Source: Bremerella volcania
GTDB taxonomy: Bacteria > Planctomycetota > Planctomycetia > Pirellulales > Pirellulaceae
Direction: 5' to 3'
Length of the DNA: 64,000 nucleotides
Assembly (NCBI RefSeq): GCF_007748115.1
Contig: NZ_CP036289.1
Coordinates: forward strand, 4,898,001-4,962,000
Shown: positions 1 to 64,000 of the stretch, piece after piece
Position numbering within the stretch: the first letter of the stretch is position 1
How the letters are laid out: each line of letters begins with the position of its first letter
Program-made: the position numbers and the translations under genes
Notes under the pieces: model-generated
The model's database searches: none
The model's input: the letters and a program-made list of their open reading frames with translations, nothing else
What the model was told of the DNA's origin: nothing

Positions 1-189
1 GTTCCCGATTGCCTCAATCGCAGTGACCTGCGTTTCTCGGTCGCCAACGACGAAGACTGGGAAGAACTGCTAGCAATTGTCGATGCCTTCGGTGCCGAAA
101 CGCTTCAGTGGCAAGATGTCGTGCGGATCATCGACGCACAGCCCCCCATTCGCCAGCGTATGGCCCAGCGCAATAAGCTGATCGCCTAA
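1..189 (+). CDS. C-terminal end of a probable cytidylyltransferase (SpsF / CMP-KDO synthetase-like), 5' truncated
   Basis: Only the last 62 codons lie in the window; the frame is open from base 1 to a TAA at 187-189. The tail contains LRFSVANDEDWEELLAIVDA followed by a segment with LQWQDVVRIID. This resembles the C-terminus of SpsF/CMP-KDO-synthetase-like nucleotidyltransferases, where an LRWTVDTPEDLE-like stretch precedes a WxDVL helix. Such enzymes activate sugars with CTP for surface polysaccharides. The catalytic N-terminal half is outside the window, so the family call is an inference from the tail alone. A clear intrinsic terminator follows 30 bp downstream, so this gene ends its transcription unit. 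Confidence 0.5.
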   Translation, partial: VPDCLNRSDLRFSVANDEDWEELLAIVDAFGAETLQWQDVVRIIDAQPPIRQRMAQRNKLIA

Positions 190-218
190 ATTGATCGGAT
201 CGATACATGACTCGCAGT

Positions 219-241
219 GGGACGCACTGACGTCCCTTTTT
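219..241 (+). terminator. Intrinsic terminator after the first gene
   Basis: A 6-bp GC-rich perfect stem, GGGACG (219-224) with CGTCCC (231-236), has a 6-nt loop and is followed directly by five T (237-241). It lies 30 bp after the stop codon of the partial gene, so it most likely ends that transcript. Confidence 0.75.
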
Positions 242-376
242 CTTGCTAGCGGAGCACGGCCGCAAAATCGGAGTAATCGTCAAATTCAACTCAATTTACC
301 AAGCCGGTTCGGTCGAAGATGAATTTGAACCGATTCACTGTGACGATCAGCTACCACCTAGCAAGGCTGCGATGCC

Positions 377-613
377 ATGAAAAAGTTGCTTACACTCCTC
401 GCCTGTGTTGTTCTGATGAGTAACGTCGGATGCACGATGTGCAGTCATCCGTTTGACTACTCGTACGCAGCATACGACGAAGCGCAAATGAGTGGGCACC
501 GCGCTGGCTCGGCATTCTCGCCCTACTCGTCTGAATCGGTCGTGACCGAAACGGCTCCTTCCGAGCAGATCATCGAAGAAGAAGAAGTGATCTACTACGA
601 CCAGTCGCAATAG
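377..613 (+). CDS. Small predicted lipoprotein, unknown function
   Basis: A 78-residue protein with a classic lipoprotein signal: MKK, a hydrophobic stretch LLTLLACVVLMS, then a lipobox ending VGC (Cys19). The mature part is short, rich in Ser, Tyr and Glu, with an acidic run IIEEEEVIYYD near the C-terminus and no recognisable domain. It should be exported and lipidated, probably membrane-anchored. It stands alone between the upstream terminator and the transporter gene. Tiny acidic lipoproteins like this are common in planctomycete genomes; no function can be assigned. Confidence 0.7.
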   Translation: MKKLLTLLACVVLMSNVGCTMCSHPFDYSYAAYDEAQMSGHRAGSAFSPYSSESVVTETAPSEQIIEEEEVIYYDQSQ

Positions 614-796
614 CACCGAGCATCCAGTTCTCTGATTTCCTAATCCTACCGATTGCCGGCGACCGTTGCATTGCTTCGCACGGACGCCGCTGCCAGAGAC
701 GGCAACTTCTTTTCAAGCCTGTCAAAATGGGGTAGTTTGTACCCCGACTCTTCCATCATCCCCTGGCACTCCATCCCCTCACCTCGTTTGCCCCTC

Positions 797-2563
797 ATGA
801 GCGATGCATCCCAACCCCCTAGCGCCGCGTCGGACGAAAACCCGATCGACGACATCATCACCACCGTCGAGCCCCCCACTTCGTTCTTTTCCACGCTCTC
901 CTGGCTAGGGCCTGGGCTGATCGTGGCTGGCTCTATTGTCGGCTCCGGGGAACTGATCGCCACTACCAAAACCGGAGCCGAAGCAGGCTTCGCGCTGCTG
1001 TGGCTGATCATCCTGGGGTGCGTGATCAAGGTCTTCGTCCAGGTTGAGTTCGGCCGGTACACCATCACGTCGGGAAAGACGGCCCTCGATGGCTTGAATG
1101 AAATCCCCGGCCCCGCGATCTCCTTCCAGGCCTGGGGCAAACCCTACCGAATAAACTGGCTGATGGTCTATTGGCTCCTGATGACGTTAGCCAGCCTGGC
1201 ACAACTCGGCGGTATTGTCGGAAGCGTTGGCCAGGCCCTGCAAATCAGCATCCCACTTACTGAAAAGGGGCGTACTTTCAACGAATTCGCCAAGGTGCAA
1301 GCCGACATCCAAGTCCAAGAAACCTTGGTTCGGCTCGCCGCCGAGCGTGGCGACAACCAGGCGAAGCTGGCTGCCGAATCGCGCATCGCCCAGCTCGAAG
1401 CCGGGCAAGGCGAACAATCCGCTCGGTATCTGAGTCTTCGCCGGCTGGTACAGAAAGAACAAATCGATCTCACCCAAGCAAGTGATGATTCATCCGCGAC
1501 TCACATCCAAACTCGCATTCGGGATGCTCAAAATGAAATGGAGAGCATCAAGTCCTCGATCGTCAGCATCGACGACAAGATCTGGGCCGGAATCATCGCG
1601 GTCGTCACTTCGGGGCTGCTTTACCTGGGGCGGTACCACTTCATCCAGAACTTCTCGACCGTCCTGGTAGCTGGGTTCACCCTGATCACTATCGGCAATC
1701 TGTGCGCGCTTCAGTTCACGCCTGAGTGGGCCATCTCCGGCAGCGAGGTTCTCAAAGGACTCAGCTTCAGCCTGCCTGATGCTTCAATCGCGGGGACAAC
1801 TCCCGTGATCACCGCCTTGGCCACGTTCGGCATCATTGGCGTGGGCGCAGCCGAACTGATTGCTTATCCCTACTGGTGTGTTGAAAAAGGGTATGCTCGC
1901 TTCACCGGCAAACGAGACGAAAGCGAAGGCTGGGCTCGCCGAGCCACCGGTTGGCTGAAGGTCATGCAGTGGGACTCGTGGGGCTCGATGCTCGTCTACA
2001 CCTTCGCAACCATCGCGTTCTATTTGCTGGGTGCCGCCATCCTTGGCCGAACCGGCATGAACCCAGAGAGCGCCGAATTGATTCGCACGCTCAGCGTGAT
2101 GTACGAACCTGTCTTCGGTTCGGTCGCACCAACGTTGTTTTTGTTCGGGGCGTTTGCCGTTCTCTATTCCACGTTCTTCGTCGCCAATGCCGGCCATGCC
2201 CGGGTCGATGCGGATGGGGTTCGCCTGTTTGGGATCATTGCTCCCTCGGATCGTGCGCTACACAACACGGTCACGGTGTTCAACATCGCGTTTCCGCTAT
2301 TCTGCTTCACGGTCTATACGTTCATCCCCAAGCCTGCCCAGTTGGTGCTGCTCAGTGGTGTGATGCAGGCCATCATGCTGCCGATGCTCTCGGTCGCCGC
2401 TCTCTACTATCGTTACCGGCGCATCGATCCTCGGCTGCGACCTGGCATCTGGTGGGATATTGGTTTATGGACGTCCGGTTTCGGGATGCTGATCGCCGGC
2501 GGTTATCTGTTCTATGCGAAACTTCCGGAGATTGGCCAGCTGTTTGGACTTGGCGGCGGCTAA
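797..2563 (+). CDS. Nramp-family-like divalent metal transporter with a central coiled-coil insertion
   Basis: A 588-residue integral membrane protein. The first membrane helix carries WLGPGLIVAGSIVGSGELIA (residues 36-55), a pattern of Nramp-related transporters, and about ten further hydrophobic segments follow. The metal-binding DPGN motif of classical MntH/DMT1 is not present in this helix, so substrate and coupling ion are uncertain. Residues ~160-258, between two membrane segments, are a hydrophilic Glu/Gln/Lys/Arg-rich stretch with heptad character, unusual for the family. The ATG at 797 is preferred. An in-frame TTG at 653 would add 48 residues that look unlike any transporter N-terminus. 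No strong Shine-Dalgarno is seen before either start. Monocistronic in appearance. Confidence 0.75.
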   Translation: MSDASQPPSAASDENPIDDIITTVEPPTSFFSTLSWLGPGLIVAGSIVGSGELIATTKTGAEAGFALLWLIILGCVIKVFVQVEFGRYTITSGKTALDGLNEIPGPAISFQAWGKPYRINWLMVYWLLMTLASLAQLGGIVGSVGQALQISIPLTEKGRTFNEFAKVQADIQVQETLVRLAAERGDNQAKLAAESRIAQLEAGQGEQSARYLSLRRLVQKEQIDLTQASDDSSATHIQTRIRDAQNEMESIKSSIVSIDDKIWAGIIAVVTSGLLYLGRYHFIQNFSTVLVAGFTLITIGNLCALQFTPEWAISGSEVLKGLSFSLPDASIAGTTPVITALATFGIIGVGAAELIAYPYWCVEKGYARFTGKRDESEGWARRATGWLKVMQWDSWGSMLVYTFATIAFYLLGAAILGRTGMNPESAELIRTLSVMYEPVFGSVAPTLFLFGAFAVLYSTFFVANAGHARVDADGVRLFGIIAPSDRALHNTVTVFNIAFPLFCFTVYTFIPKPAQLVLLSGVMQAIMLPMLSVAALYYRYRRIDPRLRPGIWWDIGLWTSGFGMLIAGGYLFYAKLPEIGQLFGLGGG

Positions 2564-2701
2564 TCGATTTGTTCCGCGCACAATCGTTACAACCGGCATG
2601 CCTGGAACGGCAAACCCAAGTCGCCATGTATTTGAAGACGACCCGTAGCATGGCCAAAACCTACGTTTGAGAAACAGCACTCAAACGCAAAAGGCCCTGT
2701 C

Positions 2702-3874
2702 ATGTCCGAAGCGGCGATCCCAACCGAAGCACCACAAGCTACATCCCCGGCGAAGTCGGAAGCTACGACCAGTCTGGCCAAGATCGTGCATGTCATCAAT
2801 GGCGAGCACTACTCCGGCGCTGAACGGGTTCAAGACCTGCTCGGCAAGTGCCTCCCGCAGTTCGGATACGACGCCAGCTTCGTTTGTGTGAAGCCTGGTA
2901 AGTTTGCCGAAGCACGCGCCGCCGACCAATGCCCACTGTTCGACCTCCCCATGCGGCATCGGTTCGATTTGTGGCAAGCCAAAAAACTGGCCGACCTGGT
3001 GAAAGCCGAACAATTCGAGGTGATCCACGCCCATACACCCCGCACCGCGATGCTGGCCATGGGAGCGTCTTACCTGACCCGGGTTCCGTTCGTCTATCAC
3101 GTCCATAGCCCAACCTCGCGTGACTCGACGCGCGAGTGGCAGAACTGGGTCAATCAGAAGATCGAACAGACCGCGATCGCCAACGCCTCGCAGTTGGTGT
3201 GCGTTTCCAACAGCCTGGCCGGGCACATGCGCGGCCTAGGCGTCAGCGACAATCGCCTGGCGGTGGTCCACAACGGCGTGCCGCAAGTGGCAAACGTTCC
3301 CGAACGTGAACTGCCTAGCGGCGCTTGGACCTTGGGCACCGTGGCCTTGTTCCGACCACGCAAGGGACTGGAAGTGTTGCTCGATGCCATGGCCGATCTG
3401 CGCGAGCGAGGGCACCTGATTCGCCTGCGAGCCGTCGGCCCTTTCGAGACTCCTGAGTATGAAGCCACCATCCACGAGCGAGTGCGTCAATTGAAGCTGG
3501 AAGATGCGATCGATTGGATTGGCTTCACCCGCGACGTAAATGCTCAATTTTCGCAGATGGACCTGTTCGTCCTTCCCAGCCTGTTCGGCGAGGGCCTGCC
3601 GATGGTGGTGCTCGAATCGATGGCTGCCGGTACGCCGGTGGTGGCTACCGATGTGGAAGGGGTTACCGAAGCGATCACCGACGGCGAGAGTGGCATCATC
3701 GCCCGGCCTAACGATGCGGGGCACCTAGCTCAACGGATCGAGGCCGTCCTGACCGGGCGAGAAGATTGGCGAAAGATTCGCACCTCGGCCCTCGCTCGCC
3801 ACGCGGAATCGTTCTCAGACGTCGCCATGGCCCGCGGGGTCGCAGGCGTTTACGACCAAATTCTCCAGAAATAG
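2702..3874 (+). CDS. Glycosyltransferase family 4 (GT-B fold)
   Basis: A 390-residue cytoplasmic enzyme, normal length for GT4. After an Ala/Thr-rich N-terminal tail of ~25 residues comes the N-terminal Rossmann domain with HVINGEHYSGAER, then the donor-binding domain with the family motif GEGLPMVVLESMAAGTPVV (residues ~295-313), which includes the E-x7-E signature. Such enzymes transfer an activated sugar to a glycan or lipid acceptor with retention. Donor and acceptor cannot be read from the sequence. Neighbours are not an obvious polysaccharide cluster, although the truncated gene at the left edge may also be in surface sugar metabolism. Confidence 0.85.
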   Translation: MSEAAIPTEAPQATSPAKSEATTSLAKIVHVINGEHYSGAERVQDLLGKCLPQFGYDASFVCVKPGKFAEARAADQCPLFDLPMRHRFDLWQAKKLADLVKAEQFEVIHAHTPRTAMLAMGASYLTRVPFVYHVHSPTSRDSTREWQNWVNQKIEQTAIANASQLVCVSNSLAGHMRGLGVSDNRLAVVHNGVPQVANVPERELPSGAWTLGTVALFRPRKGLEVLLDAMADLRERGHLIRLRAVGPFETPEYEATIHERVRQLKLEDAIDWIGFTRDVNAQFSQMDLFVLPSLFGEGLPMVVLESMAAGTPVVATDVEGVTEAITDGESGIIARPNDAGHLAQRIEAVLTGREDWRKIRTSALARHAESFSDVAMARGVAGVYDQILQK

Positions 3875-4022
3875 CCCATTCGATCGAGCCGTGTGACCGA
3901 ACGTGTCACGCGCAAGTGCGAAGATAGGGAAGTGTTGCCATTGCGGGTGGGTGACTTCACCTCCACGCCGAGGAGAGGTATCCTACCTGTGGCAAGTTCC
4001 CTACCTCCCCACGGACGGCTCG

Positions 4023-6815
4023 ATGGTGATTTCTCGCGAATTTGTAACCTGGGACCGCCCCATCCTGCATTCGGCGGCCGATTGGCTGATTCGGTCGGCT
4101 ACGGTCTCGCCTGAAAACCTTCCACTGGTAGACCTTTCCCACTGCCTGGTTGTCGTCCCCGGTGGTTTGGCAGGGCGACGCCTGACCGAACTACTGATCC
4201 AAAAAGTGGAAGCGGACGGGCGGTCTCTGATTCCTCCCGGCATCATCACCGTCGGCCAGTTGCCGGAACACCTCTACGAAGCTAAGCTTCCCTTCGCGTC
4301 GGAATTGACCCAACAGTTTGCGTGGGGAGAAACCCTCCGGGCTTTCGGCAACGAACCTCTCAAGCCGCTGATTCCCTTTCCGCCCGATGCCAACGATCTG
4401 GGGACATGGCGGGACTATGGTGACTCGGTACGACGTGTTTACCGAGAACTTGTTTCCGATGCACTCGACTTCACCGAAGTCGCCCAGAAAGCCCACTCGC
4501 TGGAAGACTTCACCGAACAGGCCCGGTGGGACGTCCTGGCAAAACTGCAAAACGCTTACCTGGCACGTCTCGACGCTCTGCAAATGTGGGACAAACAATC
4601 CGCGCGACTCTATGCCATCAAACACGACGAATGCCATAGCGATGCGCATATTGTTCTGCTGGCAACGGTCGACCTCAATCGGGCAACCCGGCAGATGCTC
4701 GATCAGGTTGCCGGCAAAGGAGGGAAGGTCACGGCAATCGTCGGCGCCCCGGAAAGCTGGTCCGATCATTTCGACGAGCACGGCTGTCTGATCGCCGATG
4801 CGTGGGCAGACGAAACGATCGAACTCGACTGGCAATCGGTCGCGATCGTTGACGGCCCGACCCAACAGGCCGACGAAGCCGCGGGGGCCATTGCCGCGGT
4901 CGCCGAAAAGTACACGGCCAAAGACGTGATCGTGGGTCTGCCGGACGAGAACCTGTTGGGGGAAGTCCGCCGTATCTTTGGTCAACACGGTCTCAAATGC
5001 CGCTATGGTCCCGGGCGATCGGTCGTCAGCACCCTTCCCTTCCGGTTGATCGAGACGATCATTGAACTCTCGCAGACGCGGCAATACCACGCACTGGCAT
5101 CCGCGCTGCGGCACCCCGACCTGTTCGTCACGTTAAAGTTCGCGCAGCCCGGCATCGAGCAACTTGATGAATGGTTCAACCATCGCCTGCCGGACGTCAT
5201 CGACAACTCGATTCAAAACGAAGAAGTCGCCCAGGCCGTCAGCAAACTCAACGAACTCGCCGCTCCGTTCGTGGGTGAAAAACGATCGCTGCCTGAGTGG
5301 GCCGATCAGGTTCGCGAGCTTCTCCTGGCCGTTTACGGCAGCCAGATCATCGACCTTGATACGGAGGCGAACTTCCAACTTGCCCGGCCGCTTCAATCGA
5401 TCAATGAAGCCATGGCCCAGTGGAACGACATTCCCCCATCCCTTTCGCAAGCGTTTGGGGCGTCCGAAATGCTGCGGGTACTCAAGAGCCAGCTGACCTC
5501 GTCTATGATTCCCGCCGAGCACGACCCCGAGGCGATCGAAGCACTTGGTTGGCTGGAACTCCCCTTGATGGATGCCCCGGTATGCGTCGTTACTAGCTTT
5601 AACGACGGACTGATTCCCAGCGCGAACACGGCTGACCTCTTCCTGCCCAACTCGCTACGAAACCTGCTCGGCTTGGAAGACGACTCCCTTCGCTATGCCC
5701 GTGATGCCTACCAGGTTCAGGTCATTCAGCACTCGCGCGAGGTGGTCAAGTGGATCGTTCCCAAACGCAGCGCCGATGGCGATCCGCTGGCACCTAGCCG
5801 GCTGTTGTTCACCGGCGGTACCGAAGATCTGGCCCAGCGCGTGCACAAGTTTTTCGGCATGCCCGAGGATCCCCAGAACCAGGCCAAACGCCCCTCCGAG
5901 AAATCGCAGGATCATCGGCAACGCATCGCGATTCCTCAGCCTCATCAACTGGAAGTGATCGAGATGCCGGCCTGGGACCGCTTCTCGGCAACGCGAATCA
6001 ATCAGTATCTGAAATGCCCCTATCGGTTCTTCTTGAAGTACGTCGTGGGGCTACGCGGGGAAGACGACTGGAGCACCGAACTCGATGGAGGTGCGTTCGG
6101 CAACCTGGCTCACGACACGCTCCAGGCATTCGGCATCAGCGACGTAAAGGACTCGGCCGATGAAAAGATCATCTTCGATTTTCTGTCGGCCGAGTTGAGC
6201 GACCTGGCGGTGAAACGTTACGGCAAGAGCCCTCTAGCGACGATCAAGCTGCAGATCGAACAGCTCCGCTTGCGGCTGCGGGCCTTCGCCGCTGGCCAGG
6301 CACAGCATCTCCAGAACGGCTGGGTCATCCATCTCTGCGAAGCGGAAGTGGCCGGGCCCTACCCGATCATCTCGGTCGACGGTAACGAGATCGAACTGGA
6401 AGGTCGTATCGACCGCATCGACTATCATCCCGAATCAGGGCAATGGGCCGTGTGGGATTACAAGACCGGCGACAGCACCGGCGATCCCGAGAAGGACCAT
6501 CAAGTCGGCCCTCGCGATGACAAACGGTGGGTCAGCGTCCAGCTTCCCTTCTACCGTCACCTAGTGAAAAGCGTGGGGGTGCGGGGAGAGATTTCGCTCG
6601 GCTACATCACCCTCCCCAAACTCGGCGAAGAAGTCCGTTTCCGCGAGGCCAATTGGGGCGAGGACGACCTTGATCAAGCCGACGCGACGATCATACAAGC
6701 CATTCGCGACATCCGCGCCGGAAAGTTCTTTCCACCTGGCGAGGCCCGCTACGAAGACGAATTCTCGCGAATCTGCCAAGATACCGTTCTCGGAAAATGG
6801 GAGCCCGCCCAATGA
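4023..6815 (+). CDS. addB: AddB-like PD-(D/E)XK nuclease subunit of an AddAB-type helicase-nuclease
   Basis: A 930-residue protein. The N-terminal part resembles an inactivated helicase fold; where a Walker A would be, it reads PGGLAGRRL (~45-53), without the GKT/S lysine. The C-terminal RecB-type nuclease domain has its motifs in order: YLKCPYRFF (~661), GGAFGNLAHD (~689), LEGRIDRID (~792), VWDYKTG (~809) and QLPFYRHL (~839), so nuclease activity is expected. Of the four iron-sulfur cysteines known in Bacillus AddB, the one in YLKCP is present but the C-terminal CxxC...C cluster is not; the tail has a single Cys (ICQDT). The ATG at 4023 is preferred over an in-frame GTG at 3903 because the extra 40 residues look non-coding. 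The stop overlaps the next start as ATGA, which indicates translational coupling. Confidence 0.85.
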   Translation: MVISREFVTWDRPILHSAADWLIRSATVSPENLPLVDLSHCLVVVPGGLAGRRLTELLIQKVEADGRSLIPPGIITVGQLPEHLYEAKLPFASELTQQFAWGETLRAFGNEPLKPLIPFPPDANDLGTWRDYGDSVRRVYRELVSDALDFTEVAQKAHSLEDFTEQARWDVLAKLQNAYLARLDALQMWDKQSARLYAIKHDECHSDAHIVLLATVDLNRATRQMLDQVAGKGGKVTAIVGAPESWSDHFDEHGCLIADAWADETIELDWQSVAIVDGPTQQADEAAGAIAAVAEKYTAKDVIVGLPDENLLGEVRRIFGQHGLKCRYGPGRSVVSTLPFRLIETIIELSQTRQYHALASALRHPDLFVTLKFAQPGIEQLDEWFNHRLPDVIDNSIQNEEVAQAVSKLNELAAPFVGEKRSLPEWADQVRELLLAVYGSQIIDLDTEANFQLARPLQSINEAMAQWNDIPPSLSQAFGASEMLRVLKSQLTSSMIPAEHDPEAIEALGWLELPLMDAPVCVVTSFNDGLIPSANTADLFLPNSLRNLLGLEDDSLRYARDAYQVQVIQHSREVVKWIVPKRSADGDPLAPSRLLFTGGTEDLAQRVHKFFGMPEDPQNQAKRPSEKSQDHRQRIAIPQPHQLEVIEMPAWDRFSATRINQYLKCPYRFFLKYVVGLRGEDDWSTELDGGAFGNLAHDTLQAFGISDVKDSADEKIIFDFLSAELSDLAVKRYGKSPLATIKLQIEQLRLRLRAFAAGQAQHLQNGWVIHLCEAEVAGPYPIISVDGNEIELEGRIDRIDYHPESGQWAVWDYKTGDSTGDPEKDHQVGPRDDKRWVSVQLPFYRHLVKSVGVRGEISLGYITLPKLGEEVRFREANWGEDDLDQADATIIQAIRDIRAGKFFPPGEARYEDEFSRICQDTVLGKWEPAQ

Positions 6816-9800
6816 GCTCCAGCAAGACTCCCTTTCCCAACACGTTGATTCGCGCTTCGGCAGGAAGTGGTAAGACCTTCCGGCTATCCAGCCGCTACCT
6901 GGGTATCGTCGCCCACAATGGTCGACCGGATGAAATCCTGGCCACCACGTTTACTCGGAAAGCTGCCGGTGAGATTCTCGACCGCATCATGATGCGCCTG
7001 GCCGTGGCCGCGATCGATCCCGGCAAGCTGGCCGAACTGAACGGTTCCCTCGAAGGCACGCCACTTACCAAGGAAGACTGCCTGCGAACGCTGCACAAAA
7101 TCCCGCAGCAGATGCATCGCCTGCAGGTCAAGACGCTCGATAGCCATTTCATCCGCCTCGCGCAGTGCTTCAGCTTTGAACTGGGCCTCCCGCCTGATTG
7201 GACGATCATCGATGACGTCGATGACCAACGCCTGCGCATGGATGCCGTCAACCGCGTTCTCGCGCATCCGGAAACGAACGAAGTCATCCAACTGCTGCAC
7301 CTCTTGAGCAAAGGGAGTTCCGAGCGAAGCGTTTCGCGGTTGGTCATGAACGTGGTAAACGACTTGTACGGCGTTTATCTCGAATCGGACGAGAACTCGT
7401 GGCAAGTCCTCTCCCTGGCAGCCGCTCCCAAAGAAAAGGAAGTGGAAGACGCGATCGAGTTCCTCGACAGCTACCCGGCCGATCAAAAGGCACTGAAGAA
7501 GGCGATAACGGCCGACGTCCAGCGCTTTCGCGCGCAGCTGTGGCCCAAGTTCCTCGATACCGGCCTCCCTCCGAAGATCATCGCCGGCGAAGACACCTTC
7601 AGCCGCAAACCAATTCCCGACGACGTGGCCCGCGTTTATCAAACGCTCGTGCGTTACGTGCAAAGCATCCTCATTGGCCGTACGATCGATCAGAACCGGG
7701 GTGCCTACCAGTTACTGAATCACTTCCACACCCACTACGAACGTCTCAAGTGGCAGCAGCGGGGATACCGCTTCGAAGACGTGACGCGCCGCTTGAGCGA
7801 CGCATTGGAAAGCAGTCCCGATATTCAAAATCAGTTCCGATTAGACCGAAAGATCGAGCATCTCTTGCTCGATGAGTTCCAAGACACCTCGCCGGTCCAG
7901 TGGGACGTCATCCGCCCGGTCGCCCAGAAGATCGCCACGCAGCCGAAGGATCGCTCGATCTTGTGCGTCGGCGACATGAAACAGGCCATCTACGCCTGGC
8001 GCGGAGGCGTCGCCGAGATCTTTGATGCGGTTCAGAATACGCTGCCGGGGATCCATCCCGAGGACATGGACAAGAGCTACCGCTCGTCGCCTCTGATCAT
8101 GGAGACCGTAAACCAGATCTTCGGCAAGCTTGGCGAGTTTCCCGCCGCTGGAAAGATGCGTAACGGCATCGATCATTGGCTCAAATTCTTTCATCCACAC
8201 GAGACGGCCCGGACGGAACTGCCAGGCCACGTGACGCTCGAGTCAGCTCCCTTCGACGTCGAAGGAAAGCCTTGCGACGATCAGGTCATTGCCCTGACTG
8301 CCGGCCGTGTGGCCGAACTTCATCGCCAGGCGCCGCATATTTCGATCGGCGTTCTCGTGCGGCGTAACGCCACGATCGCCTCGATGATCTACCTACTGCG
8401 CGAGCTGGACGTGATGGCCAGTGAAGAGGGGGGCAATCCCCTTACCGATTCCGCGGCGGTGCAGTTGATGCTGTCCCTGTTAGAGTGGATCGATCACCCC
8501 GGCAACACGGCGGCCCGCTTTCATGTCGTTCAGTCGCCGCTGGCCGCACTATTGGGACCAGCGGTGCAAAGCAGTACGCAGTGGGAAATCGTCGCCAACG
8601 ATCTCCGCCGCGAACTGCTGGTCGATGGATATGGCGCCGCGATCAGCCGCTGGGCGAAGCATCTGCATCCTGAGTGTACCCCGCGGGAGCAGCGTCGGCT
8701 CGAGCAACTCCAGCGGCTGGCCTTCGCCTATCAGTCTAAGGCTACCCTCCGCAGTCAGGACTTCGTGCGTTTCATCCAATCGCAGCGGGTAGGCGATTCG
8801 TCGAGTGCGGCGGTCCGCGTGATGAACATTCACCAGTCGAAAGGGCTGGAGTTCGACGCTGTTTTCTTGCCGGAGCTTGATAACCGAATCCCACCGCAAG
8901 CTGACAGCTTCGTGCTACGGCGTGACGATCAAATCGGACCGATCAGCGGCGTGACCCACTACGTATCGGAATCACTTCAGCCGATGCTCCCGGAGGCAGT
9001 TCAAGCGATCTTCGAAGAGACGCAGCAAAAGAATGTCGTCGAGGCGCTGTGCGTGCTTTACGTCGCGTTGACCCGCGCCGTGCATGCATTGCATATGGTC
9101 ATCAAACCGCGACCGATGCCGAAGTCTGGCGGGGATGGGCCGTCCAAGTCGTTCTCTGGCATCATCCTGAACGGCCTAACCAATAATCCCTATCCCGCAG
9201 AGAACCAACTGCTTTACCAAAGTGGTAGTTCTACATGGTACGAGTCAACGGCGCAGGCATCCGGTGAAACCGAGCCAGCCCAGGCAGTCGCCGAAGAACG
9301 TCTTCCCATTCAACTCAAACCAGCCAAGCCAGATGCCCTGGGCGAGTTCGTTGCTCCATCTTCCCTCGAAGGTGGGCGTATGCGGCGCGTCAAGGACCTC
9401 CTCACGGCCCAGGTCGTGACTGCCGGAATGCAGTATGGTTCGGCCATGCATCACTGGATGGAATCGGTCGGGTGGCTCGAAACATTCCAAGCCGACCGTG
9501 AATCGATGATCGCGTCGGCACGTTCCCAGTTCGGCGAGTTCGCCTATGCTGGCGCATTTGGTCACTTTCAATCGATCTTGAAATCGGACCCCGCGACCGA
9601 GCTTCTCAGCCAGAAGCAATACCAAGCTAACGCCTGGTGGCCGGGTTCCAACGTCAAGGATACGCTGAGCGTCCACTGCGAGTTCCCCTTTGCGATCACG
9701 CACGAAGGGTCGGTTCTGCGGGGATCGATTGACCGCTTGGTTCTCATTCAACGTGATGGTCAGGTGATTGCCGCCGATGTCATCGACTTCAAAACCGATT

Positions 9801-9976
9801 CCTTCGAGGATGAGGCTTCCCTGAAGGAAAAAGTCGAACACTACCGCCCCCAGGTCAACGCCTATCGCCAGGCAGTCGCCCAGATCTTCAAGCTCCCCAC
9901 CTCGGCCATCCGGGGCACCTTGTTCTTCGTGCACGGCCCGAAGATCATCACGTGGCAGGAGAAAGGTAACGCATGA
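6812..9976 (+). CDS. addA: AddA-like UvrD/Rep-family helicase with C-terminal RecB-type nuclease
   Basis: A 1054-residue SF1A helicase. Walker A is ASAGSGKT (15-22), followed by the TTFTRKAA motif. Walker B/motif II is LLDEFQDTSP (~352), motif III GDMKQAIYAWRGG (~387), motif V HQSKGLEFD (~673) and motif VI YVALTRA (~750). A C-terminal nuclease domain has GSAMHHWME (~876), RGSIDRL (~969) and DFKTD (~991). With the partner upstream this makes a two-nuclease AddAB-type complex that resects double-strand ends for recombination. The start at 6812 overlaps the addB stop (ATGA); an in-frame ATG at 6797 would add only five residues. The stop overlaps the next gene in the same way. Confidence 0.9.
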   Translation: MSSSKTPFPNTLIRASAGSGKTFRLSSRYLGIVAHNGRPDEILATTFTRKAAGEILDRIMMRLAVAAIDPGKLAELNGSLEGTPLTKEDCLRTLHKIPQQMHRLQVKTLDSHFIRLAQCFSFELGLPPDWTIIDDVDDQRLRMDAVNRVLAHPETNEVIQLLHLLSKGSSERSVSRLVMNVVNDLYGVYLESDENSWQVLSLAAAPKEKEVEDAIEFLDSYPADQKALKKAITADVQRFRAQLWPKFLDTGLPPKIIAGEDTFSRKPIPDDVARVYQTLVRYVQSILIGRTIDQNRGAYQLLNHFHTHYERLKWQQRGYRFEDVTRRLSDALESSPDIQNQFRLDRKIEHLLLDEFQDTSPVQWDVIRPVAQKIATQPKDRSILCVGDMKQAIYAWRGGVAEIFDAVQNTLPGIHPEDMDKSYRSSPLIMETVNQIFGKLGEFPAAGKMRNGIDHWLKFFHPHETARTELPGHVTLESAPFDVEGKPCDDQVIALTAGRVAELHRQAPHISIGVLVRRNATIASMIYLLRELDVMASEEGGNPLTDSAAVQLMLSLLEWIDHPGNTAARFHVVQSPLAALLGPAVQSSTQWEIVANDLRRELLVDGYGAAISRWAKHLHPECTPREQRRLEQLQRLAFAYQSKATLRSQDFVRFIQSQRVGDSSSAAVRVMNIHQSKGLEFDAVFLPELDNRIPPQADSFVLRRDDQIGPISGVTHYVSESLQPMLPEAVQAIFEETQQKNVVEALCVLYVALTRAVHALHMVIKPRPMPKSGGDGPSKSFSGIILNGLTNNPYPAENQLLYQSGSSTWYESTAQASGETEPAQAVAEERLPIQLKPAKPDALGEFVAPSSLEGGRMRRVKDLLTAQVVTAGMQYGSAMHHWMESVGWLETFQADRESMIASARSQFGEFAYAGAFGHFQSILKSDPATELLSQKQYQANAWWPGSNVKDTLSVHCEFPFAITHEGSVLRGSIDRLVLIQRDGQVIAADVIDFKTDSFEDEASLKEKVEHYRPQVNAYRQAVAQIFKLPTSAIRGTLFFVHGPKIITWQEKGNA

Positions 9977-11232
9977 CGAAATTCATTCACACCGCCGATC
10001 TTCATATCGACAGCCCGCTGAGAGGCCTCGCCGTGCGGGACGAAGCGATGATGCGCCGCGTGCAGCGTGCGACGCGTACGGCGCTGGAGCGCATCGTCGA
10101 CCTGGCCATCGAGCAGCAAGTCGCGTTCATCCTGATCGCTGGCGACCTGTTCGACGGCGACTGGAAGGACATGCATTCCGGCCAATGGGTGGCAGGCCAA
10201 TTCCGCCGTCTGGCCGATGCCGACATCGGTGTCTATTACATTCGCGGCAATCACGACGCCGTCAGCCAGATTCAGCGCAAGATTCGCTGGCCCGACAACG
10301 TCGTCGAGCTTCCGCATGACGAGCCTGCGACGATCACCCTGGAAGATATCGGCGTCGCGATCCACGGCCAAGGCTTTGCCGATCGGGAAGTGATGGTCGA
10401 TCTGGCAGCTAAATACCCACAGCGCATCAGCGGGATGTTTAACGTCGCCATGCTGCACACGAGCCTGACCGGCAGCGAACATCACGACACGTACGCTCCC
10501 ACCACCATCGAAACGCTCCGCAGCCGCGGCTACGACTACTGGGCCCTGGGGCACATTCATCTGCGAAACGTGGCCCCCCTTTCCACGGAACCATACGTCG
10601 CCTACAGCGGCAACCCTCAAGGGCGTCACATTCGTGAGCCCGGTGCCAAAGGGTGCCTGGTGGCCGAGATCGAAGGAGAATCGCTCAAGCAGGTTACCTT
10701 CCACCCGACCGACTCTCTGCGGTGGCAAGAACTAGTTCTCGACGTCTCGCAGGAAACGTCGCTGGAAGGCGTGCTGGCCCAAGCAGGCTCCGCGATTCGA
10801 ACGGTCCACGACCAGCACCAAGGACTCGGCTCGGCATTCCGGCTGACGTTCTACGGGACGACGAAAGTTCATCAGCAACTGTCCGACCTGATCAAGCGAA
10901 ACGAAGTTCTGCTCGAAGTTCACAATGCCGCCGAAGCGATCGACGACGAAATCTGGATCGAGAAGATTCGCTTCGAGACCCAGCCCCAGTCACAAGCCTC
11001 GCTGCAAGACACGCACGACCTGTGGGGATCGATCGCCCAGCAGTTCGACAAAGTTCAAGCAGATACCGAGGCGATCAAGCAGTTGGAAGAACTCGTCAAA
11101 CCGGTACTCGATAAAGTGAGTGCCCAGCACATTGCCTTGAGTGACGAAGGTACCTTGGACGAGCGCCTGCCCCATTGGATCACGGCAGCCCAGCAGCTTC
11201 TCCGCAGTCGATTGGGAGCCCCAAGCGAATGA
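9973..11232 (+). CDS. SbcD/YhaO-like DNA repair metallophosphoesterase
   Basis: A 419-residue calcineurin-type phosphoesterase with intact metal-binding motifs: TADLHIDSP (6-14), AGDLFDGDW (~56), RGNHDA (~91), LHTSL (~161) and GHIHLRN (~193). The N-terminal layout matches Mre11/SbcD/YhaO nucleases, which work with an SMC-like ATPase to trim DNA ends. The partner is encoded immediately downstream with an ATGA overlap. The C-terminal ~150 residues are the capping and ATPase-interaction region. The addBA-then-sbcDC order is also found in Bacillus subtilis, so the grouping has functional precedent, although this protein looks closer to YhaO than to SbcD. Confidence 0.85.
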   Translation: MTKFIHTADLHIDSPLRGLAVRDEAMMRRVQRATRTALERIVDLAIEQQVAFILIAGDLFDGDWKDMHSGQWVAGQFRRLADADIGVYYIRGNHDAVSQIQRKIRWPDNVVELPHDEPATITLEDIGVAIHGQGFADREVMVDLAAKYPQRISGMFNVAMLHTSLTGSEHHDTYAPTTIETLRSRGYDYWALGHIHLRNVAPLSTEPYVAYSGNPQGRHIREPGAKGCLVAEIEGESLKQVTFHPTDSLRWQELVLDVSQETSLEGVLAQAGSAIRTVHDQHQGLGSAFRLTFYGTTKVHQQLSDLIKRNEVLLEVHNAAEAIDDEIWIEKIRFETQPQSQASLQDTHDLWGSIAQQFDKVQADTEAIKQLEELVKPVLDKVSAQHIALSDEGTLDERLPHWITAAQQLLRSRLGAPSE

Positions 11233-14200
11233 AATTACGCCATTTGGAACTGGAAAACTACGGCATCCACGTCGAGCAAAGCTTCGCATTTCAGACGCAT
11301 AGTCTGCAGATCGTCTATGGCCAAAACGAAGCTGGCAAGTCGACGCTTCTGCAGGCCGTGCGCGAACTGCTGTTTGGCTTCCAGCATGCCAAAAGCAATC
11401 CGTTTGCGCCCGATTCGACCAAGAAAAAAATGAAGGCCACCGCGCAGCTGACCATGGCCAGCGGTACCGACCTGCAGATCGTTCGCCGCCAAGGCAACAA
11501 GAATACTTTATCCGGCACCTACCAGGACGAAGAGATTGACGACGTTCGCTGGAAGCAATTGATCAGCGGCGCCGACCAGCGGTTGTACGAACACGTCTTT
11601 GGCTTCTCACTCAAGGAACTGGCCACCGGCGAAGAGAGCCTGAAAGAAGCCAACCTGGACGAAGCTCTCTTTGGAGGCGGCCTGGGCAGGCTACACGACT
11701 ACAAGGAACTGCTCAAAAGCATTGACGAAGAGACCGAGAGTCTTTTCAAGAGCCGGGGTCAGAAGCAAAAGATCAATTCGATCCTTTCCGACATCAAAGC
11801 TCTCGAGACGGAGCTGAAGGATTCGTCCCTTCGGCCGGCCCAATACGAGGAGTGGCTCACCGAAGCCCGTCGCTGCGAGGAAGAGCTGACGCGTCTCGGT
11901 TGCACGCTGGACAAGGTCTACCGCAAGCAGCAGCACCTGGAACGTCTCCGCAAAGCGCATCCACTATGGATTCAGCGGCAGGCCAAGCAGCAGCAGTTGG
12001 CCAAACTGGAAGCGCCTCAATCGTTCCCCGCTGACGCGTTGGAGGAACTTTCGCAAACACGACGACAAGCCGCTAAGCTGTCGGCCGAAGTCGAGAATCT
12101 GACGCTCGACCTGAAACAGCTGGAACAAGAGATCGCGGCGATCGAGTTCAATACGTTGGTCATCGAATCAAGCGAAGCGATCCGGTCTCTGCTATTCGGG
12201 ATCAAGGAAGTCCAGGGCTACCGCCGCGATATCCCCTTGCGAACCCAGGATCGGCAACGCGACCAGGACGAGGCCGAGACGATTCTGCGGCGGATCGACC
12301 CTAAGCTTCAGTTGGATCAAATCGCCAAGTTCGAACTGACACTCACGCAGCGTAACAAGATCCAGCAGTTGACCAAAACGTACCAGAAGCTGACGACGGA
12401 GATTGGGTCGCACACGCCTGAGGTCGAACGGCTGGATCGTGAAATCGAAGAGATCGAATCGACCCTGGCCGAAATGCCGCAGCATCCGGCCGAACTCATC
12501 CAGCGTCTTCAGTCGAGCGTCGATCCGCTGCGTCAGGCGATTGTTCAGCGCGGGGAGATGGCCGCTTCGGTCCGCAAGTTGTGTGCCGATATCGCGCAGC
12601 GCCGCTTGCCAATCGACGCGATGGCTGGCCGCCAGCTTGACTTCACCCGCCCCCTGGCCCTGCCGCTGGAACCCACGATTCATCGCTACGAGTCGGAGCT
12701 TCAAACGCTGGCCGAACAGATGCGTGCCGCTGAGGCTTCGGTGCGAGAAACTTCCGATGAACTGGCTACCAAGAACGACGAACTGCGGCGACTGGAACAA
12801 AGTGCCCAACTGGTCTCGGAAGACGAACTGCATTCTGCTCGACAGAAGCGCGACGAAACGTGGCAGTCACTACGCCGCCAACTGCTTGGTGAGCAGGAAT
12901 TGCTTTCTTCGGATCAAAATCAAACGCAGGCCAATGCGTTCGATCGGCACTTGGTGCAGACCGATAAGTTAGCGGACCAGCGCTATCGTCACGCCCAGAT
13001 ACTGGCCGACCAGCAAGCGATCCAAGCCAATATCCATTCACTCGAAGAACGCCTGTCAGCTCGGAAACAGCACCTGACCCAACTCACGACTAGCCGCCAT
13101 GAAATATGGCAGGCGTGGTCGGACGAATGGAAGCAGGTCGAACTGACGCCTAAGTCTCCGCAAGAGATGCTCCCTTGGCGAGCAACCTACCTGGCACTCG
13201 TGGAAGTGCAGTCGGAGATCGTACAAGCGGAAGAAGAGCTTGCCGAACTCGATCGTCGCATCGGGGAAACGATTCAGCTGCTTCGCGAGCAAGAACTCGT
13301 ATCGTCCGATGAATCGCCTGAGCAGGCCGTCGTCGCATTGGAATCATTCTTGAAGCGTGTCCAGTCCGAGCAACAACGCCGCGATCAACTGGAAAATAGG
13401 CGACAGTTGAACCTGGACAATCGCAAGACCGCGTTCCGCCAGAACGAAAAACGCCAGCAGCAGCTTTCGGCGATCCAAGCCGAAGCGTCCGAGATTCTCT
13501 CGGTCTTTGACGCCATTGGCGGTGTCGACTTGGAAACGGCCGCCGATCTGATTCAAGCGGTCGAAAATGTCCAGGCCAAGTTGACCAGCGCCCAGGGGCT
13601 GCAGCAGCGCATCGCCGACATGCAGCAGGGACTGAAGCAATTTGCCGAACAGGTCGATGCCGTCGTCACGACAACCGGTGAACCACTGGCAGACATGCCC
13701 CCGGAAGCCGCCGCTCAGCGACTAGGCACGCTTCTTTCCGAAGCGGAGAACCAGCGCGGTCTACGCAAGGAGTTGGAGATCAAACGTCAGGTTCGCTCGG
13801 AGTCGCTCGAAAGCAGCCAGAAAGAACTGGCCGAGGTCGAAGCACGCCTGTCGCAATGGCGATCGCAAATCGACGCCGAATCGGATGAGCAGTTGGAGGT
13901 CGTTTCGCAGATCGTTCGCGAGAAGCAAGCGCTCGAGCGGGAACTGGCCGAGATCGAAACCCAGTTAGCGTTGGTTCGCGAATCGGAACCACTGCAGCCA
14001 TTCCAACAAGCACTGGAAGCACTCGACGTCGACGGTCTCAAGCAAGAGTTGATGTCGGCGACCAGCGAACTCACCGAGACCAAACAGCAGCAAGAGACGA
14101 CACTCAAGCAGTTGGGCGAGTTGGGACATCAGCTGCGCGACGTCGATCAATCCAGCCATGCCGTGATGGCCCAGGGAAAGATTGAATCGCTCCAGGCCGA

Positions 14201-14774
14201 GCTTTCCGACTGTTTGGATCGACTCGGGCCGCTGCTGATCGCCAAGGAGATGCTCGACCGCGCGATGCAGGCCTTTCGCGAAGAGAACTCGGGACAACTC
14301 CTTTCGATCATCAGCGAGCTGATCGAGCGGATGACTGAGGGGCGGTACACCAAAGTCGAGCACGACCCTGATCAGGAAGGGGGCTTGATCCTCAGCGGGC
14401 CCAACGATCTGCGCCGCAAGCCATCGGAACTCAGCACCGGCACACGTGAGCAGCTTTACCTGGCCATTCGCCTGGCGTACATTCGACACTACTGCGCAGG
14501 GGCCGAACCGCTGCCGGTGCTGATGGATGATATCCTGGTCAACTTCGACGACGCCCGCCAAATCGCGACGTTAAAGGTGCTGATGGACTTCGATCCACGG
14601 ATCCAGGTCATCATGCTGACGTGTCATCAGCCGCTGGTCGACAAGGTCCGGTCGCTCAGCGAGTCGATTCAGGTCACGCGTATCGACGGACAGCCGGTCG
14701 AATCGATCGTCAAGAAGCCGACCTCGAAACGTAAAAAGACGCCTGAGAAGTCCTCCACACCAAGCTTGTTTTAA
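11229..14774 (+). CDS. SbcC/YhaN-like SMC-type AAA ATPase
   Basis: An 1181-residue protein with an SMC layout: N-terminal half-ATPase with Walker A GQNEAGKST (31-39), a long coiled coil (~190-1000, Gln/Glu/Leu rich), then the ABC signature LSTGTREQL (~1067) and Walker B LPVLMDDILVNFDD (~1095). The N-terminal sequence, with YGQNEAGKSTLLQAVRELLF, is typical of the AAA_27/YhaN group. No CxxC zinc hook occurs anywhere in the coiled coil, unlike SbcC/Rad50. Probably forms a complex with the upstream phosphoesterase and controls its access to DNA ends. The ATG at 11229 overlaps the upstream TGA; an earlier in-frame ATG at 11175 lies inside the upstream gene and is less likely. Confidence 0.85.
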   Translation: MKLRHLELENYGIHVEQSFAFQTHSLQIVYGQNEAGKSTLLQAVRELLFGFQHAKSNPFAPDSTKKKMKATAQLTMASGTDLQIVRRQGNKNTLSGTYQDEEIDDVRWKQLISGADQRLYEHVFGFSLKELATGEESLKEANLDEALFGGGLGRLHDYKELLKSIDEETESLFKSRGQKQKINSILSDIKALETELKDSSLRPAQYEEWLTEARRCEEELTRLGCTLDKVYRKQQHLERLRKAHPLWIQRQAKQQQLAKLEAPQSFPADALEELSQTRRQAAKLSAEVENLTLDLKQLEQEIAAIEFNTLVIESSEAIRSLLFGIKEVQGYRRDIPLRTQDRQRDQDEAETILRRIDPKLQLDQIAKFELTLTQRNKIQQLTKTYQKLTTEIGSHTPEVERLDREIEEIESTLAEMPQHPAELIQRLQSSVDPLRQAIVQRGEMAASVRKLCADIAQRRLPIDAMAGRQLDFTRPLALPLEPTIHRYESELQTLAEQMRAAEASVRETSDELATKNDELRRLEQSAQLVSEDELHSARQKRDETWQSLRRQLLGEQELLSSDQNQTQANAFDRHLVQTDKLADQRYRHAQILADQQAIQANIHSLEERLSARKQHLTQLTTSRHEIWQAWSDEWKQVELTPKSPQEMLPWRATYLALVEVQSEIVQAEEELAELDRRIGETIQLLREQELVSSDESPEQAVVALESFLKRVQSEQQRRDQLENRRQLNLDNRKTAFRQNEKRQQQLSAIQAEASEILSVFDAIGGVDLETAADLIQAVENVQAKLTSAQGLQQRIADMQQGLKQFAEQVDAVVTTTGEPLADMPPEAAAQRLGTLLSEAENQRGLRKELEIKRQVRSESLESSQKELAEVEARLSQWRSQIDAESDEQLEVVSQIVREKQALERELAEIETQLALVRESEPLQPFQQALEALDVDGLKQELMSATSELTETKQQQETTLKQLGELGHQLRDVDQSSHAVMAQGKIESLQAELSDCLDRLGPLLIAKEMLDRAMQAFREENSGQLLSIISELIERMTEGRYTKVEHDPDQEGGLILSGPNDLRRKPSELSTGTREQLYLAIRLAYIRHYCAGAEPLPVLMDDILVNFDDARQIATLKVLMDFDPRIQVIMLTCHQPLVDKVRSLSESIQVTRIDGQPVESIVKKPTSKRKKTPEKSSTPSLF

Positions 14775-14775
14775 G

Positions 14776-15189
14776 ATGCCTGACGAACTGGTTGCCTTTT
14801 TTGCCTACGGAACGTTGAAGCGAGGCGAGGTCCGCGAGAACTGCTGGCCCTGTCGACCGGTGGCCGTGCTGCGCGGCTCGACGCCTGGTTCGCTATGGCA
14901 AGTCGCCGACTATCCCGGGCTCAAGCTCGAAGGGGAAACACGCGTGGTCGGCGAGATCTGGTTGTTTGATGCCAAGCAAGAACAACGCTTGCTGGAAACG
15001 CTCGACGAGGTCGAAGGGTACCCGACCTTGTACACGCGGGAAGTGGTCGAGTGCGAAACGCTCGATGGCCAGCCCATCACGGCGACCACCTACGTCTTCA
15101 ACAAACCGATTCTGCCGACGTACGCCCAAGTACCAGCCGATGCCCAGGGCATGGTGAACTGGACCGGCAACGCTCAGCGTTTCGCGTAG
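14776..15189 (+). CDS. Gamma-glutamylcyclotransferase-like (GGCT/AIG2 fold) protein
   Basis: A 137-residue protein with the substrate-loop motif FAYGTLKRG (9-17) and the likely catalytic glutamate in LDEVEGYP (~76-83), both diagnostic of the GGCT/AIG2 fold. Family members release 5-oxoproline from gamma-glutamyl amines or peptides; the real substrate here is unknown. It starts one base after the stop of the YhaN-like gene, so it is the last cistron of the repair operon, though no link to repair is known for the family. Its 3' end overlaps the opposing WYL regulator gene by 16 bp. Confidence 0.8.
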   Translation: MPDELVAFFAYGTLKRGEVRENCWPCRPVAVLRGSTPGSLWQVADYPGLKLEGETRVVGEIWLFDAKQEQRLLETLDEVEGYPTLYTREVVECETLDGQPITATTYVFNKPILPTYAQVPADAQGMVNWTGNAQRFA

Positions 15190-16196
15190 ACCTCGGCCAT
15201 CTTTTCGACGCGAGCCTTGATCGCTTCACGAGTCGACTTGGGAGCCAACACCTCGGCTTCCGGCCCAAGGGCCAACACGCGAGGAATGATCTCCAACTCG
15301 TGGGCCGCTTTGACGGTCAGCGTGATGCTACCATCGTCATGCTGTTCGACCTTTTGCTCGGCATGCCATGGGTCTTCGACCACCCAGTTAGCCGCGGTAG
15401 CCGAGATCTTGATTTTGAAATCCATCGGCTTGTGGGCCGCGAAGATACCAATCGAGCCCCCGAGGTGTTCTTCCAGGTCGAAGTCTTTGGGGACCTTGAA
15501 GTAGTCGTCGGTCACCTCCGCCTTCTTGAAGCGATCGAGCTTCCAGTGGCGGATTCGATTGGGATCGTCTTCCACCAGCTCACTGGCCGCGGCGACGATG
15601 TAGATGCTTCCCTGATGGAACACGATGCCGTACGGTTCAAGCCGCCGCTGGCTGGGCGAAGGCTGCCCTGGCTTTTGATAGGCGACTTCCACGATACGAT
15701 GCTGATGAATGGCCCGGTTCAGATTCTTGAGCGTTCCTTCCTGGGCCGAATAGTTCTTCGAGGCCAGCCCCGTCACGTACAGTACCTGGCGATACTTGCG
15801 GTAGTGCTCCCACGTTCCTTCGGGAAGTTGCTCTTGGATCTTCGTCCAGAACGACTCGACCCCAACCCAAAACGGCGTGCCTGAGAGTGGCAGCAGTAGG
15901 TCGCGTCCCAGCGACAAGGCGATCAACTCGGTCGCCGTCGCGGTGATCTTATGCATCCCACGGCCACTGGCGCCGAGCTTCCAGACACGCCCTCGACCGG
16001 AGTCGTGTACGTCGATATCGAGCCCTGCCGCCTGAAGCGATTCGATATCACGGCGGACCGTGCGCGTGTGCAGCGAAGACAATCCCAGTTCGTCGACCAG
16101 CGCGTCGCGGATCTCTTCCAACAGGCAGCCGTAGCGATAACGCTCGAGAATCTGCAAGATCTTGTGCTGCCGAATGAGTTGTTCGTTGCGTGCCAT
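15174..16196 (-). CDS. HTH and WYL-domain transcriptional regulator
   Basis: A 340-residue regulator. The N-terminus is a winged helix-turn-helix (about 1-70, with TRTVRRDIESLQAAGLDI), followed by a WYL domain and its C-terminal extension. WYL domains sense ligands or nucleic acids and many control DNA-damage or defence genes. The core WYL triad is altered: the strand reads SIYIVAAASE where WYL is usual. The start at 16196 is chosen because GGAGG lies about 9 bases upstream; earlier in-frame ATGs exist at 16211 and 16247. It converges on the repair operon with a 16-bp overlap, so antisense interference at the 3' ends is possible. Confidence 0.8.
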   Translation of the reverse strand: MARNEQLIRQHKILQILERYRYGCLLEEIRDALVDELGLSSLHTRTVRRDIESLQAAGLDIDVHDSGRGRVWKLGASGRGMHKITATATELIALSLGRDLLLPLSGTPFWVGVESFWTKIQEQLPEGTWEHYRKYRQVLYVTGLASKNYSAQEGTLKNLNRAIHQHRIVEVAYQKPGQPSPSQRRLEPYGIVFHQGSIYIVAAASELVEDDPNRIRHWKLDRFKKAEVTDDYFKVPKDFDLEEHLGGSIGIFAAHKPMDFKIKISATAANWVVEDPWHAEQKVEQHDDGSITLTVKAAHELEIIPRVLALGPEAEVLAPKSTREAIKARVEKMAEVYAKR

Positions 16197-16293
16197 CGTG
16201 AATGCCTCCATGCCGGGTGGGTGACGCGGAAGTCCAAGTGTAACCAACCGCCCCGCGCGATGCTATTATCTCAACCTTATCCCCTTCTCTCTC

Positions 16294-16325
16294 GTCCCCT
16301 CCTCCCTTCCCAAGGGAGAGGGGAC
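16294..16325. repeat. GC-rich inverted repeat (family copy 1)
   Basis: Near-perfect hairpin: gtcccctcctccctt (16294-16308) with aagggagaggggac (16312-16325), one bulged base. It lies just past the uvrC stop codon and before the WYL gene, in the position of a transcription terminator for uvrC, but has no T-tract. Related copies sit at 33.7, 35.8, 38.9/39.0, 42.5 and 55.5 kb. Confidence 0.75.
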
Positions 16326-16335
16326 AAGAGAAGAT

Positions 16336-17721
16336 TTACCGGTCGAATGTTCGTTTATCTCGTAGCAAGTGGTGATAGTGCTGGGCGAAGCGGTGGGACT
16401 CGTCGCGGACGTATTGCAGTAGTCGCAAGGCAAACGAGTGACGACTCAGGCGAATCGGTTCGCTTTCACCGGGGCGGTAGACTTCTTCTTCGCGTTTGGC
16501 CAACGAGATCACCGTTGGCGGCTCGATCTTGAGATCGCGAAAAGCGGCCATCGCCGCGTTGAGTTGCCCCTTACCACCGTCGATCAGCAGAATGTCCGGA
16601 AAGACCTCGGAACTGTCGCTCAGCCGTTTGAAGCGGCGGGCCACGACCTCGTGGATACTGCGGAAGTCGTCGACGCCATCGACGCCGCGAATCTTGTAGC
16701 GGCGATAGCCTGGCTTGAACGGCAGCCCGTCGAGAAACTGCACGAGACTGGCGACCGTGTCACTTCCGCCCAGGTGGGCGATATCGACCCCTTCGATCGT
16801 GCGCGGCGTTTCTGCCAGGCCTAATACCTTCCGCAGACCGGCCAAGCCCTTCTTCGGATCGACGTAAAAGACTTCCGGCTGGGCATGCGTCTCCAGCTCG
16901 CCCCGCTCGTCGAGACGCTGGAGCATGGTGATCTCGTCGCGCAGCTTCGCGGCTTTCTCGAATTCGAGGTTCTTGGAAGCTTCCTGCATTTCGTCTTGCA
17001 GCTGCTTCAACAGGCGCGTCCGCCCTCCTTCCAAAAACATCTGCAGACGGCGGATGTCTTTGCGGTACTCTTCCTTGCTGATGCGAAGGTTACAAGGTGC
17101 CGTGCATTGACCGATGCTGGCCAACAGACAAGGTCGAAACCATTTCCAGCGTTCGTCCGACTCGTCGATATCGAGGTCGCACGTGCGGAACTTAAAGATC
17201 CGCTGCAGCACCTGAATGGCTCCGCGCAGGGCCCCGGCACTGGCGAAGGGGCCGTACAGCTTGGCGTTTTTGTCCTTCGGTTCGCGGGTAAATTCAACGC
17301 GGGGGAAGTCTTCCCGCTGCGTGATCATCAGGTAAGGAAACGTTTTGTCGTCTTTTTGCTCTTTGTTGTACTTCGGCTGAACGTCTTTGATCAGCCGCGA
17401 TTCGGCGAGCAATGCGTCGACTTCGCTTTCGGTCTCAAGGTAATCGGCGTCGGCGATTTCATTGACCCAGTAGCCGGTTCGCTGATCGAGGGCCGCTTCG
17501 GCCAGAAAGTAGCTGCTGGCGCGCGAGCGAAGATTCTTGGCCTTGCCAACGTAGATCACACGGCCTTTGTCATCCTTGAAGATGTACACGCCGGAAGTGG
17601 TCGGGAATTTACGAACCTTGTTCGCGGTCACCGTAAAGGGAACATGTTCGGCGGGCTTCCCTTCAGAAGAAACCGCTTCAGGCGATGGGGCAGGCTGCTG
17701 GCCGTCGAGATTCTCTGCCAT
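16336..17721 (-). CDS. uvrC: UvrC-like excinuclease subunit, compact form without HhH domain
   Basis: A 461-residue protein, against about 600 for typical UvrC. It has an N-terminal GIY-YIG nuclease domain (SGVYIFKDDKGRVIYVGKAK, 43-62), a Cys-rich segment (CTAPC), a UVR domain (LEFEKAAKLRDEI, ~252-264) and an RNase H-like domain with EGVDIAHLGG (~320), LLIDGGKGQ (~395) and RDESHRFA (~443). The acidic and His residues expected for the second incision are visible. The protein ends right after the RNase H domain, so the helix-hairpin-helix DNA-binding module is missing, and the linker after the UVR domain is also shortened. It should incise damaged DNA with UvrAB, which are not in this window. 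Confidence 0.85.
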   Translation of the reverse strand: MAENLDGQQPAPSPEAVSSEGKPAEHVPFTVTANKVRKFPTTSGVYIFKDDKGRVIYVGKAKNLRSRASSYFLAEAALDQRTGYWVNEIADADYLETESEVDALLAESRLIKDVQPKYNKEQKDDKTFPYLMITQREDFPRVEFTREPKDKNAKLYGPFASAGALRGAIQVLQRIFKFRTCDLDIDESDERWKWFRPCLLASIGQCTAPCNLRISKEEYRKDIRRLQMFLEGGRTRLLKQLQDEMQEASKNLEFEKAAKLRDEITMLQRLDERGELETHAQPEVFYVDPKKGLAGLRKVLGLAETPRTIEGVDIAHLGGSDTVASLVQFLDGLPFKPGYRRYKIRGVDGVDDFRSIHEVVARRFKRLSDSSEVFPDILLIDGGKGQLNAAMAAFRDLKIEPPTVISLAKREEEVYRPGESEPIRLSRHSFALRLLQYVRDESHRFAQHYHHLLRDKRTFDR

Positions 17722-17896
17722 GATCCTAGGGGGCTAAGGTGTACAAGATTCCATCATGAAATTCTAACCCTTACCCGATTTTTTGGCAGTACGAACAACG
17801 GAAAAGAGGTTTCCGCCCGGCAAGAACGAAAAGAAGGCTACCTGGGACACGATCAGGCAGCCCTCTTGCGAGCCTCATATTGAGGAGTGAAGGAAA

Positions 17897-18382
17897 CTAA
17901 GAAACGGCAACCGCTTGGGTTTCCGTTTCCAGGCGTACCAGGGCTTCGCCGAAGTCGATCTTGTCGTCTTCCAGGCCAGGTACCTTGCGGAACAACACTT
18001 CGGCGAAGCGTCCGAACTGTTCGGGAATGACGCGATAGAAATTGTTCTTACCATCACGCCGCGATTCAATCAGGCCACAAGTTTTCAGCAAAGCCAGGTG
18101 ATGGCTGACTGCCGGTTGGCTTTGATCGAGCAGGTCGCACAGCGATCGAACGTTCAGTTCGCCTGCCTGTAGCAGGTAGCTGAGGATCTTCAGCCGAGTT
18201 TCGTCGGCCAACAGTTTAAAGAGTTGAACGAGCTGACGAGCAACGTCTTCGTTCAAGGGTTCGTAAGGCGAAACTTCCTTGCCGGATCCTTCCGGCTGGG
18301 AAACATGCGAGGGACTATCGTTGTCCGAGTAGTACCCTTTGGACATCGTGTGTCCATTGGCTGGAGTAGCCAAGAACATCAT
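17897..18382 (-). CDS. ArsR/SmtB-family winged-helix regulator
   Basis: A 161-residue regulator with the ArsR fold at ~45-125: a dimerisation helix with LADETRLKILSYLL, a recognition helix with QSQPAVSHHLALLKTCGLIE, and a wing with RRDGKNNFYRV. There is no CxC or other obvious metal-binding Cys/His cluster near the alpha-3 or alpha-5 positions, so the signal may not be a metal. A hydrophilic N-terminal extension of ~45 residues is unusual for the family; a start at the ATG at 18346 would trim it by 12. It is divergent from the peptide-transport operon, separated by nearly 500 bp, and could control it. Confidence 0.8.
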   Translation of the reverse strand: MMFLATPANGHTMSKGYYSDNDSPSHVSQPEGSGKEVSPYEPLNEDVARQLVQLFKLLADETRLKILSYLLQAGELNVRSLCDLLDQSQPAVSHHLALLKTCGLIESRRDGKNNFYRVIPEQFGRFAEVLFRKVPGLEDDKIDFGEALVRLETETQAVAVS

Positions 18383-18877
18383 GGCAGATCTTCTCCGTGT
18401 TAGTAAGGCTTGGGCCCCTACTGAATAGTTAAGTGAACTGGCCCTGAAACTGGATAAGTCACGCCCTGAGAGATAGCTTGACGCGGCCAGTGCTTAACCC
18501 TCGCTCGCCTTAATGACGTAACGGAGAAAGGCAGATTCCAACGAAGACGCGTGAAGTTAAATCGAATGGCGTTGAGCAAACCCAATTGCTAGTAGGTGAA
18601 CCAAGCGCTAACGGCTCTATTACTGCAATCGAGCCTCGCCCCAACGTACGAATGCTCGGGCAAGGCGGTTCGCTCATTCTCGGAGTATCGGACAATTCCC
18701 ATGAAACTGCAACATTTCTCTCGAAAACAACGGTTCTGGATTGCGCCTTTCAAGCGGTATGGTCGGTTTGAGATCAGCATATCGTCATCTCTTGCGGAAT
18801 TTGATACGATCATGAACTTGGGTGATGATCACCTGGAAACCCACTGCCGATGGCCCAAATGAGTGAGAAATCACCGA
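18383..18877. other. Long divergent intergenic region between the ArsR-type gene and the opp operon
   Basis: About 495 bp, more A+T-rich than the flanking genes. The short open frames here show no start with a ribosome-binding site and no family motif, so no gene is called. It must contain the promoters of both divergent units, but no near-consensus -35/-10 pair stands out by eye. Confidence 0.4.
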
Positions 18878-20869
18878 ATGAAATGGTCAATACGAGGATT
18901 ATTTCCTTACTTCTTTCCGCTAATCTTCGTAGTCGCTCTCTTTTTTGCGCTCCGGATGGGGTCGCTCCCCCCCGCTGACTTTACCTTTTCTAACGGTACC
19001 GAGCCCCAAACCGTCGATCCGGCAAAAAGCACCGGGGCACCGGAAGGGCGGATCATCGACGCCATCTTCGAGGGCCTCTATCGGAAGATGCCCGACCCGA
19101 ATGATCCCAACGACATGATCCCAATGCCTGCGATGGCCAAGTCGCATGAGGTTTCGGACGATCTCAAGACTTATACGTTTCATATGCGCGAAGGCGCCAA
19201 GTGGACCAACGGCGAGCCGGTGACCGCCCACGACTGGGACTTCTCGTGGATGCGTTTTTTGCATCCCGAATCACGAACGCAATACGCCTATCAGTTGTGG
19301 TACATCAAGAACGCCCAGCGTTACACCACCGGTGACGTCCACGAAGGAGACCGCGTCGAAGTCGAACTGGCCGATCGTAAGGATCGCGCCCAGATGTATC
19401 CTCGCGGCACGGTGATCTCGGGCATTCTGAGGAAGATCGACACTTACCCGGAAGGAGCGACCAAGTCCGAAGACGCGGGTCATGGCGAAGAGGTAAGCTC
19501 CTTCAAAGTGTTTACGGTCGACTGCGTGCCAGAGAAAGATGGCCAGCCGCAGTGGGATGGAGAAAAGACCGAGCGGGTCTTCTATCAATCAGGCATCCCA
19601 AAATCGTACCTGTCGAAACATCCCAAAGCCGAAGAAGCAATGCACGTGCTGCTCCACTTCAGCGAAGTGGGGATCAAAGTGCCTGACAAGATGACCCTGG
19701 TCATCGAGTTGGAATCGCCGACGCCGTACTTTCTGGAACTCGCTTCGTTCTATCCAATGCACGCGGTCAATCGCACGTGTATCGAAACCTACGGCTACCC
19801 CGACTGGACCAAGCCCGAGAACATTGTCACCAACGGTCCCTACCAGATTCAGGAACGCCGCATTCGTGATCGTATCCGCCTGAAGAAGAACCCCACCTAT
19901 TGGAATGCGGACGAGGTCAAGCTCGAAACGATTGACGCCCTGGCGGTGCAATCGAACACCACGCAGCTGAACATGTACATGAGCGGCCAGATGGAATGGG
20001 CGACCGATATTCCCAATTCCGTCTTGGATGAACTGAAAGAGATCGACGCAGAGAAAAAGAAGGAGCCCGGCCGCGAGAACGAACGTGACGACCTGCTGAT
20101 CGCCCCAATGCTGTCCACTTACTTCTATCGCGTCAACACGACTCGGCCCCCGCTGGATAATCCCAAGGTACGTCAGGCCCTGAACCTGGCGATCAACAAG
20201 CAGGAAATCGTCGACTTCGTTACCCGCGGCGGTCAGATCCCGGCAGGCTCGTTGGTTCCCCCGGGGATTACCGGCTACGAAGGACCTCCGACCGAGTCGT
20301 ACGATCCCGAGCGTGCCCGAAAACTCCTTGAGGAAGCACTGGGCGGCAAGAAGATGCGTCCTATTCAGATTCTGTACAACACGTCGGAAGGGCATAAGCA
20401 GATTGCCGAAGTGATTCAGCAGCAGTGGAAACGCAATCTGCATATCGATGTTCAACTGCGGAACGTCGAATGGGGCGTCTACCTGACGACGGTCCGCGAG
20501 ATGGATTACGACGTTGCCCGGGCTGGTTGGATTGGAGACTATCCCGATCCGAACACCTTTCTCGACATGTTCGTTACCGGCGGCGAGAACAACGAGACCG
20601 GCTGGAGCAATAAGAAGTACGACAGTCTGATCGATTCCGCACGAAGCGAAGCCGATCCGGAAACGCGTTTCAACATGCTGCGCGACGCAGAAGAGGTGCT
20701 GGTCGACGAGATGCCGATCTTACCGATTTACTTCTATGTTTCGATCAACATGGTGCGGCCGTACGTGAAGAACTTTTATCCGAATCTGCAGGATCTCCAT
20801 CCCCTGCACATCCTCGAAATTGACCAGCAGCAACGCGAAAAGATTCGCGAGTGGGAGGGCTTGGAGTGA
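18878..20869 (+). CDS. oppA: Peptide ABC transporter substrate-binding protein (OppA-like, SBP family 5)
   Basis: A 663-residue SBP_bac_5 protein, longer than the usual ~540. The N-terminus is a single hydrophobic segment (YFFPLIFVVALFFALRMG) with no lipobox Cys, so it looks membrane-tethered rather than lipidated. Family motifs include FSNGTEPQTVDPAKSTG, EPVTAHDWDFSWMRFLHPE and ARAGWIGDYPDPNTFLDMF. Around residues 150-270 there is an extra Lys/Glu/Asp-rich segment before the canonical PDKMTLVIELESPTPYFLE. It should bind oligopeptides outside the membrane. The ATG at 18878 is chosen; a GTG at 18863 is also in frame. First gene of a five-gene operon; its stop overlaps the oppB start. Confidence 0.85.
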   Translation: MKWSIRGLFPYFFPLIFVVALFFALRMGSLPPADFTFSNGTEPQTVDPAKSTGAPEGRIIDAIFEGLYRKMPDPNDPNDMIPMPAMAKSHEVSDDLKTYTFHMREGAKWTNGEPVTAHDWDFSWMRFLHPESRTQYAYQLWYIKNAQRYTTGDVHEGDRVEVELADRKDRAQMYPRGTVISGILRKIDTYPEGATKSEDAGHGEEVSSFKVFTVDCVPEKDGQPQWDGEKTERVFYQSGIPKSYLSKHPKAEEAMHVLLHFSEVGIKVPDKMTLVIELESPTPYFLELASFYPMHAVNRTCIETYGYPDWTKPENIVTNGPYQIQERRIRDRIRLKKNPTYWNADEVKLETIDALAVQSNTTQLNMYMSGQMEWATDIPNSVLDELKEIDAEKKKEPGRENERDDLLIAPMLSTYFYRVNTTRPPLDNPKVRQALNLAINKQEIVDFVTRGGQIPAGSLVPPGITGYEGPPTESYDPERARKLLEEALGGKKMRPIQILYNTSEGHKQIAEVIQQQWKRNLHIDVQLRNVEWGVYLTTVREMDYDVARAGWIGDYPDPNTFLDMFVTGGENNETGWSNKKYDSLIDSARSEADPETRFNMLRDAEEVLVDEMPILPIYFYVSINMVRPYVKNFYPNLQDLHPLHILEIDQQQREKIREWEGLE

Positions 20870-21789
20870 TTTACTTTTTGGCCAAGCGGCTAATGTGGCT
20901 GGTGATCACGTTGTGGGTCGTCTTCACGATTAGCTTCTTTCTGATGTGGACCGTCTCGCCGGAAGGCGCGCTGCTAAGCGAGCGGCAACTTCCCGAGGCG
21001 ATCAAACGCAACCTGGAAGAGTACTACGATCTGGATAAGCCGCTCGGCACGCGGTACGTCAAGACGATGGGCAACTATCTTGTCCTCAACCCAGGCCCCA
21101 GCATGAAGCTGATCGACAAATCGGTCTTCGAGATCATCGCCGAAGGTCTACCGATTTCGATTTCGCTCGGCCTGCTCGGGCTCAGCTTTGCGATGCTGAT
21201 CGGCTTCTCCACGGGAATCATTTCCGCCCTGCGAAGACAATCGGTGATCGACGTGACCTTTCGCATGATCGCCACGCTCGGGATCGCGATTCCCAACTTC
21301 GTGTTGGCCGGTTTTGCGATCATTATTTTCGTGTTCGGCTTGAACCTGTTTCCCGCAGCCGGTTGGGGACGCCCGATCAACCTGGTGCTGCCGTCGCTGT
21401 GCCTGGCGGCTCCCTTCGCGGCGTACATCTCGCGCCTGACGCGGACCGGCATGCTGGAAGTGCTCGGACAGGACTACATTCGCACGGCCTACGCCAAGGG
21501 GCTGATGCCGGCGACGGTAGTGCTGAAGCATGCGTTTCGTGGAGCCATTCTGCCGGTGGTCTCGTTCCTGGGGCCGGCCACGGCAGGCATCCTGACCGGG
21601 TCGCTGGTGCTCGAGCGCATCTTCTTTATTCCTGGACTGGGGAGCCACTTTATCGAAGCGGTGCAGCAGAAAGATCATCCGGTCAGCCTGGCGGTGGTGA
21701 TGATCTATACGTTTCTGTTGTTCTCGATGAATACGTTGGTCGACCTTTCGTACGGTTTGATCGATCCTCGCGTCAAGCTTGACAAGTAA
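20866..21789 (+). CDS. oppB: Peptide ABC transporter permease (OppB-like)
   Basis: A 307-residue permease with six hydrophobic segments. It begins with the typical OppB first helix (IYFLAKRLMW) and has the EAA-loop region with DYIRTAYAKGL, which docks onto the ATPase. The GTG at 20866 overlaps the oppA stop (GTGA) and follows GGAGGG at 20854-20859; an upstream in-frame GTG at 20851 would add five residues. It forms half of the membrane channel with OppC. Confidence 0.9.
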   Translation: MIYFLAKRLMWLVITLWVVFTISFFLMWTVSPEGALLSERQLPEAIKRNLEEYYDLDKPLGTRYVKTMGNYLVLNPGPSMKLIDKSVFEIIAEGLPISISLGLLGLSFAMLIGFSTGIISALRRQSVIDVTFRMIATLGIAIPNFVLAGFAIIIFVFGLNLFPAAGWGRPINLVLPSLCLAAPFAAYISRLTRTGMLEVLGQDYIRTAYAKGLMPATVVLKHAFRGAILPVVSFLGPATAGILTGSLVLERIFFIPGLGSHFIEAVQQKDHPVSLAVVMIYTFLLFSMNTLVDLSYGLIDPRVKLDK

Positions 21790-21813
21790 CTCCTTGCTGC
21801 GAAGGCCATAGCC

Positions 21814-22986
21814 TTGGATTCCCTCAAAAAGCACGACCCCTACGCCGACGCGTTGCCGCCGATCGAAAAATATCAGGCCATGTACAACGAGGCGAGAAAC
21901 ATCCGCGGAATTTCGCTCTGGCAAGACGCCTGGCGTCGACTTCGCCGCGACTGGGTCTCGATGACGGCACTCAGTTTCCTCGTACTGCTGGCCCTGGCGG
22001 CAATCTTCACCCCGCTATTTCCCTTGCAATCACCTCGGGAGCAAGACCTGGCCAACCGCTTGGCGCTGCCCCCGGAGTTTCACTCGACGACGCAGAAGGC
22101 AAACGAAGATGGGGAAAAGGAAACCGTCCCGGTCAGCTTGCACCTGAAGGACCTGAAAGGGGAAGAGTTCGACCGCCGCGTGGGCGAACTGTGGACCGAT
22201 CCGACCGGTTTCGACATGCTGCTACTTCACACCCGGTTGGTGATCTTCGGCGACTACTGCCTGCCGAGCCTCTGCGGCACCGACCTGTTAGGACGCGACC
22301 TGCTTTCACGTTTGTTCTACGGGGCTCGGGTTTCGCTCATCGTCGGTTTGGTCGCCACGCTCGTTTCGCTGATTATCGGCGTCAGCTATGGGGCGATCGC
22401 CGGTTACTCAGGCGGGATCGTCGACGACTTCATGATGCGGGTAGTCGACATCATGTACTCGGTGCCGTTCATCTTCCTGGTGCTGTTTTTGATTACGATC
22501 CTTAGCGAAGACGACGTGAAACAGTGGCTGGAAAGCTACGGCATCAGCCGCATCGTGATTCTTTATATCGTGATCGGGGCCGTTTACTGGCTGACGATGG
22601 CCCGCGTGGTGCGAGGTCAGATCATCAGTTTGAAGAACGAACAATTCGTCGACGCCGCACGAACCGTCGGCGCCAGCGGGCTGCGAATCGTCTTCTTGCA
22701 CCTGGTGCCTAACGTGATGAGCATCGTGATCGTTTACTTGACGCTGACCATTCCGGCGGTGATGTTGTTCGAGGCGTTCCTCTCGTTCCTGGGTCTGGGC
22801 GTGGAAGCTCCGGCGGTGAGTTGGGGTGTGCTGGCCGAGGAAGGTCTGAGGGTCATTACTCCGGTGAAGATCTACTGGTGGCTGGTGGTCTTCCCAGCCT
22901 TGGCATTGGCATCGACGCTGTACTCCTTGAACTTCCTGGGTGACGGACTGCGTGACGCACTCGACCCACGAATGAAGAATCGATAA
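21814..22986 (+). CDS. oppC: Peptide ABC transporter permease (OppC-like)
   Basis: A 390-residue permease, longer than the usual ~300 because of a periplasmic segment of about 80 residues after the first membrane helix (roughly 70-150, Glu/Lys rich). The core has [20 protein letters not shown], a strong OppC/DppC signature, and the EAA loop with [13 protein letters not shown]. The assigned start is a TTG at 21814 preceded by AAGG. The next ATG, 28 codons in, would remove residues before the first helix but still leave a full permease. Located 24 bp after oppB and 10 bp before oppD. Confidence 0.88.
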
Positions 22987-22996
22987 GGGCAAGTTT

Positions 22997-24067
22997 GTGA
23001 CTGGTGAAACGACGAGCGTCTCGAGCGAGAGCAAACCTTCCGGCACCGGTAAAGTGCTGTTGGAAGTGCGTGACCTGGCCGTCGAGTTCCGCACCGAAGA
23101 TGGAATCTTCAAGGCGGTTCGCGGGGTCGATTTCGATCTGCGAGCTGGCGAAACGCTGGGCATCGTGGGGGAATCGGGCTCCGGCAAGTCGGTCACCAAC
23201 CTGGCCATGCTAGGGCTCATTCCCCAGCCGCCAGGCAAGATCACCAGCGGATCGGCCATGTACAACGGTCGGGACCTGCTAAAGATGAGCGATAAGGAAC
23301 TCGCGGCCATTCGCGGAAACCGCATCGCGATGATCTTCCAAGATCCAATGACGACGCTCAATCCATTCCTGACCATCGACGAGCAGCTGACCGAGGTCAC
23401 GCGAAAGCATCTGGGACTCTCTTACAAAGATGCATTGGATCGCGCAATCGAGATGCTCGAGAAGGTGGGCATCCCGGGTGCAAAACGTCGCGTGTTCAAC
23501 TACCCGCACGAGTTCTCTGGCGGGATGCGGCAACGCGTGGTGATTGCGATGGCGCTCTCTTGTGATCCGGAAATCTTGATCGCCGACGAACCGACGACGG
23601 CCCTGGACGTAACCATTCAGGCCCAGATCCTGGAACTGATGCAAAAACTGCAAGAGGAACACAACACGGCCATCGTGATGATCACGCACGACCTGGGCGT
23701 GATCGCCAATACGGCGACCGATGTACTGGTCATGTATGCAGGCCGCAAGGTAGAGCAGGCCAAGGTCCACGATCTGTTCGCCGATCCACGGCACCCTTAC
23801 ACGCTCGGGCTTCTCAATTCGATTCCACGGATCGATGAAGAAGTTGGGGCTCAGCTCTCGCCCGTCGCTGGTCAGCCGCCCGACATGAGCGAGCACATCC
23901 CCGGCTGCTCGTTCTATCCGCGATGTCCCTATCGCGTCAACGACTGCCAAAAGATCGATCCGCCCCTTGTTCAAGTCGATACGGGAACATGGCACGCGTG
24001 CATTCGCGACGTCACCCAGCTCGATCCGCCCGTTTCCTCCACCGCCACCAACGAACGTCTTAGTTAA
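22997..24067 (+). CDS. oppD: Peptide ABC transporter ATP-binding protein (OppD-like)
   Basis: A 356-residue ABC ATPase with Walker [10 protein letters not shown]-loop [10 protein letters not shown], signature [15 protein letters not shown], Walker [14 protein letters not shown] and switch His in MITHDLGV. The C-terminal oligopeptide-transporter extension has the Cys pattern [15 protein letters not shown], typical of OppD/DppD and known in related proteins to hold an iron-sulfur cluster. It powers peptide import with OppF. The GTG start at 22997 follows the oppC stop by 10 bp. Confidence 0.92.
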
Positions 24068-24079
24068 GCTACCGCATCC

Positions 24080-25099
24080 ATGTCACAAGTATCCGACGCC
24101 TCTCCCGTTCTCGAAGTCCGCGACCTGAAAGTTCACTTTCCGGTTCGTCGCGGTATGTGGTTCGCGTCCCAAACCGAATACGTACGGGCCGTAGATGGCA
24201 TATCGTTCGATGTGAAGCCAGGCGAAACCTTTGGCCTGGTGGGGGAAAGTGGTTGCGGTAAATCGACCACGGCCCGGGCAATCATGAACCTGGTAAAGCC
24301 GACCGCTGGCAGCGTCTACTTAGGGGGCAAACGCATTGACAATCTCTCGCCTGCATCGATGCGGCAACATCGCAGCGACCTGCAGATGATCTTTCAAGAT
24401 CCATACGCGTCGCTCAATCCTCGTATGACGGTCGGTACCATCATTGGCGAGCCCCTGTCGATTTTTGGGCTGAAGTCAGGCCTCGATCGAAAGCTGGAAG
24501 TGATGCGACTGATGGACGTCGTTGGGCTCAATCCGCGGTTTATAAATCGTTATCCGCACGAGTTCTCGGGCGGTCAGCGGCAACGCATCGGCATTGCCAG
24601 GGCACTCGCCGCACGCCCCAAGGTGATCGTCTGCGACGAACCGATTTCCGCGCTCGACGTTTCGATTCAAGCCCAGGTGATCAATCTGCTGATGGACTTG
24701 CAGCAGAAACTTGGCGTGGCCTATGTCTTCATCGCCCACGACTTGAGCGTCGTCCGGCATATCTCACATCGGATTGGGGTGATGTACCTGGGTCGAATCG
24801 TCGAACTTTCTCAGTCACAAGAGTTGTTCCGGCGTCCGATGCATCCCTACACCCAGGCTCTGTTGTCCGCGATTCCGGTGCCCGATCCCGATATCGAACG
24901 CAAACGGCAGCGGATCGTACTGGAAGGGGAAGTTCCTTCGCCTGATACATACTACCCCGGCTGTCCCTTCGCCGATCGCTGTCCGATCGTGCAGCCTGAG
25001 ACATGCACGGCCAGTCCGCCTCCGCTGGAAGGAACTCCGCATCCGGCGGCCTGTTTCTTCGCTGGCGACGAATCACCCGAAGACGCCGCGAAGAGCTAA
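24080..25099 (+). CDS. oppF: Peptide ABC transporter ATP-binding protein (OppF-like)
   Basis: A 339-residue ABC ATPase. Walker A is [10 protein letters not shown]-loop [15 protein letters not shown], signature [19 protein letters not shown], Walker [14 protein letters not shown], with H in FIAHDLSVV. The C-terminus has the same family extension with [16 protein letters not shown]. It pairs with OppD to drive the OppBC channel. Last gene of the operon; its stop overlaps the converging membrane-protein gene by 4 bp, and no terminator hairpin is seen. Confidence 0.92.
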
Positions 25100-25608
25100 C
25101 TCGCAGCCGATCCCGATTTGGAATTCGAGATGTCGTCGGCCATCTTCACGATCGACGAGCCTGTCCGCATGCGACGCGATTCCATGTAGAAACGAACAAT
25201 CGCTTCGACTTCCGGCTTCAAACTGCGGCAAGCAAGATCAATCGACGCGAAGCCGGCCAAGGGGGAGTCGTCCTGCGTGAGATACAGGGTGACGCCTTGC
25301 TCGTGGGTCTCGAAGCGGGCAATTTCTCGCCAGGGTGTCTTGCGACTGCCGAGAAATGAATTCTGGATGACTCCCCGCGGTCCCAGGTCAATCCGCACGG
25401 GAACGAACATTTTCCACGTAGCCACCAGGCAGGCCAGCACGACCACCAGCGATATCCAAACCGATACGGTTCCGGAATAGGTGAGAAACGCGAGCACTAC
25501 CAGCAACAATGCCGTCGCACCCTGAGCAATATGGTCATCGCGAATAGGCAGACGCACCAGGGATAGCTCTGGTGAATGCGTCTCGAATTCCCGACTGGAT
25601 GGTGACAT
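25096..25608 (-). CDS. Two-helix membrane protein of unknown function
   Basis: A 170-residue protein. After ~28 hydrophilic residues there are two adjacent hydrophobic segments (about 30-68: GATALLLVVLAFLTY and VWISLVVVLACLVATWKM). A soluble C-terminal domain of ~100 residues follows, with beta-rich patterns such as TPWREIARFETHEQGVTLYL. This layout resembles bacterial PH-like (bPH2) membrane proteins, but the resemblance is weak. It ends head-on with oppF, overlapping by 4 bp. No function can be assigned. Confidence 0.6.
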   Translation of the reverse strand: MSPSSREFETHSPELSLVRLPIRDDHIAQGATALLLVVLAFLTYSGTVSVWISLVVVLACLVATWKMFVPVRIDLGPRGVIQNSFLGSRKTPWREIARFETHEQGVTLYLTQDDSPLAGFASIDLACRSLKPEVEAIVRFYMESRRMRTGSSIVKMADDISNSKSGSAAS

Positions 25609-25659
25609 GGATTGCCGATCAATGCCCCTTGATGGGAAAGGGCTGCCTGGGTGTCAAAC

Positions 25660-26034
25660 TCATGGGGGAGCGTCATCATCGACTGACGCAGGATGATGAC
25701 TAGGTGTTCGCAGTGCACCGGCAATCATTATTCCCACGCTCCAGTATAGGATACTCAGAATCACGAGACTCCAGGCAACAATGGCGGGAAAGTTCTCGGA
25801 AAAGAGAATCTTAATCGGCGGCACGCTACTCCGTTGTGCAGGCCTTTTCACTGGCGAATGGCCTCGATCCTGCCGTTGCTCCAGTTCTTGGGTTAACTTC
25901 TGCCAGTTCTCGGTCGCCTCAGGCGTATCGTAGGTCTGGGCGACCCAGTTACGTGCTTGCAGTAAACCATAGGTTACCAGGCCCAAAAGAGCGACGTACC
26001 CAGCCCCAATTCCCATTAGAGTTTGCCGATGCAT
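25660..26034 (-). CDS. Small two-helix membrane protein, unknown function
   Basis: A 124-residue protein with a hydrophobic segment near each end (GAGYVALLGLVTYGLL and IVAWSLVILSILYWSVGIMI). Between them lies a polar linker rich in Gln, Glu and Arg. No family is recognised. Its ATG overlaps the stop of the upstream amidohydrolase gene (TAATG arrangement), so the two are cotranscribed and translationally coupled. It may assist or anchor that enzyme, which is inference from position only. Confidence 0.6.
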   Translation of the reverse strand: MHRQTLMGIGAGYVALLGLVTYGLLQARNWVAQTYDTPEATENWQKLTQELEQRQDRGHSPVKRPAQRSSVPPIKILFSENFPAIVAWSLVILSILYWSVGIMIAGALRTPSHHPASVDDDAPP

Positions 26035-27389
26035 TACTGCTCGCCTGGCTTGTTCTCAAAGAGTTCCAGCAGAGCGATTACCGTCGCGTTGACACCTGTC
26101 TCCAGGCAATCTTCCGCGTCAGGATAGAACAGCGGCGAGTGCAACGATGGCGGCTCTTGTCCCAACTGCTCGTAGCGAGCCAGACGTTTCGCATCAACCG
26201 CCCCCAACCGGTACATAAAGATCGGCACGCCAGCGATTCCGTATCGGCTGAAGTCTTCGCCTCCCATCGAAGGGTCGACCGGTACGACCTTTTCATCGCC
26301 GAACGCGCGATTGAAATGCTTCACAATTCGCCAAGTCAGGTGTTTGTCGTTGAAGAGGCTCGGCGTTCCTTCGCTAATTTCGATTCGCGGCTCCGGGGCT
26401 CGATAGCTGATCGCCACGGCTTTCGCCTTCCGCTGGATGGCATCGAGCAGTTGCTTGCGTACCTCTTCGCCGTAGCTCCGCACTGTGAGTTGCAAGTGAC
26501 ATTCATTGCCGATGATGTTGTGTTTCGTACCGCCGTGGATCGCACCCACCGTGACAACAGCCGGGTCGGTGGGGTTGATTTCGCGACTGACGATCGTTTG
26601 CAGGTCCAAAATCAACTGGGCTGCCTGAACGATAGGATCGACGGTCGCGTCGGGATGGGCGCCGTGTCCTCCTTTGCCTTGCACGTAGATATCGACGCTA
26701 TCGACATTCGCCATCGCGTAGCCGCTGCGATAGCCCACGGTTCCCGTCGGCAAGTTGGGATCGACGTGCAAAGCGATCGCGTAGTCCGGCTTCGGAAAAC
26801 GGTCGAACAGGCCGTCATCGAGCATCGCTTTGGCACCCTGCCCTTTTTCTTCCGCCGGCTGACCGATGATCATCAGCGTGCCGTGCCACTGATCGCGATG
26901 CGCGGCCATGTACCGGGCCGTGCCCACCACGTTGGTCATATGAATGTCATGGCCACAGGCATGCATCACCCCAGACTCGGTACCGTCTTCCAACTTGACG
27001 GTCTCTTTCGACGCATACACCAGTTCGGTGTTTTCGGTGACCGGAAGCGCATCAAGATCGGTCCGCAGCATGACGGTCGGTCCCACGCCGTTGGTTAGAA
27101 TCGCGACCAGCCCGTGACCACCGACGCCAGTCGTTACCTCGTAACCGGCTGACTTCAGCAACTCAGCCAGGCGCCGGGCAGTCTCCGCTTCTTCAAAAGA
27201 GACTTCCGGATGAGCGTGAAAGTTCTGATAAATCTCGACCAACGAGCCGATTTCACCGTCGACCCACGTCTTGATTTGGGGGGAATCCTGACCGGGAGGA
27301 TCGGCTTTAGCGTCCGCCGGGGGCATCGTGCCGTAAATCGTGACAAACAAACAGGTAGCGGCGAACGAAACAGCGCGAGCCCGAACCAT
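26034..27389 (-). CDS. Exported M20-family amidohydrolase (aminoacylase/hippurate hydrolase type)
   Basis: A 451-residue zinc peptidase-like enzyme with a signal peptide (MVRARAVSFAATCLFVTIYG, cleavage near Ala25). M20D hallmarks are NFHAHPEVSFEEAETA, RTDLDALPVTE and MHACGHDIHM, which supply the Cys/His metal ligands of this subfamily, and a dimerisation domain with KGGHGAHPDATVDPI. The C-terminus has GGEDFSRYG. It should remove acyl groups from N-acyl amino acids or dipeptides outside the cytoplasmic membrane. An extended -10 promoter lies ~70 bp upstream. Cotranscribed with the small membrane protein downstream. Confidence 0.88.
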   Translation of the reverse strand: MVRARAVSFAATCLFVTIYGTMPPADAKADPPGQDSPQIKTWVDGEIGSLVEIYQNFHAHPEVSFEEAETARRLAELLKSAGYEVTTGVGGHGLVAILTNGVGPTVMLRTDLDALPVTENTELVYASKETVKLEDGTESGVMHACGHDIHMTNVVGTARYMAAHRDQWHGTLMIIGQPAEEKGQGAKAMLDDGLFDRFPKPDYAIALHVDPNLPTGTVGYRSGYAMANVDSVDIYVQGKGGHGAHPDATVDPIVQAAQLILDLQTIVSREINPTDPAVVTVGAIHGGTKHNIIGNECHLQLTVRSYGEEVRKQLLDAIQRKAKAVAISYRAPEPRIEISEGTPSLFNDKHLTWRIVKHFNRAFGDEKVVPVDPSMGGEDFSRYGIAGVPIFMYRLGAVDAKRLARYEQLGQEPPSLHSPLFYPDAEDCLETGVNATVIALLELFENKPGEQ

Positions 27390-27465
27390 GGATCAAAGTC
27401 TCAAAAAAAAGATGCGAATTACGGCTTGTCAATTAGAGGGGATAAGGATTATCATCCCTAGATAG

Positions 27466-27474
27466 ATTATAGCA
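27466..27474 (-). promoter_or_regulatory. Extended -10 promoter for the amidohydrolase gene
   Basis: Read on the minus strand the bases are TGCTATAAT, a perfect -10 hexamer preceded by the TGn extension. No good -35 is seen at 17-18 nt, as is usual for extended -10 promoters. Transcription would start near 27459, about 70 nt before the ATG at 27389. Confidence 0.5.
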
Positions 27475-27490
27475 CGGTCTAATTTTATTC

Positions 27491-27527
27491 GAGCAGACGT
27501 CCGCGACTCATCCAACGGCGTCTGCTC
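27491..27527. terminator. 9-bp hairpin after rdgB
   Basis: GAGCAGACG (27491-27499) pairs perfectly with CGTCTGCTC (27519-27527). It lies 4 bp past the rdgB stop on the minus strand and is followed on that strand by the A/T-rich GAATAAAATT, not a clean T-run. It may end or protect the rdgB transcript. It also sits just upstream of the amidohydrolase promoter. Confidence 0.45.
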
Positions 27528-27530
27528 ATT

Positions 27531-28169
27531 TTACTTCTTGACCGATCCGATGGCTAAAAGGGCTGGATTCTTCGCCAGCATCATCCCCAACTCATGAACG
27601 AATGCCCGGGAGGCCTTGGCTCGGTGGCTGATCAACCCCTTGATCGCCGGCCCCATCTCGCCAAACGTGCGATGGTATTCGCGCAGCTCGAAGAGGGGAT
27701 CGTAGCCGAAGCCATTGGTACCGCGGCGCTCGGTAACGATTCGGCCATGACACTTGTCTTCCGCTTCTAGAACGACCTCTCCCTGGGGATTGGAAAGAAC
27801 GATGTGGCACACGTAGTGGGCGCCCCGCTTTTCCGGCGGCAGGCCTTCCAGCTTTTCCAGGAGCAAGTCATTGTTCTTCTCGTCGGTCGCGTCGTCGCCA
27901 GAGAACCGGGCAGAATAAATCCCCGGGGCGCCTTTCAGGGCATCGACGCACAGCCCGCTGTCCTCGGCCAGAACCCACTGCCCGAGGGCAACCGCTTGCT
28001 GGGTCGCCTTCTTGGCAGCGTTCTCGGCAAACGAGCTTCCATCCTCGACCACCTCGGGAAACTCTTCCAGCGTTTTCAGCTCGATATTCAGCGGCAACAA
28101 AAGACGTTGCAACTCGCCCCGTTTCTTTTGGTTATAAGTGCCAAGCACCATTTGCCGGTTGTCGGACAT
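27531..28169 (-). CDS. rdgB: RdgB/HAM1-family dITP/XTP pyrophosphatase
   Basis: A 212-residue house-cleaning enzyme that hydrolyses non-canonical purine triphosphates to monophosphates. Family motifs are VLGTYNQKKRGEL at the N-terminus, SFAENAAKKA, LAEDSGLCVDALKGAPGIYS, ARFSGDDATDEKN and GTNGFGYDPLF, in the usual order. The start at 28169 is preferred because the next in-frame candidate, at 28259, lies inside the intrinsic terminator of the upstream gene. Length is slightly above the typical ~200. Probably monocistronic, between two hairpins. Confidence 0.92.
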   Translation of the reverse strand: MSDNRQMVLGTYNQKKRGELQRLLLPLNIELKTLEEFPEVVEDGSSFAENAAKKATQQAVALGQWVLAEDSGLCVDALKGAPGIYSARFSGDDATDEKNNDLLLEKLEGLPPEKRGAHYVCHIVLSNPQGEVVLEAEDKCHGRIVTERRGTNGFGYDPLFELREYHRTFGEMGPAIKGLISHRAKASRAFVHELGMMLAKNPALLAIGSVKK

Positions 28170-28238
28170 CGCTCGTTTCTCACTGGGATCGCCGTTTCTC
28201 GAATAGGTTGAAGACATCGTAACGAGAAACCAGCGCAT

Positions 28239-28270
28239 AAAAAAGGTTCCACGCTTCATCGTGGAACCTT
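28239..28270 (-). terminator. Strong intrinsic terminator of the upstream secreted-protein gene
   Basis: An 11-bp perfect stem (28243-28253 with 28260-28270) with a 6-nt loop, followed on the minus strand by a run of six T (28239-28244 as A on the plus strand). It lies 34 bp past the stop codon at 28304. It is among the clearest terminators in the window and helps fix the rdgB start downstream. Confidence 0.9.
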
Positions 28271-28303
28271 GGATGATTCGATTGAATGTCGTCCGCAGTG
28301 ATT

Positions 28304-29431
28304 CTAGCGGAGAGGACGTCGTGCGTAGTCCGCGGCGATGCTTACCTTGGGGACTTCGACCGGAAGTGGCTGCACGTCGAAGACGATTCCGTTGAGCGAC
28401 TTGGGCTTGTAAGACGGAGCCGTACCCCCTTCAATCGTCGCGGTACCGGTTCCACCCTTGTAGCCATCCATGATGCGTTTGACCTGCGGGTTGATTTCGA
28501 TCTTGCCGTCACGACGCGGCGTGCCTACGGTTTCAAACGAACCGACCGTGACGATGCTTTCCGATCGATCGTGGAAGCTATACGCCTCGACTCCTTGCTT
28601 GCGAAGGGCGCCGGCCAGCTTCTCGGCCTTCTCGGCGGCTACGGCCAGGCGAGTTCCACTGACGATGTTCTTCTGTTCGATCTCGTCGATCTTCTTCTGG
28701 TCCAGTTCCACGGCACCTCGGAACGTGGCCACACGCACGGTGTACTTGCCTGGGCAATTGAGCAGGCTGTATTGGTTGTCCTTGTTCATCTTCAGGACTA
28801 ACTCATCCATGCCCTTGGGACGAAAGTATTCTTCGGGAAGCAGAGGATTCCGGGTAACGAACGCATTGCCCATGGGGCCCTTTTCTTTGTCGTCTTCCGA
28901 ATCGATCGCTTCGCGTAGCTTCTGACGAATCGTTTTGATCGTGTCGTTCTTAACGGTGTAGCTGTCTTTGAAGACCTTCGGCTTGGCCGTCTTGATCTTG
29001 TTGAGCGTCTTTTCTACGCCGCTTTCATCCACCGTCTGAAAGTTGCCGACCATCACGACGTAGCTGGTAAAGCTCACGTCGTTCATGTAGCGCATCTTCT
29101 TGGGGCCGCCGTAACGATCGTACCCTTTGCCGACCACCGAGTCGGTGTAGTCGTAACTCTGATGCCAGGTGTACGCTTCCAGGCCGTAGTCCTTACGAAG
29201 CTCCAACACCAGGTCGTTGGCATCCTTTTCGGCGCCCGGACCGGTGAAGCTGGTGGCCATGATCAGCCAGGGCCCGTGTTCTTCGGTCAGTTCGTACGTC
29301 TTTTCCGCGTCAGCTTCCACACGCTGAAAAGGAATCAGATTAGCCCATGGCGGCGCGGCCCAGGTTGTTGTGGTGACAGCGGCAACAAGGCCCATAGCCA
29401 AGGCCAGACGCAAATTCGTGTGGACAAACAT
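28304..29431 (-). CDS. Secreted protein of unknown function
   Basis: A 375-residue exported protein with a signal peptide (LALAMGLVAAVTTTTWAAPP, cleavage near residue 25). The mature protein has two similar-looking regions in which a short alpha/beta unit precedes a sentence such as YVVMVGNFQTVDESGVEKTL (first) or SIVTVGSFETVG (second), together with LRKDYGLEAYTWH and LRKQGVEAYSFHD. This is reminiscent of duplicated SPOR-like repeats, in which LxxxGxxAY and VxVGxF motifs alternate. The relationship is inferred by eye. If correct, the protein may bind peptidoglycan or another glycan. Ends with a strong intrinsic terminator. Confidence 0.65.
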   Translation of the reverse strand: MFVHTNLRLALAMGLVAAVTTTTWAAPPWANLIPFQRVEADAEKTYELTEEHGPWLIMATSFTGPGAEKDANDLVLELRKDYGLEAYTWHQSYDYTDSVVGKGYDRYGGPKKMRYMNDVSFTSYVVMVGNFQTVDESGVEKTLNKIKTAKPKVFKDSYTVKNDTIKTIRQKLREAIDSEDDKEKGPMGNAFVTRNPLLPEEYFRPKGMDELVLKMNKDNQYSLLNCPGKYTVRVATFRGAVELDQKKIDEIEQKNIVSGTRLAVAAEKAEKLAGALRKQGVEAYSFHDRSESIVTVGSFETVGTPRRDGKIEINPQVKRIMDGYKGGTGTATIEGGTAPSYKPKSLNGIVFDVQPLPVEVPKVSIAADYARRPLR

Positions 29432-29537
29432 CCTTGCTTGTTCCCCTCATATGACAACAAATGCATCGATCGATTCCAAACCCATCTTGGGCCAGGAATG
29501 TCGGGGAACAGTAACAGTTGGGCCTCGGTCACGACAA

Positions 29538-29560
29538 GAGGAATCTTGAGACAATTCCTC
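29538..29560. terminator. Weak hairpin downstream of the CheV-like gene
   Basis: GAGGAAT (29538-29544) pairs with ATTCCTC (29554-29560) across a 9-nt loop, about 50 bp past the stop of the minus-strand cheV-like gene. On the minus strand only TTGTCG follows, so termination activity is doubtful. Confidence 0.3.
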
Positions 29561-29607
29561 ACGGATTTCCAGAAACCTTTCGCACGTGCTAGCTAAGTCG
29601 ATCTACT

Positions 29608-30561
29608 CTAAGCTTCGACAAGCTCCGAGAGCCCCACCAGTTGGCGCGTCTTTTCCAGCAGTTCGCCGTACTTAGGCTTGGGAACCTGCGTGTCGACGCC
29701 AACCTGGGCCCCCTTCTTCTCGTTGTCGCGCGAGACCAGCGACGAGAAGATCACGATCGGCAGCGAGCCCAGCACCGGATGCATCCGGACATGTTTCGCC
29801 AGGCTGAAGCCGTCCATGCGCGGCATTTCGATATCGGTGATCAGGATCCCGACCTTCTCGCGAATCGTTTCGACCGTTTCCCCTTCGGCGAGCGTCTCCA
29901 GGTATTCCCAAGCGGCCTGTCCGTCGACAAAGCCATGGAAATTAGTGAAGCCGGCGTCTAGCAGATGGTCACGGATCATCTCCGAGATCATTCGAGAGTC
30001 TTCGGCAAACACGACCGGGATATTGGGCGCATCAATTCGCGTTATGCCGGAATTTTGGCTCTGCTCATCGCAAACGCCTGCCACCTCGGCCCCGATCGAC
30101 TCGAAATCGAGAATCTGAACCAGCTTTCCGTCGATCAGCACCACGCTGGTAATCGGACCGGTCATCCCAGGTGTCACCGGAAGTGGGCGTGTGGCATTCC
30201 AACTGACGCGATAAATTCGGTGAACGCGATTTACTCGGAACGCGAGTGGACGTTGGTTGAATTCCAACAGTAGCAGGCAGTCGCTCTCTTTCGAGGCAAC
30301 TTCCGCCACGTCTCCATACAAAAAGTGCCCCAGATGAATCAGCGTGACGACATCTTGGCGAATGCGGACGACCCCTTCGATCGAAGGGTGTCCTTCCGGC
30401 AGACTGGTCACCTTGGTGATTCCCAGCACTTCCTTGACCTTGGCAACGTTGACGCCAAAGGTTTGTCCGCCAACTTCAAACACCAGGATTTCGGCCTCGT
30501 TGGTGCCTGCTTCCAAAAGAATCCCGGTGTTAATACCCAGCTTTGAATTTTGCGCATTCAT
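29608..30561 (-). CDS. cheV: CheV-like protein: CheW domain plus response-regulator receiver
   Basis: A 317-residue cytoplasmic protein. Residues ~20-165 form a CheW-like coupling domain (EILVFEVGGQTFGVNVAKVKE then LPEGHPSIEGVVRIRQ). Residues ~180-310 form a receiver domain with the phospho-acceptor Asp in GILITDIEMPRMDGFSLA and the conserved VIFSSL and VPKPKY segments. CheV couples chemoreceptors to CheA and takes part in adaptation. No other chemotaxis gene is nearby, so it works with partners encoded elsewhere. Divergent from the DUF1559 gene across 324 bp. Confidence 0.88.
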   Translation of the reverse strand: MNAQNSKLGINTGILLEAGTNEAEILVFEVGGQTFGVNVAKVKEVLGITKVTSLPEGHPSIEGVVRIRQDVVTLIHLGHFLYGDVAEVASKESDCLLLLEFNQRPLAFRVNRVHRIYRVSWNATRPLPVTPGMTGPITSVVLIDGKLVQILDFESIGAEVAGVCDEQSQNSGITRIDAPNIPVVFAEDSRMISEMIRDHLLDAGFTNFHGFVDGQAAWEYLETLAEGETVETIREKVGILITDIEMPRMDGFSLAKHVRMHPVLGSLPIVIFSSLVSRDNEKKGAQVGVDTQVPKPKYGELLEKTRQLVGLSELVEA

Positions 30562-30885
30562 TGTGCCGCTACTCGCATGGCTTCCTAGTTGTTGATTTCA
30601 AGAAACAACTCAACAAAGGATTGATCGGCAGTGCTAGCATCCTCCCAGAAACGTTTACCGATAATGGCGAAATATGACGATTGGAACGAATGTGGCAAGT
30701 CTGCTTCTGATCGTCACAACGATATTTCACACATAACGAATCAATTTTACCTCTATTTCTTTGATCGCTTGTCTGATACTGTGGACTCTATTCCCCAGGG
30801 AAGCGGTTCAAATTGCATTTTCATACAATCGTAGTTGCTGCTTATCTTCACCTATTCCCAATCCCCCTTTTCTAGAGAACACGCG
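30562..30885. other. Divergent intergenic region between cheV-like and DUF1559 genes
   Basis: An A+T-rich 324-bp spacer holding the promoters of both flanking genes. It contains an inverted repeat AGTTGTT (30587-30593) / AACAACT (30604-30610) just upstream of the cheV-like start, a possible operator. The short open frames in the rest of the spacer lack ribosome-binding sites and are not called. Confidence 0.35.
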
Positions 30886-31947
30886 ATGTTTGCTTGTCGA
30901 CGTAAAGTACGTAATGACAATGGTTTTACTCTTGTTGAACTGTTAGTTGTCATTGCCATCATTGGTGTCTTGATCGCCTTGTTGCTGCCAGCCGTCCAGC
31001 AGGCCCGTGAAGCTGCACGCCGGATGCAATGCACCAACAATCTAAAGCAGATCATGCTTGCCACTCATAATTTTGAGAGCACCTACGGCGATATCGTCCC
31101 TGGCACGCAGCGGGGTAACGGCAAAGGTACCCCGGATCTCTCATCCCATTGGGGCTGGGGAGCATTTCTTCTGCCGTTTATCGAACAGTCGGCCATGTAC
31201 GACCAACTGCAACTTAACAATCTGGATGATCCCGCGAACCACTTACGAAGTGCGATCGGCAATTCGACCAAACTGGCGATCATTCAAACTCCGCTGGATG
31301 GTTATCGCTGTCCTAGCTCGACGATGCCAGATTTGAACGAAGGTTGCGAAGAAGACGGAACCAACATTCGCAGCCTGTTGCAAACCACCAGCGGTTCAGA
31401 TGATATTCCGGCAGCCTCGAGTTCGTATGTCGGTAATTCTGGACACCGCAATTTTCCTCGCTGGGATAGGGAGTACGGAACGGGTCCCTTGGTGCCGGTC
31501 GGCGAGTATAGCTACACCGATAGGCAGCGTCTGAGATTTGCCGACATTATCGATGGGCTTTCGAACACTATTTTCTATGGCGAACGAGCCTGGGCATTAC
31601 GAGCCAATGACGGGTCACAAGTGATCGCCGGAGCTGGAGTTTGGGCGGGGCCTCGCATGATCTGGGAACTGGGTGCGGACGCCGATGTGAATCAGGTTCA
31701 CGCGAACTCCTTGGCAAGTGCCCGGGCACGTATCAATGAAGCCCCCGGAGGGGCGTACGACTATTCGCGTCGTTCCTTCAGCAGCCAACATCCCGGTGGT
31801 GCGAATTTCGCTCTTGGAGACGGCTCGGTTCGTTTTCTTCCGGAAACCATCGAGCACAAAGCGAAACAGTGGCCAGCCCTTCAAGGTGAGAGCGTCTTCG
31901 ACTACCTGCTACATCGTGCCGATGGACAGCCAGTCAACCTTCCGTAA
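30886..31947 (+). CDS. DUF1559 prepilin-like protein
   Basis: A 353-residue protein of the planctomycete DUF1559 (SBP_bac_10-like) family. It starts with a type IV prepilin signal: basic leader MFACRRKVRNDNG, then FTLVELLVVIAIIGVLIALL, where cleavage occurs after Gly with Phe as +1. The following LLPAVQQAREAARRMQCTNN is the invariant family continuation. The C-terminal region carries HPGGANFALGDGSVRFL, the H-x9-DG hallmark. It should be processed by a prepilin peptidase and exposed at the cell surface. Hundreds of paralogs occur per planctomycete genome; the role is unknown. The ATG at 30886 places the leader correctly. Followed 21 bp later by a small lipoprotein gene. Confidence 0.92.
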   Translation: MFACRRKVRNDNGFTLVELLVVIAIIGVLIALLLPAVQQAREAARRMQCTNNLKQIMLATHNFESTYGDIVPGTQRGNGKGTPDLSSHWGWGAFLLPFIEQSAMYDQLQLNNLDDPANHLRSAIGNSTKLAIIQTPLDGYRCPSSTMPDLNEGCEEDGTNIRSLLQTTSGSDDIPAASSSYVGNSGHRNFPRWDREYGTGPLVPVGEYSYTDRQRLRFADIIDGLSNTIFYGERAWALRANDGSQVIAGAGVWAGPRMIWELGADADVNQVHANSLASARARINEAPGGAYDYSRRSFSSQHPGGANFALGDGSVRFLPETIEHKAKQWPALQGESVFDYLLHRADGQPVNLP

Positions 31948-31968
31948 CCGAGCATCGAGGGATCGAAC

Positions 31969-32406
31969 ATGATTATGCTCGACAAGCAAAATCTCGCGAT
32001 CACGCTTTTCTTGTTGTTCTTCGTACCTTTGGTCGGGTGTGGAGAAGTTCTCGATCCAGATTACAAACCAGTCCGTGGAACTGTGTTGCTGGATGGTCAA
32101 CCTTTGGCCGATGCCCAGGTCACATTCGTCCCCTTAGGTGAAGGAAGCTCAGGAAGCGGTTTTACCAACGAGCAGGGCGAGTACACCTTGTACTATGCCG
32201 CACGGCGTCCAGGAGCGAAAGCAGGCGAAAACCAGGTTTTCATCACCAAGAGTAAACCGACGTCGGGCAAGAAAGGAGAGCGAGCTTTCAGCGAAGCGGA
32301 CTCTGAGTTGTTACCCGCACGATACAATCGCCAAACAGAACTAACAGCGACGGTCGAAGACAAACGGAATATTTTCGATTTTCAGTTGGAATCGAAAAAA
32401 AAGTAA
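31969..32406 (+). CDS. Small lipoprotein with carboxypeptidase-regulatory-like (transthyretin-like) domain
   Basis: A 145-residue protein. The signal ends in a lipobox FVPLVGC (Cys ~24), so it should be lipid-anchored. The mature domain has the beta-sandwich signature VRGTVLLDGQPLADAQVTFV, then GFTNEQGEYTL and a later RYNRQTELTATVED strand, matching carboxypeptidase-regulatory/DUF4198-like planctomycete lipoproteins. Such proteins very often follow a DUF1559 gene, as here, which suggests joint function at the envelope. An internal ATG (31975) gives a start two codons later. Its 3' end faces mtaB. Confidence 0.82.
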   Translation: MIMLDKQNLAITLFLLFFVPLVGCGEVLDPDYKPVRGTVLLDGQPLADAQVTFVPLGEGSSGSGFTNEQGEYTLYYAARRPGAKAGENQVFITKSKPTSGKKGERAFSEADSELLPARYNRQTELTATVEDKRNIFDFQLESKKK

Positions 32407-32420
32407 TCGTTCCAGGTGCT

Positions 32421-33701
32421 CTAAACGAGCACGCCGTGTAATTGCTGCCAATCCGCTCGGTTAATTCTCATCTGGTACCGCTGGCCGATTTCCACCTGTG
32501 ATCGGCTTACATGCACCGGAGCATAACGGCACGAGGTGCCGGTGGCGAAGTTTGCATCGTCGCGATCTTCCGCTTCGATCAGCACATCCAGAGTATCCCC
32601 CACCAGGCTCTGGTAATACGCCTCGCGGGTTTTGTCTTCGACCGCGGCCAGGTGAGCCCTGCGGTCAGACTTCACATCGCCGGGGATCTGATCGGGCATC
32701 TCGGCCGCCGGCGTTCCCTTGCGGGGACTGAAGGGGAAGATGTGGATCTTCGAGAAGCCAACCGTTTCCGACACCTGGCAGGTCTCTTGGAATTCTTCCT
32801 CGGTCTCGCCGGGGAAACCGACGATGATGTCGGTCGAGATCGACGGCTTGTCGATCGAGTCTTTCAGCAGCTTGCAGCGGTCGACAAATCGCTGGCTCCC
32901 CCAGCGACGTCGCATCCGCCGCAGGACAGAATCGGAACCACTTTGCATCGAGATATGCAGGTGAGGACAGATCTTGTCGGGGTATTTCGCCATGACCTCG
33001 ATCAGCTCTTTGGTGACCTCCGTCGCTTCAATGCTGGAAAGTCGAACGCGGAAGTCGGCTTCGATCCGCGAAAGCATTTCCATCAGCTTCGCCAGGCGCA
33101 CCCAATCGGTCTTAGGCTTCCCCTTGTTCAGGTCGACGCCGTAGTGCCCCAGATGAATCCCTGTCAGCACGATCTCGCGGAACCCGTTGCCCGCCAGGCG
33201 AGCCACTTCGTCGACGATCTCGGCGGAAGGACGGCTATGCATCTCAGGCCGGACGTAAGGGATGATGCAGAAGCTGCACCGCAGCAGGCAGCCGTCTTGT
33301 ACCTTGACGTAGGCGCGGTGGCGATCGCCGAACTTCGAGATGCCATCGGGAATGTCGATCACCCCCATCCGGCCCAGCAGATCGGGAATCTCGCGTTTGT
33401 CGGTGACCACTTCCGAAACGTTGGGCAGCACCTTCAGCTCGTTCGGGGCCCGGGTAGCGTAGCAGCCCATCACCACGATCCGCGAGTTGGGGTTGTCGCG
33501 GGCCAGGCGGCGAATTGCCTGGCGGCTTTTTGAGTCCCCTTCGTTGGTCACCGTGCAGGTATTCACCACGCACACGTCTGCCGCTTCGCTCTCCTGGGCG
33601 TCTCGATAGCCGCCGCGCGCAAGTCCCTCGCGAACCAGTTCGGTTTCGTATTGGTTGACCTTGCACCCCAGGGTTAGGGTCTTCAGCTTGAGATCGCTCA
33701 T
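32421..33701 (-). CDS. mtaB: tRNA t6A37 methylthiotransferase (MtaB)
   Basis: A 426-residue radical-SAM methylthiotransferase. The N-terminal UPF0004 domain has LGCKVNQYETE, VVNTCTVTNEGD and GCYAT, whose Cys residues hold the auxiliary cluster. The radical-SAM cluster motif is CLLRCSFC (CxxxCxxC). A C-terminal TRAM domain (~360-426) binds tRNA. Length and motif order fit the MtaB group, which converts t6A to ms2t6A at position 37 of tRNAs reading ANN codons, rather than MiaB or RimO. Convergent with the small lipoprotein gene, only 14 bp apart. Confidence 0.9.
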   Translation of the reverse strand: MSDLKLKTLTLGCKVNQYETELVREGLARGGYRDAQESEAADVCVVNTCTVTNEGDSKSRQAIRRLARDNPNSRIVVMGCYATRAPNELKVLPNVSEVVTDKREIPDLLGRMGVIDIPDGISKFGDRHRAYVKVQDGCLLRCSFCIIPYVRPEMHSRPSAEIVDEVARLAGNGFREIVLTGIHLGHYGVDLNKGKPKTDWVRLAKLMEMLSRIEADFRVRLSSIEATEVTKELIEVMAKYPDKICPHLHISMQSGSDSVLRRMRRRWGSQRFVDRCKLLKDSIDKPSISTDIIVGFPGETEEEFQETCQVSETVGFSKIHIFPFSPRKGTPAAEMPDQIPGDVKSDRRAHLAAVEDKTREAYYQSLVGDTLDVLIEAEDRDDANFATGTSCRYAPVHVSRSQVEIGQRYQMRINRADWQQLHGVLV

Positions 33702-33748
33702 CAGCAGACGGTGGGAACTGGAGAGTGCTACCTGACTTCTTATCCCCT

Positions 33749-33782
33749 CGCCCCTCAGGGGAGAGGGTTAGGGTGAGGGGCG
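33749..33782. repeat. GC-rich inverted repeat (family copy 2)
   Basis: CGCCCCTCA (33749-33757) pairs with TGAGGGGCG (33774-33782); the intervening part carries the family segment GGGAGAGGGTTAGGGTGAGG. A second, weaker pyrimidine-rich copy lies at ~33809-33838. Located in the 140-bp gap between mtaB and clpS. Confidence 0.7.
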
Positions 33783-33847
33783 AACCGAAGTACACGGTAG
33801 AACCATACCCCTGCTCTCTCCCTTGTTGGAAGAGGGAATAGGATATC

Positions 33848-34207
33848 TTAACACTCTGGCTCGATCGTGGAAGACATCGAACCGCGGCAACGGGCGATCA
33901 GATCGTCTTTGCCATAGGCGTGAATCTGGTCGCGTTTCAGTTCCGCGTGCTCTTTGGTAGTGGTCAGGCAAATGGCTTTCCCGTCGGAATCGACCGTCTT
34001 GGCGATCTCGAAGCCCTTCTCGACCGGGTGCCCGAACAACTCGTGCATCATCAAAATGACGTATTCGTACGTGTGATCGTCATCGTTCCAGAGCATGACG
34101 TGGTAACGAGGCTGACGCTTTGGTTTTTGCTTTTTCTTGGGTTTGGTTTTGGTGGAAACCGTCGTCGCTTCCCAAGGTTCTGCTACTGACGTATTGGAGT
34201 CGCCCAC
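33848..34207 (-). CDS. clpS: ClpS adaptor of the Clp protease
   Basis: A 119-residue protein if started at the GTG at 34207. After a Lys/Pro-rich flexible tail (KPKKKQKPKRQPRY) comes the ClpS core with YHVMLWNDDDHTYEYVILMM, HELFGHPVEKGFEIAKTVD and LTTTKEHAELKRDQIHAYG. The NDD and His of the N-degron pocket are visible. ClpS hands N-end-rule substrates to ClpA/ClpC, which is not in the window. An in-frame ATG at 34291 would add 28 residues with no ClpS character and leave almost no leader behind the -10 at 34306-34311. For both reasons the GTG is preferred, with moderate certainty. Confidence 0.88.
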   Translation of the reverse strand: MGDSNTSVAEPWEATTVSTKTKPKKKQKPKRQPRYHVMLWNDDDHTYEYVILMMHELFGHPVEKGFEIAKTVDSDGKAICLTTTKEHAELKRDQIHAYGKDDLIARCRGSMSSTIEPEC

Positions 34208-34305
34208 TGGTAACTTCTCGAAATTCAACAGGAATTCAACCGCTCGCCTGTCCCCCGAAATGGTTGCGTGCGGCATGGGTGCAATGTGCATACACTGCGA
34301 GTCGT

Positions 34306-34311
34306 ATTATA
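34306..34311 (-). promoter_or_regulatory. Perfect -10 hexamer upstream of clpS
   Basis: On the minus strand the bases read TATAAT. A weak -35 (TTCCGA, 34329-34334) sits 17 nt upstream. Transcription would start near 34299, giving a leader of about 90 nt to the GTG start of clpS. Confidence 0.45.
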
Positions 34312-34393
34312 TTGTACGGCTTTGCGGGTCGGAAGATTATTTTGGCTTTTCAAAAGCCAAACCACGCAGCGCCCAAGTCCAATTGGATAAGCC

Positions 34394-35764
34394 ATGCCGG
34401 ATCTGAAAACTTTTATAGATGAGAATCGTGGAAACTTCGTCGAGTCGCTCAAAGAGTTGCTCCGAATTCCCAGCGTTAGCACCGATAGTCGACATAAAGA
34501 AGACGTTAAGACCGCCGCCGATTGGGTCGCAAGTCGTTTCCAGGAATTGAACTTCGAAACGAAGGTCATCCCGACCAAGGGGCATCCGATCGTCTACGCC
34601 GAAAGCCCACCGGTACCGGGCAAGCCGGTAGCTCTCGTTTATGGACACTATGACGTCCAACCTCCCGAACCACTCGACCTGTGGGTTACGCCCCCCTTCG
34701 ACCCCACCGAGCGCGACGGCAACATCGTAGCCCGCGGGGCAACCGACGATAAAGGCCAGATGCTGACTCATGTATTCGGAGCGACTGCCTGGATGAAATC
34801 GGTGGGCGAGCTGCCGATCCAGGTCAAATTCCTGATCGAAGGGGAAGAGGAAATCGGCAGCGCGAATCTCGCTCCTTTCATTGAAGAGAATAAAGAACTG
34901 CTGGCCAACGACGTCGTCGTGATCAGCGACAGCAGCCAGTTTGGCCCTGGCCAGCCAGCCATCACCTACGGGCTGAAGGGGATCGCCTACTTTGAACTGA
35001 AGTTGGTCGGCCCCAACCGTGACCTGCACAGCGGTTCGTTCGGCGGCAGCGTTCGCAACCCGGCCAACGCCTTGTGCGCGATGCTGAGCACGCTGATCGA
35101 CGAACACGGCTGGATTCATATCCCCGGCTTCTACGACGACGTCAAACCAATGACCGGTGACGAACGGGAAAACTTCGCGGAACTTCCCTTCGACGAAGAA
35201 AAATTCAAAGAACAATTGGGCATCGACGATGTCCATGGAGAAGAAGGGTACACCACCCTCGAACGTCGCTGGGCTCGACCGACCCTGGATATCAACGGCC
35301 TGACCAGCGGCTACCAAGGGGAAGGCGCCAAGACCGTTTTGCCAAGCGAAGCGTCGGCCAAGTTCAGCTGCCGTCTGGTGCCGGACCAGTGCCCGCACAA
35401 GATCGGCAAGGCGCTACGCGAGCACCTGGAAAAGGTATGCCCATCAGGCATCAAGATGGAGTTCAAGGAACATCACGGTTCGCCGGGCTTCGTCGTCGCC
35501 ACCGACAGCCCCTATATCAAGGCCGCCAGTAGCGCGATCCAGCAAGGCTTCGGCGCCGCCCCAGTGCTGATCCGTGAAGGGGGCTCGATCCCGATCGTCG
35601 CCAACTTCGCCCAGCAACTCGGCTCCGATGTTCTGCTGTTGGGCTGGGGACTGGATGACGATAACACCCACAGTCCCAACGAAAAGTTCAACCTCGCCGA
35701 TTTCCAGCGAGGCATCACCGCCAGCGCCCAGTTGTGGGCCGAACTGGCCAAGATCGATAAGTAA
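34394..35764 (+). CDS. M20-family cytosolic dipeptidase
   Basis: A 456-residue zinc dipeptidase with no signal peptide. Metal-site motifs in order: VYGHYDVQPPEPLDLW (zinc His and bridging Asp region), ARGATDDKGQMLTH (bridging Asp), EGEEEIGSANL (catalytic Glu pair) and VISDSSQFGPGQPA, with a dimerisation domain containing DLHSGSFGGSVRNPANAL. The C-terminus has LLGWGLDDDNTHSPNEKF, where the last zinc His lies. These features match the CNDP/PepV-like branch, which hydrolyses dipeptides in the cytoplasm, a fitting partner of peptide uptake by the opp system. Divergent from clpS. Confidence 0.9.
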   Translation: MPDLKTFIDENRGNFVESLKELLRIPSVSTDSRHKEDVKTAADWVASRFQELNFETKVIPTKGHPIVYAESPPVPGKPVALVYGHYDVQPPEPLDLWVTPPFDPTERDGNIVARGATDDKGQMLTHVFGATAWMKSVGELPIQVKFLIEGEEEIGSANLAPFIEENKELLANDVVVISDSSQFGPGQPAITYGLKGIAYFELKLVGPNRDLHSGSFGGSVRNPANALCAMLSTLIDEHGWIHIPGFYDDVKPMTGDERENFAELPFDEEKFKEQLGIDDVHGEEGYTTLERRWARPTLDINGLTSGYQGEGAKTVLPSEASAKFSCRLVPDQCPHKIGKALREHLEKVCPSGIKMEFKEHHGSPGFVVATDSPYIKAASSAIQQGFGAAPVLIREGGSIPIVANFAQQLGSDVLLLGWGLDDDNTHSPNEKFNLADFQRGITASAQLWAELAKIDK

Positions 35765-35783
35765 ATCAATGTCCCCTTCATCT

Positions 35784-35886
35784 TGTCCCCTCTCCACCGT
35801 CTGCGGGGGTGAGGGTGAGGGGGCGAAGCGGGTACCAACTGCCCAACCCTCACCCTAGCCCTCTCCCTTGGGAAGGGAGAGGGGAC
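35784..35886. repeat. GC-rich inverted repeats (family copy 3, double)
   Basis: Two adjacent units between the dipeptidase and serS. The first (35784-35826) has cccctctccaccgtctgcgg followed by a GGTGAGGGTGAGG part. The second has a clear stem, CCTCTCCCTT (35860-35869) with AAGGGAGAGG (35873-35882), preceded by ACCCTCACCCTAG. The two units run in opposite directions, forming a larger imperfect palindrome. Confidence 0.7.
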
Positions 35887-35933
35887 CCGAAAAGAAACGA
35901 ACACGCTAACGTTAACCCCAAAGACCTCAACCC

Positions 35934-37214
35934 ATGCTCGACCGGAAGTTTGTTGTCGAAAACGTCGAACTCGTGAAGAAGAACTGCGAGAACCGTGGTG
36001 TTCAAGCCGACGTCGATCAGATCGTCACGCTCGAGACCGCTCGCAAGGCCAAGCTGCAAGAGGCCGAAGAGTTCAACCGTCAGGCCAACGAAATCAACAA
36101 GACCGTAGGCAAGGCCACGCCGGAAGAACGCCCTAACATCATCGCCGAAGGCAAGCGTCTTCGTCAGTTGAAGGACGATGCCTCGACCGAAGTCGACAAG
36201 CTTGAAGAGCAGATCGTCGAAATCCTCCGCGTCATTCCCAACCTCACCCACCCCGACGCGCCGATCGGCGAGGACGATAAGAGCAATCTCGAACTCCAGC
36301 GCGGATCGACCGAGCCCCGCACGTTCGACTTCAAGGTTCTCGACCATGTCGAACTAGGGGAAAAGCTCGACCTCATCGACTTCGAAGCAGGCGCCCAGGT
36401 CGCCGGGGCGGGTTTCTACTACCTGAAGAACGAAGCCGTCCTGCTGGAACTGGCCCTGCAGCAGTACGTGGTGGGCCTGTTGGTGAAGGAAGGGTTCGTT
36501 CCGACCATCACGCCCGACATGGCCCGCACCGAGATTCTGCACGGGGTTGGCTTTATCCCGCGTGGTCCCGAAACGCAGATCTACAGCATCGAAAACACCG
36601 ACCTCAACCTGGTCGCCACCGCCGAGATCACCCTGGGCGGCATGTACGCCGGCAAGACGCTCGAAGCGGAAACGCTGCCGCAGCTGTTCTGTGGCATCAG
36701 CCACTGTTACCGCACCGAAGCAGGCGCCGCAGGGCGTGCTTCGCGAGGTCTTTACCGCGTGCATCAGTTCACCAAGGTCGAGATGTTCGCGTTCACCCTG
36801 CCGGAAGACAGCGAAGCGACCCTCAATAAGTTCCGTGACCTGGAATGCAAGATCTTCGACGGCCTGCAGATCCCGTACCGCGTGGTCGACACAGCCACCG
36901 GCGACCTGGGGGGACCCGCCTACCGCAAATTCGACCTCGAGGCGTGGATGCCAGGCCGCGGTGATGCTGGCGAATACGGCGAAGTGACCAGCACTTCGAA
37001 CTGCACCGACTACCAGGCCCGCCGCTTGAACATCCGCTACAAGGTGAAAGGGGAAAAGGGAACCCACTTCGCCCACACGCTTAACGGCACCGCCATCGCT
37101 TTAAGCCGCGGTCTGATCGCCGTGATGGAAAACTACCAGCAAGCCGACGGTAGCATCGAAGTACCGGAAGTCCTGCGGCCGTATATGGGCATGGATAAGA
37201 TCGGTCCTCGTTAG
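35934..37214 (+). CDS. serS: Seryl-tRNA synthetase
   Basis: A 426-residue class II synthetase. The N-terminal ~110 residues form the antiparallel coiled-coil arm that grips the long variable arm of tRNA-Ser. Motif 2 is seen around HCYRTEAGAAGRASRGLYR, and motif 3 as NGTAIALSRGLIAVMEN. The segment TSNCTDYQARRLNIRY is a strong SerRS signature. It charges tRNA-Ser and tRNA-Sec. A membrane-protein gene follows 25 bp downstream and may be cotranscribed. Confidence 0.96.
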   Translation: MLDRKFVVENVELVKKNCENRGVQADVDQIVTLETARKAKLQEAEEFNRQANEINKTVGKATPEERPNIIAEGKRLRQLKDDASTEVDKLEEQIVEILRVIPNLTHPDAPIGEDDKSNLELQRGSTEPRTFDFKVLDHVELGEKLDLIDFEAGAQVAGAGFYYLKNEAVLLELALQQYVVGLLVKEGFVPTITPDMARTEILHGVGFIPRGPETQIYSIENTDLNLVATAEITLGGMYAGKTLEAETLPQLFCGISHCYRTEAGAAGRASRGLYRVHQFTKVEMFAFTLPEDSEATLNKFRDLECKIFDGLQIPYRVVDTATGDLGGPAYRKFDLEAWMPGRGDAGEYGEVTSTSNCTDYQARRLNIRYKVKGEKGTHFAHTLNGTAIALSRGLIAVMENYQQADGSIEVPEVLRPYMGMDKIGPR

Positions 37215-37239
37215 AGTTCCGAGAGAAAGTAGATCAAGG

Positions 37240-37560
37240 ATGCCAGCATCCGAAAAGCGACCACACGAAAGAAAAGTAACCTTGCCGCTATTTATCCAGC
37301 TTCCCACTGGAATAGCGGCAGCAGTCTACGCCGTGGGTTCCATCGCAGCGGCGCTCTTATGGAAGCCGCTTTCGATTCTGTCACTGGTGGTAATTTTCCT
37401 CTTGCCAGGCATTGCCGCCGCCATGGTCGGCCTGAACGCCATGCTACGCCTGCGTCCCCACGGACCGCTATTGGCGATCTACCTCGGAATCATTCCGCTG
37501 GTCGCCACGCTATTCATCGGCGGCCCGGTAACCATCTTGGCATGGCTGCTGTCTACCTAA
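37240..37560 (+). CDS. Small membrane protein, unknown function
   Basis: A 106-residue protein with a Lys/Arg-rich N-terminus and three hydrophobic stretches: GIAAAVYAVGSIAAALLW, LSILSLVVIFLLPGIAAAMV, and LLAIYLGIIPLVATLFIGG with TILAWLL at the end. No family is recognised. It follows serS by 25 bp and is probably on the same transcript. Confidence 0.65.
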   Translation: MPASEKRPHERKVTLPLFIQLPTGIAAAVYAVGSIAAALLWKPLSILSLVVIFLLPGIAAAMVGLNAMLRLRPHGPLLAIYLGIIPLVATLFIGGPVTILAWLLST

Positions 37561-37957
37561 GCCATCGCAGGCTCCCCTCTTTTCATCCTCGAAATACGGT
37601 GCCTCAAAAAAAATTTCCGCGCGCACTATCTTTCCGGCACCGCAGGCTGGTATAAGTAATCGATCGCTGGAGACACTTTCCTAACATCCGCATTTTCTGC
37701 TCGGTCTGTTGTGACCTTCGTCACGCTTGAAGACCAAGTTACCGGCCCAAATCTTGGGGCCAAGCCATGCCCACCCAGGCATGCAAACCAGACGCCTACT
37801 CGTTTACGCGTCCCTGTTTCCCACTCCCAACCTCCGTGAATGCTTGGCTTCCGACCAGTGCTTTCGCAACGGTTTTGGGAAGGACGATCCAAACCACTGC
37901 CCACTGGCCGGTGGCCAGCGCCACACGATTCATCAACCTTCAACCCACAAGAACATC
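37561..37957. other. Intergenic region with a palindromic repeat and a possible promoter
   Basis: About 400 bp. TATAAG at 37651-37656 is preceded by TGG, giving an extended -10-like site that could drive the gene downstream. A hairpin CATGCC...GGCATG lies at 37766-37783. An open frame continues upstream of the zinc-ribbon gene to 37727, but its Cys/His/Pro-rich translation looks non-coding. Confidence 0.4.
37766..37783. repeat. CATGCC hairpin repeat (left copy)
   Basis: CATGCC (37766-37771) pairs with GGCATG (37778-37783) over a 6-nt loop. A related but larger palindrome occurs at 38753-38776, at the other end of the zinc-ribbon gene. Confidence 0.55.
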
Positions 37958-38821
37958 ATGTCCCATTCCCACACGTCACAACCTGAAATGGATGGAGTTG
38001 GCTCACCAGAGCACAGCCCCCAGGTTGCCGTGCGCGATGGGAATCGGCTTCTCTGCCCCTGCTGTGGGGAAGTGTTGATGTTTCTTTCGGATGACGTGCC
38101 GGAAGAACCGACTGCACACGAACCGGTTGAAGACGATCCGTGGAAACAGATCTCACCCGATGGCAAACGCATGCCATCGAGCAGACCTTCGCCTTGGGAT
38201 GCCATCGCGCGTCGGCAAGATGCCGCGAAGGAAGCTGCCTGGGAGGCATTCGCGCAGGCCGAGAAAGCGAAGCAGAAAGAACTTCATACGGCGTTTCTAC
38301 AATCGGATGATCCCAAGTTCTGCGCCGACTATTTAACGGTGCCGATCGATCCGGAGGTCGCGGCTTACGAGTTTCCGGACGAATATCCACCGCCGTTGCC
38401 TGCACCAAAGCGAACGAAGTCGCCACGCGTGCGCGCATCAAAATCACCCCGCAAACGGGAGAAGCGTTGGCGCGAAGTCGTTCCCGAGGAGCCGTACACC
38501 TATCAGGAAAAACGCTACCTGACGTGGACCTACTATCGGCTGAAGCTGCAAGACTTGGAACTCCAGGAAAAGATTCGCGTCAAGCAAGAGAAAATTGATT
38601 GCCTGCGAGGCGAGCTTGGTATCGCTGGCGAAATGTTGGCATACGAAGAGCATTTGCCAAGCGAAGACGTGCCGAAGGTACGACCGCGTGTTGAGGTCGT
38701 CGAGTTCGACTTGATGTACTGGCTCGAACGCGTGCGTCCCACGAAGCAAGAGCATGCCCGCGCGGACGTGGGCATGGTACCCGGGACGAGGGTTCCAACC
38801 AACGAACGCGGGCCGCCTTGA
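37958..38821 (+). CDS. Zinc-ribbon protein with central charged/coiled region, unknown function
   Basis: A 287-residue cytoplasmic protein. Near the N-terminus NRLLCPCCGEVLMF (~27-40) supplies a CxxC knuckle typical of zinc ribbons, but the second CxxC pair is not seen, so the site may be incomplete or completed by another protein. Residues ~75-130 and ~185-230 are Lys/Glu/Arg-rich, with coiled-coil character (YRLKLQDLELQEKIRVKQEK). The C-terminal ~25 residues are encoded by a palindromic repeat (38753-38776) and may be a recent addition. The ATG at 37958 is chosen; the frame upstream has no coding character. Function unknown. Confidence 0.6.
   Translation: MSHSHTSQPEMDGVGSPEHSPQVAVRDGNRLLCPCCGEVLMFLSDDVPEEPTAHEPVEDDPWKQISPDGKRMPSSRPSPWDAIARRQDAAKEAAWEAFAQAEKAKQKELHTAFLQSDDPKFCADYLTVPIDPEVAAYEFPDEYPPPLPAPKRTKSPRVRASKSPRKREKRWREVVPEEPYTYQEKRYLTWTYYRLKLQDLELQEKIRVKQEKIDCLRGELGIAGEMLAYEEHLPSEDVPKVRPRVEVVEFDLMYWLERVRPTKQEHARADVGMVPGTRVPTNERGPP
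38753..38776. repeat. CATGCCC hairpin repeat (right copy), inside the zinc-ribbon gene
   Basis: CATGCCC (38753-38759) pairs with GGGCATG (38770-38776). It is read through as protein (residues around ARADVGM) at the end of the zinc-ribbon gene, and is related to the hairpin at 37766-37783. Confidence 0.55.
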
Positions 38822-38859
38822 TTCGGTCACCCCCTCCGCGCTGGCAAGAAAATCCTGTC

Positions 38860-39034
38860 CCCTCTCCCTCGCAGGGAGAGGGCTAGGGTGAGGGTTTTAT
38901 GTGCGAGGTTTGCCTCACATCGCCGGATGAAGTTCCCCATCAAGATCGGAACATCATTCGCGCATGCGCTTTCATGCCGACGGGGATAGCCCCTCACCCT
39001 AAACCTCTTCCCTCAGGGGCGAGGGGACTGGAGC
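38860..39034. repeat. GC-rich inverted repeats (family copy 4, double)
   Basis: Two units lie between the convergent zinc-ribbon and glmM genes. The first has stem CCTCTCCCT (38861-38869) / AGGGAGAGG (38873-38881), followed by the GCTAGGGTGAGGG tail. The second (38989-39034) has CCCCTCACCCTAAACCTC with AGGGGCGAGGGGAC in opposite orientation. The 90 bp between them show no gene. Confidence 0.7.
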
Positions 39035-39067
39035 TTATCAAGCACACTACTAACTCAGCCTGTCAGG

Positions 39068-40411
39068 CTAAACCCCGCGCAGCGTGCGCGTTGCCGAGAT
39101 GCACATGCCTTCGCTTTGGTCGAACGACTTCGACTCGGCGATGACGCGCACAATCGGTTCCGTGTTACTGGCCCGGGCGATCAGCCAGCGGTCTTTCCAA
39201 GTGAAACGCAGCCCGTCCCCTTCGTCGAGTTGGGCGTCGGCGTACTGCTGTTTGAGGCGATCGAAACCGGCTGGCAGTTCATGGGCATCCAGATCGACCT
39301 TGTGCTTCACGATCTCGTAGCGCGGCAATGCGTCGGCCAGTTTGCTGATCGGCTTTTTCTTCTTGGTCATGAGTTCCAGGATGTTGGCCATGCCGACGAA
39401 GCTGTCGCGAATGTAGCCGACCTGAGGGTCGATCGGACCGCCGTTCCCTTCGCCGCCGAAGACGGCGTCCCGCCGCATCATTTCCTGCGTGACGTTCGCT
39501 TCGCCGACCGCCGAGCGGAAGATCGGGCACTTGAACGAAGCGGCCACGTCTTCGTTCATGCGGCTCGTGGCGCCATTGATCACAACAGCTCCCTTGCGCT
39601 GCGACAAAACGTTTTGCAGGCACAGTGCGACGGTATACTCCTCGCCGATGTAGCGCCCCTTTTCGTCGATCACGGCCAGGCGATCGGCGTCGGGGTCTTG
39701 GCAGAACGCGATGTCGTATTTCCCTTGGGCGACCAGGTCGGAAATCGATTTCAGATTCGCTTCGGTCGGTTCGGCCGGGTGCAGGAACGTGCCGTTGGGC
39801 TCGCCGCCGATCACCTCGACTTCGCAGCCGAGTTGTTCCAACAGCTTCACGCCGACGATGCTCCCGGAGCCGCCGTTGCTGTCGAGCAGAACTTTAAAAG
39901 ATTTCTTTCGAATCGGTTCCACGTTAATCGTCGCGAGAACCTTTTCAATGTGGGCCGTGGCCGGGTCAGGGCAGGAAGTCGTATTGCCGATTTCGTCCCA
40001 CGGTGCCCACGTGACTGGCTGGTCTTTGTAGGCCGCTTTGACCTGGGCTCCCTTTTCGGCCGAGATGACTCGTCCGTCGGCTCCCATCAGTTTTAAACCG
40101 TTGTATTCCGGCGGATTGTGACTGGCAGAAATTTGAATGCCGCCGGTACAGCGGTTATCGCGAACCAGAATGCCGACGGTGGGGGTCGCGGCGACGCCCA
40201 CGTCGATGACGTCGCGACCGAGCAAATTAATCGTTCCCTTCACGATATCCCCGATCGCCCAGCCACTGGGGCGACCGTCGCGAGATAGGAGAATACTTCC
40301 TTCCGGCAATTGCTCGACAAACGCCGCGATGTAGCGGCTGATTATCTCCGGCGAAAGGCTCAATCCTAAAATTCCGCGTAATCCGGACACGCTGATGATT
40401 GGTTCTTGCAT
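39068..40411 (-). CDS. glmM: Phosphoglucosamine mutase-type phosphohexomutase
   Basis: A 447-residue alpha-D-phosphohexomutase. The catalytic serine lies in SASHNPPEYNG (Ser97), the metal loop is DPDADR (239-244), the sugar-binding loop GGEGNGG, and the phosphate-binding loop RASNTEPIVRV. The short form of the DPDADR loop and the length fit GlmM or ManB; GlmM converts glucosamine-6-phosphate to glucosamine-1-phosphate for cell-wall and LPS precursors. Distinguishing GlmM from phosphomannomutase needs a tree. The second, longer mutase is divergent, 213 bp away. Confidence 0.85.
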   Translation of the reverse strand: MQEPIISVSGLRGILGLSLSPEIISRYIAAFVEQLPEGSILLSRDGRPSGWAIGDIVKGTINLLGRDVIDVGVAATPTVGILVRDNRCTGGIQISASHNPPEYNGLKLMGADGRVISAEKGAQVKAAYKDQPVTWAPWDEIGNTTSCPDPATAHIEKVLATINVEPIRKKSFKVLLDSNGGSGSIVGVKLLEQLGCEVEVIGGEPNGTFLHPAEPTEANLKSISDLVAQGKYDIAFCQDPDADRLAVIDEKGRYIGEEYTVALCLQNVLSQRKGAVVINGATSRMNEDVAASFKCPIFRSAVGEANVTQEMMRRDAVFGGEGNGGPIDPQVGYIRDSFVGMANILELMTKKKKPISKLADALPRYEIVKHKVDLDAHELPAGFDRLKQQYADAQLDEGDGLRFTWKDRWLIARASNTEPIVRVIAESKSFDQSEGMCISATRTLRGV

Positions 40412-40624
40412 CGGTGCTTCGTCGGCTCGGCATTAAGGTGTGTTTTCAGGGCGATCGGGTGAGCTTCCTTACTATAAAACATAATGGGCAGTCTTGGCGT
40501 GACCGTTTTCTTCGTTGCCCCGCGAAAGTGAAGAATTCACGTCCCCACGCCGGGCCCAATTGATGATCAACCAAGGGTTCCCTTAGAATCGGGGAATTCC
40601 TTTAGACCCAACGAGAGGACGATT

Positions 40625-42442
40625 ATGAGCGGCAGCGATATCGACACCACAGCACTTCTCCAGCAAGTCAAACAGGCCTCGGCCGACGGAAAAATCACGG
40701 CCAGCGCTGCCGAGAACATCGCAATCTGGCTGACCGAAGACCGTTACGCCCGATACGCCGGCCAGGTAGCCGATCACATCACTTCCGGCAAGTGGAAAGA
40801 GCTGGACGACGCGTTCTGGACGATCATCCCCTTCGGCACCGGCGGCCGTCGCGGCAAGATGTACCCGATCGGCTCGAATGCGATCAACGAACGCACCATC
40901 GGCGAAAGCGCTCAAGGGCTGGCCGAATACGTGAAAGACAACGTCAAAGGGGACCTGTCGTGCGCGATCGCCTACGATACCCGGCATCGCTCGCGTGAGT
41001 TCGCCGAACTGTGCGCCCGGATCATGGTTTCCAACGGCTTCACCGTTTACTTTTTGGACGACTACCGCAGCACGCCGGAACTTTCGTTCCTGGTCCGCTA
41101 CAAGAAGTGCTCGTGCGGCATCATGGTCACCGCCAGCCATAACCCACCCAGCGACAACGCCGTGAAGGTGTACTGGTCGACCGGTGGCCAGGTGATGCCA
41201 CCGCACGACAAGAAGATCATCGACAACGTGATGAACGTGCAGGAAATTCCGCTGGGCGTAGAATTCGACGCGGCGGTCAACGACGGCAAAGTCGTCATCT
41301 GCACGAAAGAGACCGACGAAGCGTTCATCAGCAATGTCGCTCAGCAGAAGTTTGACGGGCCGCGTGACCTGAAGATTCTGTACTCGCCGCTGCACGGCGT
41401 GGGGGCGTCGGCCGTGATCCCGGCACTCAAGGCAGATCATTTCACCGACGTGACGATCTTCGGCCCGCACGAAGAACCCAACGGCGATTTCCCAAATGTG
41501 CCAGAGCACGTTTCCAACCCGGAAAACCCCGCCGTCTTCGACGCCGCCATCGCGCAGGCCAAAACCGACGGAACCGAGCTGATCCTGGCAACCGATCCCG
41601 ACTGCGACCGCGTCGGGTGTGCGGCCCCCAAAACGATGGACGCCACCGGCGAGTGGGGCACGTTCACCGGCAACCAGATCGCTGCCCTGCTCTGCGATCA
41701 CGTTCTGTCGGAGCGCAAGAAGGGGGGCGGTCTGACGCCTGAGCATTACATCGTCAAGACGCTGGTCACCACCGAGATGGCTCGCCGGATCGCCGATAGC
41801 TATGGCGTGCGAACCTGTGGCAACCTGCAGGTCGGTTTCAAGTGGATCGGCGGCACGATGGATGCCGAAGGGCCGGATAAGTTCCTCTTCGGCTGTGAAG
41901 AATCGCACGGGTATCTGGTCGGTCAGTATGCCCGCGACAAGGACGCCGCAGTGGCTTCGATGCTGCTGGCCGAACTGGCCGCCAACTGCAAAGCCGAAGG
42001 CAAGTCGCTGCACGAGAAGCTGGAATCGCTGTGGTGGCAACACGGTTACCACGCCGAACGCCTGCTGAACCAAAAGATGCCAGGCAGTGAAGGGATGGCC
42101 AACATGCAGAAACTGATGGGTAAGTTTCGCCAGCAGCCGCCGCAAACGGTCGGCGGCCTGAAACTGCTGCAAGTTCGCGATTATCTGAATGACACGATCA
42201 CCACGCCTGATGGTGAAGTAACTCACCTGAACGGCCCGAGCGGCAACATGGTGATCCTGGACCTGGAAGAAGACAACTACGTCGCCGTCCGTCCTTCCGG
42301 CACCGAGCCGAAGGTGAAGTTCTACATGTTCACCTACGTCGCCGCCGAGCAGCTGTCGCTGTTGGACGCCGCCCAGGAAGAAATGGAACAGCGGCTCGAC
42401 GCGTTCGAGAAAGACCTGAAGGCTTTTGCGGATAGCGTTTAA
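40625..42442 (+). CDS. Long-form phospho-sugar mutase (phosphoglucomutase/phosphomannomutase type)
   Basis: A 605-residue member of the phosphohexomutase superfamily. The active serine is in TASHNPPSDNA (Ser171), the metal loop DPDCDR, the sugar loop GCEESHGYLVG, and the phosphate-binding loop RPSGTEPKVKFY. The N-terminal ~60 residues are an additional helical extension, and the length matches the PGM2/YbbT-like group that interconverts glucose-1-P and glucose-6-P or ribose phosphates. Its place in central sugar metabolism is firm; the exact substrate is not. It ends 51 bp before a strong hairpin repeat. Confidence 0.88.
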   Translation: MSGSDIDTTALLQQVKQASADGKITASAAENIAIWLTEDRYARYAGQVADHITSGKWKELDDAFWTIIPFGTGGRRGKMYPIGSNAINERTIGESAQGLAEYVKDNVKGDLSCAIAYDTRHRSREFAELCARIMVSNGFTVYFLDDYRSTPELSFLVRYKKCSCGIMVTASHNPPSDNAVKVYWSTGGQVMPPHDKKIIDNVMNVQEIPLGVEFDAAVNDGKVVICTKETDEAFISNVAQQKFDGPRDLKILYSPLHGVGASAVIPALKADHFTDVTIFGPHEEPNGDFPNVPEHVSNPENPAVFDAAIAQAKTDGTELILATDPDCDRVGCAAPKTMDATGEWGTFTGNQIAALLCDHVLSERKKGGGLTPEHYIVKTLVTTEMARRIADSYGVRTCGNLQVGFKWIGGTMDAEGPDKFLFGCEESHGYLVGQYARDKDAAVASMLLAELAANCKAEGKSLHEKLESLWWQHGYHAERLLNQKMPGSEGMANMQKLMGKFRQQPPQTVGGLKLLQVRDYLNDTITTPDGEVTHLNGPSGNMVILDLEEDNYVAVRPSGTEPKVKFYMFTYVAAEQLSLLDAAQEEMEQRLDAFEKDLKAFADSV

Positions 42443-42493
42443 TGCTGACCAGAGGTCAGGGTTCGATGGAAACAGTGGCACGCCCCTGATAAT

Positions 42494-42533
42494 CCAGTCC
42501 CCTCTCCACCGTCTGCGGGGGAGAGGGGACTGG
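42494..42533. repeat. GC-rich inverted repeat (family copy 5), probable bidirectional terminator
   Basis: A perfect 14-bp stem, CCAGTCCCCTCTCC (42494-42507) with GGAGAGGGGACTGG (42520-42533), and a 12-nt loop containing GTCTGCGG. It sits between two converging genes, 51 bp after one stop and 3 bp before the other, an ideal place for a two-way terminator, though without a T-run. Confidence 0.8.
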
Positions 42534-42536
42534 AAA

Positions 42537-43136
42537 TTACGGCTTCGCTTTGACGAGTTCGGCTACCAGCGGCTTGATGTCTTTATCGTAAGTAAACCCT
42601 TCTTCTTCGCTGGCGGCTTCTTCGTTATCGAAGCGTTTGGCCAGTTTTCCATCACGACCGTAGACCATCACAGCCGGGGGAGCGGCCAACTCTAGCTTCT
42701 TCAGCATCGTTTCGGAATCGTCCGCGGCAATGATGTTGTCGAAGGTCGCTCCAACGTGCTTGAGAAAGGGCATGACCTTCTCCTTGTACGTTTCCGGGCC
42801 TTCGTCCGCCAGGCCGATGTAGTCCAGGCTCACGGTGATGCACTTCACACCTTCCGCTGAGAACTCGTTGTGCACGTCGACCAACCCTGGCAGTTCCTTG
42901 ATGCACGGGGGGCAATCGGTCGACCAGTAGTCGACGACGACCACTTTCCCGCGGTACGACTCGACCAGCATTTGAATGCCCTGGTAGTCCATGACCTTCG
43001 TGTCGATTTCCATGGTCTTCTCAGGCGTGACGTCGACCGTCTCGGCCGGTGGAGTCATGGCCGGCTGAGGCCCTGAACCCTTGCCACATCCACAGATAGC
43101 CATCAACAAACCGAGCATTACCCAACGCGTATTCAT
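42537..43136 (-). CDS. TlpA-like thioredoxin-fold lipoprotein
   Basis: A 199-residue protein. The signal peptide MNTRWVMLGLLMAICGCG has a lipobox-like GCG, indicating export and probably lipid anchoring. The mature thioredoxin/AhpC-TSA domain has the redox centre VVDYWSTDCPPCIKELPG, a CPPC motif typical of TlpA/ResA-like thiol-disulfide oxidoreductases that act on apocytochromes or copper proteins. The ATG at 43136 is chosen because it fits the signal peptide; an in-frame start at 43292 adds residues with no export signal. Stops 3 bp from the hairpin repeat. Confidence 0.85.
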   Translation of the reverse strand: MNTRWVMLGLLMAICGCGKGSGPQPAMTPPAETVDVTPEKTMEIDTKVMDYQGIQMLVESYRGKVVVVDYWSTDCPPCIKELPGLVDVHNEFSAEGVKCITVSLDYIGLADEGPETYKEKVMPFLKHVGATFDNIIAADDSETMLKKLELAAPPAVMVYGRDGKLAKRFDNEEAASEEEGFTYDKDIKPLVAELVKAKP

Positions 43137-43245
43137 GATTTCACCCGCTTCCACCTTGTGAAGTTTTCGCATTACGATACTAGTTATCCCCGTTTGTATC
43201 CCAGTCGCTGGGGCTCTAGCAACCAGGGCCGCCGTTTTGATAGCA

Positions 43246-43755
43246 ATGAGTATGGACCCAGATTTCGAGCATCTTCGCCACAAGCCCCCCACGGCGTTGG
43301 ATCAGCCGCGCGAATTGATCGTGGCCTGTTGTCCGATGCGGAGCAACGTAAACATTTCGCGCATCGTGCGGGCCGCATCGTGCTGTGCGATCAGCAAGGT
43401 GATCGTATGCGGCAACGTGAAAATCGACCCGAAGATTGCCCGCGATGGTGCCGAGAAGCTGCCGATCTCGCGTCACCGCAGCCTGGCTCCGGTGCTGCGT
43501 GATCTGAAACGGGAAGGGTACATGCTCGTCGGTCTCGAGCAGACGACCAATTCGCAGGACATTCATCACTTTCCATTCGTGCGAAAGACGGTCCTGGTGA
43601 TCGGCAACGAACGCCTGGGCATTACGGAAGACATCCTTGGCCTGCTCGACGCCACGGTCGAAATCCCCGTGTATGGGATGCCGTACAGCTACAACGCCGC
43701 AACCGCGACGTGCATGGCCCTTTATGAATTTTGCCGACAATTTCCCGAAGGCTAA
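43246..43755 (+). CDS. SpoU/TrmH-family 2'-O-methyltransferase
   Basis: A 169-residue SPOUT methyltransferase. Three motifs are in order: NVNISRIVRAASC (motif 1), LVIGNERLGI (motif 2) and EIPVYGMPYSYNAATATCMA (motif 3), which builds the knotted SAM site. It is a compact form with little extra RNA-binding domain, so the target (tRNA Gm18, a 23S rRNA site, or another RNA) is not decided. The start at 43246 (MSMDPDF) is preferred over a TTG at 43237; the next ATG is two codons on. It begins 110 bp from the divergent tlpA-like gene. Confidence 0.88.
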   Translation: MSMDPDFEHLRHKPPTALDQPRELIVACCPMRSNVNISRIVRAASCCAISKVIVCGNVKIDPKIARDGAEKLPISRHRSLAPVLRDLKREGYMLVGLEQTTNSQDIHHFPFVRKTVLVIGNERLGITEDILGLLDATVEIPVYGMPYSYNAATATCMALYEFCRQFPEG

Positions 43756-43923
43756 AAGTGAAGTGGCTTATACGAACGCTGGCCACAAACGGTTCGCGAC
43801 TTCGCAGAACTTCGCCGTCATGGCCTGGCTGGGCGTCGACAGCGATTGTCCCTTGCTGATAATCCGACTACGATGCGGTTTCGCAAACATGCCGAGACTC
43901 TTTGACGATCGCAAGTTAAACTC

Positions 43924-45342
43924 ATGACATTCCGCATTCCGCTGCTGTTGATTCTCGTTTCGTGCCTTGTCGTTGGATGCAACGGCACGAAAAAGAAGGA
44001 ACTTCCCAAGGTCGAAACGCCACCTCTTTCGGTCACCATCGTCGCCGACGAGCCAATGGCTGAGGCCATCCGCCGTGAACTGGCAGCCCGAACCGAAGAA
44101 AAGATCACCGTCGACGTCGTCACCGAGGAAGTGCTGCTCGGTGAAAAGCGGTTCACGAAAGACGTGCTCATCTACCCACCAGCGATGATGGGAGAGTTGA
44201 TCCAGCGCGACTGGATCGCTCCGATTCCCACCGCCACCCTGGGCAGTGAAGAACTGAAGCTGGACGACGTCGCCCTGGGCATCTATCAAACTGAAACCCG
44301 CTGGGGATCCAAGCCGTACGCATTGCCGCTGGGCAGCCCAGTGCTGATGCTGATGGTTCGCACTGACCTGCTCGATCAACTGGGTCTGGAAGTGCCGAAC
44401 ACCTGGGACGAGTACGCCGCTGCCGTCGAAACGATCCAGAAAAGCGACCTCTTAAAAAATAACGATACGATCGCAGCGGCTACGCTCGAACCGCTGGACG
44501 AAGCTTACTTACCCAACCTGTGGCTGGCCCGCAGTGCCGCCTACGTGAAGCATGGCGAGAACCTTTCGACCTATTTCGACTTTGCCACCGGCAAGGCCCG
44601 GATCGATTCGCCTGGTTTCACCAAGGCCGCCCAGCAGTTGGCGGACGTTGCCCAAACGGTTCCCGACGCGTTCAACTCGCTCGATCCGAAAGCCTCGGCC
44701 GAGGCCTTCCTGGCCGGCAAATCGGTCATGGCGATCGGCTGGATCAACAAGTACACCATCGTGCCGGAAACGGTTCCGGAAGACATCCAGTTCGCGGCGC
44801 TGCCTGGCTCGAAGGAGACCTACAAGACGCCTGAGAACCAATGGCTCCCCCGCCCCGGCAACCAGCCCGAGAGCATCCCGCTGCTGTCGACCTCCGGCAT
44901 GGTGGGTTCGATTTCGTCCACTTCCGGCCAAACGATCAACGCGGCGAATCTGCTCGTTCTGCTGACCGGACCGGAACTCATTTCACTGATTTCCCCCGCT
45001 TCCGAGCGAACCACATTCTGCCGAATCTCCTCCTTACCGATGGCGGAAGCTTGGATGCCGAGCAACTTGCCAGGCACCGCGCTGCGGCAATACGCTCAGG
45101 CCAACCTCGAACAGTTGCAATCCCCGCGGCACCTATCGGCCCTGCGAATTCCCAACCGCCAGGCGTACGAAAAGGTCATTCGCGAAGCAATGCAGAAGAC
45201 GATGGCCGGCGATGACGCAAACGTCGAAGCTATTTGGCTGGAGGCGGCTCAAAGCTGGGACAAGCTCTCCGAAGAGTCAGGCCAGGCCGAGCACATCAAG
45301 GCCTTCCGCAACAGCCAAGGCATCGGCGAAACGGCCTTCTAG
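43924..45342 (+). CDS. ABC-type extracellular solute-binding lipoprotein
   Basis: A 472-residue lipoprotein: MTFRIPLLLILVSCLVVGC, with Cys19 the likely lipidation site. The mature protein has the family 1 (SBP_bac_1) fold, with VPNTWDEYAAAVETIQKSD and AEAFLAGKSVMAIGWIN as recognisable stretches. Family members bind sugars, polyols or other solutes for an ABC importer. No permease or ATPase genes are adjacent, so its partner is elsewhere or the protein acts alone. It ends 70 bp before the tRNA gene. Confidence 0.78.
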   Translation: MTFRIPLLLILVSCLVVGCNGTKKKELPKVETPPLSVTIVADEPMAEAIRRELAARTEEKITVDVVTEEVLLGEKRFTKDVLIYPPAMMGELIQRDWIAPIPTATLGSEELKLDDVALGIYQTETRWGSKPYALPLGSPVLMLMVRTDLLDQLGLEVPNTWDEYAAAVETIQKSDLLKNNDTIAAATLEPLDEAYLPNLWLARSAAYVKHGENLSTYFDFATGKARIDSPGFTKAAQQLADVAQTVPDAFNSLDPKASAEAFLAGKSVMAIGWINKYTIVPETVPEDIQFAALPGSKETYKTPENQWLPRPGNQPESIPLLSTSGMVGSISSTSGQTINAANLLVLLTGPELISLISPASERTTFCRISSLPMAEAWMPSNLPGTALRQYAQANLEQLQSPRHLSALRIPNRQAYEKVIREAMQKTMAGDDANVEAIWLEAAQSWDKLSEESGQAEHIKAFRNSQGIGETAF

Positions 45343-45412
45343 CCAGCCGTGTTATGGCCGGTTTCTCGCTAGACTTGAGATCACCGCTAACATAAAATCG
45401 AAAGCACCACTT

Positions 45413-45485
45413 GGGGCTGTAGCTCAGCTGGGAGAGCGCTGCGTTCGCAATGCAGAGGTCGTCGGTTCAATCCCGATCAGCTCCA
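45413..45485 (+). tRNA. tRNA-Ala (anticodon CGC)
   Basis: A full cloverleaf in 73 nt. The acceptor stem GGGGCTG pairs with CAGCTCC and includes the G3-U70 wobble, the classic alanine identity element. The D arm is GCTC...GAGC. The anticodon loop TTCGCAA gives CGC, reading GCG codons. The T arm is GTCGG TTCAATC CCGAT. The discriminator is A; the 3' CCA is not encoded. Its 3' part is repeated at 48306-48347. Confidence 0.93.
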
Positions 45486-45487
45486 CT
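45446..45487 (+). repeat. Left copy of a 42-bp direct repeat (3' end of tRNA-Ala)
   Basis: Bases 45446-45487 match 48306-48347 with two differences; 30 consecutive bases (45451-45480 and 48311-48340) are identical. The copy includes the T arm and 3' acceptor strand of the tRNA, which is where tyrosine integrases often insert mobile DNA. Confidence 0.9.
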
Positions 45488-45881
45488 TATTTGACTTCTA
45501 TGTTTCTGGACCGGCTTGGGGCCGTAAGGTCTGAGCAAGATCTTTTTGAGTATCCGCCCGTTTTATTCATCAGAACGAAGACGTATCGCCTGCCGAGTCA
45601 CCGCTTCGCACTGCCGAGGACGACAGTGCACACCTGTAAAACACAGCTACGAATTGACGGCTATTTTCTCGCGAACCACAGACGCTATGTTTTGCCAGGA
45701 ATCACGTGGTGCAGGAAAGAAACTTGCCACAGGGCTAAGGTGAAATCTCGAAGCAACCTAAAGATCACACGTGACATCAATTCCTCGGTTTTCTATACTT
45801 TGAACCTTGATCCCCGAGATCGTTTCCCACATTCCCTCGTTGAATGGATTGAAGAAACGACCAGTTTCAGGAACCCATTTC
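45486..45881. other. A+T-rich region upstream of the island hydrolase gene
   Basis: About 400 bp with no credible gene. It contains the promoter at 45771-45799 and then a ~75-nt leader. Composition differs from the GC-rich genes around it. Confidence 0.4.
45771..45799 (+). promoter_or_regulatory. Sigma-70-type promoter of the island hydrolase gene
   Basis: GTGACA (45771-45776) and TATACT (45794-45799) are separated by exactly 17 nt, each one or two bases from consensus. Transcription would begin near 45806, so the leader is ~76 nt and the in-frame TTG at 45807 cannot be the start. Confidence 0.6.
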
Positions 45882-48200
45882 ATGGGTCGATTCTTGCGAT
45901 GCGTGCTGATTTGCGTTTGGCTGTTCGCTTTTGTATCGAATAGTCACGCCGAAACTCCTTCCGTCGAGTACGGTCCTGCTTTGCCAGGCACCCGCTTGTT
46001 GGAGATGGAAGGAGACGGTGCGCAGATTGCCTCGCAGATGGTTGCCGGGATTGATCGTTTTCTGCTTCAGGAGATCGCGGCCGCACCTGGTAAGCGAACA
46101 CAGTACTGGGACCGTAATACCAGTTCTCCGGAAGCCTATGCGCGATCGGTCGAGAAGAACCGTCAGCGACTGGCGGAGACATTAGGGGTACGCGACGAGC
46201 GCCAGCCTAAGATTGGGCTGCAGCGAACGACCAGCGTGAATGAGCCGCAGGCGCTCGCATCCTCGCAAAACGTCGATGTGATCGCCGTGGATTGGCCGGT
46301 ATTCGGGGTCATCCGAGGAGAAGGCTTGCTGCTGAGGCCCAAAGGGCAGGTTCATGGGAGCATCGTCGCGATTCCCGACGCCGCACAAACGCCTGAGCAA
46401 TTGGCTGGCCTCGATCCAGGCATCGCTCCCTCGTCGCAGTTTGCTCGGCAACTCGCTGAAAGTGGCTTCCAGGTTGTGATTCCGACGATCATCACACGTG
46501 AGCGAGGACTTCTGAAATTTCCTGGACCACGACAAAGTCAATTGCCTGGCCGAGAACTTCTTTATCGGTCCGCCTTTGAACTGGGTCGGCATTTGATTGG
46601 CTACGAAGTTCAAAAGGTTCTGGCTGCCGTCGACGCGTTTGCCCAGGATGGCAAGCAACCGATCGGGGTGATTGGTTATGGCGAAGGGGGCATGCTGGCC
46701 CTGTATGCAGGTGCCCTGGACGAGCGAATCGACTCGGTCGGGGTCAGTGGCTATTTCACTTCGCGACAGAACATCTGGGAGGAACCGATCGATCGCAACG
46801 TGTTTGGTCGACTGCGGGAATTCGGTGATGCGGAGATTGCCAGCCTGATCGCGCCGCGTCACCTGGCGATCGAAGCGGCAGCGGGCCCCGAGGTCAACTT
46901 GCCGGGCGAACATGGCTCGGCTCCTGGCGTGCTCGTGTCACCCTCCCTGGAACAAGTAACGCACGAGTGGAAACGAGCCCAGGCATTGGTTGGTGATCGC
47001 CTCGCTGATGCGAGGCTCACTTTCACCAGCGAAGAAGACGGCCAAGGCTCGTTCGGATCGGAGCAATGGCTCACACAATTTTTCAGCGGCCTCAAATCGG
47101 AGACATCGCTGGCGACCACCACGCAGTTGCCTGAGTATGTCGGCAAGCCGGTCGACCAGCAGGCTCGGATGGTTCGCCAGATGAACCAGATCAATCGCCA
47201 GAACCAAACGATCTTGGCCGACAGCGCCGCGGTTCGCACTGCCTACTTTCGGCCAGATAACTCTTCGCTGGCCGCGTACGAAAAGAGTATTGCGCCGTAT
47301 CGCGAGACATTTGAAACAGAGGTGATCGGCAAGTTTGAGCGTCCCCTGTTGCCTGCCAGCCCGCGTACCCGGCAGATTTATTCTGAGTCAAAATGGACCG
47401 GATACGAAGTTGCGCTAGATGTGTTTCCAGAGGTGTTCGCGTATGGTCTGCTTCTGTTGCCCAGTGATATGGCCCCCGACGAGAAACGTCCGGTCGTCGT
47501 TTGCCAGCATGGCTTGGAAGGTCGCCCAGATCACTTGATTGGTGAGGAAAAGTTCGCGGCCTACCAGGCCTACGCAGTATCGCTTGTCGAGCGAGGCTTT
47601 GTCGTTTTTTGTCCTCAGAATCCGTACATCTACCAAGATCGCTTTCGGACCTTGCAGCGAAAGGCCAACGCGCTCGGCAAGACGTTGTTTTCGATCATCG
47701 TTCCCCAGCACCGGCAGATTACCCAGTGGCTGAAGACGCAACCGTACGTCGATCCGGATCGCATCGCCTTTTATGGCCTGAGCTATGGAGGCAAGTCGGC
47801 CATGCGCATTCCTCCCTTGGTGCCTGCCTATTCGGCGGTGATCTGCTCAGGAGACTTTAATGCCTGGATCGACAAGGTCGCCTCGACCCGCAATCCGCGG
47901 AGCTACATTTGGACCGGTGAGTACGAGATATTCGAGTTCAATCTGGGCAACACGTTTGGTTACGCCGAAATGGCCGGACTGATCGCACCGCGTCCGTTCA
48001 TGGTGGAACGCGGACATTTCGACGGAGTCGCCGACGACGAAAAAGTAGGGCACGAGTTTGCTAAGGTCCGCCACCTCTACGCTGCCCAGTTAAAGATCCC
48101 CGAGCAGTGCGAAATCGAATGGTTCGACGGGGGACACATGATCCACGGCCAGGGATCGTTCGACTTCTTACATCGTCATTTGCAGTGGCCCAAGCGCTGA
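45882..48200 (+). CDS. Exported two-domain alpha/beta hydrolase with a degenerate first domain
   Basis: A 772-residue protein with signal peptide MGRFLRCVLICVWLFAFVSN (cleavage near Ala23). Two alpha/beta-hydrolase-like units are visible. The first (~150-350) has GVIGYGEGGMLALYAG at the nucleophile elbow: Gly replaces the Ser of GxSxG, so it is probably inactive. The second (~520-770) has GLSYGGKSA (~632), a proper GxSxG, with the likely acid in GHFDGVADDE and the catalytic His in FDGGHMIHGQ (~750). Relatives include dienelactone hydrolase and acetyl-xylan-esterase-like enzymes, so it may cleave esters of polysaccharides or another polymer. The ATG at 45882 is supported by AGGAA 8 nt upstream and by the promoter. 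Confidence 0.75.
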   Translation: MGRFLRCVLICVWLFAFVSNSHAETPSVEYGPALPGTRLLEMEGDGAQIASQMVAGIDRFLLQEIAAAPGKRTQYWDRNTSSPEAYARSVEKNRQRLAETLGVRDERQPKIGLQRTTSVNEPQALASSQNVDVIAVDWPVFGVIRGEGLLLRPKGQVHGSIVAIPDAAQTPEQLAGLDPGIAPSSQFARQLAESGFQVVIPTIITRERGLLKFPGPRQSQLPGRELLYRSAFELGRHLIGYEVQKVLAAVDAFAQDGKQPIGVIGYGEGGMLALYAGALDERIDSVGVSGYFTSRQNIWEEPIDRNVFGRLREFGDAEIASLIAPRHLAIEAAAGPEVNLPGEHGSAPGVLVSPSLEQVTHEWKRAQALVGDRLADARLTFTSEEDGQGSFGSEQWLTQFFSGLKSETSLATTTQLPEYVGKPVDQQARMVRQMNQINRQNQTILADSAAVRTAYFRPDNSSLAAYEKSIAPYRETFETEVIGKFERPLLPASPRTRQIYSESKWTGYEVALDVFPEVFAYGLLLLPSDMAPDEKRPVVVCQHGLEGRPDHLIGEEKFAAYQAYAVSLVERGFVVFCPQNPYIYQDRFRTLQRKANALGKTLFSIIVPQHRQITQWLKTQPYVDPDRIAFYGLSYGGKSAMRIPPLVPAYSAVICSGDFNAWIDKVASTRNPRSYIWTGEYEIFEFNLGNTFGYAEMAGLIAPRPFMVERGHFDGVADDEKVGHEFAKVRHLYAAQLKIPEQCEIEWFDGGHMIHGQGSFDFLHRHLQWPKR

Positions 48201-48305
48201 TATGGGCCTTCAACCGCATCGATTCAGTAAATTCGCTTTGGCCAAAGTGCGCGAAATTGTCAAAAGACCGGCAAACAGGCACCTTCCGATACAGAGGGCT
48301 CCATG

Positions 48306-48347
48306 CGCACTGCAGAGGTCGTCGGTTCAATCCCGATCAGTTCCACT
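48306..48347 (+). repeat. Right copy of the 42-bp repeat: isolated tRNA-Ala 3' fragment
   Basis: It contains the last ~40 bases of tRNA-Ala, with one substitution in the acceptor strand (GTTCC for GCTCC). No 5' half of a tRNA precedes it, so it cannot fold into a tRNA; it is the displaced 3' end expected after insertion. Confidence 0.88.
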
Positions 48348-48397
48348 ATTTTTCTCCCCGAACTTCTACGGCGGATTCTGTACCGCGTAATCGGCGG

Positions 48398-51049
48398 TTA
48401 ATCCTTCTTCTCCTCAGTAGCTTCCAGCTTCTTCTCCAACTCGTCGAGCTTCTTCTTCAGCGAGTCGTTCGACTTCTCGAGATCCTGCATTTGCTTGCGG
48501 AGTTCGATCAATTCGGTCGGCTGCGGGGTGCTGTCCTTGGTTAGCGTGGCCAAGGCACTTTCGGCTGCTTTGGAGAGCTGGTCGTTGTGCGAGGCATCGG
48601 CGTAGGCTTGCAGGATTGGCCGGGCCTCTTCCAGGCCGAGTTTGCCGAGCGCTTCGATCGCTCCCTTTTGCACGTCCTCGCGGGGATCGTTCAGGTGCGG
48701 AGCGATCTGCCCCAGTGACTGAAGCTTCTCTTGCTTTTCGTCGCTCAGGCTGGCGAGCGTCTTGAGCAAGCTGGCCAGGCCGCGGGTCGTGTAGTTATCG
48801 GCGTGCCGAGCAACCTGTTCGGCCAGATCGGGGACGTACTGTGAAGAGCCACTCTTGCGCATCGCTTCAACGGCCGCTTCGGCGATTTCGTTGCGAAACG
48901 ACTCTTGCTCGAGCGAAGCTCGCAGGTACTGGCTGACCGGTTCGTCGGAATACTTGGCCAGGCCTTCGATCCAAGCCGCCACGATGGCTGGGTTCTTCTC
49001 GGCCTGGGCTCCTTGCAGCAGCGTGCTCACCTCTTCCGGCTGGTAGTCGCCGACGGTTGCTTTCACCAGGGCCAGGCGAACGCGGGCATCGTTGGGGGTG
49101 GCCGTCTTGCGGAGGGCGGCTCGTGACTCGTCCGAGTTGATCTTGCCCAGCGCCTCGGCGGCTTCCACGCGAACGCCATAGAACGGGTCGGTCTCCAGCG
49201 ACTTCTGAATCGCGTCAATCGCTTTGTTCGACTTCTTCTTGGCCAACGCTTCCAGGGCCAGGATGCGGCCGGTGGCACGCTCGGCGTTTTCCAGCTGGTT
49301 GATCCACATCTCTTCCGGCTTGTCGAAATCGACCTTGGCCAGCAGGGTGTACTCGGGATCGAACTGCACCATCTCGGGCTTGGCAGGCAAGGCCACGTAG
49401 AACTCGTGCTTGGCCTCGGTGACGTCTTCCGTGTGCAGAACCACTTCGCCATCGCACAGGAAAGCGAACTTCGCCGGGAAGTTAAACAGCATCACGTCGT
49501 CGTCCACTTTGTGGGTTTGCTCGAGCGTGATTTGGGCCAACGAAAGTTTCGGATCGAAGCGGTAGCGAATCTTCAGGTCCGGATGCCGGGCATGATAGAC
49601 CCACTGATCGAAGAACCGATCGAACGTTCGTCCGCTGGCTTCCTCGAAGGCCGCTTGTAGCTCCGGCGTGGTGACCGTCGTCAGGGCGTGCTCTTTCAAG
49701 TAGCTTTGAATCGCCTCGCGAAACATCTCTTCGCCCAGTTGGCTGCGAAGCATGTGCAGCACCCAGCTTCCTTTGGGGTAGGCCCGGTAGTCGAACTGTT
49801 CGCCTGCGTTGCGGTACTTCTTCCACACGATCGGCCGTTTGTCATTGGCTCCGTTCCGCAAAACGCGATTAGTCGCGTCGCGGTAAAGACCATACAGCAT
49901 CGCATCACGCCCGAACTTCTCCCCTTCGTACAAATGCGTGTAGTAGGTCGCGAAGCCTTCGTTGAGCCACAAGTGACTCCAGTCTTCACAGGTAACGTAG
50001 TCGCCAAACCATTGGTGGGCCAGTTCGTGAGCATCGAGCCCTCGCGACGTGCGGATGTTTTCGGTCGCCGGGGTAAAGATCGTGTTGTGCGTCAACGTGG
50101 TGATCGTGGTGTTCTCCATTCCGCCGGCCATAAAGTCGCGAATGGTGACCTGATCGTACTTGTGCCACGGGTACGCCACCCCGATCTCCTTCTGATAGAA
50201 GTTCATGATCGAAGCCGTATCTTGAAACGAATTCGCCGCGTGCTCGGAAAGCGTGGGCTGGCTGTAGTAGCCGAGGGGAATCTTTCCGGCGGCGTCTTCC
50301 AACTTGTCGAAGTAGCCAGCGACGACGCAGATCAAGTAGTTCACGTGCGGCTTGTCTTGCAGCCAATGAACCGACTTCATATTCGTGCGCGGGTCAATGC
50401 TTTCTCCCAGATTGCGACCATTGGAAATCACGGTCATGTCACTGGGTACGTGGCAAATGACCTCGGTCGTCGACTTCTCGTTCGGGTAGTCGAAGCAGGG
50501 GAACCATTGCCGGGCGTAGTGGGACTCGCCTTGCGTCCAGCAGTGGGTGTCCTGTTCGGGGTAACCCATCTCGGCCGTGCGAAAATAGAAACCACCTTGT
50601 GGCTGGCAGTGATGCTTAATCGTGACCCAGCTTTCCTGACCCACGGGAATGGGCTCGGCGAAGGCGATCGTCAGGTCCTTGCTCGTATTGTCGAATTCAG
50701 AAACCGGCGTCGACCCTTCGACGCTGGTAATCGTAAGATCGACCGCATCGAGCTTGAGGACGTCGATCGCCTTGCGCAGCGGCACGAAGCGAATAGTCGT
50801 TGTGCCGCCGACGGTTCGCTCTTGGAAGTTGGGCGTGATGTCGAGCTTGATATGCTGCACGTCGACTTTACGTACCGGGGCGTAGTGCGGACCGTCATCC
50901 CCCAGGTCGACGCCAAACCCGAGCCGCGCCGAGGCGGACTCGCAGTAGCGGCACGTACAGAGGGCTTCTTCAGCCAAGGCAAGCGAATGATGTGCGACAG
51001 CCGTCAACAAGCAGACTGCGACCAAGAACGCGATTCGGAAGGATTTCAT
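48398..51049 (-). CDS. Exported M1-family aminopeptidase with HEAT-like repeats and C-terminal coiled coil
   Basis: An 883-residue gluzincin with a signal peptide (FLVAVCLLTAVAHHSLA). The M1 core has MAGGMENTTITTLTH (the GxMEN exopeptidase loop, ~306), the zinc site HELAHQWFGDY (~338) and the third ligand Glu in WLNEGFATYYTH. From ~600 to 830 come helical repeats of HEAT/armadillo type (EALGKINSDESRAALRKTA and others), and the last ~35 residues are a coiled coil (KKLDELEKKLEATEEKKD). It trims N-terminal residues from peptides outside the cell membrane. A short Cys-rich segment CTCRYC follows the signal peptide. The repeat extension may mediate assembly. Confidence 0.9.
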   Translation of the reverse strand: MKSFRIAFLVAVCLLTAVAHHSLALAEEALCTCRYCESASARLGFGVDLGDDGPHYAPVRKVDVQHIKLDITPNFQERTVGGTTTIRFVPLRKAIDVLKLDAVDLTITSVEGSTPVSEFDNTSKDLTIAFAEPIPVGQESWVTIKHHCQPQGGFYFRTAEMGYPEQDTHCWTQGESHYARQWFPCFDYPNEKSTTEVICHVPSDMTVISNGRNLGESIDPRTNMKSVHWLQDKPHVNYLICVVAGYFDKLEDAAGKIPLGYYSQPTLSEHAANSFQDTASIMNFYQKEIGVAYPWHKYDQVTIRDFMAGGMENTTITTLTHNTIFTPATENIRTSRGLDAHELAHQWFGDYVTCEDWSHLWLNEGFATYYTHLYEGEKFGRDAMLYGLYRDATNRVLRNGANDKRPIVWKKYRNAGEQFDYRAYPKGSWVLHMLRSQLGEEMFREAIQSYLKEHALTTVTTPELQAAFEEASGRTFDRFFDQWVYHARHPDLKIRYRFDPKLSLAQITLEQTHKVDDDVMLFNFPAKFAFLCDGEVVLHTEDVTEAKHEFYVALPAKPEMVQFDPEYTLLAKVDFDKPEEMWINQLENAERATGRILALEALAKKKSNKAIDAIQKSLETDPFYGVRVEAAEALGKINSDESRAALRKTATPNDARVRLALVKATVGDYQPEEVSTLLQGAQAEKNPAIVAAWIEGLAKYSDEPVSQYLRASLEQESFRNEIAEAAVEAMRKSGSSQYVPDLAEQVARHADNYTTRGLASLLKTLASLSDEKQEKLQSLGQIAPHLNDPREDVQKGAIEALGKLGLEEARPILQAYADASHNDQLSKAAESALATLTKDSTPQPTELIELRKQMQDLEKSNDSLKKKLDELEKKLEATEEKKD

Positions 51050-51153
51050 GGCGAACTTATCAAGAATGGAATGTCAGCGCCGTCTCGACTTCACGCCAGG
51101 ATAACGCATGACGGTTTTAAGATGCGCGTTTTCGTAAATTGGATGACTCCAGC

Positions 51154-52572
51154 CTAATCATCTTTTTGGTCAGGGGAAAGGAGTCCGTACTGTTCGCACT
51201 TCTTTTTTACGGTCGTGCGATGAATACCCAAAATCCGGGCAATTGCCAGATATTGCCCGTCACACTGCTCGAGCAACTCCTCAAGCATCTCTTTTTCCGC
51301 CAACGATTGAAATCGAGCCCATAAATTTTCCGATTCCCCCTCACGAAGCTGGGCCTTGGTCCAGCCTCGAATATTGGCTTCGAGCTGATCGGCAACCGAT
51401 GTTTCCGCCGACGTGCCGGTAAACCACTGGCGATCGACCGGCACCGGGAGGTGTTCGACTTCGATCACGCCGCTGCGAGCGAGTATCTGGGCGTGCTCGA
51501 CCGCGTTCCGCAGCTCGCGTACGTTACCGTACCATGGCCGCTTCTTGAGTTCTTCCAGTGCTGCCGCCGAGATCCGCAGCGGGCGGGCGTACTCCTTCTC
51601 TAATCGATGCATGAAGTGATGCACCAGCGGCGGAATGTCTTCGGGGCGGTCACGCAGCGGCGGAAGGTTGATTTGAAACGTGTTGAGTCGAAACAACAGA
51701 TCGTGCCGAAACGTTCCTTGCTTGACGCACTCGGAAAGGTCTCGATGCGAAGCACAGACGATGCGGAAATCCGTTTTCTCACCGGCCGATCCGCCGACCG
51801 GCACGACCTCGCGCTGTTCGAGTGCCCTCAGTAGTTTGGCCTGCGTCGGCAAGGGAATCTCGGCGACTTCGTCGAGAAACAACGTCCCGCCGCCTGCTTG
51901 TTGCAGGAAACCTCGCTTGTCTTGCACTGCATTGGTGAACGCGCCGCGAACGTGTCCGAACAGTTCGCTTTCGATCAATGACGGAGCAAGCGAAGCGATG
52001 TTGACGGCAACAAACGGCTGATCGTGACGCGGGCCGTAGCGATGAATGGCCTGGGCGACGAGTTCCTTGCCGGTGCCACTTTCCCCTTGAATGACGATCG
52101 GCGCGACGCTGCTGGCTGCCAGGGCGATCCGCTTGAAGACTTCCTGCATCGCCAGGGACGTTCCGACCAGGTCCGCCGAAACATTCTCTGGCCGAACCTC
52201 TTCGGCTTCGTTTTGCTCGGCCAGGGCCCGGTCGATCACCGTTTGAATGTCTTCCACGGAAAACGGCTTGACCAGGTAATCGAACGTTCCCTGACGCACC
52301 GCTTCAACCGCAACCTCCAAGTCACCAAACGCCGTGATCAAGACGACCGGCGTGCCCGGCGAGATCTCTTTCACCTTCGGTAAAGCTTCCAGGCCCGACA
52401 TGCCTGGCAGACGGACGTCGAGAAACATCAGGTCCGGCTGACTTTCCTGCAAGAGGTCGAGCCCCTGTTCGGCGGTCGAGGCGACTCGGACTTCGTGTCC
52501 CAGCTTGGTGCCTAACTTTTCGATGGCCCAACAGACGCTGGACTCGTCGTCGATGACGTGGATGTTTGCCAT
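51154..52572 (-). CDS. NtrC-family sigma-54-dependent response regulator
   Basis: A 472-residue regulator. Receiver domain with phospho-acceptor Asp52 (FLDVRLPG), AAA+ domain with Walker A GESGTGKE (163-170), Walker B GTLFLDEVAEIP, and a C-terminal Fis-type HTH (ARILGIHRTTVKKKCEQYG). The loop that contacts sigma-54, normally GAFTGA, reads GAFTNA (210-215). It should activate sigma-54 promoters after phosphorylation by the kinase encoded just upstream. The ATG at 52572 lies 5 bp after the kinase stop; an earlier in-frame start would lie inside the kinase gene. Confidence 0.9.
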   Translation of the reverse strand: MANIHVIDDESSVCWAIEKLGTKLGHEVRVASTAEQGLDLLQESQPDLMFLDVRLPGMSGLEALPKVKEISPGTPVVLITAFGDLEVAVEAVRQGTFDYLVKPFSVEDIQTVIDRALAEQNEAEEVRPENVSADLVGTSLAMQEVFKRIALAASSVAPIVIQGESGTGKELVAQAIHRYGPRHDQPFVAVNIASLAPSLIESELFGHVRGAFTNAVQDKRGFLQQAGGGTLFLDEVAEIPLPTQAKLLRALEQREVVPVGGSAGEKTDFRIVCASHRDLSECVKQGTFRHDLLFRLNTFQINLPPLRDRPEDIPPLVHHFMHRLEKEYARPLRISAAALEELKKRPWYGNVRELRNAVEHAQILARSGVIEVEHLPVPVDRQWFTGTSAETSVADQLEANIRGWTKAQLREGESENLWARFQSLAEKEMLEELLEQCDGQYLAIARILGIHRTTVKKKCEQYGLLSPDQKDD

Positions 52573-52577
52573 GGGGT

Positions 52578-53984
52578 TTACTTCACTCGGCGAGGTAACG
52601 TGATTTGAAAGCAGGTTTTCCCGTCGACTCGGTACCACTCAATCGTTCCCCCGTGCAGCTCTACGATTTCACGAACCACTGGCAACCCGAGCCCGGTTCC
52701 TTCCGGTTTGGTCGTTACCAATGGCTCGAACAGTTGATCCGCGATCTCGGCGGGCGGGCCCATTCCCTCGTCGCATACACGTATTGTAATCCATTCTGCC
52801 CCTTGGTGCGGAGAGGCCTCGATCTCAAGCCCCCCCGATTCGGCGACCTCCTTTCCTGCCGCCGCTTGAGAAGCGTGTGCCGCTAAAATCGCTTCTATCC
52901 CATTAAGCAGCAAATTCATCAGACACGTTTGCAGCAGCACCATGTCGGCATCCATCGTCGCCTCAGGCGGAAAGTCGACTTGGCGATGAATCGACAGTCC
53001 ATGATGCTGGGCCTGCGGCTCGACCATCATGACCGTGGCGTCGATCAGCTGCGCAATGCTGACCTCGCGTCGATCGATTCCCTGCTTTCGCCCCAGGCGA
53101 AGCATCGCTTGCACCATGTGCTCGACCATCGCCATCTGCCGCTGGGCAACCTGAAGACTCTCGCAATCGGGGATGTTGCAATCCAACCGGTGCAGCCCAA
53201 GGGCCATCTGTCCGCCGGTCATCGCGTTGCGGATCTGATGCGAGAAGCCTGCCCCGATCTGCCCCAGCACCTGGGCGCGTTCCATCGTGCGGACCTTCTT
53301 TTCGTATTGCTGCAGCTGCTGCGACATTTGATTGATCGCCAGAGAAAGATCGCGCAGTTCGTCGTTCGTCTTCCCAGGCGGAAGCTCGACGAAATCGCCT
53401 TCGGCAATCGTACCGACTTGTTTCTGAAGCCGAGCAATCGGCCGAGTGATTCTCGTCACCAAGAAGCTTGCCACCACCAGCATCGGTCCCACGGCCACCA
53501 GCCCCAATAGCATCAGCGGCCAGAACGACTGAGCCACGCGCCGATCGTAGTTCGCTTTGGGAAACAGCAGATGAACGGTCACGTCACCGCTGCCGGAGAA
53601 ACGCGAAGTGGTCGTGCTGTGAAAGTAGCTGACGCCTGCCAGGTTGATCACCTCGTCTAAACTGACGACGCCGGGGTTATCTTTCTTTAATAGGGATGGA
53701 AGTTCGTCTGGCGTGATTTCGGTGGTGGCTCGAACCAGTTTGCCCGTACTGTCGGTGACGGCCAGTTCGGTGCCGGTCAGCCCTTGAATCTGCTGAAGCA
53801 CCGGCAAGGAAAGAGGAAAGCGGACTTCACTAAGTTGCTGGTTGATCGCCGCGAGCCGGGCCTCGACTTCTTCACCGGTTTCGATCTTGGCGTACCAGAG
53901 ATTTAGCAGCGAGAGGGCAAAAACGGTAACCAGCGTCCAAAGCGTCAGCGGCAGAGTGACTTGATAAACGAGGGGCCAACGCAT
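52578..53984 (-). CDS. Membrane sensor histidine kinase (NtrB-type)
   Basis: A 468-residue kinase. TM1 (~10-30) and TM2 (~155-177) enclose a ~120-residue extracytoplasmic sensor domain. A HAMP linker (TRPIARLQKQVGTIAEGDFV) follows, then the phospho-acceptor His249 in GFSHQIRNAMT, the N box NLLLNGIEA, G1 CDEGMGPP and G2 GTGLGLPV. It phosphorylates the sigma-54 activator encoded immediately downstream. The stimulus is unknown. Divergent from the MoaD-like gene, with ~100 bp between. Confidence 0.9.
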   Translation of the reverse strand: MRWPLVYQVTLPLTLWTLVTVFALSLLNLWYAKIETGEEVEARLAAINQQLSEVRFPLSLPVLQQIQGLTGTELAVTDSTGKLVRATTEITPDELPSLLKKDNPGVVSLDEVINLAGVSYFHSTTTSRFSGSGDVTVHLLFPKANYDRRVAQSFWPLMLLGLVAVGPMLVVASFLVTRITRPIARLQKQVGTIAEGDFVELPPGKTNDELRDLSLAINQMSQQLQQYEKKVRTMERAQVLGQIGAGFSHQIRNAMTGGQMALGLHRLDCNIPDCESLQVAQRQMAMVEHMVQAMLRLGRKQGIDRREVSIAQLIDATVMMVEPQAQHHGLSIHRQVDFPPEATMDADMVLLQTCLMNLLLNGIEAILAAHASQAAAGKEVAESGGLEIEASPHQGAEWITIRVCDEGMGPPAEIADQLFEPLVTTKPEGTGLGLPVVREIVELHGGTIEWYRVDGKTCFQITLPRRVK

Positions 53985-54086
53985 CGGCGTCTTTCAGGCA
54001 TTTGCGGGAAACGGTCGTCCAGAGGAACAATCTATTGTAAACTGAACGTGTGGGTACGTGCCCTGTGCGTTTCGTCGGAGTTTTTG

Positions 54087-54350
54087 ATGGCCACCTTGTT
54101 CATCCCTGCGCAGTGGCGCGATTTAACCGAACAGCAAACCGCGGTGGAAATTGACGCTTCCACCCTGCGGGAAGCCCTAACTGAGCTTGATCGCCGCTTC
54201 CCAGGAATTCATACTCGATTATTCGAGCACGAAACGATCCGACCTTCGATTCAGATTTCGGTCGACGGTTCGCTCAGTGCCCGCAACCTTCGCGCGCCAC
54301 TTCACGCCGATAGCGAAGTTCACTTCCTACCTGCGATTGGTGGCGGCTGA
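54087..54350 (+). CDS. MoaD/ThiS-like ubiquitin-fold protein
   Basis: An 87-residue protein ending in AIGGG, with the C-terminal Gly-Gly needed for adenylation and thiocarboxylation. It has the beta-grasp pattern MATLFIPAQWRDLT, STLREALTELDRRFPG, ISVDGSLSA and DSEVHFLPAIGGG. Such carriers donate sulfur for molybdopterin, thiamine or amino-acid synthesis. The matching E1-like enzyme is not in the window. The ATG at 54087 follows GGAG by 7 nt. A secreted FG-GAP protein gene lies 35 bp downstream, possibly cotranscribed but unrelated in function. Confidence 0.82.
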   Translation: MATLFIPAQWRDLTEQQTAVEIDASTLREALTELDRRFPGIHTRLFEHETIRPSIQISVDGSLSARNLRAPLHADSEVHFLPAIGGG

Positions 54351-54385
54351 TTCCCCTCGACATCCCCTCCTCAGGAAATCCAACC

Positions 54386-55537
54386 ATGCGTAGCCTGCTG
54401 AGTCTCTCGCTACTATTTGCCCTGCCCTATGTGGCTGCTGCCGCGGCTCCCGAAAACTTCACCGTCAAGGTGCTCAGCGTCGATGCCAACGAAGGATGCG
54501 ACGTCGCCGACTTCGATGGCGACGGTAAGCTCGACGTGATCGCTGGCCGCAACTGGTATCGCAACGGCGACTGGCTGCCACGGCCGGTTCGCTTTTTTGA
54601 AGATGCCAACGGGTATGTCCACTCCAATGGCGATTTCGCGCGCGACGTAAACGGCGACGGCAAAATGGACGTGATTGCCGGCGACTTCTTTCAGGGCAAA
54701 GTGAACTGGTATGAAAACCCAGGCGCGCCTGCCAACCTGCAAGGCTACCTCTGGAAAGAGCACAACCTGATCGACACCAAGCTGACCACCAACGAAGCCA
54801 CCGTGATGGTCGACCTGGACGGAGACGGCGTCGACGAATGGGTCACCAACCAGTGGAACGCCAAGAATCCTTTGCTCGCTTGCCGCTTCACCAAGAACGA
54901 CAAGGGCGAACCGCAGTTAACCTCGTTCAAGATCGGCGATCGCAACGGTCACGGCATTGGCGTCGGCGACATCAACAACGACGGCCGCGTCGACATTCTC
55001 GTCGGCCAAGGCTGGTACGAAGGTCCTGAGGGTGGTCCCTGGTCGAGCGCGTGGACCTTCCACGAAGATTGGAGCGATCACCTCCCCTGCCCCATGCTGG
55101 TAACCGATGTGAACGGCGACGGCAAGAACGACATCATCGCCAGCAAAGCGCACGGCTTCGGTCTTTGGGCTTGGATTGCCAGCGGCACCGACAAGGAGGG
55201 TAAGCTGACCTTCGAGCAGAAGATGATCGACGACACCTTCAGCCAGGCCCATTGCTTGCACCTGGCCGACCTGGATGGAGACGGCAAAGACGACCTGGTG
55301 ACCGGCAAACGCGTCCGAGCCCACAACGGCAACGACCCAGGCGGCAAAGAACCGCCGGTGCTGAACTACTACACGTGGGACGACAAGGGCAACTTTACCC
55401 GCCACACCATCAACCGAGGCGAAGTCGGCATCGGGCTACAGATTCGCACGGCAGACATCGACGGCGACGGCGATATTGATATTGTCGTGCCAGGTAAGGA
55501 TGGAACGCAGATTCTATTCAATCCGCTGAAGGGTTAA
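54386..55537 (+). CDS. Secreted FG-GAP/VCBS beta-propeller protein
   Basis: A 383-residue exported protein (signal LSLLFALPYVAAAAA). Several calcium-binding DxDxDG units are visible: DFDGDGKLDVIAG, DVNGDGKMDVIAGD, DLDGDGVDEW, DINNDGRVDILVG, DVNGDGKNDIIAS, DLDGDGKDDLVTG and DIDGDGDIDIVVPG. Seven repeats match the seven-bladed integrin-like propeller of VCBS/FG-GAP proteins. These bind Ca2+ and usually mediate ligand or surface interactions. Very common in planctomycetes; the specific ligand is unknown. Ends 10 bp before a GC-rich hairpin repeat. Confidence 0.88.
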   Translation: MRSLLSLSLLFALPYVAAAAAPENFTVKVLSVDANEGCDVADFDGDGKLDVIAGRNWYRNGDWLPRPVRFFEDANGYVHSNGDFARDVNGDGKMDVIAGDFFQGKVNWYENPGAPANLQGYLWKEHNLIDTKLTTNEATVMVDLDGDGVDEWVTNQWNAKNPLLACRFTKNDKGEPQLTSFKIGDRNGHGIGVGDINNDGRVDILVGQGWYEGPEGGPWSSAWTFHEDWSDHLPCPMLVTDVNGDGKNDIIASKAHGFGLWAWIASGTDKEGKLTFEQKMIDDTFSQAHCLHLADLDGDGKDDLVTGKRVRAHNGNDPGGKEPPVLNYYTWDDKGNFTRHTINRGEVGIGLQIRTADIDGDGDIDIVVPGKDGTQILFNPLKG

Positions 55538-55547
55538 GTCTCTATCT

Positions 55548-55583
55548 TGTCCCCTCTCCCTCGCAGACGGTGGAGAGGGGACA
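55548..55583. repeat. GC-rich inverted repeat (family copy 6), probable bidirectional terminator
   Basis: Perfect 12-bp stem TGTCCCCTCTCC (55548-55559) / GGAGAGGGGACA (55572-55583) with a 12-nt loop containing GCAGACGG. The loop is largely the reverse complement of the loop at 42508-42519, so the two copies are in opposite orientation. It sits between convergent genes. Confidence 0.8.
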
Positions 55584-55601
55584 TGAGTTAGAGATACTGT
55601 T

Positions 55602-57443
55602 CTAGAGGTACTGTGCCAGCGGGCCACCTTTTGCCGCCAGTGTGTCGACCTTTGCGGTTACCGCAGCGTCTTCGATTAATGGCGGCGCGTTCCAGGGTTT
55701 CAGGCGGGCATCGATGACCAGCGAGCCTTCGCAGCCCCAGTGTTTTTGCACGGTGCTGCTGGCGATGCCGTGGACGTCGGCGGCGGGGTTGCTGCGGGTG
55801 AACGTGACCCACAGAAGGTTGTTAAGCGTCTGCGCGGTGAACTCGCTTTCGTCGGCGACGATCACCAGTGGGAACTGGTTGATGGTGTCGCTAGCTGAAT
55901 AGATCGACGTGAATCGTTCGATGGCTGGCTCCGCCAGTTGAAGAGCGGCCTGATACTTCGGCCCACCCACAACCAGCACGCCGGGCATGGCGACCTTGGG
56001 CGTGTGGAAACCATCGGGTAGCGTCAGATCGCCGGGGACTTCGGTCGGCAGTTCGCGGATGGGCGGGCCAACCGCGGCGATGATCGCTTTCGAGCCGTGA
56101 TTGAACTGGCCGCTGGAATAGTCGAGCGTATCGATGGTGGTCTCGGTCAGGAAATGAATATCGCGCCGCCAATCGACTCGCCGCAGCACATGCAGCAGGA
56201 ACGGGCAGATCTCGTGCAGGTTCAAGCTGGGGTCGTCTTGTTCGGCGGCGATGAACAAGTACTTCGCCAAGGACATCTGCCCCTGGCCAAGGATGGCCGA
56301 AGCCTGCGTCATCAGTTCTTTGGGGCGACGACGCTCTTCATACGGGACGTAGCGCTCGCTGCCGATTGCCAGCAAAAGTGGATGGACGCCAGACGCATCG
56401 ACGGCGTGCACTTCCTTCACGCCGGGTAGCACCGTGGGAATGACCGGCCCGGTGATTTCGTGAATCAACTCGCCGAAGGTGGTATCTTCCTGGGGAGGTC
56501 TGCCAACGACGGTGAACGGCCAGATGGCACCGTCGCGGTGGTAAACCTTGTCGACCCGCATCGTGGGGAAAAGATGCTTCAAGCTGTAATAGCCGAGGTG
56601 ATCGCCGAATGGCCCCTCAGGCTTTTCTTCGCCGGCATGAATCGTCCCGCTGATGCAGAAGTCGGCTTCGGCGTAGATGGGTAGCTTGCTACGCGTGGTG
56701 GCCATGGGAATGCGGTGACCGGCGAGTGCTCCGGCGAAGCCGAGTTCGGAAAGCCCCTCGGGCAGCGGCATCACGGCGGCCAGCGTCATGGCCGGATTTC
56801 CGCCGACGAAGATGTTTACCCGCAGCGGCTCTCCCTTAGCGATCGCCGCGGCATGGTGCACGCCGATGCCGCGATGAATCTGATAATGCAGCCCGACTTC
56901 CTCGACGGGATCGTACTCATTGCCGGCGATCTGCACGCGGTACATGCCCAGGTTGGAATGGTTCAGCCCGCCGACGCGCTGGTCCTCGGTGTATACCTGG
57001 GGAAGCGTCACATACGGTCCGCCATCATCCGGCCAAGAGACCAGCTTGGGCAAGTCAGTCAGCTTGATTTCGTTTTGAAAGATGGGCCCGCTGCGGACCT
57101 TTTTGGGAAGCATCGAAATCGCGCCCAGTGGAGCGTAAGCGTACCGTAGCGGTGACTTCAGCAGTTGGTTCGGATCGATCTTCAGTTCGATCAACCGCTT
57201 CACCGTTTCCAGCGTATCTCGAAAGATGAAGCGAGCCCGCTCGAGCGATCCAAACAGATTGCCAACCATTGGGAAGCGGCAGTCCTTCACATTGGCAAAC
57301 AGCACGGCCGGGCCACCGTTGGCGTAGACGCGGCGCTGGATCTCGGCGATTTCAAGGTGTGCGTCGACGACGTCTTCGACCACTAGCAAATGGTCTGTAC
57401 GACGCAGATCGTCGACGCAGGCTCGGAGAGTTCGATAGCCCAT
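55602..57443 (-). CDS. UbiD-family (prFMN-dependent) decarboxylase
   Basis: A 613-residue UbiD-fold protein. Characteristic stretches include GMYRVQIAGNEYD (prFMN/Mg site), HYQIHRGIGVHHAAA, a catalytic loop KPEGPFGDHLGYYS and a C-terminal segment with VIVADESEFTAQTLNNLLWV. UbiD enzymes decarboxylate aromatic or unsaturated acids with prenylated FMN made by UbiX; no ubiX is present in the window. Length is above E. coli UbiD (497). The substrate (4-hydroxybenzoate-type in ubiquinone/menaquinone routes, or aromatic degradation) cannot be told. Confidence 0.87.
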   Translation of the reverse strand: MGYRTLRACVDDLRRTDHLLVVEDVVDAHLEIAEIQRRVYANGGPAVLFANVKDCRFPMVGNLFGSLERARFIFRDTLETVKRLIELKIDPNQLLKSPLRYAYAPLGAISMLPKKVRSGPIFQNEIKLTDLPKLVSWPDDGGPYVTLPQVYTEDQRVGGLNHSNLGMYRVQIAGNEYDPVEEVGLHYQIHRGIGVHHAAAIAKGEPLRVNIFVGGNPAMTLAAVMPLPEGLSELGFAGALAGHRIPMATTRSKLPIYAEADFCISGTIHAGEEKPEGPFGDHLGYYSLKHLFPTMRVDKVYHRDGAIWPFTVVGRPPQEDTTFGELIHEITGPVIPTVLPGVKEVHAVDASGVHPLLLAIGSERYVPYEERRRPKELMTQASAILGQGQMSLAKYLFIAAEQDDPSLNLHEICPFLLHVLRRVDWRRDIHFLTETTIDTLDYSSGQFNHGSKAIIAAVGPPIRELPTEVPGDLTLPDGFHTPKVAMPGVLVVGGPKYQAALQLAEPAIERFTSIYSASDTINQFPLVIVADESEFTAQTLNNLLWVTFTRSNPAADVHGIASSTVQKHWGCEGSLVIDARLKPWNAPPLIEDAAVTAKVDTLAAKGGPLAQYL

Positions 57444-57562
57444 AATTCGTGATGGTGTGCTTGAGTTGCTTCTGACCTACTGGGGGCTGCACACTAGCAG
57501 TGGCAACCCCAGGAGGTTACCGCCATGCAGTCGACTTCGCAACAAGGCACCTTAGCCCATCA

Positions 57563-58057
57563 TTAACCATGATCGTGATCGTATGCGCTACCTGGGCCGT
57601 GCGCGTGGCCGTGCTCTAGCTCTTCCGGCGTCGCATCGCGAACGTCGACGACGGTGATGTCGAAGTAGAGCGTTTCGTCGGCCAGTTCATGGTTGCCGTC
57701 GACAATGACGACGTCCTCTTTGATGTCGACCACGGTAACCAGGACCTGATCGTCCTCGGTTTCGAGTACGAACTGCGTCCCTTCTTCAACTTCGCCCAGT
57801 TCGGCGAACTGTTCTTTTTCGAGTTCCCAGATCAGTTCTTCGTCGAACTTACCGTAGCCTTCTTCCGGTGGTATAACGACTTGAAACGTCTCGCCGGAGT
57901 CGCGGTCGTCGAGTGCCTTTTCCATTCCTGGAATCAGATTCCCTACGCCATGCAAATAGGCGAGCGGATCCGAAGCATCGGCCGCATCGATCAGATTCCC
58001 TTCGGAATCTTTCAAAGTGTAGGTAATGGAAACGACCGTGTTCTTGGCAACTTTCAT
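57563..58057 (-). CDS. slyD: SlyD-like FKBP-type peptidyl-prolyl isomerase
   Basis: A 164-residue FKBP-fold chaperone. Features: VVSITYTLKDSEGNLID, LAYLHGVGNLIPGMEKAL, VVIPPEEGYGKFDEE (insert-in-flap domain of SlyD), VDGNHELADETLYFDITVV and a metal-binding tail HGHAHG...DHDHG. SlyD isomerises prolyl bonds and can deliver nickel. The ATG at 58057 fits the family start; a longer form from 58093 adds 12 residues without support. Divergent from the phosphatase-VOC gene. Confidence 0.9.
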   Translation of the reverse strand: MKVAKNTVVSITYTLKDSEGNLIDAADASDPLAYLHGVGNLIPGMEKALDDRDSGETFQVVIPPEEGYGKFDEELIWELEKEQFAELGEVEEGTQFVLETEDDQVLVTVVDIKEDVVIVDGNHELADETLYFDITVVDVRDATPEELEHGHAHGPGSAYDHDHG

Positions 58058-58259
58058 CGATTCATCCCAGGCAATGCCCATTGGGCTAAACATATCGTAG
58101 GGGCGATAGTTTCAGCATACTGTGCGAAAGGAATAGGCTCAATCTCGGCTTGGGGGAAACTAACTGGTTATGTAGAAAAGAATTAGCGTTCGACGCAGGC
58201 GTTTATCACACTTCCGACAACTGTACGGATGAAACCGTTGAGAAAGGTCTCGGGCTGTT

Positions 58260-59033
58260 ATGCGTGAAATCATTCCTGGCAAGCTTTGGATCGCCAACGC
58301 GCGCCAAGCACGTGATATTCGTTCGACCTTGGCTCCCGGGGTGACGGCTGTGATCGACCTGGCGATCGAAGAAACTCCCATCACGTTTCCCCGCGATATC
58401 CTCTATTGCCGTTTTCCGATTGTCGATGGTACCGGCAACCCCGGATACCTGCTTCAGGCCTGCATTGAAACGGTTGCCAAGTTGATCGAGGCACACTATC
58501 CGACGGTCATTGCGTGTAGCGCCGGGATGAGTCGATCCCCGATCATCGCCGCGGCCGCGATCGCCCAGGTCAAAGGGCTCGCTTTGGAAGACGCGCTTTT
58601 GAAGCTGACCGAGACAGGGCCGCACGATGTTTCTCCGGCCCTGCTGAACGCTGTCCTAGACGCGATGCCGAGCCTGGCCACCAGTCATGCGCGACTGAAC
58701 TTAATCGTCTTGCGGTCCAGTGATCCGGACGCGACGGTGCGATTCTATCAAGCGTTGGGGCTGCCCTTCACCCAAGAGCAGCACGGCAAGGGCCCCATTC
58801 ACTGGGCCAGCGAAACCAATCGTTTCGTCATGGAGATTTACCCGGCGAAGTCACCGGAACAAGTCGACACGTTCACCAGCGTGGGACTGAACGTTTCCGA
58901 CATCCACCGGGTCATGCAGCTGTTGATCGCCTCCGACATGAAGATCACGAGCGAACCAAAGGAGTTTGACTGGGGCATTCAAGCGATCGTCAAGGATCCG
59001 GACGGGCGTAGCGTAATTCTTGTTGAGCGGTGA
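58260..59033 (+). CDS. Dual-specificity protein phosphatase fused to a glyoxalase/VOC domain
   Basis: A 257-residue cytoplasmic protein with two parts. Residues ~1-140 are a dual-specificity phosphatase-like domain. Its P-loop VIACSAGMSRSP contains the catalytic Cys86 and Arg92 (CxxGxxRS), and a candidate general acid Asp lies upstream in IVDGTGNPG. Residues ~145-257 form a VOC/glyoxalase fold: NLIVLRSSDPDATVRFYQAL and WGIQAIVKDPDGRSVILVE. No family with this exact order is known to the annotator. The fusion suggests that the phosphatase responds to or acts with a small-molecule/metal VOC module. Confidence 0.8.
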   Translation: MREIIPGKLWIANARQARDIRSTLAPGVTAVIDLAIEETPITFPRDILYCRFPIVDGTGNPGYLLQACIETVAKLIEAHYPTVIACSAGMSRSPIIAAAAIAQVKGLALEDALLKLTETGPHDVSPALLNAVLDAMPSLATSHARLNLIVLRSSDPDATVRFYQALGLPFTQEQHGKGPIHWASETNRFVMEIYPAKSPEQVDTFTSVGLNVSDIHRVMQLLIASDMKITSEPKEFDWGIQAIVKDPDGRSVILVER

Positions 59034-59418
59034 GCTCTTTTGAGCCTAAGTTGTTACAATAATTTGCATATCTATTTCTTAACACTTTATCAAAAGTGAC
59101 AAACAGAACATCGACTCAATGAGATACGCCAAAGGTGATCAAAAAATGATCACGTAAAGCTTGGCGAATGTTCTTTCTAAGCCGATTACGACGCTTCCAC
59201 CCACGAGAAGCAGCGAAGTTTAAGCTCTAGGTAAAGAGTTGGACTACCTCTTAACACAACGGTCGGGCTGTGTGGGTTATTTGGGTGATGGGTACCGGGT
59301 GCTAGTAAACCTTTGGGAATCGCTGATGGATGACTTTTCCGGAGACGGTGTACGTTTCGATAACATTAGTGCTCACGAGGAGCACGGACGTTGCCAATCA
59401 AACACGGAGGAGATACAT
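59034..59418. other. A+T-rich leader region of the coiled-coil gene, with a perfect palindrome
   Basis: About 385 bp with no gene of its own. A perfect palindrome GTGATCA-N5-TGATCAC (59135-59153, loop AAAAA) is a candidate operator or weak terminator. The sequence just upstream of the gene ends in GGAGGAG, a very strong ribosome-binding site. Confidence 0.45.
59135..59153. promoter_or_regulatory. Palindromic operator candidate
   Basis: GTGATCA (59135-59141) and TGATCAC (59147-59153) form a perfect 7-bp inverted repeat around AAAAA, a typical dimer-binding geometry. It is ~265 bp before the coiled-coil gene start. No regulator is linked. Confidence 0.4.
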
Positions 59419-60702
59419 ATGCCTATTAATGATCATTATTTGGATGATACCGATTACGGCTGGGCGATGCGGAACCCAGGGATCATCGGCAGTTTCTGTC
59501 TCGTTTTAGGAATCACCCTGGGTGTCGCGGTCACCCAGTTCTGGCTGCAGCAAGACCTGGTCAAGCAACTCGCCAAAGTTGAAAAAGAAGTCAAAGCGAC
59601 CCATCACCCGCTCAATCAGCTGACCGGATTCAACGATGCCACACAGCGAACCAACTCGCTTCTGGCACGCCTGGAAGATCAGAGCAGCATGCTCTACAAA
59701 GCAGGCCAGACCGTCCAGCGTTCGGATCGCCTGCATGACGAAATCGCTCGCCTGTCGGCCAAGTTGACCACGGCCGAAGCGACGGCCTCGAAGCTGAACA
59801 ACCTGCAAACGGACCTCGACAAAGCCAACTTGAAGCTGACCGCCGCTCAGCAGCGCGTCGACGAGCTGGAATCGCTGGCCGCCCGACTGGTCCGTAGCGG
59901 AGCCGACATCCACCAAGCGAAGGACTCGCTGGCTTCGATGGAGATGGTCCAACAGCAGCTGATCAACCAGCAGTGCCTGATGCCGGAACTGACTGCCACG
60001 GTCGATTCACACTGGAAACTACAGAATGCGATCTGTGATCTGGCTGCCCAGTCGGACGCCACCGACCGTGCGATCGATTCGCTGGCCCACAACCAGAGCC
60101 GCGTGCAGCAGTTGGCGATAGATACCGAACAGTCGAACCTGGTTCTGGCCAACATGCAGTCGATCCTGGACGAGCAGAAATCGATGGACTTGCAGGTGCA
60201 GAAGCTGGCCGACACGTTGGACGCCGCCACCGAACTGTCGTACCAGGCAATCCGTCTGAACACGCGCATCAAAGACGTGCGAAAGCAGACCACTTCGGCC
60301 AATAAGAACATGGACGAACTGGCCTGGCTGGTGAACTTCCTGAACTCGCAGGAAGAAAAGATCGCTCTGGCTCAAGAGAACCTGCACAAGATCGATCACA
60401 TCGAAGATCAGGTAGTCCGCCTGGACGATTGCGTCCCTGCTTTGGTCGAAAACATCGACCTGGTGACCGGCCTGAACAAGACGATGGTTTCGGTCCTGGG
60501 TAGCTCGAGCGACCTGCGATCGCAACTGGCCGAGATCGTTTTGATGCAGCCAGCGGTCGAACAACTGGCAACGCAGTTTCGCCAGATCACGGCTCCTTCC
60601 GAAGACAGCAAGCTGGTCAATGCGAAGGATCGTGCCAAAGAGATGATCGAATCTTCGCGACCAGAGCTGAAGATTCCCGTGTACATCAGCCGGGCTAAAT
60701 AG
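59419..60702 (+). CDS. Single-pass membrane protein with long coiled coil, unknown function
   Basis: A 427-residue protein. After a short acidic N-terminus (residues 1-18) one membrane helix follows (GIIGSFCLVLGITLGVAVTQF, about 22-42), then ~370 residues of Leu/Gln/Asp/Lys-rich coiled coil. A run of repeats follows a pattern such as LARLEDQSSMLYKAGQTVQR, LNNLQTDLDKAN, LANMQSILDEQKSMDLQ and QKLADTLDAATELS. This is an extracytoplasmic or cytoplasmic rod anchored by its N-terminus; topology is unknown. The start at 59419 is fixed by GGAGGAG (59406-59412); earlier in-frame starts are not needed. No family recognised. Confidence 0.72.
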   Translation: MPINDHYLDDTDYGWAMRNPGIIGSFCLVLGITLGVAVTQFWLQQDLVKQLAKVEKEVKATHHPLNQLTGFNDATQRTNSLLARLEDQSSMLYKAGQTVQRSDRLHDEIARLSAKLTTAEATASKLNNLQTDLDKANLKLTAAQQRVDELESLAARLVRSGADIHQAKDSLASMEMVQQQLINQQCLMPELTATVDSHWKLQNAICDLAAQSDATDRAIDSLAHNQSRVQQLAIDTEQSNLVLANMQSILDEQKSMDLQVQKLADTLDAATELSYQAIRLNTRIKDVRKQTTSANKNMDELAWLVNFLNSQEEKIALAQENLHKIDHIEDQVVRLDDCVPALVENIDLVTGLNKTMVSVLGSSSDLRSQLAEIVLMQPAVEQLATQFRQITAPSEDSKLVNAKDRAKEMIESSRPELKIPVYISRAK

Positions 60703-60878
60703 CTCGGCGGGTGCTATCGCCCCCTTGCCTGCCCCAGCCGCCGACGAACCGTGGCAAACAATTGGACATTCGCTTGCTCCCGTGGCAAACCGTGGCTCTC
60801 CTCTTCTCTGGCGAGTGAATGACCAAAAAAAGGAAAATCGTCGGCGGCTTCGATCGGAAGCAACTTTCGATCAAGCGG

Positions 60879-62342
60879 CTACAGCAGCAACTCTTTGACC
60901 GGGTGTCGCTCTTCAACCCCGGTTAGACGGACATCGAGTCCCTGGAACGGAATCGAAAGCTTGCGATGATCGATCCCCAGGCAGTGCAGGATTGTCGCGT
61001 TCAAGTCCGCGATGTGGACCGGATCCTTCACGATGTTGTAGCTGAAGTCGTCCGTTTCGCCATGCACCACGCCAGGCTTCACGCCGCCGCCAGCCATCCA
61101 GACGGTAAAGCAACGCGGATGATGATCGCGGCCGTAGTTCTCTTTCGACAGGCCGCCTTGGCTGTAAATGGTTCGGCCGAACTCGCCACCCCAGACGACC
61201 AGCGTGTCGTCCAACATGCCGCGCATCTTCAAGTCTTGAATCAGAGCCCACGCCGCTTGATCGACGTCTTTGGCTTGAGCCGGAAGATCTCGAGCAACGT
61301 TGCCATGCTGATCCCAACCACGATGGAAGATCTGCACGAAGCGAACGTCCCGCTCGACCATGCGCCGGGCGAGCAAGCAACTCGCGGCAAATGTTCCCGG
61401 CTTGGTGACCTCCGGGCCATACATATCGAGCGTCGCTTGCGATTCCTGCTTCAGGTCGACCAGTTCCGGTACCGAGGACTGCATGCGGAACGCCATCTCG
61501 TACTGCGAGATTCGCGATTGCGTTTCTGGATCGCCGGAAAGCCGGTAGGTCTCTTGATTGATCTTGGAAACGCTGTCGAGCATCCGGCGGCGGAGCGAGC
61601 TATCAATCCCCTCGGGGTTCGAGAGAAACAGGATCGGATCGCCTGACTTTCGCAGCGTGACGGCCGAATGCTTCGAAGGCAGAAAGCCAGCTCCCCACAA
61701 GCGGTTGTAGAGTGCCTGGGCTTGCTGACGACCGCTCCAGTTCGGGGTCATCACGACGAAGGTCGGCAGGTTTTCGTTCATCGAACCTAGGCCATAGCTC
61801 AGCCACGAGCCCAAGCTGGGCCGTCCGGGAAGTTGGTTCCCGGTGCAGATATAGGTGATGGCTGGGTCGTGGTTGATCGCTTCGGTATGGAGCGACTTTA
61901 CGATCGCGATGTCGTCGACCATCTTCCCGTGGTAGGGCAGCAGCTCGCTGATCATCGTCCCGTTTTCACCGTAGGGGGAAAACTTGAACTTCGACGGAGC
62001 GATTGGGAAACGCTTCTGACCGGAGGTCATCGTCGTGAGACGCTGTCCCTGGCGGACCGATTCCGGCAGGTCCTTGTCGTACCACTCGTTCATCTGCGGC
62101 TTGTAGTCGAACAAGTCCATCTGGCAGGGAGCCCCAGCCATGAACAGGTAGATCGCCCGTTTCGCCTTCGGGGCAAAGTGGGGCAGGTTGGGCAGTCCGC
62201 CGATGCCGGAACTGGGCAATTTGGCGGCCTGGGCCGGTAGATCGGTCATTGAGGCCAGCGCCGCGGCACCCAGCCCCAGGGCACCCTTCTGGAAGAAGTG
62301 CCGACGCGTGATCGCTTGAATATAGTCGTTGCGAGGATCCAT
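60879..62342 (-). CDS. DUF1501 (sulfatase-like) secreted protein
   Basis: A 487-residue member of the planctomycete DUF1501 family, which has an alkaline-phosphatase/sulfatase-like fold. The N-terminus has a Tat-like signal: [20 protein letters not shown] with a twin Arg. Recognisable segments are [59 protein letters not shown] and [13 protein letters not shown]. Substrate is not known; genes of this family typically sit next to DUF1553/DUF1549 or cytochrome-type genes, as here. It follows the DUF1553 gene at 38 bp and is cotranscribed. Confidence 0.92.
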
Positions 62343-62380
62343 CGAATTGGTCCTTGATGCGTTACTTACCGTGGGATGAA

Positions 62381-64000
62381 CTAGCGTTGGATGACGACTT
62401 CGTCGAGATTGAGCAGCGTGTTGCAGACAATCGCCCAGGCCGCTAATTCCGCTGGGGTCTCGTCTTTGCCGACCAACTTGCCGGCGGCTTCCGGGTTTTT
62501 CTGGAAATAGGTGAGACTATCGAAATACAACGACTCGAGTTCTTTCTTTTGAACTTCGTTATCCCGATTCAACAAACAAAGCGTCACCAGGAAGTTCACC
62601 TTGGCAACCGGGTCGGAACCCCCTTCGTCCATCACGCGCTGAGCCATGGCGACTGCGGCTTCGACATACTGCGGATCGTTCATCAGCAGCAAGGCCTGTA
62701 GCGGCGTATTGGTTCGTTCGCGGCGAACGGTGCACGACTCGCGATTAGGGGCATCGAATGTGCTCATCTGCGGAGCCAAAGCGGTCCGCTTGATGAACGT
62801 GTACAGCGTGCGACGATGCACTTTTTCGTGACCTTCGTCTGCTTTGAACTGCACCGTGTTGCTACCGGAATAACCGACCGCCTTCCAAAGGCCATCAGGC
62901 TGCGGTGGTTTTACCGAAGGACCGCCGATCGTTTCGACCAGAAGTCCGCTGAACGCCAACGCCTGATCACGGAGCGACTCGGCATCCAGCCGATAGCGTG
63001 GGCCGCGAGCCAGCAGGCGATTCTCGGGATCCTTCTTCAAAAGCTCGGGCGTGAGCGTGGACGACTGGCGATAGGCCGAGGTCATCACCATTCGTTTCAT
63101 CAGTTGCTTGATATCCCAACCGTTCTCGCGGAACTCGATCGCCAGGTTATCCAAAAGCTGAGGATGGCTGGGCACGCTTCCCTGGGAACCGAAGTCTTCA
63201 GAGGTCTTCACCAGGCCTCCGCCAAAGACGTGCTGCCAATAGCGATTCACGGCCACCCGGGCCGTTAGTGGGTGACTCGGATCCAACAGCCACATCGCCA
63301 GGCCTAGGCGATCTTTGGGCATTTCTTCGGTCATTGGCGGCAAGAAGGCCGGCACGTCGCGTGGGACTTCTTCCCCGATTTGATCGTATTCGCCCCGAAT
63401 CAAGATATGCGCGGGAACCGGCTTGGCGGCTTCTTTGTAGACGAGCGTCGTCGGTGCGTTCTTCTTCAAATCGGCCTGCTTGTCGGTCATGGCCTTCAGT
63501 TCGCCACGCAGCTTGTTGAAAGTCTCTTGCGTGTCTTGGCAGACGAATTCGAGGAAGTAATTGCGGAGTGCTTTCGCTTCGCCTTCATTGCGTTTATCCG
63601 CCTCCTTTTTCAGGATCTCGGTGACCTGTTTGTTTTCTGGATTGAGCGACGCCGGCGACTTGGCGGCGAACTCGGTCCAGGCCTGAAGCGACTTGAACTG
63701 CGGCTGCTTGCCGTGCTTGGTGACGTAACCAGCTTTGTCCCAGTAAACGGTGCCGTCCCACTGGGTGAAGGCCCAACCGTTGACTTTGCTCCCTTCCTTC
63801 AGGCCGACCTTTTCGATCGGCACCTCAAGACGGACCCACTTGCCGGCCTCCGGCAAATCGCCGAGGCGATGCTTGGTCTGGCCGGTGTTGCCGAAGGGAA
63901 TGAGGTCTTCACCCCAGAAGGCTCGTTGATCCCAGTCCCCATCATTCCATTGGAACATCACTTCCTTGGGAGGATTCTTCGGATCGAGATAGACGTACCC
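62381..64000 (-). CDS. DUF1553/DUF1549-type planctomycete secreted protein, 5' end beyond the window
   Basis: The last 539 codons, running off the right edge. It starts (window end) with [20 protein letters not shown], a carbohydrate-binding-like/LamG-type segment, followed by the DUF1553 domain with [69 protein letters not shown] and [20 protein letters not shown]. Such proteins are huge planctomycete exoproteins (often with an N-terminal PSCyt1 heme domain and DUF1549) that pair with a DUF1501 gene. The likely cytochrome c half is outside the window. Role presumed in polysaccharide processing, unproven. Confidence 0.9.

Follow-up and report, generated by a model that had tools for sequence, protein, structure and literature searches.

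A probable eroded remnant of an old integrative element beside tRNA-Ala(CGC) in Bremerella volcania

In the 64,000-nt stretch of the Bremerella volcania chromosome analysed here (the window), a tRNA-Ala(CGC) gene is followed by a second copy of its own 3' end, and the two copies enclose a single long gene. This layout raises the question of whether the interval houses a mobile element, or once did. Integrases that target tRNA genes leave an intact tRNA gene and a displaced 3' fragment that together bound the insert, as described in the Islander paper (PMC4383910). A preliminary description of this DNA had accordingly proposed a mini-island, either a cargo-only remnant or a satellite mobilised in trans. 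We assign a probability of roughly 80% to the reading that the segment is an eroded remnant of an old integrative element beside tRNA-Ala(CGC). No title on this locus appeared among the literature matches listed, which is not a claim that it is absent from print.

ARAGORN detected only one tRNA in the whole window, the tRNA-Ala (CGC) at 45413-45486, and an Rfam search of 45300-48500 returned the same lone gene at 45413-45485. The copies of its 3' end are in direct orientation, with a copy-to-copy spacing of 2860 bp (Table 1). Over tRNA positions 34-74 they agree except for mismatches at 38 and 69, the identical run covering 30 bases (positions 39-68), and the similarity fades upstream, with 13/18 matches at positions 21-38. 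Direct comparison thus bore out the recurrence of 30 identical bases 2860 bp downstream, and its reported extension to 42 bases with two mismatches (45446-45487 versus 48306-48347) was correct, coordinates included. A chance repeat is ruled out by shuffle scores and by a genome-wide count. The 44-mer of tRNA positions 31-74 matched the displaced copy at 40/44 positions, while the best of 200 base shuffles of the insert reached 27; with up to 2 mismatches allowed, a 22-base core was found at exactly two sites in the 6,496,182-base genome, and its reversed control at none. Separately, the second-best match to the 3' end, at 45604-45647 inside the left-end sequence, scored 27/44 for both tRNA alleles described below, the best of 200 shuffles being 27 and 26; it may be a chance match or a strongly decayed extra copy of the tRNA 3' end.

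Table 1. Coordinates in the window of the tRNA-Ala(CGC) gene, the repeat copies and the neighbouring features
Feature	Position	Strand	Basis or distribution
Left flanking gene, 472 aa, no Pfam match, lipoprotein-like start by eye	43924..45342	+	present in 9/9 genus genomes
tRNA-Ala(CGC), intact; probable integration target; T-stem allele A	45413..45486	+	ARAGORN, Rfam
Repeat copy 1, att-like core, tRNA positions 34-74 (anticodon to 3' end)	45446..45486	+	
Left-end sequence Y	45487..45628	+	common to G002 directly after its tRNA; not found in G001
Hydrolase gene, 772 aa, DLH/Abhydrolase_7, probably secreted	45882..48200	+	Pfam, alignment with G001 and G002
Repeat copy 2, displaced tRNA-Ala 3' end (core 48306-48346)	48293..48346	+	
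Native right flank X	48347..48389	+	directly follows intact tRNA in G001
Right flanking gene, M1-family peptidase with HEAT repeats	48398..51049	-	present in 9/9 genus genomes

As noted in the preliminary description, the sole long gene between the repeats encodes a hydrolase, which Pfam identifies as a two-domain alpha/beta hydrolase (DLH and Abhydrolase_7). The listed ORF opens at TTG 45807, and its 797-aa frame has best matches to PF01738 over residues 210-311 and to PF12715 over 521-739. Alignment with two relatives, G001 and G002 (the nine genus genomes compared here are G000 to G008, B. volcania itself being G000), suggests that the true start is ATG 45882, after which a signal-peptide-like stretch was recognised by eye; the enzyme is probably secreted. 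The motif GLSYGG is read in the C-terminal half, at what is presumably the position of the nucleophile serine, and GYGEGG, without serine, in the N-terminal half. A search of solved structures gave only two matches, both peptidase sequences (E about 0.0009), PADLOC gave no match to the gene as a defence gene, and a scan of genome contigs with the hydrolase yielded one relative only (32%). Besides itself, its matches in G000 are of 26-28% identity only. Its G+C content (0.574) equals the window value, with no foreign composition, and the first stretch past the tRNA (45487-45880) is poorer, at 0.477. Neither an integrase nor a trace of one was found between the repeats in the ORF list or by comparison with the integrases of relatives, which agrees with the absence reported earlier. 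When seven proteins encoded on the tRNA-Ala contigs of G003 and G004, six of them with integrase matches by Pfam or similarity, were compared with the window, no match was better than E 0.018, and the nine PF00589 places in G000 all lie outside the interval.

Among the relatives, the interval between the two flanking genes differs in content from species to species. Both genes are on one contig in 7/9 genomes (G000, G001, G002, G005, G006, G007 and G008), and on separate contigs in G003 (68% complete) and G004. The compact site is that of G008, where about 220 bp between the flanking genes hold only the tRNA and, judged by eye, a hairpin followed by T's, the peptidase gene coming within about 100 bp after the tRNA. 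The corresponding distance is 8 kb in G006, with glycosyltransferase, FkbM methyltransferase, nucleotidyltransferase and HAD family matches, 3 kb in G007, with an asparaginase and a PF13557 gene, and about 2.7 kb in G005, without a full tRNA. G001 (88%) and G002 (86%) have the hydrolase between these two flanking genes. Displaced copies were sought in the inserts of G001, G002, G006 and G007, and none scored above shuffles. A segment common to all relatives, or a repeat recurring elsewhere in the genome, had been named as grounds for rejecting an insertion; neither was found. In G005 (C7:258432-258475; L097 1733-1776), tRNA-Ala(CGC) is reduced to positions 31-74. No full tRNA-Ala(CGC) was found in this draft genome, the best full-length match being 84%, and judging from these matches the gene seems to have been lost to an insertion.

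The junctions are informative about what belongs to the locus. The sequence X (48349-48389) is 80% identical over 41 bp between G000 and G001, and it adjoins the intact tRNA in G001 but the displaced copy in G000. When 80 bases of X were searched against the nine genomes at E 0.001, one occurrence each was found in G001 and G002 and none in the other seven, G000's own weaker match being detected only by local comparison; X is therefore regarded as native to the locus. That X is a dispersed repeat which landed twice behind the tRNA is ruled out by its single occurrences in G001 and G002. In G002, X comes after the hydrolase, and a dispersed repeat ending in TTCTTCTCCACA stands in place of a recognisable tRNA copy. 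At the other end, Y is 74% identical over 143 bp between G000 and G002, and lies right after the tRNA in both. The insert-free site in a relative that marks an island of the Islander type, and that the preliminary description had asked for, is thus represented by the compact site of G008 and in part by G001, whose tRNA runs directly into the sequence that follows 48347 but which retains the hydrolase further along. These junctions also bear on the idea that slippage or gene conversion duplicated the tRNA 3' end locally, no integrase being involved. A short repeat and an integrase-free segment are what such an event might produce; it leaves unexplained, however, why X should begin behind the displaced copy precisely where the tRNA ends, as well as the T-stem pattern and the integrases at the same tRNA in relatives that are described next, and we find it hardly credible.

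Integrases occur at tRNA-Ala or its displaced ends in two relatives of the genus. In G003, a 508-aa tyrosine recombinase ORF begins about 140 bp past the tRNA. In G004, the tRNA lies on contig C9 together with a TrwC relaxase gene, an integrase and a gene resembling those of coupling proteins. Two more tRNA-Ala 3' copies are on contig C38, with two integrases beside the first, and contig C15 combines a displaced tRNA 3' end with a 193-aa integrase and with a 511-aa frame that lacks a Pfam match at E 0.001 but shares 34% identity with the G003 integrase over 281 residues. These three contigs, which are not joined, look like a tandem island array. Matches to SngA, SngB and SngC defence models lie beside the C9 integrase (L116 9462-15641). 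An anticodon-arm pattern search matched 33/60 genomes, and four loci outside the genus were inspected (G017, G027, G041 and G054), G027 and G054 having been picked for a second match. G027, from another family, has a second tRNA-Ala 3' copy at a distance of 11.7 kb, and tblastn gave integrase-like matches near each of the two (the interval is at L167 1935-14925). Similarly, G054, also from another family, has an integrase-like match beside tRNA-Ala(CGC), and none was seen at the tRNA-Ala loci of G017 and G041. The tRNA-Ala site is thus used as a target outside the genus too, a sample of four loci giving no frequency. The proposal that tRNA-targeted integration lies behind the layout is accordingly supported by the G008 site, the tRNA-X junction of G001 and the integrases by tRNA-Ala in relatives.

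Elsewhere in B. volcania, five of nine tyrosine recombinase stretches were checked for tRNAs, and 4/5 hold a tRNA gene (Leu, Glu, Ser, Val; G000:C1, 1735500-1739500, 1297000-1301000, 546500-550500 and 4288500-4293000), which suggests that this genome has other tRNA-targeted insertions. The G003 integrase has its best match in G000 in a 477-aa frame (30% identity), and the G004 C9 integrase in two 317-aa frames (29%); identities of 29-30% say little about a common target.

The tRNA-Ala gene itself exists in two forms that differ in the T-stem, allele A (GTCGG/CCGAT) and allele B (GTGAG/CTCAT). The intact tRNA carries A in G000, G001, G007 and G008, and B in G002, G003, G004 and G006, no intact gene having been found in G005. 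Displaced ends carry A in G000, G003, G005 and G004 C15, and B in both C38 copies of G004. This distribution fits A being the host sequence and B being borne by elements. If so, the pair G000 (A, with Y) and G002 (B, with Y) would call for gene conversion, or for another integration, in one of the lineages.

How long the hydrolase has resided at the site was estimated from silent positions. For the pairs G000-G001, G000-G002 and G001-G002, fourfold-site differences are 0.321, 0.375 and 0.384 in the hydrolase gene, 0.362, 0.351 and 0.388 in the peptidase gene, and 0.374, 0.395 and 0.417 in the left gene. The silent-site divergence of the hydrolase matches that of its neighbours, and its G+C content is host-like; vertical inheritance since the common ancestor of the three species is therefore indicated. 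To judge from these figures, the hydrolase behaves as a long-fixed chromosomal gene in an eroded scar. A tree of 11 genes (the 19 window ORFs minus 8 missing from any of six genomes) separates G000, G001 and G002 from G005 with support of 92 (all sites) or 100 (codon positions 1 and 2), and a two-gene tree does so with 64; a single gain of the hydrolase is enough for the three species. Branching order within the trio is not settled by the trees, since the two-gene support is 44, the hydrolase tree joins G001 and G002 at 78, and the 11-gene tree favours G000 with G002 at 67 (all sites) versus G000 with G001 at 85 (codon positions 1 and 2). The displaced core is well kept for its supposed age. 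With neutral change of 0.18-0.13 per site and lineage, the values obtained by halving the fourfold and Y differences, a single mismatch in 36 bases at positions 39-74 has P 0.007-0.04, and 4 mismatches in 44 at positions 31-74 have P 0.08-0.31. This may weakly hint that the scar is younger than the hydrolase, or that the two copies have exchanged sequence.

The gene order of G001 complicates the picture. There, the tRNA is followed by X, a PD-(D/E)XK gene (PF13366), a dispersed repeat, the hydrolase gene, an SBF transporter gene, a second dispersed repeat that is by eye a degenerate copy, a peptidase-end fragment, another gene and the peptidase gene. Compared with G000, the order is circularly permuted, the hydrolase lying beyond X. 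With up to 2 mismatches, the core of the dispersed repeat has 5, 8 and 14 copies in G000, G001 and G002 and none in G005 and G008, these five genomes being the ones counted. Excision at the tRNA followed by re-entry at a dispersed repeat would yield such an order and may account for it; so may a hydrolase that arrived independently, or an X unit that moved. Integration and hydrolase might then be separate events, the element having been lost wholly and the hydrolase having entered by another route, for example by recombination at dispersed CCGCGGATTACGCGGAT-type repeats. This variant, which is compatible with an eroded remnant, draws on the position of the G001 hydrolase on the far side of X, on the CCGCGGATTACGCGGAT-type repeat at each side of the hydrolase-transporter pair and right after the hydrolase in G002, and on a related hydrolase (62%) that G007 carries on another contig, where M56 peptidase and lactate/malate dehydrogenase genes are close by and the 16 kb examined around it contain no tRNA. 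On the other hand, simple cargo would be placed just as the hydrolase is, enclosed by the tRNA and the displaced copy in G000 and by the tRNA and X in G002, so that we hold separate events to be possible, if on the unlikely side.

A bolder proposal is that an integrase-free segment moved in the G001 lineage, a circle being excised, the tRNA-X junction restored and the segment re-entering next door via CCGCGGATTACGCGGAT-type repeats, with such cycles swapping the tRNA T-stem between its two alleles. We regard this as doubtful; if true, the tRNA sequence itself would be a record of past insertions. Two further features of G001 were observed. The PF13366 gene, which we take to be GxxExxY-like, lies between inverted CCGCGGATT-CGCGGAT repeats (L095 5903-6301), with which it possibly forms a small dispersed unit. 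A 44-bp fragment like the 3' end of the peptidase gene, separate from the true gene end (L095 1784-1827), marks a local rearrangement.

Whether the segment might still be mobile has also to be considered. A cargo-only mini-element that continues to excise and integrate, with the integrase supplied in trans by another element, would agree with the direct orientation and good preservation of both repeats and, through an excised circle, with the permuted order of G001; B. volcania moreover has, elsewhere, the 30%-identical relative of the G003 tRNA-Ala integrase, although this identity is a weak guide to a common target. Against such a satellite, the silent-site divergence of the hydrolase equals that of its neighbours in three species, the other hydrolase matches in G000 are distant, and sources that might carry close copies gave none. 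Thus, the hydrolase found no close relative among 72,556 plasmid records, two of which matched at no more than 27% identity, and no matches in 50,697 phage records, and viral contigs contained no exact match to the 29-base tRNA core in either allelic form. With divergence concordant with that of the neighbours and no close copies on plasmid or phage records, there is no sign of recent transfer. The claim of a mini-island or trans-mobilised satellite of the present day is not supported by these comparisons or by the G+C content, which is that of the window; we judge it very improbable, and the segment is probably immobile today.

An eroded remnant would thus have arisen as follows. In an ancestor, recombination by an integrase would have joined an element to the tRNA gene close to the anticodon loop, so that the tRNA was made whole again by the 3' half that the element carried, and the original 3' half came to lie at the opposite end of the insert. 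Deletion would later have removed the integrase and most of the element. The secreted hydrolase would have arrived with the element, or by another way into the site, and then stayed, being inherited vertically since before the split of G000, G001 and G002. This reading is supported by the presence of only two copies in the genome, the variable contents between constant flanks, the X junctions, the integrases at the tRNA, the T-stem alleles and the silent-site divergence of the hydrolase. Of the earlier term "cargo-only remnant", it is the eroded remnant of integration that stands, while the hydrolase is vertically inherited and not mobile cargo today. Several observations tell against the simple form of this history. 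No integrase trace lies between the repeats; the hydrolase, lying beyond X in G001, may not belong to what was first inserted; G002 has Y with allele B and lacks a recognisable displaced copy, which needs gene conversion or a second integration; and in G003, 37 kb separate the displaced end from the peptidase gene, whose orientation it shares, contrary to expectation.

These results are of interest in that one tRNA gene serves as an insertion hotspot in a genus, where elements appear to rewrite its 3' half with a distinguishable allele. A displaced fragment, taken together with the tRNA sequence, allows old scars without an integrase to be recognised, with the caution that a short tRNA-bounded interval need not be an active mobile island. 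The segment is best read as an ordinary type of relic at a busy insertion spot, a decayed remnant of a known kind. The locus resembles the tRNA islands of the Islander class (PMC4383910) in its intact tRNA, the same-orientation 3' fragment downstream and the insert between them, in a repeat that begins at the anticodon loop, and in its length, 2860 bp against a minimum of 2 kb. It differs in that its interval has no integrase and one passenger gene, vertically inherited; Islander, according to the same paper (PMC4383910), discards candidates without an integrase. The tandem islands at one tRNA that are also described there (PMC4383910) are resembled by G004, whose three separate contigs carry several 3' copies of tRNA-Ala along with integrases, a relaxase and defence genes, whereas the B. 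volcania window holds a single, small, decayed interval.
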